Source: Thermoanaerobaculales bacterium (GTDB taxonomy: Bacteria > Acidobacteriota > Thermoanaerobaculia > Thermoanaerobaculales > Sulfomarinibacteraceae). From it: a stretch of DNA of 34,560 nucleotides. This document shows, in pieces, positions 1 through 34,560 of the stretch. A program made the translations under genes and the position numbers. The notes under the pieces were generated by a model, which saw only the letters and a program-made list of their open reading frames with translations, was not told the DNA's origin and searched no databases. The stretch is from contig JAIOSJ010000301.1 of assembly GCA_021107705.1 (NCBI GenBank), positions 1 to 34,560 on the forward strand. The letters are read 5' to 3'. Position 1 is the stretch's first letter, and the number at the start of each line of letters is the position of its first letter.

Positions 1-1434
1 GATCCCGACGGCGGCTCGGAAGTGCGCGAGACGGTCGTCACCACCTTTGCCGTTCCGGAGAAGCCCGTCGATCCTGTGGTGTACCACGTCGTTCCCGGCT
101 CAGGTGGCGGGACAGGTACCCCGGTCGATCCCTTTCTTGGTATCGAGTACGCTCAGAGCCAAGCCACTCCCGGTTCGGTCTTCAATCTTCATGCCGGAAC
201 CTATCAGGGCTTCGACTCCGGTGGGGAGATCCAGCTGAATATCCCCGGGACGTCGGATGACTTCATCGTCTGGCAGGCGGCAGGAGACGGGGCCGTCGTG
301 TTCGACGACCCACTCAGGATCGCGGCTGACTTCATCTGGGTCGAGGGTATTCACATTCGAGGCCACGTTGGTGTTGAGTCCGAATACGGCCTCCGAACCT
401 ATGATGCGCCGGAGTTCGTGGTGATCAGCAGGAATCTGTTCACCGATTTCTACTACAGCATCGCCCTCAACCACGGCGGTGAAAATTGGGTCATTACCGA
501 TAATACGATCATCGGCGACAAAGACGTTATCGGCACTCCGGATGGACCACCCAGCTACGGTGGGGAGGGGATCGAGTTGGAACACACCAGCGGGCACACG
601 GTGGCCCATAACAGTATCTCCCGTGTAGCCGACGGAGTGTCCTATCCCCTGAGAAACACCGACATCTTCGGCAACGAAATCTTCGACGTCACCGATGACG
701 GCATCGAACCGGACTACGCCTACGCCAATATCCGCATCTGGGGAAACCGCATCTCCAACGCCCGCCACGCGGGGATCAGTTTCCAGCCGATGAACGGGGG
801 TCCCTGGTATATCCTGCGAAACCAGGTCGTGGCAGGAAACGAAGGGCTTAAACTGCGCGAAAGCACCCGTGCCCTGATCGCCCACAACACCTTCGTCGGT
901 TGGGAGGGCGTTCAGGCATACGGCTCGGAGAGGCTCTTGAATTTCCAGTCGAACAACAACCTCTGGATCACGGTGCAGGATCGCTACGCCTGGGAAAACG
1001 GAGTCGGAGGCGATGCATCTTGGAGTACGAACCTTGATTACGACGGCTTTGACTGGGGAGAATACGTGTACGCCTTCAAGTGGGGTCCGGATGAACGCTT
1101 CGTTGATCTGGTCGAATTCTCGGCGGCAACCGGGCTGGAAACCCACGGTGTCCAGGTCGACCGGAACACCTGTTTCACGACCTTTTACATCCCCGAAGCC
1201 CCGCCTCAGTCCATGCCCTTTCAGTACATGGCGCTCAAGGATGCCTCTCCGGCGATCGATGCCGGTGTCCTCCTGGCCAACATCAACGACGACTTTGAAG
1301 GCTCAGCGCCCGATCTCGGTCCCTTCGAGAAGGGGAAGGGTCTTCCCTGGTACGGACCGAGACCGGAAGGGCTCCTCTTCTTCGACGGCTTCGAAACTGG
1401 GGACACAGCCGGTTGGAGTTCGACTACATCCTAA
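1..1434 (+). CDS. Secreted right-handed parallel beta-helix protein, 3' part
   Basis: The reading frame is open to the first base of the window, so the N-terminus lies outside; the track start at 22 is only the first GTG inside. The visible 477 residues show short beta-helix turns with repeated asparagines and small/aliphatic residues (VITDNTIIG, VAHNSISRV, IRIWGNRIS, LIAHNTFVG), as in pectate-lyase-like and carbohydrate-binding helices. The part near the start (GSGGGTGTPVDPF, then NLHAGTYQG) matches the usual first rung of such proteins. No catalytic residues can be assigned. The C-terminus carries the tag FFDGFETGDTAGWS, a close relative of the tail on the secreted protein at 31438-32043. 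The stop codon TAA is part of a dispersed repeat. It is probably an exported or surface polysaccharide-related protein; the substrate is unknown. Confidence 0.8.
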   Translation, partial: DPDGGSEVRETVVTTFAVPEKPVDPVVYHVVPGSGGGTGTPVDPFLGIEYAQSQATPGSVFNLHAGTYQGFDSGGEIQLNIPGTSDDFIVWQAAGDGAVVFDDPLRIAADFIWVEGIHIRGHVGVESEYGLRTYDAPEFVVISRNLFTDFYYSIALNHGGENWVITDNTIIGDKDVIGTPDGPPSYGGEGIELEHTSGHTVAHNSISRVADGVSYPLRNTDIFGNEIFDVTDDGIEPDYAYANIRIWGNRISNARHAGISFQPMNGGPWYILRNQVVAGNEGLKLRESTRALIAHNTFVGWEGVQAYGSERLLNFQSNNNLWITVQDRYAWENGVGGDASWSTNLDYDGFDWGEYVYAFKWGPDERFVDLVEFSAATGLETHGVQVDRNTCFTTFYIPEAPPQSMPFQYMALKDASPAIDAGVLLANINDDFEGSAPDLGPFEKGKGLPWYGPRPEGLLFFDGFETGDTAGWSSTTS

Positions 1435-1470
1435 CCCGCATTTCTCACCAATCTTCTGCTGCGGCCGGCG
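1431..1470 (+). repeat. Dispersed palindromic repeat, copy 1 (overlaps a stop codon)
   Basis: The copy begins CTAACCCGCATTTCTCACC and continues into TCTGCTGCGG. The same order of blocks, in reverse complement, occurs at 3043-3097 and 21621-21675. The TAA in its first bases is the stop codon of the beta-helix gene. Confidence 0.75.
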
Positions 1471-1593
1471 ATGCACTGTGCCCAGCGGCGTTTTCTCGCA
1501 TCGGGATGCTCGACGGACTGTCGAGTACGACTCCGCGTCCCTCAGGTCGAAAACCCCACTGGACACAGCACCTCACCGCCCTCGCAACGAATC

Positions 1594-1631
1594 TTGGTGA
1601 GAAGTGCGGGTTAACCCGCATTTCTCACCAA
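1594..1631. repeat. Two repeat cores fused head to head as a 38-bp palindrome
   Basis: A minus-orientation core (TTGGTGAGAAGTGCGGGTT) runs directly into a plus-orientation core (AACCCGCATTTCTCACCAA). The arms pair with one mismatch. Together with copy 1 this fills much of the 387-bp gap before mdh (1435-1821), in which I see no gene. A weak candidate promoter for mdh lies at 1706-1736 (TTGTCG, 19-nt gap, TATTCT). Confidence 0.75.
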
Positions 1632-1821
1632 CCTCATCGCGTCTTGCGTCTTTCACTTCGAAAACCGTTAATTAAGTCGGGTTTGGTCCTGTACTTGAGC
1701 AACCGTTGTCGTGGTGCGGTACGGTGGTGCTATTCTATCTTGTGCGGCTCGTGCAATTTTTCACAGTCGGCCTTTCGGTCGGCATGTCACGAGTCCTGAG
1801 AAACCGAGAGGGGAAAGAAAA

Positions 1822-2832
1822 ATGCTGAACAAGATTGGTGTCATTGGTGGTGGAAATATTGGTGGCGTTCTCGTCCAGGAGATCGTTCGCCGCGGTTTGG
1901 CGCGCGAGGTCGGTCTGGTCGATCCAGCTCCGTTCGTGAATCCTGACGATCCGCCGGAGCGGCAGGCAACTGCGGCAAAACAGACCATCGCAGGCGGTAA
2001 ATGCCTCGACATCGCCGAAGCAATGCCGGTGTTGCGCACTGATGTCCGGTGCTACGGCTCGAAGGATTATTCGGCCCTGGCCGGGGCCGACATGGTGATC
2101 AACACCGCCGGTGTGCCGCGCAAAGCTCGCCCGGATGGGACCTTCCCAAGCCGTGACGAGTTGTTGGCCATCAACCTCAAGGTCACAAACCAGGTCGCCG
2201 AAGGGATTTCGGCACAGTGCCCGGATGCGATGATCATCTCCATCGCGAACCCGCTCGACGCCATCGTCTACACTTTGGACAAGCGTCTCAATCCTCCGAA
2301 GAACAAGCTTGTGGGTATGGCAGGCGTGCTCGACTCGGCGCGCTATTGCTACTTCGTCGCCGAAGCGGCCAACGTCTCGGTGGACAACGTCAACGCGTTG
2401 GTGCTCGGTGGTCATGGCGACACCATGGTTCCGGTTCGCTCTTCGTGTTTGATTGCCGGTATTCCGGTTGACAAATTCATCGACGCTGAAACCCTGGCCG
2501 CGATCGAGACCCGTACGCGCAAAGCGGGCGGAGAAGTCGTCGGTCTCCTCGGCATCGGTTCGGCCTTTGCCTCGCCGGCCTGGTGTGCACTCGAAATGGC
2601 GGAGGCAATTGCCTACGACAAACGCAAGATCATGCCGGTGTGTACCAAGCTTGAGGGTGAGTACGGCGCCGACGGTCTCTTTGTCGGCGTTCCCGCCATT
2701 CTCGGCAAGAACGGTGTCGAAGAAGTGATCGAACTCGATCTCACCGCCGACGAGAAGGCCGCCTTCGCCAACTCGATCAACGCGGTCAGCAAGACATGTA
2801 GCGAAGCCGACGAGATGCTCGCCAAGCTCTGA
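1822..2832 (+). CDS. mdh: Malate dehydrogenase (LDH/MDH superfamily)
   Basis: The enzyme interconverts malate and oxaloacetate with NAD(H) in the cytoplasm, in the TCA cycle or its reductive branch. The start is ATG 1822, behind GAGAGGGGAAAG and with the nucleotide-binding motif GGGNIGG near residue 8; the longer track ORF begins in non-coding sequence. The 336 residues are normal for the family. Visible family signatures are INTAGVPRK, the SIANPLD segment and GGHGDTMVPV with the catalytic histidine. The substrate loop reads VPRKARPDGTFPSRDELL, with the two arginines expected for malate but a few extra residues between them compared with the usual RKPGMSRDDL. Lactate dehydrogenase is less likely because of this loop. 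The gene appears to be a single transcription unit, ending in a strong terminator. Confidence 0.92.
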   Translation: MLNKIGVIGGGNIGGVLVQEIVRRGLAREVGLVDPAPFVNPDDPPERQATAAKQTIAGGKCLDIAEAMPVLRTDVRCYGSKDYSALAGADMVINTAGVPRKARPDGTFPSRDELLAINLKVTNQVAEGISAQCPDAMIISIANPLDAIVYTLDKRLNPPKNKLVGMAGVLDSARYCYFVAEAANVSVDNVNALVLGGHGDTMVPVRSSCLIAGIPVDKFIDAETLAAIETRTRKAGGEVVGLLGIGSAFASPAWCALEMAEAIAYDKRKIMPVCTKLEGEYGADGLFVGVPAILGKNGVEEVIELDLTADEKAAFANSINAVSKTCSEADEMLAKL

Positions 2833-2860
2833 TTCGGTAGCTTAGCTGAAAGTTCCAAAG

Positions 2861-2892
2861 AGAGCCGGAACCTTTTTGGTTCCGGCTCTTTT
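2861..2892 (+). terminator. Rho-independent terminator after mdh
   Basis: A perfect 12-bp stem AGAGCCGGAACC / GGTTCCGGCTCT with a five-T loop is followed by a short T run, 28 nt after the mdh stop codon. Confidence 0.9.
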
Positions 2893-2949
2893 GGTTAGCC
2901 CGACCTCTCAAAAAACCTCAGCAGTTTGAGCAATGTGATGAGCGCCCAT

Positions 2950-3039
2950 TGTGGTAGCGGGCTTCCAGCCTGCGGTCCGAGAGCGGGGATGATCACGCAC
3001 GCGACCTTTCCGACCACAGGCTGGAAGCCCGCTACCACA
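2950..3039. repeat. Long inverted repeat, REP/BIME-like
   Basis: TGTGGTAGCGGGCTTCCAGC plus CTG at 2950-2972 is repeated perfectly in reverse complement at 3017-3039. Pairing continues inward past one mismatch for four more bases. The 23-bp arms enclose 44 bp with no gene. It lies between the mdh terminator and the end of the GGDEF gene and has no terminator-like T run. Confidence 0.85.
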
Positions 3040-3042
3040 AAA

Positions 3043-3097
3043 CAGATGGCTGCCATGCGTCGCCCGCAGCAGACAGCCGGTGAGAAGGTCGGGTTAG
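3043..3097 (-). repeat. Dispersed palindromic repeat, 55-bp copy (overlaps a stop codon)
   Basis: The 55 bp starting CAGATGGCTG and ending GAAGGTCGGGTTAG match 21621-21675 with only two differences. On the minus strand it begins CTAACCCG, and this TAA is the stop codon of the GGDEF gene. Confidence 0.85.
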
Positions 3098-4350
3098 CTC
3101 CCGACCAGGCGATTTCGGCCCGATCTCTTCGCTCTGTAGAGGGAGCGATCCGCGGCGCGGAGTACTTCACCGCTTTCGCTGCGATCGGCAGTCGGACCGG
3201 CGACGCCGATACTGACGGTCAGCTTCGCCTGAGGTGGTGTTTTCTTCGATTTCTTCGGTCGATCCGGTTTCTTTTGCGGACGCTCCGGTGAGCGAATGCT
3301 GAATTTGCGGTCGGCGATGGCGCGGCGGAGGTCCTCAAGATGTGGGCGGGCGGAAGCGACTGATTGGCCTGAGAAGATCAAAGCGAACTCCTCTCCGCCG
3401 TAGCGATATGCTTTGGTGCGTCCTCCGGTAGCTCTCAGACTGTCGGCGACCATTCGCAATGCCTGATCACCTGCCTGGTGGCCGTACCGATCGTTGAAGC
3501 GCTTGAAATGGTCGATATCGACCATTGCAATGGCGTAGGTACCTGTGAGACTACGGAGCGCTTCGTTGAAGGCTCTCCGCGCCGGGAGTTCGGTCAACTC
3601 GTCCAGAAAAGCCAATTTATGAGAGTCTTCCACCAGTCCCAGGAGCAGGACGAGTTGGGCTGCGGCCAGAAGCAAGGTCGCGCTCAAGAGTCCCCGATCG
3701 CCGTGCATCGCAAGAGCGCAGCAGGTCAGGACCCCCAGCATTCCGATTTCGAACACGCCACGTCGGAGTGTCAATGCCACGAGCGTGAAAACCGTAGCGA
3801 TGAGGAAGGCGAGTAGTGAGGCCTGAGGTGTTTGCGCCAGGTCAAACCACCTGCCGAATCTGTTCTCGCTCAAGCCAAGACTGAGAACCCAGCTGACCAG
3901 TGCCGGTTGAATGAAGATCGCCGCCAAGCAAATAAGAGTCGAGACTTTAACCACCGACCGATCTCGGAAGAGCCCGATCAACCCCAGGTTCAAGGGCAGA
4001 AGAATGGCGAGGGCTGCGAGTCCGGGGCCGAAACCGGTACTGATTTCTACGGTCAAAGGGCCTCGAATCAATTGGTTTGCGAGGGCGAGCGTCATGGCAG
4101 CGAGAAATATGCGGCTGCGGCGGAAACGCCAGGCCAGGATGATGCTGAAGATGGCCAAGAATTCGGTTGCCCTTTCCGCAAACGGTAAATAGGCGGAAGG
4201 AAGCTCGGTCAGACCGGTAATCCAGCCGGCCGCCGGGAGAGAAACGGCGGTTGCAATCGTGATTCTTCCGGGCAGGTTTTTCAGGCGGACCTCCAGACCT
4301 TGTTTGAGAATAGCTGAGTTGCGAGGCCGAGTTTGTGCTGATGAACACAA
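3094..4350 (-). CDS. Membrane-bound diguanylate cyclase (GGDEF)
   Basis: Likely makes cyclic di-GMP from two GTP at the inner membrane. The first ~230 residues contain about seven or eight hydrophobic helices. The cytoplasmic GGDEF domain follows, with FLDELTELPARRAF at its start, the metal-binding segment MVDIDHFKRFND, the active-site signature RYGGEEF and the closing SIGVA strand. The inhibitory RxxD site that normally precedes the signature is absent (GGRTKAY stands there), so classic product inhibition is not expected. A Pro/Lys-rich insert (RPQKKPDRPKKSKK) sits just before the SIGVA strand. The start is uncertain: TTG 4350 with AGAGG upstream is the only plausible one after the in-frame stop codon. 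The gene is divergent from the DUF364 gene, with a 64-bp gap shared for their promoters. Confidence 0.88.
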   Translation of the reverse strand: MCSSAQTRPRNSAILKQGLEVRLKNLPGRITIATAVSLPAAGWITGLTELPSAYLPFAERATEFLAIFSIILAWRFRRSRIFLAAMTLALANQLIRGPLTVEISTGFGPGLAALAILLPLNLGLIGLFRDRSVVKVSTLICLAAIFIQPALVSWVLSLGLSENRFGRWFDLAQTPQASLLAFLIATVFTLVALTLRRGVFEIGMLGVLTCCALAMHGDRGLLSATLLLAAAQLVLLLGLVEDSHKLAFLDELTELPARRAFNEALRSLTGTYAIAMVDIDHFKRFNDRYGHQAGDQALRMVADSLRATGGRTKAYRYGGEEFALIFSGQSVASARPHLEDLRRAIADRKFSIRSPERPQKKPDRPKKSKKTPPQAKLTVSIGVAGPTADRSESGEVLRAADRSLYRAKRSGRNRLVGS

Positions 4351-4414
4351 AGAACCTCTTGGAAACGAAAGTCATATTCATCTCGGTGGGGGATAATGTC
4401 TCTCTGGAGGTCGT

Positions 4415-5167
4415 GTGAAGAACAACGATGACCTGGGTGCAATCCTCGAGTGGGTCAATGGGTTGGATGCGGCTCGGAAGGTACGAGTGCTGGATGTGCG
4501 GGTTGGGGCCTTCTGGTCGGTTGTGCGTACGACCGAAGGCGTCGGAATGGCGTCGTCGCACTTTCCTGGGTTTCACGCCGGTAGTGTGATTCCGGTAGCG
4601 GACGCCGGGAGTCTCGGCGGGGGCTCAGCCCTCGAGCTGGCCCGTCTGTGCCTGTCTCAATCAGTCATCGAGACCTCGATCGGTGTCGCGACGCTCAACT
4701 CCCTGCTGACGTCACGTCTTGGTGAGACAACATCAGACAACGCCAGGGATCTTCTCGTTCAGTACGGGGCAGGACGGCGCATCGCCATGATCGGCCGTTT
4801 TCCCTTTGTCGATCAACTCCGTTCGGTCTGCGACGAGTTGTGGGTGTTTGAGCAGGATCAGCGGAAGGCCGACGAGTATTCGGAGAGGGATCTTGCCGAG
4901 ATGCTTCCCAAGGCCGACGTCGTGGCCGTCAGTGCTACGACGCTCATCAATCACACCTTGCCGTCCATCCTGAAATGGACCCGACCGGAGGCCTTTCGAA
5001 TGATGCTCGGGCCGAGCACCCCCCTATGTCCCGTACTGTTCGACGCTGGTTTCAACGTCTTGTGTGGGACCGTGGTTGAAGAGCCGGAAATGGTCATCCG
5101 TGTCGTTTCTCAGGGCGCCGTTACGCAGCAGATCAAGGGCGTTCGACGGGTATGCCTCTGGGCGTAG
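4415..5167 (+). CDS. DUF4213/DUF364 protein, putative metal-chelation family
   Basis: The 250-residue protein has the two-part build of this family. The N-terminal half (DVRVGAFWSVVRTTEGVGMA, ALNSLL-like region) resembles DUF4213. The C-terminal Rossmann-like half (RIAMIGRFPFVDQL, ADVVAVSATTLINHTL, MLGPSTPLCPVLFDAG) resembles DUF364, named for a putative role in heavy-metal chelation. The true function of the family is not settled. The start is GTG 4415 with GGAGG five bases upstream. It stands alone, divergent from the GGDEF gene, so context does not help. The last eight residues (VRRVCLWA) are encoded by a DNA segment that recurs at 13469-13502. Confidence 0.8.
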   Translation: MKNNDDLGAILEWVNGLDAARKVRVLDVRVGAFWSVVRTTEGVGMASSHFPGFHAGSVIPVADAGSLGGGSALELARLCLSQSVIETSIGVATLNSLLTSRLGETTSDNARDLLVQYGAGRRIAMIGRFPFVDQLRSVCDELWVFEQDQRKADEYSERDLAEMLPKADVVAVSATTLINHTLPSILKWTRPEAFRMMLGPSTPLCPVLFDAGFNVLCGTVVEEPEMVIRVVSQGAVTQQIKGVRRVCLWA

Positions 5168-5175
5168 CGAAGCTG
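5142..5175 (+). repeat. Short dispersed segment shared with 13469-13502
   Basis: TTCGACGGGTATGCCTCTGG and the following bases to AAGCTGAT agree with 13469-13502 at most positions: an 11-base block and an 8-base block are identical and the spacing is equal. It overlaps the 3' end of the DUF364 gene. Confidence 0.45.
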
Positions 5176-5788
5176 ATTGATCGAAGAGTGGGATGACCGA
5201 AACGATAAACAGAAGAACGTCGGCAGGCACGTCCCAGCGGGGCACGCGGCCCGCGAGTTTTGAGCGCGTGACAGGTCCGGTGATCGAGGTCGCGGGTTCT
5301 CGAATTCACGAAACAATCGCTTCCACCGGGGGTGGTCCGACCTTTTGCTGCGGGTCGTTTCGTTTTCAGTGGGTGCAAAAAGTCCGACCTGGCCCGCCGC
5401 GGGAAGGGAGTTCAAAACAGTCGTCCCGGCAGGCGGGTAGGCCGTCGCTGTACGAAGTGCGGCGGTGAGATGCGGAGCGTTGTGAATATTGAGTTCAACG
5501 AGCTACATTTGGCGCCGCGAGGATTTCGAGGCGCAGGCTGGAAAAGAGTTCTGAAAGAAACGGTCTCACAACCACATCGGAACCGTCTGATCATCGGTTC
5601 AACTATAATCTAAACTGAGGTCTGTCAAGGATTTTTGCATGTGCCTGAGCTGACAGCTCCCGGCGGAGCCGGAACTCAACAGGTTCCGGCTTCGCCGGGC
5701 GAGGTGCTAGGATTGTCGCTGCCGAGAGCCGACCTCTGAGAGTGGTTGGAGCCTTGGATATCTGCTCATCGGGAATCGGAGGATCAGC
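5168..5788. other. Gene-free region before the RiPP-like cluster
   Basis: I see no convincing gene in these 620 bp; the track ORFs here lack family features and a good ribosome binding site. The region holds a degenerate copy of the dispersed repeat (about 5337-5356, CCGACCTTTTGCTGCGGG), a long hairpin (5659-5699) and a good TATAAT at 5604-5609. That box could be the -10 of a promoter for the pqqD-like gene, although no clear -35 stands before it. Confidence 0.5.
5659..5699. repeat. 17-bp hairpin, not a terminator
   Basis: CCCGGCGGAGCCGGAAC pairs with GTTCCGGCTTCGCCGGG across a 7-base loop, with one G-T pair. No T run follows on either strand, so it is either a small palindromic repeat or a structure in the leader of the pqqD-like transcript. 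Confidence 0.7.
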
Positions 5789-6082
5789 ATGGATTTGGAT
5801 ACAGTCCTGATGCCAAATGGGGATTTCGTGTTCCGGGATATCGGAGGCGAAACGATCTTGGTTCCGGTGAGGGCGGGGGTCAGTGAGCTGGATTCCCTTT
5901 TTGCCCTCAACGAGGTTGGAGCGGTGGTGTGGAAAGGGGTGGAAGCCAGGTCCAGCGTTCAGGAGATCGTCTCGGTCGTGCGGGCTGAATTCGAGATCGA
6001 GCCGGCCGTTGCCGAAAAAGATGTTCTCGAGTTCCTGGATGTTCTGGTCGAGCGGAATCTGATTCGGCACGCTGAGGTTTGA
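5789..6082 (+). CDS. PqqD-family peptide chaperone (RiPP recognition element)
   Basis: A 97-residue winged-helix protein that in this family binds the leader of a ribosomal peptide and hands it to a radical SAM enzyme. The family signature is clear: LFALNEVGAVVWKGVE, then VQEIVSVVRAEFEIEP, then DVLEFLDVLVERNLI. The N-terminal strand region (NGDFVFRDIGGETILVPV) is also typical. The start is ATG 5789, with CGGAGGA six bases upstream. The stop codon overlaps the first possible start of the radical SAM gene, which indicates translational coupling. It is not evidence for PQQ synthesis, because no other pqq genes are present and the neighbours point to a different peptide. Confidence 0.9.
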   Translation: MDLDTVLMPNGDFVFRDIGGETILVPVRAGVSELDSLFALNEVGAVVWKGVEARSSVQEIVSVVRAEFEIEPAVAEKDVLEFLDVLVERNLIRHAEV

Positions 6083-7305
6083 CGGTGGCCGTGCTCAAAG
6101 AAACAGATTACGCCGAGTTCAGCAAGAGGATCCATGGGCGTGTCTCTCCGACTTCACGCCGTCCCATTAACGGCGCCATTGAAGTGACCCGGCGATGTAA
6201 TCTCTCGTGTTCGCATTGTTATAACAATCTCCCCGCAGGCGACCCCAAAGCCCGGGCTCGCGAATTGACGTTCGAGGAATACCGCAGAATTTTCGATCAG
6301 TTGGCCGAGGCGGGCACACTGTGGGTTCTATTGACGGGGGGGGAGATCTTCGCCCGGGCGGATTTTCTGGATATTTATCGCTACGCCAAACAGAAGGGTT
6401 TTCTCCTGACCCTGTTCACGAACGGCATGGCCATCAACGAGGCCCGGGCCGACTTTCTGGCTCAGTGGCGTCCCTTTGCGATCGAGATCACCCTCTACGG
6501 TGATACTCGGGAGACCTATGAGCGTTTGACTGGTGTGCCAGGCTCGTTCGATCGGGTCCGAAGGGCGATCGAGATCGTGCTTGAGCGGCAACTGCCGTTG
6601 AAGTTGAAAACAGTTGTTCTCAAGGAGAACCGACACGAGCTCGGTGCGATGAAGGAATTTGCGGAAGAGCTGGGCGTCGAATTCAAGTTTGACGCGATGA
6701 TCAACCCGCGCCTCGACGGATCCCTGGCACCTCTGGCCACACGACTCGAGCCTGCCGAAGTTGTGGCCCTCGACCTTGAGGATCCACGGCGTCTGGAGGC
6801 GTGGGATACCTTCTGCGACCATTTCCACGGGCCGGCCCAACCTCCCGAGAGGGAAGATCGTCTCTATCACTGCGGGGGCGCCGTCAACTCCTTCTCGATT
6901 GACCCGTACGGCAATCTTGGACTCTGTGGTTTTTCCCAGAAGGACCTTTTTGACCTGCGTGGCGGGAGCTTCAAGGAAGGATGGGATTCCTTTCTGGGAA
7001 AGGTCGTGGAACGCCGGGTCCGAACTGTGACCAAATGCACGACCTGCCATCTCAAGGCGCTTTGCGGAATGTGTCCGGCTTACGGGGAACTCGAGAACGG
7101 GAATCCGGAGAATCCTGTTGACCATCTCTGTCATGTCGCCCATTTGCGGGCCCATATGCTCGAACTGGAGATTTCCCCTCATGGAGAGTGTGAATACTGC
7201 CCCGGGGGCAGGGAATACGAGCTGTTGCTTTCGGAACTTTGCCGGCTAGAAGCGTGTGCCGTATTGGCCTCTGAGGACGACAAGCCTCTGAGGACGACAA
7301 TTTGA
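6079..7305 (+). CDS. Radical SAM/SPASM peptide maturase
   Basis: Cytoplasmic iron-sulfur enzyme expected to modify the precursor encoded downstream. The radical SAM cluster motif RCNLSCSHC (C40, C44, C47 from the TTG start) is followed by the SAM-binding TGGEIF segment. The C-terminal SPASM region holds the auxiliary-cluster cysteines in HCGGA, GLCGFS, CTTCHLKALCGMCPAYGE and DHLCHVAH, and a late CEYC pair. At 408 residues it has normal length for the group. Two starts are possible: TTG 6079, overlapping the pqqD stop codon, or GTG 6085, which lies better spaced from GCTGAGG. The chemistry cannot be read from sequence. A Cys-rich target favours a thioether or another Cys/C-H crosslink, but epimerisation or a C-C crosslink is possible. 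Confidence 0.9.
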   Translation: MTVAVLKETDYAEFSKRIHGRVSPTSRRPINGAIEVTRRCNLSCSHCYNNLPAGDPKARARELTFEEYRRIFDQLAEAGTLWVLLTGGEIFARADFLDIYRYAKQKGFLLTLFTNGMAINEARADFLAQWRPFAIEITLYGDTRETYERLTGVPGSFDRVRRAIEIVLERQLPLKLKTVVLKENRHELGAMKEFAEELGVEFKFDAMINPRLDGSLAPLATRLEPAEVVALDLEDPRRLEAWDTFCDHFHGPAQPPEREDRLYHCGGAVNSFSIDPYGNLGLCGFSQKDLFDLRGGSFKEGWDSFLGKVVERRVRTVTKCTTCHLKALCGMCPAYGELENGNPENPVDHLCHVAHLRAHMLELEISPHGECEYCPGGREYELLLSELCRLEACAVLASEDDKPLRTTI

Positions 7306-7370
7306 TCGAGGGCGATGGAATTGGCCAGTCCGGCCCCGCTCCTGGTTGATGTGCTGCGCGCATTGGGGTT

Positions 7371-7398
7371 TTGTCAGTCTGTTGGTCTGCTCTATAGA
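7371..7398 (+). promoter_or_regulatory. Candidate sigma70-type promoter for the precursor gene
   Basis: TTGTCA at 7371-7376 and TATAGA at 7393-7398 are separated by 16 bp, in the 255-bp gap between the maturase and the precursor. A separate promoter would let the precursor be made in excess over its maturase, as is common in RiPP clusters. The predicted leader is about 155 nt. Confidence 0.45.
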
Positions 7399-7561
7399 TA
7401 TTCATCGAAGTTAGGGCTATACTTCGAATTGGAAACTATTGTGATGCCCGGGGAATCGGCCACCATAGGTTGGTGTTGTTTCTGACGGGTTCCGGGAACG
7501 TAGAGCGGGTCGATGCCATGGATGGCGAGTGAACTCCGGGGAGTGGGGTAAGAGGTGCGTA

Positions 7562-7744
7562 ATGATTAATGATGGAAGCCCAACGAAGACCGTGCAGAAA
7601 AAAGGCTATGTCAAACCGACCATCTCCGAGGTGAAACTCCGGCCGGAAGAGGCAGTCCTGGGGAACTGCAAGATCAGCGGTTCTTCCGGGCCGTTGTCGG
7701 GTAGCTGCGCATCTCCAACTACCTGCTCCGTGCTGGGTTCGTAG
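7562..7744 (+). CDS. Putative RiPP precursor peptide, three-Cys core
   Basis: A 60-residue peptide. The start is ATG 7562 behind AGAGGTG; the track ORF adds 11 residues from a GTG. The leader half contains YVKPTISEVKLRPEEAVLG, which looks like a recognition sequence for the PqqD protein. It is followed by CK and then a Gly/Ser/Thr-rich tail with two more cysteines (SGSCASPTTCS), ending in VLGS. Small size, position directly after a PqqD/radical SAM pair and a charged leader with a Cys/Gly/Ser core make a modified-peptide precursor the best reading. No GG cleavage site is obvious; cleavage around GNCK would be a guess. The C-terminal serine matters because an HprK-like kinase follows 24 bp downstream. 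I do not recognise a named RiPP class. Confidence 0.72.
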   Translation: MINDGSPTKTVQKKGYVKPTISEVKLRPEEAVLGNCKISGSSGPLSGSCASPTTCSVLGS

Positions 7745-7768
7745 CGGTGGAGTGCGAATGGGGAGAGT

Positions 7769-8692
7769 GTGAGTCACCCTGACGCCGCCGGCGTCGATTC
7801 AGGCCATGGCGCCGGCGAGACCTACAGTTTTGCCGTCGCCGGCATTGGGATCAGGATTCGCACACAGGGGTCGTCCTTTCGCCGGGAACCACGGCGGCAG
7901 GAGTTTGAGACGGTTGTGCAGGATCCTGACATAGGGCTGCGAGTGGGCCGTCGAGAGTTGGGGGCCGAGTCTCCTGGCGAGCTCGTCTTCGACTCGGGAA
8001 TGGTCTGGCGCCTCTACGATGAAGAGGGCGAACGGGTCTTCAGGTTCTTCTCGCCCCAAAGCGGTGCCGTTCCCTACAAGGAACTTCGCGTCGGGCGCGA
8101 TTATCGCGAGGGCGAAATCGTGCTCCATGAGCCATGGCAGGGTGTTGAGCTTCCGGATCCTCTGGAGTATCCCCTGGATGAGCTTCTGGTTGTTCATCGG
8201 CTGGGGCAGGGTCTGGGCGTTGAACTCCACGGTTGTGGAATCGTTGACGAGGCGGGTTTGGGCTGGCTCTTCGTCGGGCACTCCGGCGCCGGCAAGAGCA
8301 CCCTGGCGGCGCTCTGGGCCGAACGAGACGTCACGGTCCTCAGTGACGATCGGATCATCCTGCGAAAGACCGACGCCGGCATCCGGATGTTTGGAACCCC
8401 CTGGCATGGCGAGGCCGGTTTCGCCGTGGCGACCAGCGCACCACTTGCGGGAATCCTGATCGTCGAACACGGTCGCGGGAATGACATCGAGATCCTGACG
8501 CCGATTTCGACAGTCTCCGAGTTGATGGCGAGAGCCTTCGTGCCCTTTCACGAGCCGGAGGCACTCGAGACGGCCATCGACGTGCTTGGCGTTGCGGCAG
8601 CCGGTCTGCCGTGTTGCCGTTTTCGGTTCACACCCGACAGTTCCGCCATCGATCATCTCTCGAGTTGGATGCGGACGGTTACCGATGCCTGA
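7769..8692 (+). CDS. HprK-like (HPr kinase/PEPCK fold) kinase of RiPP cluster
   Basis: The 307-residue protein has a poorly conserved N-terminal half and a C-terminal P-loop domain related to HPr kinase. It shows Walker A GHSGAGKST (about residues 170-178), VLSDDRIIL (about 190-197), where HPr kinases carry their acidic residues, and MFGTPWHGE (about 208-215). Genuine HprK has a conserved N-terminal domain and a phosphorylase signature that I do not see. Such HprK-like proteins occur in lasso and other RiPP clusters; in paeninodin biosynthesis one phosphorylates the C-terminal serine of the precursor. The precursor here also ends in serine. The start is GTG 7769 with GGGAGAG directly upstream. 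The 3' end overlaps the next gene by 8 nt. Confidence 0.82.
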   Translation: MSHPDAAGVDSGHGAGETYSFAVAGIGIRIRTQGSSFRREPRRQEFETVVQDPDIGLRVGRRELGAESPGELVFDSGMVWRLYDEEGERVFRFFSPQSGAVPYKELRVGRDYREGEIVLHEPWQGVELPDPLEYPLDELLVVHRLGQGLGVELHGCGIVDEAGLGWLFVGHSGAGKSTLAALWAERDVTVLSDDRIILRKTDAGIRMFGTPWHGEAGFAVATSAPLAGILIVEHGRGNDIEILTPISTVSELMARAFVPFHEPEALETAIDVLGVAAAGLPCCRFRFTPDSSAIDHLSSWMRTVTDA

Positions 8693-9242
8693 GCCTGTGG
8701 GACGCCTGCGGTTTCAACCGGTCTTGCGTGCTCTCTTGAACGACGGTCAGACCGTACGATTTGAAGCCCCCGGTCGAAGCATGCTGCCGACGATCCATGA
8801 TGGAGATTCCCTGGTGGTGGCACCGGTGGATCCGGCATCAATCAGTCGCGGTGACGTCATTGTCGTCGAGGGGCCGAATTGCGTTCGCGCACACCGGGTG
8901 GTGGGTGAAGGCGGTCGCAGCAGTGGCACCTTCCTCTTACGGGGTGATGCGCTGCTCCTCCGGGATGCCCCGGTTTCTCCAGAACGGGTCCTCGGCAGGG
9001 TTGCCGGGGTGGAACGTAACGGCCGTCGGTACGCGGTTCAGGGGCCGGTCGTTCGTGCAAGGGTTTTTCTGCGCCGGTCGCTGGTGGCCGTGCGCAGGTG
9101 TTTGCCGGATCCACGGCGGTGGTTTGACGGGGCTGGTTCCCGAAAGGGGCGCCCTGTCGGCGATGTTGTCTTAGGTCCAATAAGTCTCAACGAAGGCCGC
9201 AGGGACGGCGGCGCCCGAATTGACGGAGGTCGTAATGAGTAA
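8685..9242 (+). CDS. S26-type signal peptidase-like serine protease (SipW/ER type)
   Basis: A 186-residue protein with the S24/S26 catalytic layout: the nucleophile region PGRSMLPTIHDGDSLVV (Ser32), the strand RGDVIVV, then VRAHRVVGE (His70) and TFLLRGDAL (Asp88). Histidine stands where bacterial housekeeping signal peptidases use lysine, as in SipW and the ER/archaeal type. I see no clear transmembrane anchor, so it may act in the cytoplasm or be held by partners. The start is ATG 8685, inside the end of the kinase gene; the track ORF extends too far upstream. Its own end overlaps the C25 gene by 8 nt. A role in cleaving the precursor leader or the product is inferred from context. Confidence 0.8.
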   Translation: MPEPVGRLRFQPVLRALLNDGQTVRFEAPGRSMLPTIHDGDSLVVAPVDPASISRGDVIVVEGPNCVRAHRVVGEGGRSSGTFLLRGDALLLRDAPVSPERVLGRVAGVERNGRRYAVQGPVVRARVFLRRSLVAVRRCLPDPRRWFDGAGSRKGRPVGDVVLGPISLNEGRRDGGARIDGGRNE

Positions 9243-12200
9243 TGCAACGACGACACGGACTATGTCTCTCGACTCAGTTACAAGGGGTGGGGGGAAGATG
9301 CGTTCACTCATTGTGTTGACCTCGATCGTGGCGCTTGTGATGAGCGCAGGCGTTGTGTTGGCGGATGATACGGATGTCCAATACGATACGTCCTCCGACA
9401 GCAAAACCGGATCCACGGCGGCCCACACTTTGTCGTGGTCCACCCACACCGTGGCCAACGAGAGCAACCGGTTCATGACGGTTGGCATAAGCTTGAATCA
9501 CGACACAACGACGGACGATCCGATTACGGTGGGGTCCGTGACGTGGATTGTCGGGGCCACCAAGCAGGGCTTCGGCGTCAAGCAGGCCGAGAGTTCAACG
9601 ACGGGTACCGACGCAGTGCGTGCCGAGATCTGGTCCCTTCTTGCGCCGACCACCGGATCCGGGACCGTCAAGGTCACGCTCAACAATATTTCGGTGAACG
9701 ATGAGATCATCGACACCTCGACTACGGGCAACACCGCAGTCAGCGCCGGCACCATTCACACTGGGCCGGACGGCAGCACGACGACCTTTTCTGATACCGA
9801 TGCTGCTGGATCCGCCCTGAGCACGCCCGTCGTACCCTCGTCGGTAACGATCTCTGCGACGGTGAGCAGCAGTACCGTTACCGCGACCGACGACGGAAGT
9901 GGAAACTTGACGGGAACCGGCGTCAGCTCAGGCTCCGTCAACTACAGCACCGGCGCCTGGAGCATCACATACACTACGGCGCCGGACAACTCCACGAACA
10001 TCACAGCTTCCTACAACCATGGAAAATACTCCTTCAGCGGGACCCTGGACGACTCGGAGGTGGAAACCCAATCGGTGACGATCACTGCGCAGGTGAACAG
10101 CAGCGCCGTATCGATCACGGATGACGGGAGCGGGAGCCTCTCGGGTACCAACGTCACCGGCACGATCACCTACTCATCGGGCGCGTGGACGTTGGAGTTC
10201 ACGCAAAGAGCGCCTGACAATGTAGATATCACTGCGGACTATCAGTGGCAGAACGTGGCCGATGTCATCGCGGGCGCGGTTTCGTTCTACAATGTCAACC
10301 AGACCAATCCGAGCACGAATGGTTCGGCAGGTGACGACACCGACACGACGCCGACCGTTTCGGTGACGACCGATGATCGGGATGCGGTTTTTGGCGTGGT
10401 CGCCACGACAGGTCCCGCCAATTCACTCACCAAAGCCTACAATCATATGACCGACCGATGGAATGACAACAACGGAACCGGCAGCACGGATACCAGGGCT
10501 GCAGGCTGTACGGCGCCGGGCGCTGATCCGAGCACCATCATTCGATGGACGCTGGGTGTGGCTCGTAAATCGGCCATCGCCGCAATCAACATTAAACCTA
10601 ACAACACCCCCACCGAAGCCCGCTTTGCGAAGGCCCGGGCCTTCGCGACGGAAGCCGGAACGCTGGTGACCTGGCGGACGGCTTACGAGGTTCACAATCT
10701 GGGCTTCAGGGTGTGGCGGGAAGACCAGCACGGGGAGCGTGTTCGGCTCAACCGGTCTCTCATCGCCGGGTCGGCACTGTTCGCCAGGCCGTCCACCGTG
10801 CTTAGCGTGGGGCGTTCCTACGTCTTCTGGGATGCCGAAGCCGTAGGAACATCCGACCGATACTGGTTGGAGGCGGTCGATCTGGACGGCAGTATTGAGC
10901 TGCACGGACCGTTCCTCTCCCAGCCGGTCTCCGGAGAGAAGCCGGTCCGGGACCTCGGCAATATGTCTTCGCTCAAGGCGCGGCGCCTGAGCAGTCCACC
11001 CGTGACCCAGCTGGGGCGGGATGCCTCGAAGACCAAGCTTTCCGTCAAGGCCCTTGGCGCCGGCGCGCGCAGTGGGGTTGGTCGAGCGGGCGATGCCTTT
11101 GGGCAGTGGCGCATGGCGGCGGCGCCGGTAGCCAAGATCCTGGTGGATCACGACGGATGGTATCGTGTGACCCGGGCCCAACTGGCTTCGGCGGGCTACG
11201 ATCCGGGACCCTCGGCGACGGCCCTTGTGCTGGTCAATCAGGGGCACGAAGAGCCCCTTCGGATCACCGGACTGAATGACGGTCGCCTCGACATGGAGGA
11301 CGCCATCGAGTTCTACGGGAGGGCCGTCGACACGCCGTTCACCGGTGTGAACGTCTACTGGCTCGGCGAGGGCCTACTCCCCGGGCGGCGCCTGAGCGAG
11401 GCGCCGGGGGACTCGGGGTTGGCCGAACCGGTCGCCACCTTCGCGGCGACGGTGACGCTGCAGGACCGCTCGCTCTACGTGGCGGCGGTGACCAACAACG
11501 GCGAGCGCGACAACTTCTACGGCCCGGTCGTCGGGTTCGATCCCCTGTCCCAGGTGCTCAATGTCGATGCACTGCCCCCCGAAGGCGCCCAGCAGCCTGC
11601 AATTCTGGAGATCGCGCTGCAAGGTGTGACGGCGGCGGATCATCTTATCGTGATCAGTTTTAATGATCATCAGCTTGACGAGATGGAGTTTTCGGGGAAC
11701 GAGAGCGCGGTGCAGACATTCCAGATCGATCCTTCGTGGCTGCGTCTGGGCGCCAACGAGGTCATTCTCGAGGCGCAAAACGGAGACCAGGATGTCAGTG
11801 TGACGGACTTCGGCAGTCTGACGTGGCAGCGTCCGTTCGTTGCCCATGGGAACCGTCTCGAGATGACGGCCCCACCGGGGGCGACCGTCCGGGTGAGTGG
11901 ATTCTCGGTGGGGGACATCCGTCTCTTTGACCTGTCCCACCGACATCAGCATGTCGCTATCCTCGGCGCGATCGGGCAAACCGGTGATCAAAGCTGGGCG
12001 ATCGAGGCCGTGCTCCCGGGCGTCGTTGGCGATGGTGATCGGCTTCTTTTGGCCGTGATCGACAGCGAGATCGAAGCGCCGGCCGGCCTCGAGAGCAACA
12101 GCCCGAGTTCGTGGAACACCGCGGACAACGGTGCGGCCATGGTGATCATTGCCCACTCCGACCTGCTGTCCTCGGCTCAGCGGCTTGCGGCCTACCGGAG

Positions 12201-13161
12201 TGCTCACGGCGTCTCCACGGTGGTGGTGGACGTTGCCGATCTGTACGACGAATTCTCGTGGGGGATCAAGGATTCCGAGGCCCTTCGTGTCTTCCTGAAG
12301 AGGGCCTCCGCAGTCTGGGAGAGCGTTCCGGGCTACGTCCTGCTGATGGGAGACGCCAGCGTCGATCCCAGGAACTACCTGGGCTTTGGGGACCGAGACC
12401 TCGTGCCGACGAAGATCCTGGCCACCAATCTCCTCAAGACCGCGAACGACGACTGGTTTGCGGACCTGGATGGGGACGGCTTGGCGAATCTGGCGGTGGG
12501 CCGCCTGCCGGCGGGAACGCCGCATGAAGCTGAAGCGATGGTCAACAAGATCATCGGTTATGAGCAGGAGGCGCCGGGCGCGTGGGTCAAAGACCTCACC
12601 CTGGTCGTCGACGCCGTGACGGGGGACTTCGACTTTGGGGTCGCCGTCGATGCTCTGGAAGCCCTGATTCCGAGCACTCTCGAGGCCGACCGGATCGACT
12701 TCGGTGAGATGGAGCAAGATACGGCCCGTCAGCTCATTCTGGACGCCTTCGAAGCAGGCCGGTTGCTCGTGAACTACGACGGGCACGGTTCCCAGGCGGT
12801 CTGGGTCTCCGACGATGTCTTCGGGAATGCGGACGCCCTGAGCCTCGGAAACGGCTTCAAGCTTCCGCTGGTCGTTGCCATGAACTGCCTCAACGGCCTG
12901 TTCCATGACGTTTACCAGGACAGCCTGGCCGAGGCTCTTCTCAAGAATCCGGACGGCGGCGCCGTGATGGTCTGGGCCTCCTCGGCTTTGACCGATCCCA
13001 CGGGACAAGACCTGATGAATCGGGATCTCTACCGGTCGTTGTTCGGGGGCGCCTCTCCGACGGTCGGCGACGCCGTGATAGCGGCCAAGGCCAACGTCAC
13101 CGATCAGGACACCCGGGACACCTGGATCCTGTTCGGGGATCCCAGTATGCATCTGAGATAA
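9235..13161 (+). CDS. Secreted C25 (gingipain-like) cysteine protease, 1308 aa
   Basis: Large exported protease. ATG 9235 has GGAGG five bases upstream and overlaps the preceding stop codon. ATG 9298 is an alternative that gives a cleaner signal peptide (MRSLIVLTSIVALVMSAG). After the signal come a Thr/Ser-rich N-terminal domain (to ~440) and a beta domain with TLVTWRTAYEVHNLGFRVWR (~455-560). Next is a region typical of C25 relatives (DGRLDMEDAIEFYG, ~685-700). The caspase-like catalytic domain occupies about 965-1308. The catalytic pair is visible: His1184 in NYDGHGSQ and Cys1218 in AMNCLNGLF. Their spacing of 34 is close to the 33 of gingipains RgpB and Kgp. Two related ~60-70-residue repeats (each with TDDGSG...LxGT...GAW) lie at about 205-340. 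No C-terminal sorting domain is seen; the protein ends at FGDPSMHLR. The substrate is unknown. Its place at the end of the cluster suggests a role in product processing or defence. Confidence 0.88.
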   Translation: MSNATTTRTMSLDSVTRGGGKMRSLIVLTSIVALVMSAGVVLADDTDVQYDTSSDSKTGSTAAHTLSWSTHTVANESNRFMTVGISLNHDTTTDDPITVGSVTWIVGATKQGFGVKQAESSTTGTDAVRAEIWSLLAPTTGSGTVKVTLNNISVNDEIIDTSTTGNTAVSAGTIHTGPDGSTTTFSDTDAAGSALSTPVVPSSVTISATVSSSTVTATDDGSGNLTGTGVSSGSVNYSTGAWSITYTTAPDNSTNITASYNHGKYSFSGTLDDSEVETQSVTITAQVNSSAVSITDDGSGSLSGTNVTGTITYSSGAWTLEFTQRAPDNVDITADYQWQNVADVIAGAVSFYNVNQTNPSTNGSAGDDTDTTPTVSVTTDDRDAVFGVVATTGPANSLTKAYNHMTDRWNDNNGTGSTDTRAAGCTAPGADPSTIIRWTLGVARKSAIAAINIKPNNTPTEARFAKARAFATEAGTLVTWRTAYEVHNLGFRVWREDQHGERVRLNRSLIAGSALFARPSTVLSVGRSYVFWDAEAVGTSDRYWLEAVDLDGSIELHGPFLSQPVSGEKPVRDLGNMSSLKARRLSSPPVTQLGRDASKTKLSVKALGAGARSGVGRAGDAFGQWRMAAAPVAKILVDHDGWYRVTRAQLASAGYDPGPSATALVLVNQGHEEPLRITGLNDGRLDMEDAIEFYGRAVDTPFTGVNVYWLGEGLLPGRRLSEAPGDSGLAEPVATFAATVTLQDRSLYVAAVTNNGERDNFYGPVVGFDPLSQVLNVDALPPEGAQQPAILEIALQGVTAADHLIVISFNDHQLDEMEFSGNESAVQTFQIDPSWLRLGANEVILEAQNGDQDVSVTDFGSLTWQRPFVAHGNRLEMTAPPGATVRVSGFSVGDIRLFDLSHRHQHVAILGAIGQTGDQSWAIEAVLPGVVGDGDRLLLAVIDSEIEAPAGLESNSPSSWNTADNGAAMVIIAHSDLLSSAQRLAAYRSAHGVSTVVVDVADLYDEFSWGIKDSEALRVFLKRASAVWESVPGYVLLMGDASVDPRNYLGFGDRDLVPTKILATNLLKTANDDWFADLDGDGLANLAVGRLPAGTPHEAEAMVNKIIGYEQEAPGAWVKDLTLVVDAVTGDFDFGVAVDALEALIPSTLEADRIDFGEMEQDTARQLILDAFEAGRLLVNYDGHGSQAVWVSDDVFGNADALSLGNGFKLPLVVAMNCLNGLFHDVYQDSLAEALLKNPDGGAVMVWASSALTDPTGQDLMNRDLYRSLFGGASPTVGDAVIAAKANVTDQDTRDTWILFGDPSMHLR

Positions 13162-13298
13162 CCCGACGGCGGGCCGGAACCGAAGTTCCTCGAGTTCGTT
13201 CGCTACGAAGGCGTTGACGGCCGTGTAGCGAATTTAAAAGGGACATCTGTTTTATTCTTGATCCGTGACCACGAGCGGCGTCGATTGGTTGCAGCTTC

Positions 13299-13413
13299 GG
13301 CCGGTGAGATATGCGGGTTAGCCATCGAGCAAGAAGTATGGACGAGAACCGTGGCCCTCGTCCATAGCTGCTGATCAATGCCCTACACCCTCCTAGCCCG
13401 CATGTCTCACCGG
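13299..13413. repeat. Inverted pair of dispersed repeats
   Basis: GGCCGGTGAGATATGCGGGT (from 13299; its core ends in TAG at 13321) and CTAGCCCGCATGTCTCACCG (13393-13412) are two copies of the family core facing each other. They match at 19 of 21 positions and enclose about 70 bp. Confidence 0.75.
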
Positions 13414-13468
13414 GTTTCGTCTCGAGGACGGCGCATCGTCGTCCGCAGCAGGAAGCGATCCGCGGTCA

Positions 13469-13502
13469 TTCGACGGGTGTGCCTCTGGGCACGGTCAAGC
13501 TG
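13469..13502 (+). repeat. Short dispersed segment shared with 5142-5175
   Basis: TTCGACGGGTGTGCCTCTGG followed later by AAGCTGAT, with the same spacing as at 5142-5175. Here it lies in non-coding sequence directly after an inverted repeat pair, whereas at 5142 it encodes the end of a protein. Confidence 0.45.
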
Positions 13503-13540
13503 ATCACTGACAGCCCCACAACTCCCGGCTCCACCGGTTT

Positions 13541-14260
13541 CTATCGTTTGACGCCGGACTTCAGAAGAAGGGTTTTAGGATTGAGGAGGATATTGAGGTC
13601 GTTGTCGAGCATCTGCTGTTGGTCCTTGAGAACGTGCAGACGAATTCTGTTTTTGTGGGGATCGAGGCTGAAGGCGAGATCCACCTGATCTTCAAAACCT
13701 TCGGCCGGTAGTGGCAGGTATCCCGGCTTGGGATCGGGGCCGTCTCGGTGGGTTCGGCAGGCCATCCAGATCTCGGCGTCCATTTCGGCGCCCGTCGAGC
13801 GGAGGTCCTCCAGGTCGGAGGTCTCGAGTCCCTCGAACTTCACGCGGTCGAGAATGATGACCTGGGGTTTGAAGTCCATGGCGTTCTCGAGCAGGTCCAG
13901 TGCTTGGCGCAGCCGGTCGATGGTGAAGGATCCCCCGAAGTACGTGTGAATGTGGCGCCGCCTCTCCACGTCAAGCTGGATGGCCGCCCAGTGTTCGAGC
14001 TTTTTCTCTCGTCGCAGCATTTCCATAAGGAGGTCGTCATACCAACCACGCACTTTGTCGACGGTGCGTTCGAGAGAGATGTGGAGGACCTTCTGGCCGG
14101 AGAGAAGAGCATCGATGCCGATGCCGACGATGAAGGCGGTCTTGCCCACGCCCGCACGGCCCATGACGAGGGCGAGTTTTCCGGGCCCCGGTCCGGGGTA
14201 ACCGTCCCGCTCGAGAAGAGTCCTCGGCGAGCGACGCAGTTCAAACATCAGATTGGTCAT
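13541..14260 (-). CDS. RecA/DnaB-like P-loop ATPase coupled to EF-G
   Basis: A 239-residue cytoplasmic ATPase of the RecA/DnaB-C/KaiC fold. Walker A GRAGVGKT lies at about residues 34-41. The strand VLHISLERT follows where DnaB-like proteins have their catalytic glutamate. Walker B is KPQVIILDRV near residue 135. There is no N-terminal DnaB domain and no DNA-binding region that I can name, so it is a stand-alone ATPase core. The ATG shares its A with the TAA stop of fusA (TAATG), so the two are co-translated. This pairing with a translation factor is curious; a ribosome-related role is only inferred. I do not recognise a gene name. Confidence 0.8.
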   Translation of the reverse strand: MTNLMFELRRSPRTLLERDGYPGPGPGKLALVMGRAGVGKTAFIVGIGIDALLSGQKVLHISLERTVDKVRGWYDDLLMEMLRREKKLEHWAAIQLDVERRRHIHTYFGGSFTIDRLRQALDLLENAMDFKPQVIILDRVKFEGLETSDLEDLRSTGAEMDAEIWMACRTHRDGPDPKPGYLPLPAEGFEDQVDLAFSLDPHKNRIRLHVLKDQQQMLDNDLNILLNPKTLLLKSGVKR

Positions 14261-16347
14261 TATTCGTCCTCCTCATCGGACTTGCCGCCGTACTCTTTCA
14301 AGAGTTCGTCGGAAACCTCTCGCGGAACCGGTGCGTAGCGTGCAAATTCCATTGTGAACTCAGCCTTGCCCTGGGTGGCAGATCGAAGAACGGTTGAGTA
14401 TCCGAACATTTCCGCGAGTGGGACATCACCGTCCACACGGGTGAAGCCGCCGTCTTCGGTCGATCCGGCGATCACACCGCGGCGCTGCATGAGAGAGCGA
14501 TAGATGGCGCCCTGAAACTCACCTGGACCCTCTACGGAGACTCGCATCAGAGGCTCGAGGATTCTCGGTTTGGCCCGCCGATAGGTTTCCCTGTGCGCTG
14601 CCCGGCAGGCAGTTTGGAAGGCCATGTCGGATGAATCGACGGCATGAGAATTTCCGTCTTCAAGAACGGCTCGAAGACCGACGACGGGAAAGCCGATGAG
14701 ACCGCCCTTCTGCATCGGAGCTTTGAAACCCTTCTCACAGGCTGAGATGAATTCAGTTGGGATCGAACCGCCACGGACCTTGTTGACGAATTCGTATTCG
14801 CCCTCTTCATAGGGTTCGATGTATCCGATGACCCTTGCGTATTGACCCGATCCGCCGGTCTGTTTTTTGTGTGTGTAGTCGAAATCGGCTCGCCGGGAGA
14901 CTGCTTCTCGGTAGGCTACCTGGGGCGCTCCGGTCTCCACTTCGGCACTGTATTCGCGCCGCATACGTTCAACATAGACCTCCAGATGCAGTTCGCCCAT
15001 GCCGGAGATGATCGTTTCGCCGCTATCCTGGTCGAGGCCGACTCGAAAGGTCGGGTCCTCCTTGGTAAAGCGCGAAAGGGCCTTGCCCATGTTGGCCTGT
15101 GCTTTCGTGTCGATCGGAGTCACCGAAAGAGAGATGACCGGTTCGGGTACGTACATTGAGGTCATCGCCAGTCTCGGTCCGGGTCCGACGAAGGTGTCGC
15201 CGGTGTGGCAGTCGATTCCGAAGAGACCGACGATGTCTCCCGCGTCACCGCTGCCGATGTCTTCCATTTTGTCCGCGTGCATGCGGACCAGACGCCCGAT
15301 CTTGATCTTCTTGCCGGTTCGGGTTTGAATTACGGTGTCACCCTTGGACAGCGCGCCCTGGTAGACCCGTAGGAAGGTCAGCTGACCGTAGCGGCCTTCG
15401 TCGAGTTTGAAGACATAGGCAACGATCTGCTTGGTGGGATCGGAATCCAGTACAACCGCGGTATTGTCATCATCCAGATCCACCGCCTCGATCGGGATGT
15501 CGGTTGGGCAGGGAAGGATGTGATTGACCGCATCCATCAGGGGCTGGATACCTTTGTTCTTGTATGCGGAACCCATCAGGACAGGGACCAACTCGAGGTC
15601 AATCACTCCCTTTCGGATTGCATCGTAGATGAGTTCGGGAGTCGCCTGATCCTCCAGTGCCGCCTCCATTAGTTCATCAGAGAACATGCTTGCGGCATCG
15701 ATCATTTCGGCGCGGGCATCCTCAGCATCCGCCAACATGCCCGCCGGAATATCGGTGACCTCGACCTGTTCACCGGCCTCACCTCGGAAATAGAGGGCCT
15801 TCATTTCGATGAGGTCGATGACACCCTCGAATTTTTCCTCGAGCCCGATCGGCAGCTGCAGGAGGACGGAGTTTAATCCGAGTTTGTCCCGCAATGAAGT
15901 GGCCACACGCTGGGGATTGGCGCCCGTCCGGTCACATTTGTTGACGAAGGCGATGCGTGGAACCTTGTAGCGCTTCATCTGCCGATCGACGGTGATGGAC
16001 TGAGACTGCACGCCGGCAACCGCGCAGAGCACGAGGATCGCCCCATCGAGGACCCGCAGCGCTCGCTCGACTTCGATGGTGAAGTCGACGTGGCCCGGTG
16101 TGTCGATGATGTTGATGTGGTGACCCTTCCACTCGACATAGGTCGAAGCCGAGGTGATTGTGATGCCTCGCTCACGTTCGAGTTCCATGTGATCCATGGT
16201 TGCCCCGACTCCGTCCTTACCGCGCACGTCGTGGATCGCATGAATCTTCTGCGTATAGAAGAGGATCCGTTCGGTCAACGTGGTCTTCCCGGAGTCAATG
16301 TGTGCCGAGATGCCGATGTTCCGTATTCGTTGAATGTCGATACTCAT
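14260..16347 (-). CDS. fusA: Elongation factor G, spd/mitochondrial EFG1 type
   Basis: The GTPase drives ribosomal translocation. From ATG 16347 the protein has 695 residues, normal for EF-G; the track ORF adds 27 upstream residues that do not belong. The G motifs are AHIDSGKTT (G1), RERGITI (G2), DTPGHVDF (G3) and NKCD (G4). Domain II ([15 protein letters not shown]), domain III ([20 protein letters not shown]), IV and V follow in order. Serine in AHIDSGKTT (AHIDAGKTT in canonical EF-G) and the segment [18 protein letters not shown] place it with mitochondrial EFG1 and the spirochaete/planctomycete/delta spdEFG1 group, where a second EF-G handles ribosome recycling. It is followed by a coupled ATPase gene. 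Confidence 0.95.
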
Positions 16348-16535
16348 ACTGTTCTTTCCCGCGCGATTCCGATTGATCGCACTATTCGACAAACTCCGGC
16401 ACGGAGGGAGGCGTAGGGCCTCGATCATGCCGGGGTTGGCACGAGAAGGTACAACCCAGCCAAAGATATGTCAATTCCGCCACCGAGAATTTAGCGAATT
16501 ATCGATATTCCGTTTGAGGGCCTGGGAGGTTCCCG

Positions 16536-17582
16536 TCAGGTGCGCACAACCTGCGTGCCGGCGATCATGTCGTGCAGGCCCTTCTTTTCGTCATTGAACA
16601 AAACCATGAGAAAGCCGATGTAGAAGATAGCCCCGCTTGCCATATATCCCAGTAATCGGAGGGTGGCCTTGCCGTAGCCGAGTGGCTGAACCCCGTCTTG
16701 GCGAACGACTTTCAGTTTCAGAATACGTTTTCCAAGAGTCGCACCGCTCCTGGCCCAGGGAACGAGGATGTAGCCGATCGCTACGACGGCACACAGGAGC
16801 CAACCCAAGAGGCTCAGTACTACGACTGCACCTTGGCTTTTCTGCGCCAGTGCGGCAACTCCGATGCCGATAGGGATCATGATGACCATCATGATGACGG
16901 TGAGGATGATGGCGTCGATCAGATAGGCGCCCAGGCGAATCCCGAATCCCGCCGGCTCGCCGATTGCGGCTGATTGAAGCGGTCTTGCGGCATTCGACGC
17001 AGGTCTTCGTGGCGGTGGCGCCATCGGTCTCATTGGGGGAGGCGCCTGAGCTGGCGCCATGGCCGGCACAGCCGGAGGCGGCGCTTGCTGGACCACCGGT
17101 GGGGGTGGCGCCTGAATTGGTGGCGCCTGAACCGGTGGCGGTGTCGCGGGCATAGCTGGAGGTGGGCTTTGGGCCGGCTGAGGAGGCTGCTCCTGAGCGA
17201 ACGCTGCCGTTGGTTCAGCCTGCGGAGAGAATTCACCTCCGGGCGCCTTCCTGAAATCGGCTGCATCGATCAGAACCGTTGCCGCCTCGGCGGGTGGGTC
17301 AACATAGGTGATCGAAGTTCCGGCAATACGGATTTCGTCGCCGTCGATCAAAAGGTGTTGCTCGATCTTCTTTCTGTTCACCCAGGTCCCATTGGCGCTT
17401 CCGGCGTCACTCAAGAGGTAACCCTCGGGCGACCGGTGAATTTCGGCATGGTGCCGGGATGCCGTCTTGTCGTTCAGGATAATCCTGTTGCTCTGAGCCC
17501 GGCCGAGTGTGACCCTGTCGTCGGGCAGTTCGAATTCTTGGATTTCTGATGAATCGGCGGGTTTGATCTTCAATAGAGCCAC
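16536..17582 (-). CDS. FHA domain - Pro-rich linker - RDD membrane protein
   Basis: A membrane protein that probably senses phosphothreonine-containing partners. The N-terminal FHA domain shows VTLGRAQSNRIILND, SRHHAEI and GSANGTWVN (about residues 25-75), the residues that contact phosphopeptides. A long Pro/Ala/Gln linker (about 110-195) follows. The C-terminal RDD domain (about 210-345) has the motif GIRLGAYLIDAIIL, with arginine and aspartate, and three or four membrane helices. It also carries the RDD tail sequence SGATLGKRILKLKVV and the closing KKGLHDMIAGTQVV. The chosen start is GTG 17582, which has GGAGG five bases upstream; the track start TTG 17594 would overlap that site. No Ser/Thr kinase is in the window to act as partner. 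It lies 188 bp upstream of fusA on the same strand. Confidence 0.88.
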   Translation of the reverse strand: MALLKIKPADSSEIQEFELPDDRVTLGRAQSNRIILNDKTASRHHAEIHRSPEGYLLSDAGSANGTWVNRKKIEQHLLIDGDEIRIAGTSITYVDPPAEAATVLIDAADFRKAPGGEFSPQAEPTAAFAQEQPPQPAQSPPPAMPATPPPVQAPPIQAPPPPVVQQAPPPAVPAMAPAQAPPPMRPMAPPPRRPASNAARPLQSAAIGEPAGFGIRLGAYLIDAIILTVIMMVIMIPIGIGVAALAQKSQGAVVVLSLLGWLLCAVVAIGYILVPWARSGATLGKRILKLKVVRQDGVQPLGYGKATLRLLGYMASGAIFYIGFLMVLFNDEKKGLHDMIAGTQVVRT

Positions 17583-17884
17583 GGCGCCCTCCAATGTGTT
17601 GTCCTATGATGCTTCCAAACAGTACCTGACGTCAAATGAAAAGGTGGAAGGATTGTGTAGGGCATTGAACAGCTAATCCGCATTTCTCACCGGTTTTCGT
17701 CGCATCCTTGGTCCGTACAGGGATTACTGCGTTTTGAATGCGCCTCAATTCCACTTCACGACCCTCCGAAATCCATCCGCCGTCAATGCCCCACACCGTC
17801 CTGGCGAACCAATATTTACGAAAGGCTCCAAACTGAGTGTTACACTTCCCGGCGCAGGAAGCTCGAAAGGCGAGGAGGCTGGTG
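17583..17884. other. Gene-free divergent region
   Basis: About 300 bp between the divergent FHA-RDD and CPBP genes. It holds one dispersed repeat copy (17673-17693) and must contain both promoters; I cannot assign convincing -35/-10 pairs. TCAATGCCCCACACCGTCCT at 17785-17804 resembles sequence at about 13375-13394, beside the inverted repeat pair. Confidence 0.5.
17673..17693 (+). repeat. Dispersed palindromic repeat core
   Basis: CTAATCCGCATTTCTCACCG plus one G, a single-core copy in the plus orientation with one change from the consensus core. Confidence 0.7.
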
Positions 17885-20800
17885 ATGTTCCGTAAACCCC
17901 TGTTCTGGGCCGTATTCATTCTGGTTTCTGTTCTCTGCACCGCATGGGCGGTGATGCACTTTGCCGAGGCATTTCCCCTCGTGACCCTCGAGGTGAAGAT
18001 GGACAGGGCCGGCGCCCTGGCCGCGGCGGAAGATCTCGCAACCGACCGTGGATGGGGGCCCGAAGAGGCTCGGCAGGCGGTTGTCTTCCGGCACGACGGT
18101 GCGGTGCAGAGCTTTGTCGAGCTTGAAGCCGGAGGCAAGGCGGCCTACGCCGAAGTGTTGGGCGGGGATCTCTACTCTCCCTACACGTGGGTCGTGCGGC
18201 GGTTCCGCGAGGGTGAGACCAACGAGAGCGTCGTCCGCTTCCGGCCCGATGGGACGCCCTACGGTTTCCGGGAGAAGCTTCCCGAGGATGAACCCGGAGC
18301 GGCTCTCGAATCGGAAGCCGCACGCGAGCTCGCCGTAGCGGCGGTTTCCTCCGGCTGGCAGGTGGATTTCGGCGCATATGAACTGGTCGAGGCTTCCCAG
18401 GAGGTCCGGCCCGGTGGGCGCATCGACCACACCCTGGTCTACGAACGCCCCGATCTGCAGATCGGTGACGGCCGCTACAGGTTGCGGCTGGTGGTGAGCG
18501 GCGACCGATTCACCGAGCTCACCCACTTCGTCAAAATCCCCGAGGCCTTTCAACGGCGCTTTCAGGGGATGCGCTCAGCCAATGACGGTATCGCCACCGC
18601 CTCCGCATTCGCCATTGCCATCCTCTACATGGCCGGCGGCTGCATCGTGGGACTGTTCTTCTTGATGCGTGATCGCTGGGTGGTGTGGAAGCCGGCGCTG
18701 AAGTGGGCGTTGTTCATCGCCTTCCTTCAGGTCCTGGTGGTGCTCAACCAGTGGCCTTTGCTGTGGATGGGTTATGACACTGCTGTCTCCTCGACCACCT
18801 TCGTCCTCCAACAGGTGGGTATCGCTCTGGCTCAGTTGATCGGTATGGGGGCGCTCCTGGCGCTCTCATTCATGGCCGCCGAGAGCCTCGGTCGACGTGC
18901 CTTTCCCCGGCATGTCCAACTCTGGCAGTCATGGAAGGGAGAGGTAGCGGCATCCAGGACGATGCTCGGCTACACCGTAACGGGTTACCTCCTTATCGGC
19001 ATTTTCTTCGCCTACGAGGTGGGTCTCTACTTCCTCGCCAACCGCCACCTCGGGTGGTGGACACCGTCGGACGCTCTTATCGACCCCAATGTGCTCGCAA
19101 ACATCTTTCCGTGGTTGACATCGATCGCGATCTCGCTGCAGGCCGGTTTCTGGGAGGAATGTCTTTTCCGGGCCGTTCCCATCGCCGCAGCCGCTCTCCT
19201 CGGCCGCCGGTTCGGGAAACCCTGGTTGTGGATCACGGGGGCCATGATTCTGCAAGCGGTGATCTTCGGCGCCGGCCATGCCAACTACCCCGCTCAGCCC
19301 GCCTACGCGCGCTTGGTTGAGCTGACCATCCCCGCCCTCGGTTTTGGTGGTTTGTATCTTCTCTTCGGTCTGGTGCCGGCCATCATCTTCCACTTCGCCT
19401 ACGACGTCGTGTGGTTTGCGCTGCCGCTTTTTGCAGCCGACACGCCGGGTATCTGGCTCGATCGGGGGCTGGTGATCCTGCTGGCTCTGATACCGCTGTG
19501 GGTGGTGTTGCGCGCTCGTCGGCGCGCCGGAAGTTGGGGCGAGGTGCCCGAGGCCGATCTCAACAGCAGCTGGTCTCCGCCTCCACCGGCGCCCGTCAAG
19601 GAAAGGGGCCCGATCGAGGTATCGACCGGCCTGCGCCCGCAGATGCTGCGCCTCCTCGCCGGTCTCGGCGTGGCGGGGGTCTTGGCCTGGGCCCTGATCG
19701 GTTCATCCCCCGCCGACGCGCCGGTCTTCGAGTCCGGGGACCGGGAGGCCCGGACGGTCGCCCGCGAAGCTCTGGCCGACCGTGGGTTCACGGTGGAAGC
19801 GCCGTGGCGGGAGCTGAGCACGGTCCAGTCGTCGTTGGGCATTGCAGACCGCTTTGTCTGGCGCGAGGGGGGAGAAGATGCCTATCGCGAACTTCTCGGT
19901 CGCTACCTCCCGACGCCTCGGCGACTGGTGAGGTACGCCCGCTTCGAAGGCGATGTGGCCGAACGTGCCGAGGAGTACCGCGTCTATGTCGGCCCCGACG
20001 CCGCGTTCCAACGGGTGGTTCATCAGCTTCCCGAAGCCGGCACCGGCGTCAAACTCGAGGAGGACCAGGCTCGTACCATAGCGTTGGCGGCGATTGAAAC
20101 CGATTACGGTCTCGCGAGCGAGGAACTCGTCGAGGTCTCGGCCGAACCTTCGAAGCTCCCGGAGCGCCGCGACTGGAACTTCGTCTTCAAAGACTCGGAT
20201 GGCTATCCGATGGAGAGCGGAGAGGCGCGGATAGTGGTCACCATCGCCGGAGACGAGGTGGCCGAGATGGACCGCTTTATCCACGTGCCCGAGGAGTGGG
20301 AGCGTGCCGAACGCAACAGGCGGAGCGTCACACAGGTCGTACGGATCATGTGCTCCGTCATCTTTGTGCTGCTCTTCATCACTGGGGCGGTGGTGGCGGT
20401 GGTGCGCTGGAGTCGCGGCCGGTTTGCGGTCTCGACCTTCGTTCGATTCTGTGGTCTGCTGGCAGTCATGGGTGTCATCCAACTCGCCAACGGCTTTCGG
20501 TCCGATTCGTCTCACTTTCTTACCGCCCAGCCGTGGGCGCTGCAAACAATGATCCTGATCATCGGTGGGCTGATCGCCTTCCTCGGAATCGCCGCGGTGA
20601 ACGGGCTGTTGGTGGGACTCGCCCACCGGTGGCTGCCGCCTCAGCCGGCCGGAGCCCATGGGGCGCCGATCGCCGCAGGTCTCGGACTCGGCGCCCTCCT
20701 TGCGGGAATCTCCGAGGTGGTGGGGATGCTGGCACCTCAGACCATGCCGTTTTGGCCGAATTTTGTGGGTGCCGCCGACTCTGTGCCCCTGGTTGCCGCG

Positions 20801-21274
20801 GTTCTCGGGCCCGTCGGCTCGTGGATCTCGAGCGCCGCGCTGCTCCTGTTTATCGTAGCGGTGATAAACGCCGTAACCGACGGTTGGAGGCAACGCCGGG
20901 CGTTGGTTTCCACGATGTTGACGTTGTTGGGTCTGGTGATGGTCGGCAGGGACGGGGTCGAAAGCGTTCCGTTGTGGTTGGTGGGGGGTCTCATCACCGG
21001 GTTGGTCCTACTGGTGGTGTGGGTGCTGGTGCTGCGCCACCATCCAGCCTTGGTCCCTCTGGTGACCGCGGGCGCCGCGATCCTCGCAACCCTGCGCGAG
21101 GCTTTCCAAGCAGCCTATCCGGGAGCGCTGACGGGTTCGCTGGTCGGCGCCGCCATCATTCTGGCGCTGGCTATCTGGTGGTTCCGACTGATCGGTACGG
21201 ACACAGCGGCCAGACAAATGGATGAACCGCCGCAGAACCCCGAAGGTGCTGCGGTATCAACTGTGGAGGTGTGA
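17885..21274 (+). CDS. Large CPBP-type intramembrane metalloprotease with internal duplication
   Basis: An 1129-residue polytopic protein from ATG 17885, which has GAGGAGG six bases upstream; the earlier GTG in the track has no such site. The first half holds an N-terminal helix, a soluble extracytoplasmic part, and a membrane bundle with all CPBP (CAAX protease/bacteriocin-processing) motifs. These are WEECLFR (E424, E425, R429), FGAGHA (H465) and FHFAYD (H503, D507). A cytoplasmic Pro-rich linker (about residue 575) leads into a second copy of the same plan: helix, soluble domain, membrane bundle. The two soluble parts share patterns such as the arginine-rich Y-x-W/V-VRRF or RLVRYARF segment and FVKIPEAFQRRF versus FIHVPEEWERAE. 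The second bundle has no EExxxR motif (ISEVVG stands in the corresponding area), so it is probably non-catalytic. The substrate is unknown. Confidence 0.85.
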   Translation: MFRKPLFWAVFILVSVLCTAWAVMHFAEAFPLVTLEVKMDRAGALAAAEDLATDRGWGPEEARQAVVFRHDGAVQSFVELEAGGKAAYAEVLGGDLYSPYTWVVRRFREGETNESVVRFRPDGTPYGFREKLPEDEPGAALESEAARELAVAAVSSGWQVDFGAYELVEASQEVRPGGRIDHTLVYERPDLQIGDGRYRLRLVVSGDRFTELTHFVKIPEAFQRRFQGMRSANDGIATASAFAIAILYMAGGCIVGLFFLMRDRWVVWKPALKWALFIAFLQVLVVLNQWPLLWMGYDTAVSSTTFVLQQVGIALAQLIGMGALLALSFMAAESLGRRAFPRHVQLWQSWKGEVAASRTMLGYTVTGYLLIGIFFAYEVGLYFLANRHLGWWTPSDALIDPNVLANIFPWLTSIAISLQAGFWEECLFRAVPIAAAALLGRRFGKPWLWITGAMILQAVIFGAGHANYPAQPAYARLVELTIPALGFGGLYLLFGLVPAIIFHFAYDVVWFALPLFAADTPGIWLDRGLVILLALIPLWVVLRARRRAGSWGEVPEADLNSSWSPPPPAPVKERGPIEVSTGLRPQMLRLLAGLGVAGVLAWALIGSSPADAPVFESGDREARTVAREALADRGFTVEAPWRELSTVQSSLGIADRFVWREGGEDAYRELLGRYLPTPRRLVRYARFEGDVAERAEEYRVYVGPDAAFQRVVHQLPEAGTGVKLEEDQARTIALAAIETDYGLASEELVEVSAEPSKLPERRDWNFVFKDSDGYPMESGEARIVVTIAGDEVAEMDRFIHVPEEWERAERNRRSVTQVVRIMCSVIFVLLFITGAVVAVVRWSRGRFAVSTFVRFCGLLAVMGVIQLANGFRSDSSHFLTAQPWALQTMILIIGGLIAFLGIAAVNGLLVGLAHRWLPPQPAGAHGAPIAAGLGLGALLAGISEVVGMLAPQTMPFWPNFVGAADSVPLVAAVLGPVGSWISSAALLLFIVAVINAVTDGWRQRRALVSTMLTLLGLVMVGRDGVESVPLWLVGGLITGLVLLVVWVLVLRHHPALVPLVTAGAAILATLREAFQAAYPGALTGSLVGAAIILALAIWWFRLIGTDTAARQMDEPPQNPEGAAVSTVEV

Positions 21275-21275
21275 A

Positions 21276-21449
21276 ATGCGAAATTCCGTGATTCTCCTTG
21301 TACTTGGGGTGCTGTTGTTGCTCGTCAGCTTGGCGGCCGATGCCATTGGACTTGGGCCGAGCCCGGGTCTGGGGTGGAAGCAGATCCTCGGCGCCGTCGT
21401 CGGGGTGGCCGTGGCCGCGATCGGAATATATAGGATGCGCCGGTCGTAA
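21276..21449 (+). CDS. Small two-helix membrane protein
   Basis: A 57-residue protein from ATG 21276, with GGAGGT upstream and one base after the CPBP stop codon, so the two are coupled. It has two hydrophobic helices (SVILLVLGVLLLLVSLAADA and ILGAVVGVAVAAIGIY) joined by a Gly/Pro loop, and a basic end YRMRRS. No family is recognised; a partner or regulator of the protease is possible. The longer track ORF starts inside the preceding gene. Confidence 0.7.
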   Translation: MRNSVILLVLGVLLLLVSLAADAIGLGPSPGLGWKQILGAVVGVAVAAIGIYRMRRS

Positions 21450-21620
21450 CCCTCGTGCGACACACTCCTGGTTCGCCGGGTTGACCTCGAACGTCGAAAA
21501 TCGGGCGACGCAGTCGTAGTAGCGCGATGTAGAAACCTCGCGCACCGCCCAAGTGGGCGATTAGGCCAACCGTCTGAGGGTCTGTGTGGGCTGGAGAAGA
21601 ACGATTTGCAAAATGCACGA

Positions 21621-21675
21621 CAGATGGCTGACATGCGTCGCCCGTAGCAGACAGCCGGTGAGAAGGTCGGGTTAG
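21621..21675 (-). repeat. Dispersed palindromic repeat, 55-bp copy
   Basis: Matches 3043-3097 at 53 of 55 positions (from CAGATGGCTG to GGTCGGGTTAG). Here it is 57 bp upstream of the TldD-like gene and does not touch a stop codon. Confidence 0.85.
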
Positions 21676-21731
21676 ATGCGTCCCTACAATCATGCACGGA
21701 TGCTTCGGTATGATGGTGTTCTGGAGGTACC

Positions 21732-23456
21732 ATGTATCACAAGATTATCCAGATAGTGTTGCTTTGCGCGCTCATCCTGCTGCCGGGGTTGTCGGAGGCC
21801 GAGAAGGAATCAGGCGTCGGCGACACTGAGTTGCTCAACCTCATGCAATTTGAACTCGACCGCTCTTTCAAGAACCTGAAAAATGCCGATGAGACCCCCA
21901 TTTACTACATGCAGTACGCGGTCATCGAGAACCGCGATTTTGCTCTCGCGGTGACCAATGGCGGGCTGGAAGCGCCGATATCTTCGACCCTACGTTATCT
22001 GGATGTGGACATTCGAGTCGGCAGTCCGGAGCTTGACAATACGCACGAGATCCGCAGCGACAACTGGCGGGACAATTACACTCCACGTCGTCTGGTGCAG
22101 TTCCCTCTCGAGGCTGATCCGTTGGCGGTGCGCACGACCTTGTGGAACGAGACCGAGTATAAGCGTCGTAAGGCGCTCGACCGTTTCACCAAAGTCAAGG
22201 CCAATCGGCAATTGAAGGTCGAAGAAGAAGATACATCGGCCGATTTTTCTGCGGCACAGGCACAGCAATTCGAAGAGATCATGCCTGAACAGCTGTTCGA
22301 CGCCGAGTACTGGCGCCCCGTGCTCAAGCGTGTCGGTCAATATGGCGCCGGTTTGCCATTTGTCAAAAACTCCAGCGTGCGACTGCAGCTGACCCAGAAA
22401 ACGACCTACATGGTCAACACTGAAGGAACCCGTTTGCAGCACGGCGCGTGTTACATCCGCCTTTTCGTCAATTTCACCGGTATGGCCGAGGATGGCATGG
22501 AACTGCGACGGACCGAAGGATGGAATGCAGCTTCGTTCGGCAAGTTGCCGTCCGAAGAGGAAATCATGGCGACGTCCAGGCGATTGGGCGCAGAACTCAA
22601 AGACCTCATCGACGCGCCGGTGGTCACTCCTTTCGTCGGGCCGGCGATTCTGGTCAATCGGGCCAGTGGAGTCTTTTTCCACGAGATCTTCGGTCACCGT
22701 CTCGAAGGGCACCGCCAGAAGAGTGAAAGCGAAGGGCAGACTTTCACTAAAATGGTCGGCAAATCGGTGCTGCCGGATTTCCTCGACGTTTTGGACGACG
22801 CCACATTGGCCGACTTTGACGGCATCGACCTGCGGGGATACTACAAATTCGACGACGAAGGTGTTCCGGCGCAACCCGTGAGCATCGTTGAAAATGGTGT
22901 GCTCAAGGAATTTCTGCTGACCCGTTCACCGATCGACGGTTTCCCGCGCAGCAACGGCCATGCGCGCCGGGATTTCGGCCGCGAAGTCGTGGCTCGCATG
23001 GGCAATACGATCGTGAGATCTTCAAAAGCTTTTGAATATCAGAAGTTGCGCGAAATGCTGATCGACGAGATCAAAAAGCAAGAAAAACCTTATGGCCTGA
23101 TTTTTCAGGACATTTCAGGAGGGTTCACCATGACCGGTCGTGGTGGCACGCAAGCGTTCAAGGTCATTCCGCTCTTGGTGTACCGGGTTTTCCCGGATGG
23201 TCGTGAGGACGAAGTTGTGCGCGGCGTCGATATTGTCGGCACGCCACTGACGAGTTTCAGCAAGATCATCGCAACCGGGGACGATCCCGCCGTCTTTAAC
23301 GGTACCTGCGGAGCCGAATCGGGCTCGGTGCCGGTCAGCGCAATCTCGCCGAGCATTCTGGTGTCCGAGATCGAAGTCGAAAGGGTGCGCAAAGGCCAAG
23401 AAAAGCCGCCGCTGCTGCCACCACCCAACAAAAAGGGTCAAGGAGGTGCAGCATGA
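21732..23456 (+). CDS. Exported TldD-like zinc metalloprotease
   Basis: A 574-residue TldD/PmbA-family protein. The N-terminus is a signal peptide (KIIQIVLLCALILLPGLSEA), unlike cytoplasmic TldD. The zinc motif HEIFGH (H317, E318, H322) is intact, followed by RLEGHR. Family segments such as FDDEGVPAQPVSIVENGVL and SNGHAR follow. The C-terminal half contains the usual beta-barrel strands and ends in a Pro-rich tail. The start is ATG 21732, with GGAGGT upstream. Its stop codon overlaps the start of the next gene (ATGA), which encodes a related protein without the zinc motif, so the pair resembles the TldD/TldE heterodimer moved to the periplasm. TldD/E normally degrades unfolded peptides and cleaves leaders of modified peptides such as microcin B17. 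The function here is unknown. Confidence 0.88.
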   Translation: MYHKIIQIVLLCALILLPGLSEAEKESGVGDTELLNLMQFELDRSFKNLKNADETPIYYMQYAVIENRDFALAVTNGGLEAPISSTLRYLDVDIRVGSPELDNTHEIRSDNWRDNYTPRRLVQFPLEADPLAVRTTLWNETEYKRRKALDRFTKVKANRQLKVEEEDTSADFSAAQAQQFEEIMPEQLFDAEYWRPVLKRVGQYGAGLPFVKNSSVRLQLTQKTTYMVNTEGTRLQHGACYIRLFVNFTGMAEDGMELRRTEGWNAASFGKLPSEEEIMATSRRLGAELKDLIDAPVVTPFVGPAILVNRASGVFFHEIFGHRLEGHRQKSESEGQTFTKMVGKSVLPDFLDVLDDATLADFDGIDLRGYYKFDDEGVPAQPVSIVENGVLKEFLLTRSPIDGFPRSNGHARRDFGREVVARMGNTIVRSSKAFEYQKLREMLIDEIKKQEKPYGLIFQDISGGFTMTGRGGTQAFKVIPLLVYRVFPDGREDEVVRGVDIVGTPLTSFSKIIATGDDPAVFNGTCGAESGSVPVSAISPSILVSEIEVERVRKGQEKPPLLPPPNKKGQGGAA

Positions 23457-25192
23457 AAACAGTCAAAAGAATGAGTTTTGCCATGCATTTATTGGTCATT
23501 GCGGCCTTTTTGACCGTGCCCATACAGTCGATTGCGGCAGACGATGTCATCGCCCGGGCCATGGCCGACGAGTTGGCCCGCACCAGCAAACAGCTCGTCA
23601 TGCCTGGCATGGAACCGCCCTACTTCGTCAGTTATTGCATCGAAGACGAATTCTCCGCCGAGATCATTGCTACGAACGGCGCTATCGTGGAGAGCAACCA
23701 GAAAGCGAACCGGCAATTTTTCGTCGATGTTCGGGTTGGTGATCACAAGCTCGACAACAGCTATTTCATCGGTCATTGGCGCGATCTCTTTGGGCGCCCG
23801 ATGACCATGGTCGAAGAAGACGACTATGCCGGCATCCGCCATCAACTATGGCTGTACACCGATGTCGCTTACAAAAAGGCGTTGGAGAACCTGGCCGGCA
23901 AAAAGGCATATCTCGCATCGCACCCAGTCACGGTAGAGATTCCGGATTTCGTGGCGGCCGAAAGCAGAGTCGTCGAAGATGAACCCGTTGACTTGGCTCT
24001 GGATCTAAGCTTCCGGCAGGAACAGGTGGACCAGGCATCCAAAGCCCTGGGCGCCTTTGCCGGGCTGCAGGAGTGGCAGGTGATTCTGCAGGCCGAAGCT
24101 TCGAACAAGCGTTATTTGAATTCCGAGGGAGCTCGATTTCTGAAAACGCGCAACCGGTGCATGCTCGAAATCTCGGCCACCGCCCTGGCGGCAGACGGCC
24201 AACGCCTGACCAATTTCCGTCGTCTGCTCACGGTTGACCCAGACGAGATCTTGTCTGGTGACGAGATTGTCAAAGAAGCGCAAACCGTGGCTCGAGAGCT
24301 GCTGGAGATGGCCGAGGCGCCGGCCCTCGACGAGTATGCGGGCCCGGTTTTGTTTTCGGAATGCGCCGCGGCGCAGGTTATAACGCAACTGTTTTCCGGG
24401 CAGCTCACGCCGGCTCGGTCGCCGCTCATGCAAGAGGGTTGGATGCGGCAATACATGCCCGATGCAAAGCTCGTGCGGCGGGTCAATCGAAGAGTCATGC
24501 CGGAATTCATGCATGTCACAGACGATCCAACTCGGGAGCTCTTTGACGGAGTCAAGTTGGCCGGCCACAGGTTGGTGGATGACGAAGCTGTGGCGAGTCA
24601 GAAAATCGAACTGATTAGGGCCGGGCGACTTGTCAACCTGCCCATGAGCCGCCGGCCGAGCAAGAAGATCCGCAGCTCCAACGGCCATGCCAGTCTGTTG
24701 GACAACCAGTGGATCGTACCGACCGTTTCGAGCCTGTTTGTCGAAAGCGACAAGACAAAGACAGAAGCGGAGTTGCTGACCGACCTGCGTAAGACGGCCG
24801 GCGAGTTCGGCAATGAGTATGGCCTGTTGGTCAAGCGACTCGACCGGCCGGAAATCTCTTCACGCTACAGCTGGTCGACTGAGCAAGAAGCATCGACCGA
24901 GCTCATGACTGATCCTTTGATCATGTACAAAGTCTATGTGGATGACGGCCGCGTGGAACCCGTGCGGGGCTTGACCCCCGACGACATCACCGTGCGCAGT
25001 TTGCGCGACATCATCGCTATCGGTGACACGGTGAAGGCGTTCAACATGTTGGTGTCGACGAGCATCCAGCCGGATGCCTATGCGGTGACGGTCGTCACAG
25101 GGTCGATTCTCATTGAAGACGCCGGTTTTAAAGCTGTTACAAGCCGTGAACCTCTTCCGGTGAGTACGAGACCGTTGGTTGCCGCGAAATAG
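23453..25192 (+). CDS. Exported TldE/PmbA-like partner lacking the zinc site
   Basis: A 579-residue protein with a signal peptide (FAMHLLVIAAFLTVPIQSIAA) and the fold features of the TldD/PmbA family. Both proteins share early blocks such as DVDIRVG or DVRVGDHKLDN and the later SNGHA segment. Where the partner has HEIFGH this one has LFSECAAAQ, so zinc cannot be bound in the usual way; TldE of the classic pair is also non-catalytic. The 4-nt ATGA overlap with the upstream gene supports equal amounts of the two and a heterodimer. The 3' end is followed by 223 bp without a gene. Confidence 0.85.
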   Translation: MKTVKRMSFAMHLLVIAAFLTVPIQSIAADDVIARAMADELARTSKQLVMPGMEPPYFVSYCIEDEFSAEIIATNGAIVESNQKANRQFFVDVRVGDHKLDNSYFIGHWRDLFGRPMTMVEEDDYAGIRHQLWLYTDVAYKKALENLAGKKAYLASHPVTVEIPDFVAAESRVVEDEPVDLALDLSFRQEQVDQASKALGAFAGLQEWQVILQAEASNKRYLNSEGARFLKTRNRCMLEISATALAADGQRLTNFRRLLTVDPDEILSGDEIVKEAQTVARELLEMAEAPALDEYAGPVLFSECAAAQVITQLFSGQLTPARSPLMQEGWMRQYMPDAKLVRRVNRRVMPEFMHVTDDPTRELFDGVKLAGHRLVDDEAVASQKIELIRAGRLVNLPMSRRPSKKIRSSNGHASLLDNQWIVPTVSSLFVESDKTKTEAELLTDLRKTAGEFGNEYGLLVKRLDRPEISSRYSWSTEQEASTELMTDPLIMYKVYVDDGRVEPVRGLTPDDITVRSLRDIIAIGDTVKAFNMLVSTSIQPDAYAVTVVTGSILIEDAGFKAVTSREPLPVSTRPLVAAK

Positions 25193-25415
25193 GTTGCAAA
25201 GCGGCGCACAAAGGTGGCGAAGCCACGACCAGGGTTTAGCCAGCTGAGTAATTGAGTCGGTTGACGGACTGATCAATAACGAACCATGAATCCGGGAAGA
25301 AGAGATGCATTTTTCCTCCTCCATGTTAGGGTGACTCGTGCGGTTGTGACATTGCTTCCGCCGGTTAAGTTCAAAAAAAACCGAGCCACAAAATCGAAAG
25401 ACGAGGTGAGATTCG

Positions 25416-26597
25416 ATGGGCGACGAGTTAATTTATCTGGACAACGCGGCGACAACCTTCCCCAAACCCGATGTCATGCACGACGCCGTTCGGGACTTTT
25501 ATCGAAAGAACGGAGTGAACCCCGGTCGAACGGGTTGTGATCTGGCCATCGCGGCCGAGGAAATGATCCACGGAACACGGAAAAAGTACTCGACTCTCTT
25601 CAATAGGAGTCTTGTCGAGGGCGGTGGCGCCAAGGATCCGAACAGACTTGTTTTCACCTCAAATGCCACCATGAGTCTCAACCTTGTCATCAACGGGACC
25701 GTGGCGCCCGGCGACCACCTGGTTACGACAATGCTGGAGCACAACTCGGTGATCCGCCCTGTCAATCACAAGGTCAAGGAAGGCGCCGAGGCAACCTACG
25801 TTGTGCCGGACAACGAGGGCTACCTCGATCCCGAGGAAATTCGCAAGGCCGTCAAGAAGAACACCACACTCGTCATCATCAACCACGCGTCCAACGTTAC
25901 CGGAGTGGTTCAGGACATCGAGGCTATCGGAAGGGTATGCAAAGAGGAAGGCGTACCTCTGGCCGTCGACTCGGCTCAGACCGCCGGCGTGTTGTCCATC
26001 GACATGCCCAAGTGCAACATCAGTTTCCTGTCCTTTACCGGGCACAAGGGACTGTTCGGCCCAACAGGCACCGGCGGCATATGTTTGGCGGACGACGCGA
26101 AGATCAGGGGGACAATATACGGTGGCACTGGGGTGCGAAGCGCCATCCCTTTTCACCTTGAGGAATATCCCTACAGACTCGAAGCGGGAACGCAGAATCT
26201 GGCCGGGATCGCCGGTCTTTCCGCTGGACTCGACTGGGTGCTCGCCAAGGGTATTGAGAATATCTACGCCCACGAGATGGGCCTGTTCGAGCGGCTTCAG
26301 GAAGGGCTGGCAGAGATCAAGGGCATCAAGATCTGGGGTACCAGGAACCTACAGAACAGGGTGGCTACCTTGTCGATGACCGTAGACAAGTACGATGCTT
26401 CCGACGTGGGTACCATTCTCGACGTCGATTACGGAATCCAAACCCGCACCGGACTGCACTGCGCGCCTCTGATCCACGAGTACCACGGATCGGCGCCGAG
26501 GGGTACGGTCAGGTTCTCGGTAGGTCCGTTCAACACAGAGGAACACATCGAGGCGTCCATAAAGGCCGTAGCCGAGATATCGGCTGAGAGAAACTGA
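25416..26597 (+). CDS. Cysteine desulfurase-family protein (class V aminotransferase)
   Basis: PLP enzyme of 393 residues, likely taking sulfur from cysteine. Features: N-terminal YLDNAATTFPKP, PLP contacts LEHNS (H109) and AVDSAQ (D185), the Schiff-base lysine K211 in FTGHKGLFGPTGTGG, and a cysteine in GLHCAPLIHE near residue 345 at the persulfide position. The ending with GTVRFSVGPFNTEEHI matches the NifS-like subfamily that is not dedicated to iron-sulfur scaffold genes. The start is ATG 25416, with GACGAGGTGAG upstream. Twenty-five bp separate it from the DsrC-like gene, so it heads an apparent operon with the Tmc-like complex. A selenocysteine lyase or another cysteine-sulfur role cannot be excluded. 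Confidence 0.88.
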   Translation: MGDELIYLDNAATTFPKPDVMHDAVRDFYRKNGVNPGRTGCDLAIAAEEMIHGTRKKYSTLFNRSLVEGGGAKDPNRLVFTSNATMSLNLVINGTVAPGDHLVTTMLEHNSVIRPVNHKVKEGAEATYVVPDNEGYLDPEEIRKAVKKNTTLVIINHASNVTGVVQDIEAIGRVCKEEGVPLAVDSAQTAGVLSIDMPKCNISFLSFTGHKGLFGPTGTGGICLADDAKIRGTIYGGTGVRSAIPFHLEEYPYRLEAGTQNLAGIAGLSAGLDWVLAKGIENIYAHEMGLFERLQEGLAEIKGIKIWGTRNLQNRVATLSMTVDKYDASDVGTILDVDYGIQTRTGLHCAPLIHEYHGSAPRGTVRFSVGPFNTEEHIEASIKAVAEISAERN

Positions 26598-26622
26598 GCC
26601 GATTGTTCAAAGGAGTCGATAG

Positions 26623-26940
26623 ATGCCGTCCATAGTAGTCAACGGAAATTCACTTGACACAAATGACGAGGGTTATCTGGTCAATATTGACGACTGGAAT
26701 CCAGATGTTGCACTTGCGTTGGCCGCCGGGGAACAGGTGGACGACCTGACCGAAGATCACTGGGAAGTGGTCAACTATATTCGTGACTTCTACCTGGAGA
26801 ACAAGACGGCCCCCATGGTTCGGAAGATTTGCAAGAAAACCGGGTTCAAGCTCAAGCAGATCTATCGATTCTTTCCCACCGGACCGGCCAAGGGGGCGGC
26901 CAAGATAGCCGGTCTTCCGAAGCCGGACGGGTGCGTCTAA
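26623..26940 (+). CDS. DsrC/TusE-family sulfur carrier with a single C-terminal Cys
   Basis: A 105-residue protein of the DsrC/TusE/DsvC family. Family segments: VNGNSLDTNDEGYLVNIDDW, LTEDHWEVVNYIRDFY, and the C-terminal arm FFPTGPAKGAAKIAGLPK ending DGCV. The penultimate cysteine C104 (CysA) is present. The second redox cysteine of true DsrC, eleven positions earlier, is replaced by A93, as in TusE-like members. It could therefore carry a persulfide but cannot form the intramolecular disulfide or trisulfide used in dissimilatory sulfite reduction. The start is ATG 26623, with AAAGGAG upstream. It lies between a cysteine desulfurase and the Tmc genes, which suggests a relay that accepts sulfur from the first and donates to, or signals to, the second. 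Confidence 0.9.
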   Translation: MPSIVVNGNSLDTNDEGYLVNIDDWNPDVALALAAGEQVDDLTEDHWEVVNYIRDFYLENKTAPMVRKICKKTGFKLKQIYRFFPTGPAKGAAKIAGLPKPDGCV

Positions 26941-26983
26941 CCCGGTAGACATTACCGTTAAGTCGGTGATTCGGAGAGGAATA

Positions 26984-28261
26984 ATGGACGACGAGAAAAC
27001 CGGAGGCATGGACGCTGAGGAGAAAACCGTTGCCTTTGCCGGCTTGAAAGATCGTTTCGATCAAATTGAAGAACCATACGTGAGCCCTGACGGCGAGACC
27101 ATCGCCGCCATAGTTCAAAGAGACGACGATAGCTTCAGTGTCTGCGCAAACGGCGAAGAATGGGAAGGCTCGTTCGAGAAGGTCTGGTACCTGCGCTTTA
27201 CCCCCGACGGTCGTGCGACCGCACTCGTGATGGACGATGACGAATGGACCCTGGCCGTGGATGGAGAGCCGTGGGAAGAATCATTCGAATACGTCTGGAA
27301 CACCTTGTTCAGCGCGGACGGGAAGAGCATCGCGATCGCCGCTCAGGACGATTCCAGGTACTTCATGGTGCTGGACGGGCAACCCTGGGAAAAGAGATAT
27401 CACCGGATTTCCGACATGATCATCAGCGACGATGGAGCGCGAACCGCCGCCGTAGTGCAGACGAAACCGCTTGGACAGGGAGAGATCGCCGAGTTTCAGA
27501 AAGGTGTCTTTACGGTGGCGGTCAACGGCGAAAGCTGGCCGTGTTCGTTTATGGGCGTGTGGCGTCCGGTTTTCAGTTCTTGTGATCGACGTGTCGCTGC
27601 CTCCGTGCGCCTGAACCAGTTCGATTACACCATTGCGGTCAACGGAGAATGCTGGAGAAGCGCTTATAGATGTGTCTGGGAGCCCGCGTTCAAACCAGGC
27701 AGCTCTACGGTATTGGCGCCGGTCATGAAGGATGGGAAGTGGCGCCTCTTCGCCGACGACGAGGACATGTGGGGAAGGGAGTTTTTCCAGATCTGGAGCC
27801 CGACCTGCAGCGATGACGGCGCCCGTGTCACTGCGATCGTCGCGCCGAAATACGGTAAGTGGACGATTGCGGTCGACGGCGATCCATGGAGACTTCTCTT
27901 CGACGAGATGGTGAGCGATCTTGTGGTGTCGCCCGGGGGCGGCAAGAGAGTGGCGGCCGTCGGCAAGCACCGTGGGAAATACTCCATCTTCGTGGACGGT
28001 ACTTCATGGGATGACCTTTTCGACATGGCCTGGAAGCCGGTTTTCAGCCCTACCGCGGAGCATGTCGCCGCGAAAGTGGAAAAGAACGGGAAGTACGGGA
28101 TCGCCCTCGACGGAAAGCTGGTCGTTTCCCAATGCGACGCGACCTTTGATCCGGTGTTCGACCCGAACGGTGATCTATTGATACTCAAGTACCTGAAGAA
28201 CGGGCACTATACCCGACGTATAGCAAGGATCTCGGATCTAACAGCGGGGAAGGCACAGTGA
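26984..28261 (+). CDS. tmcD: TmcD-like tryptophan-rich beta-propeller protein
   Basis: A 425-residue cytoplasmic protein without a signal peptide. It is made of about eight blade-like repeats of ~45-50 residues. Each has a strand around VSPDGETIAAIV, FTPDGRATALV or FSADGKSIAIA, then a segment like WTLAVDGEPWEESFEYVW. Tryptophan is unusually frequent. This fits TmcD, the Trp-rich WD40-like subunit of the Tmc complex of sulfate reducers, and the three following genes encode matching C, B and A subunits. The start is ATG 26984, with GGAGAGG upstream; the track start at 26966 is a GTG before that site. The 3' end overlaps tmcC by four bases (GTGA). The molecular role of TmcD is not established. 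Confidence 0.8.
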   Translation: MDDEKTGGMDAEEKTVAFAGLKDRFDQIEEPYVSPDGETIAAIVQRDDDSFSVCANGEEWEGSFEKVWYLRFTPDGRATALVMDDDEWTLAVDGEPWEESFEYVWNTLFSADGKSIAIAAQDDSRYFMVLDGQPWEKRYHRISDMIISDDGARTAAVVQTKPLGQGEIAEFQKGVFTVAVNGESWPCSFMGVWRPVFSSCDRRVAASVRLNQFDYTIAVNGECWRSAYRCVWEPAFKPGSSTVLAPVMKDGKWRLFADDEDMWGREFFQIWSPTCSDDGARVTAIVAPKYGKWTIAVDGDPWRLLFDEMVSDLVVSPGGGKRVAAVGKHRGKYSIFVDGTSWDDLFDMAWKPVFSPTAEHVAAKVEKNGKYGIALDGKLVVSQCDATFDPVFDPNGDLLILKYLKNGHYTRRIARISDLTAGKAQ

Positions 28262-28917
28262 CCGCGCTGTACGATTTCATCACCGGTCCGATGGCATGGC
28301 TGAGCTTTGCCGTGTTCTTCGGCGGTATTATCTTCAAACTCGTGAGGATGGTCCTGCTGGCGCGCGAGAAGGATATTTTCATTTTCTCCTATATGAGCTT
28401 CAGGTACGGGTTGCGCTCCATCCTCCACTGGTTGACGCCGTTCGGTACGCGCAGCATGCGCGGACACCCACTGATGACCGTGATGATGTTCGCTTTTCAC
28501 ATTTGTGTAATCGCGGCGCCCCTTTTTGTAATGGCACACGGTGTTCTGATCGAGGAGGGCACGGGAGTTTCCTGGCTTTCCATACCCGACAAGGTTGCGG
28601 ACGTCATGACGGTCATTGTCATTTGCAGCCTCTTGTTCTTCGTGGTTCGCAGGTGTGTGGTTCGGGAGGTCAGGTTTGTCACAACGCCTTCAGATTTTAT
28701 GCTGCTCAGTCTGGTCGTGGCGCCTTTTGTCACGGCCTTCATCGCCTACCACCAGTGGTTGGACTATCGGCTGTTCATGATTGCGCACGTTATTTCCGGT
28801 GAGGCGCTGCTGATGGCCATTCCGTTCACTCGCCTGAGCCACCTCATTTTCAGTCTCTTCACCAGGGCGTACGCCGGCAGCGAGTTCGGAGCGGTCCGCT
28901 ACGCCAGGGACTGGTAG
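28258..28917 (+). CDS. tmcC: TmcC-like membrane cytochrome b subunit
   Basis: A 219-residue integral membrane protein of the NarI/DsrM-like type with about five helices. Histidines that could bind two b haems stand in or beside helices: FHICVIAAP, MAHGV, AYHQWLDY, IAHVISGEALL and RLSHLIF. The soluble loop after helix 1 is short. It would pass electrons across the membrane between the periplasmic cytochrome encoded by the last gene and the iron-sulfur subunit encoded next. The start is GTG 28258, overlapping the stop codon of the upstream gene. DsrM is the other family to consider, but DsrM is usually longer, and the four-haem cytochrome and Trp-rich neighbour favour Tmc. Confidence 0.83.
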   Translation: MTALYDFITGPMAWLSFAVFFGGIIFKLVRMVLLAREKDIFIFSYMSFRYGLRSILHWLTPFGTRSMRGHPLMTVMMFAFHICVIAAPLFVMAHGVLIEEGTGVSWLSIPDKVADVMTVIVICSLLFFVVRRCVVREVRFVTTPSDFMLLSLVVAPFVTAFIAYHQWLDYRLFMIAHVISGEALLMAIPFTRLSHLIFSLFTRAYAGSEFGAVRYARDW

Positions 28918-28927
28918 GGGAGAGCGA

Positions 28928-30265
28928 ATGACGAAAGAAATATCGTCCGCCGCCAGGTCCGATAAGATCATAGACTCGCAGTTGGAAAGAGGGGCTGCGG
29001 CGCTGACGCAGGAGCGAATCGAGCAGGTCGTCAACCGATGTCTCGACAACGAGACCGGCGCGAGATTAAAGGTCTATCTGGAAACCTGCGCGCACTGCGG
29101 ACTGTGTTCGGACGCGTGTCATCACTACCTTTCCAACGACAACGACCCGCAGTTCTCACCAGCCGGCAAGGTGATGCGGACTCTTGGGCACATGGTCAAA
29201 AAACGAGGAAAGGTGAGTCCCGCTTTCTTCAAGAAGGCGGCCGAGATCGCCTATACCGAATGCAATGTCTGCAAGCGCTGCACAATGTACTGCCCCTTTG
29301 GAATCGACACCGCGTACCTGATGCTCGTAACCAGAAGAATTTGTCACAACCTCGGGGTAACGCCTCAGTACCTGCAGGACACCGCCCACAGTCACAGCGC
29401 CACCATGAACCAGATGTGGGTGAAGGAGGACGAGTGGCTGGACACTCTTCAGTGGCAGGAGGACGAGGCCCGCGACGAACTTGAAGGGCTCAGAATACCG
29501 CTGGAGAAAGAGGGGGCCGATGTGATGTACTCGATCATCGCGCCCGAACCGAAATTTCAGCCTCAGTTGATTCTTCAGACGGCGGTTCTGATGAACTTGG
29601 CAGGCATCGACTGGACCATGCCGGCGACCCCCGGCTGGGACAACAGCGACATGGCGATGTACTCCGGCGACGACGAAGTGATGGGTCGGGTGAAGCGAGC
29701 GCATTTCGACACTGCGGCCCGTCTGAAGGTCAAACGCATCGTGATGGGGGAGTGCGGGCACGCTTTCAGGTCCGTCTACGACGTCGGCAACAGGATTTTG
29801 GGCTTCAGGATGCCGCCTATCCCTGTTGTTCACGCCCTCGAGTTTTACTACGAGCTTTTCAAGACCGGGAAACTGACCGTAACCCACAAGTTTGACAAGA
29901 CCATTACCATGCACGATCCTTGCAATGTTTCGAGGGGTAGGGGTCTCCACGACATGGCCAGATATGTCGTGAACGCCGCCTGTACCAACTATGTGGACAT
30001 GGCGCCGAACCGCGAGCACAACTTCTGTTGCACAGCCGGGGGAGGCGTTATCAATTGCGGCCCCCCCTTCAAACAAAAGCGCATGGAGGCGTCGAAGATC
30101 AAAGCGGAGCAGCTGAAGGCGACCGGGGCCGAGGTGCTTATCTCCGCCTGCCACAACTGTCACAGCGGCCTGGAGGACATCGTCGAGCACTACGAGCTGG
30201 ATATGGAGGTCAAGTTCCTCGGGGATATCCTGTTCGAGGTGGTGGACAGACCGGAGGTAGAGTGA
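28928..30265 (+). CDS. tmcB: TmcB-like iron-sulfur subunit (HdrD/DsrK family)
   Basis: A 445-residue cytoplasmic subunit. The N-terminal ferredoxin-like part has two [4Fe-4S] sites: CAHCGLCSDAC (C54, C57, C60, C64) and CNVCKRCTMYCP (C112, C115, C118, C122). The C-terminal part has the CCG-type motifs of heterodisulfide reductase HdrD and DsrK: MGECGHAF, MHDPCNVSRG, HNFCCTAGGG and ISACHNCHSG. These bind the non-cubane cluster at which disulfide-type substrates react. The likely partner in sulfate reducers is a DsrC trisulfide, but the DsrC-like protein of this operon lacks one of the needed cysteines. The start is ATG 28928, ten bases after tmcC. The end overlaps tmcA by one base (TGATG). Confidence 0.9.
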   Translation: MTKEISSAARSDKIIDSQLERGAAALTQERIEQVVNRCLDNETGARLKVYLETCAHCGLCSDACHHYLSNDNDPQFSPAGKVMRTLGHMVKKRGKVSPAFFKKAAEIAYTECNVCKRCTMYCPFGIDTAYLMLVTRRICHNLGVTPQYLQDTAHSHSATMNQMWVKEDEWLDTLQWQEDEARDELEGLRIPLEKEGADVMYSIIAPEPKFQPQLILQTAVLMNLAGIDWTMPATPGWDNSDMAMYSGDDEVMGRVKRAHFDTAARLKVKRIVMGECGHAFRSVYDVGNRILGFRMPPIPVVHALEFYYELFKTGKLTVTHKFDKTITMHDPCNVSRGRGLHDMARYVVNAACTNYVDMAPNREHNFCCTAGGGVINCGPPFKQKRMEASKIKAEQLKATGAEVLISACHNCHSGLEDIVEHYELDMEVKFLGDILFEVVDRPEVE

Positions 30266-30687
30266 TGGGACGATCCCTTTTTGCTGCCGTAATGCTGACG
30301 GGTATGTGCCTGGTTTCATGGGCTTTCGGACAGGAGGAGATGACCCGGGTGAACAGCGATGCCTTCGAAAATCCGTCCAGGCATGAGGCGCTCTTCGTCC
30401 ACGATGCACACAACGAAAAGGCGGGCCTGGGAGAATGCGCTTCCTGTCACCATATTTTCGAGAACGGGGTGTTGCAAAAAGATGATTCATCCGTGGGTAC
30501 GCCATGCTCCGAATGTCATCAACCTTCCGATAGGGGAGAGACACCCAGCCTCATGCGTGCGTTTCACTTGAAGTGCAAGAGTTGTCATCAAGAACTCAAG
30601 TCAGGTCCTCTGATGTGTGGAGAATGTCACAAGAGGCCAACTCGGTGGATCCGGAACCAAGAAGCGACAGGCCGGCCCGCCGGGTAG
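30265..30687 (+). CDS. tmcA: TmcA-like periplasmic tetrahaem cytochrome c3
   Basis: A 140-residue protein from ATG 30265, which shares its A with the tmcB stop codon; the track ORF runs too far upstream. A signal peptide (SLFAAVMLTGMCLVSWAFG) precedes four CxxCH haem sites: CASCH (58-62), CSECH (81-85), CKSCH (104-108) and CGECH (118-122). Extra histidines (H46, H49, H63, H101) can act as distal ligands, as in class III cytochrome c3. It would receive electrons from periplasmic hydrogenase or formate dehydrogenase, or from another cytochrome, and pass them to TmcC. DsrJ is less likely because it has three haems and a different ligand pattern. No clear terminator follows in the next 220 bp. 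Confidence 0.88.
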   Translation: MGRSLFAAVMLTGMCLVSWAFGQEEMTRVNSDAFENPSRHEALFVHDAHNEKAGLGECASCHHIFENGVLQKDDSSVGTPCSECHQPSDRGETPSLMRAFHLKCKSCHQELKSGPLMCGECHKRPTRWIRNQEATGRPAG

Positions 30688-30795
30688 CTCTCAGCCGTCA
30701 GCTTAGCTGTTTGCAAAACTCCAGGAATAGCCACAAAAAGGCACAATAACGAAGCCCAAAAGACTACTGTGGTTGCTTTTCGCAAATCATTCTCC

Positions 30796-30823
30796 TTGAG
30801 AATTGCTCAATGTAGGTTATGCT
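30796..30823 (+). promoter_or_regulatory. Candidate sigma70-type promoter
   Basis: TTGAGA (30796-30801) and TATGCT (30818-30823) are separated by 16 bp, upstream of the secreted-protein gene at 30910. The fit to consensus is moderate. Confidence 0.35.
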
Positions 30824-30909
30824 TCCATCAGCGATATACATAAGGGTCGATCGGGCGAGATCGACGATGCCGTGCCCGGCATTGCCGGAAGCCCGTCAAC
30901 GAAGGGAGT

Positions 30910-31434
30910 ATGGGTATGAGAGGATCTGTGTATCTGTTCGACTTGAAGGTTATCTGTTGTGTGATGGTATTGGCAGTCGGGGTTTCGACCTTGGTTTCCG
31001 CCCAGGGTCGCAGCTATTCGTCACCACTGGTCATCCCGGCCGCGGACTTCTCCGACACGGGCTTCGCTTCACACGACGGCTACGAGTTCTGGCCGGCCAT
31101 GGGTTATCTGAAGAGCCTCGGGTTCCACAATCTGAAGGCCCCGGTCTACCTGCCCAACGGCGCCACCATCACCGGGGTGACCGCGGTCCTGTATGACAAT
31201 GTTTCGGGCATCAACATGCAGGTGGCAATGTTCCGGTGCAACCGGACCACCGGTGATGTGGATCGGATGACATTGATCTACAGCCCGACCAGCGCGGCCA
31301 TCCAGGAGGTCCCGAATCCCGATCCGATCACCAACCCTGTGGTCTCCTATCCCGATTACTGGTACTACGTGGTCGTCGAGTTCGCCGCTGCCGACCAACG
31401 TCTGTACGCGGTCCGGGTCGACTACACGGAGTGA
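30910..31434 (+). CDS. Secreted protein of unknown function, paralog 1
   Basis: A 174-residue protein with a signal peptide (VICCVMVLAVGVSTLVSA). The start is ATG 30910 behind GAAGGGAG, or ATG 30916. The mature part is a single all-beta-looking domain. It shares a clear pattern with the product of the next gene, 3 bp downstream: IPAADFSDTGF versus IPASAFSVSGF, then DGYEFWPAMGY versus DGHEFWAASGY. Next come KAPVYLPNGATIT versus KAAVYLPQYARVT and AVLYDN versus ATVYDN, and finally LYAVRVDY versus LYGVRIDY at the end. I do not recognise the family. Unlike its paralog it lacks the C-terminal DGFESG tag. The two genes are likely co-transcribed. Confidence 0.75.
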   Translation: MGMRGSVYLFDLKVICCVMVLAVGVSTLVSAQGRSYSSPLVIPAADFSDTGFASHDGYEFWPAMGYLKSLGFHNLKAPVYLPNGATITGVTAVLYDNVSGINMQVAMFRCNRTTGDVDRMTLIYSPTSAAIQEVPNPDPITNPVVSYPDYWYYVVVEFAAADQRLYAVRVDYTE

Positions 31435-31437
31435 GAG

Positions 31438-32043
31438 ATGACGACACATACGAGCGCCCCCCGTTCTCGCGTCATCCTGGCGTGTGTCGCCGCCGGCATC
31501 TTCCTGACCGGTCCTGGTCTCGCTGTATCGGACGAGTCGCCGTCCGAGACAAGGGCATTCGACGATGGCGGTGTTCTGATGATTCCGGCCTCAGCCTTCA
31601 GTGTGTCGGGTTTCGACCCGGACGGGCATGAGTTCTGGGCAGCCTCTGGGTACTACCGCGGCACCGCCACGACCACAGGCTGCATCAAGGCTGCGGTCTA
31701 CCTCCCTCAGTACGCAAGAGTGACGAGTGTCTCCGCGACCGTGTACGACAACGCCGATCCACACGATATCCTGATCCATCTCAATCGCGTGGACAAGGAC
31801 ACCGGCACAAAGGTGACGATGGCCGAGCTGGAGACAACGGCACAGAGTGGCTCGCTGTTGTTTCCCTCGGACACCTCGATCGTGGTGCCGGTGATTCTCT
31901 TTCCGCAGTATATCTACTACGTCGGCACCTGTCTCAACAGCTCCAGCCTGCGTCTGTACGGAGTGCGCATCGATTACGAAACGGGCCTGTTCGCGGATGG
32001 CTTTGAGTCCGGCAGCACCAGCGCGTGGTCCGCGGTTAACTGA
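31438..32043 (+). CDS. Secreted protein of unknown function, paralog 2, with DGFESG tail
   Basis: A 201-residue protein with a signal peptide (VILACVAAGIFLTGPGLAV), from ATG 31438 with GAGTGAGAG upstream. It is homologous to the preceding protein throughout the mature domain and extends beyond it with the tail LFADGFESGSTSAWSAVN. The beta-helix protein at the window start ends with a related tail (FFDGFETGDTAGWS). A short C-terminal motif shared by otherwise unrelated exported proteins could be an anchoring, sorting or packing element; this is inference. No catalytic residues are recognised. Confidence 0.75.
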   Translation: MTTHTSAPRSRVILACVAAGIFLTGPGLAVSDESPSETRAFDDGGVLMIPASAFSVSGFDPDGHEFWAASGYYRGTATTTGCIKAAVYLPQYARVTSVSATVYDNADPHDILIHLNRVDKDTGTKVTMAELETTAQSGSLLFPSDTSIVVPVILFPQYIYYVGTCLNSSSLRLYGVRIDYETGLFADGFESGSTSAWSAVN

Positions 32044-32117
32044 CAAAACTGTTTCGGCCGGTGTGGGCAGAAATGTGAGGTAAGCTCAAGCGTGTTCGCA
32101 ACCAAGGAGGAAGAAAT

Positions 32118-32283
32118 ATGCGATTGGCAAGATCCTCGATTCCGAGTTCGCCGGTTACCACCGCTTCGAGGACGGCAAGATTGTCGAGACGTGGGTCACC
32201 TGGGACAACCTGGTTATGCTGCAGCAACTGGGCCTGTTCCCACCCGTGCCGGCCGAAGGTGATTCCGCCGAGGCCGATTGCCG
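32118..32283 (+). pseudogene. Fragment of an ester cyclase (SnoaL-like) gene
   Basis: Read from 32130 in the frame of GGC AAG ATC, the translation GKILDSEFAGYHRFEDGKIV continues into ETWVTWDNLVMLQQLGLFPP. This is the C-terminal part of SnoaL-like ester cyclases, in which a His/Arg pair and GKI-E-W are characteristic. The N-terminal two thirds are missing. An AAGGAGG site and ATG (32118) stand directly before it, but in another frame, as if a deletion had joined a start region to the gene end. The frame continues past 32283 only as the antisense of the VWA gene. Not expected to give a working protein. Confidence 0.6.
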
Positions 32284-34188
32284 CTACTCCACGACGAAGG
32301 TCACCGAGGCGATCTCGTTGCCGTCAGAAGAGGCGGAATCGTGGAGCCGCACGTCCCAGCGACCGGTGTGGCCCGGCGCCTTTAGTTTGACCGTGCCATC
32401 ACTTTTGCCCGACACATAGGCGTAGCCGACATCGTGCCGGTCGTTCTCAGCGGAGCTGCCGTGCGCTACCTCCGACGGGATGATCCCGATCCAGGCGTTG
32501 GACGGCAGGCCTTCAGGCATGGTGAACTGCACCGCTAATTCCTCACCCGGCGCGAAGCGCGTCTTGGCGAGCACGAGCTTGCCGCTCGCCACTTTGACCG
32601 AGAAGGTTGCAGACGCGATCTCGCTGCCGTCCGAGGTGGCGGAATCGTGCAGCCGCACATCCCAGCTGCCGGCGTCGCCCGGCGTCTTCAGCTCGATCGT
32701 GCCCTCGCTTTTGCCCGACACGTACTTGTAGCCGACGTCATGTCGGTCGTTCTCGGCCGAGCTACCGTGCGCCACCTCCGACGGGACAATCCCGACCCAG
32801 GCGCCCTGCTCCAATACCGAGGTCGCACTGAAGTGTACGACCATCTTCTGGCCGGCCAGGTAGTCCTGTCGGTCGAGCCACACTCGGGCGCCCGGCGTCG
32901 TGACGGTGAAGGTCACGGAGGCGATCTCCCGGCCCGACGTGTCTGTATCGTGCAGTCGCACGTCCCAGTTGCCCGCGGTGGCCGGCGCTCTCAATTCCAG
33001 GGTGCCGTCGGCGGCGTTCTTAATGTACCTGTAATCGACGTCATGCTTGTCGTTGACGCCCGCGTCCCCGTGGGGGATGTCTGATGGGACGATGCCGGCC
33101 CACGCGCCCGTGCCCAGTTTTGCGTTCGCCTCGAAGTGCACAGCGATCTTCTCGCCTGTGGTGAAGTCGGTCTTGTCGAGCCACACGCGGCCCTGGGCCG
33201 CTTCGACCCGGAAGGTTGCGTGCGCGACTTCGCGCCCCTTGCGGTCCGAATCGTGCAGCCGGACGTCGTAGGTTCCTGGATTGGATGGCGCGGAAAGAGT
33301 ACTCGTTCCCGCAATGCGGCCCCGAATAAACTCGTAGCTCGAATCGTGTCGGTCGTTGACCTCTTCGCTGCCGTGCTCGACCTCGGACGGGACGACGCCG
33401 ATCCACGCGTGCTCGTGGAAGGTCGGTGCGGCCTCGAAGTGGGCCGTCACCCGGCCGCCCGGGGCGACCACGGTCGGTTCGTCCAGCCACACCCGGCCCT
33501 CGCCGCTGGCCGCCGGCTCTTCCTCCACCCTGGTAGCCTCGCGGGCGGCAAAGGCAAAGTCCTCGGCGCTGCCGGCAGAGTAGTACCTCCCGCCGGTCGC
33601 CTCAGCGATGCACTTCAGCTGCGCGCTCTGCTCGTCCGTGACGTCGAAGCCGACCACATGAATGACGAAGTCCACGCCCGACTCCTTGAGCAGGCGCGCC
33701 GCCTCGCAAGGATCGGGGTCGCAGGTCTCCTCCCCGTCCGATACCAGCACAATTGTGCTCGCCGCCTCCTCCAATCGGATCTCCTCGACCGCCCGCTTAA
33801 TCGAACGGGTAATCGGGGTCTTGCCCTTGGGGTTGACCGCCGAGATCCGTGCCACCAGAGCGTTCTTGTCGATCGGTCCCATGGCTACCGCCGTCTCGAC
33901 GTCGTCGCAGTCGCCCTTTTTCCGATGGCCGTACAGAATGAGCCCAACCCGGGTCGAGTCGGGCAGATCCTTGATGATCGTAGTGAGTGTCTGCTTGGCG
34001 ATCTCAATCTTCGTGACCCCCTCGATTTGGCCCCACATCGAGCCCGACCCGTCGAGGATGAGCATGGCGGACGCCTCAGGAGCGTCTGCTGCCCGGCAGA
34101 TTGCCGGTGTGGCGAATGCGACGACCGTCATCAAGACGGTGACTGCCATCGTGCGAGTGAAGGAAGGAATGTGACCGAGTGTGCTCAT
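32284..34188 (-). CDS. Secreted VWA-domain protein with four C-terminal repeats
   Basis: A 634-residue protein from ATG 34188, behind GGGGGT; the track ORF adds 55 residues without a signal. The signal peptide (TMAVTVLMTVVAFATPAICRA) is followed by a von Willebrand A domain (about 38-225). It carries the MIDAS metal site DGSGSMWG and the later strand TIVLVSDGEETCDPDPC. Residues 229-634 are four tandem repeats of about 101 residues. Each begins with a strand like GRVWLDKTDFTTGEK, continues with AWIGIVPSEVAHGS, NDRHDVGY, and closes with WDVRLHDS...GREIASVTF. The last two repeats are most alike, also in DNA. It is probably an extracellular or periplasmic adhesion or scaffold protein; the partner is unknown. 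It stands alone, with the gene end facing the ester cyclase fragment. Confidence 0.87.
   Translation of the reverse strand: MSTLGHIPSFTRTMAVTVLMTVVAFATPAICRAADAPEASAMLILDGSGSMWGQIEGVTKIEIAKQTLTTIIKDLPDSTRVGLILYGHRKKGDCDDVETAVAMGPIDKNALVARISAVNPKGKTPITRSIKRAVEEIRLEEAASTIVLVSDGEETCDPDPCEAARLLKESGVDFVIHVVGFDVTDEQSAQLKCIAEATGGRYYSAGSAEDFAFAAREATRVEEEPAASGEGRVWLDEPTVVAPGGRVTAHFEAAPTFHEHAWIGVVPSEVEHGSEEVNDRHDSSYEFIRGRIAGTSTLSAPSNPGTYDVRLHDSDRKGREVAHATFRVEAAQGRVWLDKTDFTTGEKIAVHFEANAKLGTGAWAGIVPSDIPHGDAGVNDKHDVDYRYIKNAADGTLELRAPATAGNWDVRLHDTDTSGREIASVTFTVTTPGARVWLDRQDYLAGQKMVVHFSATSVLEQGAWVGIVPSEVAHGSSAENDRHDVGYKYVSGKSEGTIELKTPGDAGSWDVRLHDSATSDGSEIASATFSVKVASGKLVLAKTRFAPGEELAVQFTMPEGLPSNAWIGIIPSEVAHGSSAENDRHDVGYAYVSGKSDGTVKLKAPGHTGRWDVRLHDSASSDGNEIASVTFVVE
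32290..33505 (-). repeat. Four tandem coding repeats of about 303 bp in the VWA gene
   Basis: Units start near 33505, 33200, 32895 and 32590. GTGCGCCACCTCCGACGGGA at 32769 recurs near-identically at 32463 (GTGCGCTACCTCCGACGGGA), showing that the last two units diverged recently. Confidence 0.75.
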
Positions 34189-34560
34189 TGTGACCCCCTG
34201 TAAACCGGTGGCTGAGGATACAGGAATTCGGTCCGAAACGAGATGTTGGTTAAGGAATGAAGACAAGAGTCTCGTCAGAACTGATTCCTTGCGGGACAAT
34301 GCTTTCGATTCCACGATCAAAAGTCGCGAGACGTCCGGCGTTGGCCAGGGCAATCCGTCGAACGGATTGCATGCGGCCCTTCAGGCCGGAGTGATGATCT
34401 CGAATAATCGAGGGAACCGCGCCTCAACGGGACGTGCGGATATGTAGCGCGACGGATTATGTTGAGTACGGCTTGTAACCTCCTGTAATCAAAGGGTAAT
34501 TCTCCGATCTGCTCTACATAATGTTGCGAGAAAAGCGAGCAGTTGATCCGTTGGCTGATA
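34189..34560. other. Gene-free end of window
   Basis: I see no gene in these 372 bp. They contain the upstream region of the VWA gene and a small hairpin GCAATCCGT/ACGGATTGC at 34350-34370. A gene may begin beyond the window edge. Confidence 0.5.

Follow-up and report, generated by a model that had tools for sequence, protein, structure and literature searches.

The window analysed here is a complete contig of 34,560 bases from the genome of a Thermoanaerobaculales bacterium (4.32 Mb, 94.8% complete, contamination estimate 1.1%). It contains an operon of six co-directional genes in the order CSD-dsrC-tmcDCBA, which overlap or are separated by gaps of at most 43 bp. The first gene (25416-26597, on the forward strand like the five that follow) encodes a cysteine desulfurase of the class-V aminotransferase fold. 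It is of the TIGR01977/EF2568 type (422 bits, cut-off 377), with the PLP lysine in SFTGHK and a catalytic-type cysteine in RTGLHCAP. After a gap of 25 bp, an intact reading frame of 105 amino acids (26623-26940) encodes a DsrC-family protein, with an AGGAG ribosome-binding site 8 nt ahead of its ATG.

The remaining four genes encode a Tmc complex. For tmcD (26984-28261; NF045725, 557.8 bits, cut-off 440) we prefer the ATG at 26984 over the listed GTG at 26966 as the probable start because GGAGAGG is found just upstream, which leaves 43 bp to dsrC. The gene tmcC (28258-28917; NF045723, 314.6 bits, cut-off 240) encodes the membrane cytochrome b-type anchor and tmcB (28928-30265; NF045724, 797.9 bits, cut-off 735) the HdrD/DsrK-like subunit, which contains two ferredoxin motifs and one complete CCG motif, CX..CCX..CXXC, at 332-411. 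The last gene, tmcA (30265-30687; PF02085, 46 bits), overlaps the tmcB stop and encodes a class III cytochrome c with four CXXCH motifs. TmcB, TmcC and TmcD all pass their curated equivalog thresholds and TmcA is a tetraheme type II c3 cytochrome, as in TmcABCD of sulfate reducers; the HdrD-type neighbour reported in the earlier note is real. TmcB shares up to 71% identity with its Desulfobacterota counterparts and only 55-57% with homologues of its own family, which suggests that the tmc genes may have been acquired laterally. Promoter scanning of the region performed no better than on shuffled sequences.

Upstream of the operon lies a TldD/PmbA-like gene pair (window positions 21732-25192), the second gene of which shows a 26% match to the first. 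The family and order of this genome yielded no close homologue of the first gene, whose product shares 42-44% identity with proteins from other families of the class.

The DsrC-family protein and its cysteines

The dsrC product matches PF04358 (E=1.2e-36), scores 117 bits on TIGR03342 (cut-off 53.5) and yields an AlphaFold model (pLDDT 91) with a TM-score of approximately 0.9 against the DsrC structures 2XSJ and 2V4J. When aligned with DsrC chains from the PDB, C104 at the penultimate position corresponds to CysA and A93 to CysB; the C-terminal arm reads FPTGPAKGAAKIAGLPKPDGCV. The intact reading frame, the profile matches and this alignment confirm the central observation of the earlier note, namely that C104 is kept and alanine occupies the CysB position. 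The Ala93 codon (GCC, 26899-26901, forward strand) is two substitutions away from TGC, so a single-base sequencing error does not account for the alanine and can be dismissed; moreover, the same residue is found independently in a second, distant genome of the phylum, G119.

The protein contains a third cysteine, C70, which the earlier note had overlooked. D. vulgaris DsrC has serine at this position, and cysteine is found there in 39/45 and 38/39 two-cysteine relatives. Since C70 is frequent among proteins that possess both redox cysteines, it is an old feature of the lineage, and a newly evolved stand-in for CysB can be ruled out.

The D. vulgaris-type dissimilatory DsrC (PDB 2V4J) and the window protein share the family, the fold and CysA within a PKP-GCV arm, with 44% identity in the fold alignment. 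However, the window protein lacks CysB, is encoded next to a desulfurase and belongs to a genome without detected dsrAB. It is the only DsrC in this genome: a second DsrC, whether of the two-cysteine type that the earlier note proposed to look for or a TusE, was not found, and neither was a TIGR02064 match for dsrA, in an assembly that is 94.8% complete. Most well-covered relatives from the same family carry dsrA together with a two-cysteine DsrC.

The penultimate cysteine is always kept in the DsrC family, and CysB occurs almost only together with DsrAB; where DsrAB is absent, the CysB position is taken by Ala, Ser or Thr, a few exceptions aside (PMC3397948). Given this rule, which the earlier note had also overlooked, and since dsrA was not detected, the single cysteine of the window protein is expected and its loss by itself unsurprising. 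A single-cysteine DsrC without DsrAB is thus ordinary; what is unusual is its operon context with a Tmc complex.

A clade of desulfurase-linked DsrC proteins

We placed the protein in a DsrC tree of 113 rows and 96 columns, in which many forks are weak and E. coli TusE is not included. Three sets are separated: TusE-like single-cysteine proteins, dsrAB-type proteins with a PTGCV arm, and 47 proteins with a PDGCV or PEGCV arm (support 94/87). The window and G119 proteins both belong to the last set. Within this tree the window DsrC lies outside the TusE-like set and apart from the DsrCs that its own family encodes in dsr operons, which rules out vertical descent from the latter. Cysteine occupies the CysB position in 84/84 DsrCs sampled from the two-cysteine clades of the phylum, and all 45 other members of the PDGCV/PEGCV set retain both cysteines; alanine is restricted to the window and G119. 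As the window protein pairs with a two-cysteine protein (98/76) and the G119 protein stands elsewhere in the set, CysB was apparently lost twice, separately. The two proteins differ in how far they have diverged: the window DsrC has a long branch and deviates at 5/33 near-invariant columns, which would be compatible with relaxed constraint, whereas CysB is the sole changed column among these 33 in G119.

The genes next to these proteins are conserved. A homologous desulfurase is present within 6 kb of 40/44 placed two-cysteine loci of the clade and of both single-cysteine loci, compared with 0/25 TusE-like loci and 1/39 dsr-type loci, where the flanks are often short. Most of the two-cysteine loci also have a cytochrome b/HdrD pair: an HdrD/DsrK/TmcB homologue lies within 6 kb in 37/44. 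In the other seven (L188, L199, L202, L205, L207, L215 and L244) the DsrC is found beside a desulfurase and the available sequence up to 6 kb away showed no HdrD homologue, so the neighbourhood need not include an HdrD partner. The usual order of the module is DsrC, cytochrome b, HdrD-like protein and desulfurase, an arrangement shared by five genomes from the same order as the window. Like DsrMK/HdrED-type modules, these loci combine a cytochrome b and an HdrD/DsrK-like CCG protein with DsrC; they differ in having a cysteine desulfurase in place of dsrAB and in their HdrD-like proteins, which score below the DsrK, TmcB and HmcF cut-offs. No dsrA was found in any of the 14 module genomes checked, three of which are closed, single-contig genomes, and one of which gave only matches below the cut-off. 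By the published rule (PMC3397948), the exceptional case is therefore this two-cysteine clade, which apparently manages without dsrA, rather than the window protein. We found no description of a desulfurase-DsrC-HdrD cluster in the open-access literature.

The window locus shares with this module a DsrC of the clade and a TIGR01977 desulfurase. The cytochrome b/HdrD-like pair of the sister loci is absent and its position is occupied by tmcDCBA. A desulfurase neighbour is thus usual for this DsrC clade, whereas the membrane electron-transfer complex Tmc is not normally found beside DsrC.

Recurrence of the pairing with Tmc

TmcABCD has been postulated as a partner of DsrC in D. vulgaris (PMC6470260), and the earlier note expected single-cysteine DsrCs to co-occur with Tmc in other genomes. 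They do not. We examined 80 tmc loci of named genomes: neither dsrC nor a closely similar desulfurase accompanied any of them in the available sequence, which reached at most 10 kb to either side, and no DsrC was encoded next to tmc in the other tmc carriers of the window's own phylum. We also searched with a pattern for the canonical arm lacking CysB, which recovers 75/84 known arms when the position is set to cysteine (recall about 89%). With this pattern the CysB-less arm was detected in 0/32 tmc-carrying genomes, in 0/345 sampled genomes of the phylum of the sulfate reducers and in 2/396 genomes of the window's phylum, the latter two being the window genome and G119. A single-cysteine DsrC adjoining tmc has therefore been seen only once, and a recurring partnership is ruled out by the 80 loci and the two genome samples. 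The lack of such co-occurrence was one half of what the earlier note had named as speaking against its reading. The interpretation in that note is thus supported in part: the link to the desulfurase is conserved in the clade, but the pairing with Tmc does not recur.

Other tmc loci vary in their composition. Four loci from relatives in the window's family (L154, L155, L156 and L157) have the order tmcD-C-B and encode a TmcB about 56% identical; downstream they show several matches to c-type cytochromes rather than one TmcA. The contigs of three of these loci also carry dsrA and a two-cysteine DsrC. A Deltaproteobacteria contig (L106) contains two consecutive tmcDCBA-type operons.

A possible mechanism and its alternatives

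The firmest functional statement that can be made from these comparisons is the predicted link of DsrC to the desulfurase, since the Tmc pairing is unique to the window genome; correspondingly, the best-founded suggestion of the earlier note is that the adjacent desulfurase feeds the protein. A direct precedent for the charging step exists: IscS and cysteine add sulfur to the penultimate cysteine of A. vinosum DsrC even if serine replaces CysB (PMC3397948), so that charging does not depend on CysB. We tentatively favour, at somewhat less than an even chance, a reading in which the window encodes a one-cysteine variant of a module that is apparently independent of DsrAB. The desulfurase would remove sulfur from L-cysteine and leave it as a persulfide on C104. 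In the two-cysteine relatives, CysB may then attack this sulfur to give an intramolecular disulfide or trisulfide, which the cytochrome b/HdrD pair could reduce with electrons from the membrane. In the window, where CysB is gone and Tmc fills the slot of this pair beside dsrC, the [4Fe-4S] centre at the CCG motif of TmcB would have to act directly on the C104 persulfide, freeing sulfide or operating in reverse, with electrons exchanged in either direction via TmcC and the periplasmic cytochrome TmcA. Arguing for this mechanism are the tight six-gene operon, the placement in the clade and its desulfurase linkage, the failure to detect dsrA in this genome or in the 14 module genomes, the five genomes with two kinds of DsrC described below and the retained CCG motif of TmcB, together with the IscS precedent (PMC3397948) and the postulated TmcABCD-DsrC interaction (PMC6470260). 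Against it stand the single occurrence of the arrangement, the long branch with its five altered columns and the seven clade loci without HdrD. In addition, the literature examined documents no case of an HdrD-type centre that reduces a DsrC persulfide directly when CysB is missing.

An alternative that we consider unlikely on balance, and rank below direct action of TmcB, is that the protein is a TusE-like donor: the desulfurase would charge C104, DsrC would pass the sulfane sulfur on to MnmA or another biosynthetic acceptor, and the proximity of tmc would be incidental. The likeness to TusE of the Tus relay is considerable, as both have a single penultimate cysteine, Ala (or Ser/Thr) at CysB as is typical of TusE-type proteins without DsrAB (PMC3397948), and sulfur that ultimately comes from a cysteine desulfurase; in the window genome this enzyme even adjoins the only DsrC/TusE candidate. 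However, the protein belongs to a separate clade in the tree of the phylum and reaches 90.2 bits on the TusE equivalog NF008562 (cut-off 191), a threshold that many non-enteric TusE-like proteins may also fail. Furthermore, none of the 25 TusE-like loci has this desulfurase nearby, the genome gave only a single borderline DsrE-family match (24.1 bits, cut-off 22.7) for a TusBCD-like relay, and the window protein shares its operon with a membrane HdrD-type complex as well as the desulfurase. Five genomes contain both a TusE-like DsrC and a desulfurase-linked two-cysteine DsrC, which suggests that the two probably do different jobs.

The divergence of the window protein could also indicate decay. 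Without dsrAB and with a changed partner complex, CysB would no longer be under selection and the protein would drift, in line with the long branch, the changed columns and the mere two cases of CysB loss. Still, the reading frame is intact, belongs to a tight operon and is preceded by a good ribosome-binding site, the protein retains C104 and most of its arm, and in G119 nothing but CysB has changed among the 33 columns; we regard decay as improbable. Less probable still is a role as a persulfide sensor, in which C104 would read desulfurase-derived sulfur and a helix-turn-helix-like fold would regulate the tmc operon. The protein would be co-transcribed with its target and its fold resembles helix-turn-helix regulators weakly, but these matches rank below those to DsrC and are not significant (E of about 1 or worse). 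We attach just as little probability to the contig being foreign to the genome, in which case the statements on the only DsrC and the missing dsrA would describe another organism. The closeness of tmcB to Desulfobacterota and the lack of close homologues of the upstream TldD gene in the family would fit such an origin. On the other hand, the tetranucleotide composition of the window agrees with that of the other contigs (r=0.89, compared with 0.65-0.80 among those contigs, which are shorter pieces), so mis-binning is not indicated. The low contamination estimate and a DsrC arm and clade typical of the phylum also argue against it.

A wider reading, which we put forward as a possibility with more doubt than confidence, is that the sister loci and the window represent a respiratory or redox module free of DsrAB. 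DsrC would receive its sulfur from a desulfurase instead of sulfite reductase, and this sulfur would exchange electrons with a membrane HdrD-type complex; the window version would run on one cysteine, with direct action of TmcB on the protein persulfide. In current models, the role of DsrC in membrane electron transfer depends on a two-cysteine trisulfide made by DsrAB. In the sampled phylum, genomes without detected dsrA encode two-cysteine DsrCs next to both a desulfurase and an HdrD-type complex, and within this set CysB has apparently been lost twice independently. A comparison of the one- and two-cysteine forms would be a direct test of whether HdrD-type complexes need CysB to act on DsrC-bound sulfur, and also of whether sulfur derived from cysteine is able to supply or drain a respiratory chain. 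The loss of CysB itself may be of less interest than the occurrence of this module in genomes that lack dsrAB, and dsrC is unsafe as a marker of sulfur respiration.

The DsrC family includes further variants in the sampled genomes. Tandem double-domain proteins of about 217 amino acids, in which the second domain has neither the GCV arm nor CysA at its end, are encoded at L028 (1150-1827, reverse strand) and L029 (1438-2130, forward strand), with additional matches in G002, G064, G163 and G364. Two divergent DsrCs (L235 and L239) have tyrosine at the CysB position and an arm ending in PSGCL or PAGCF.
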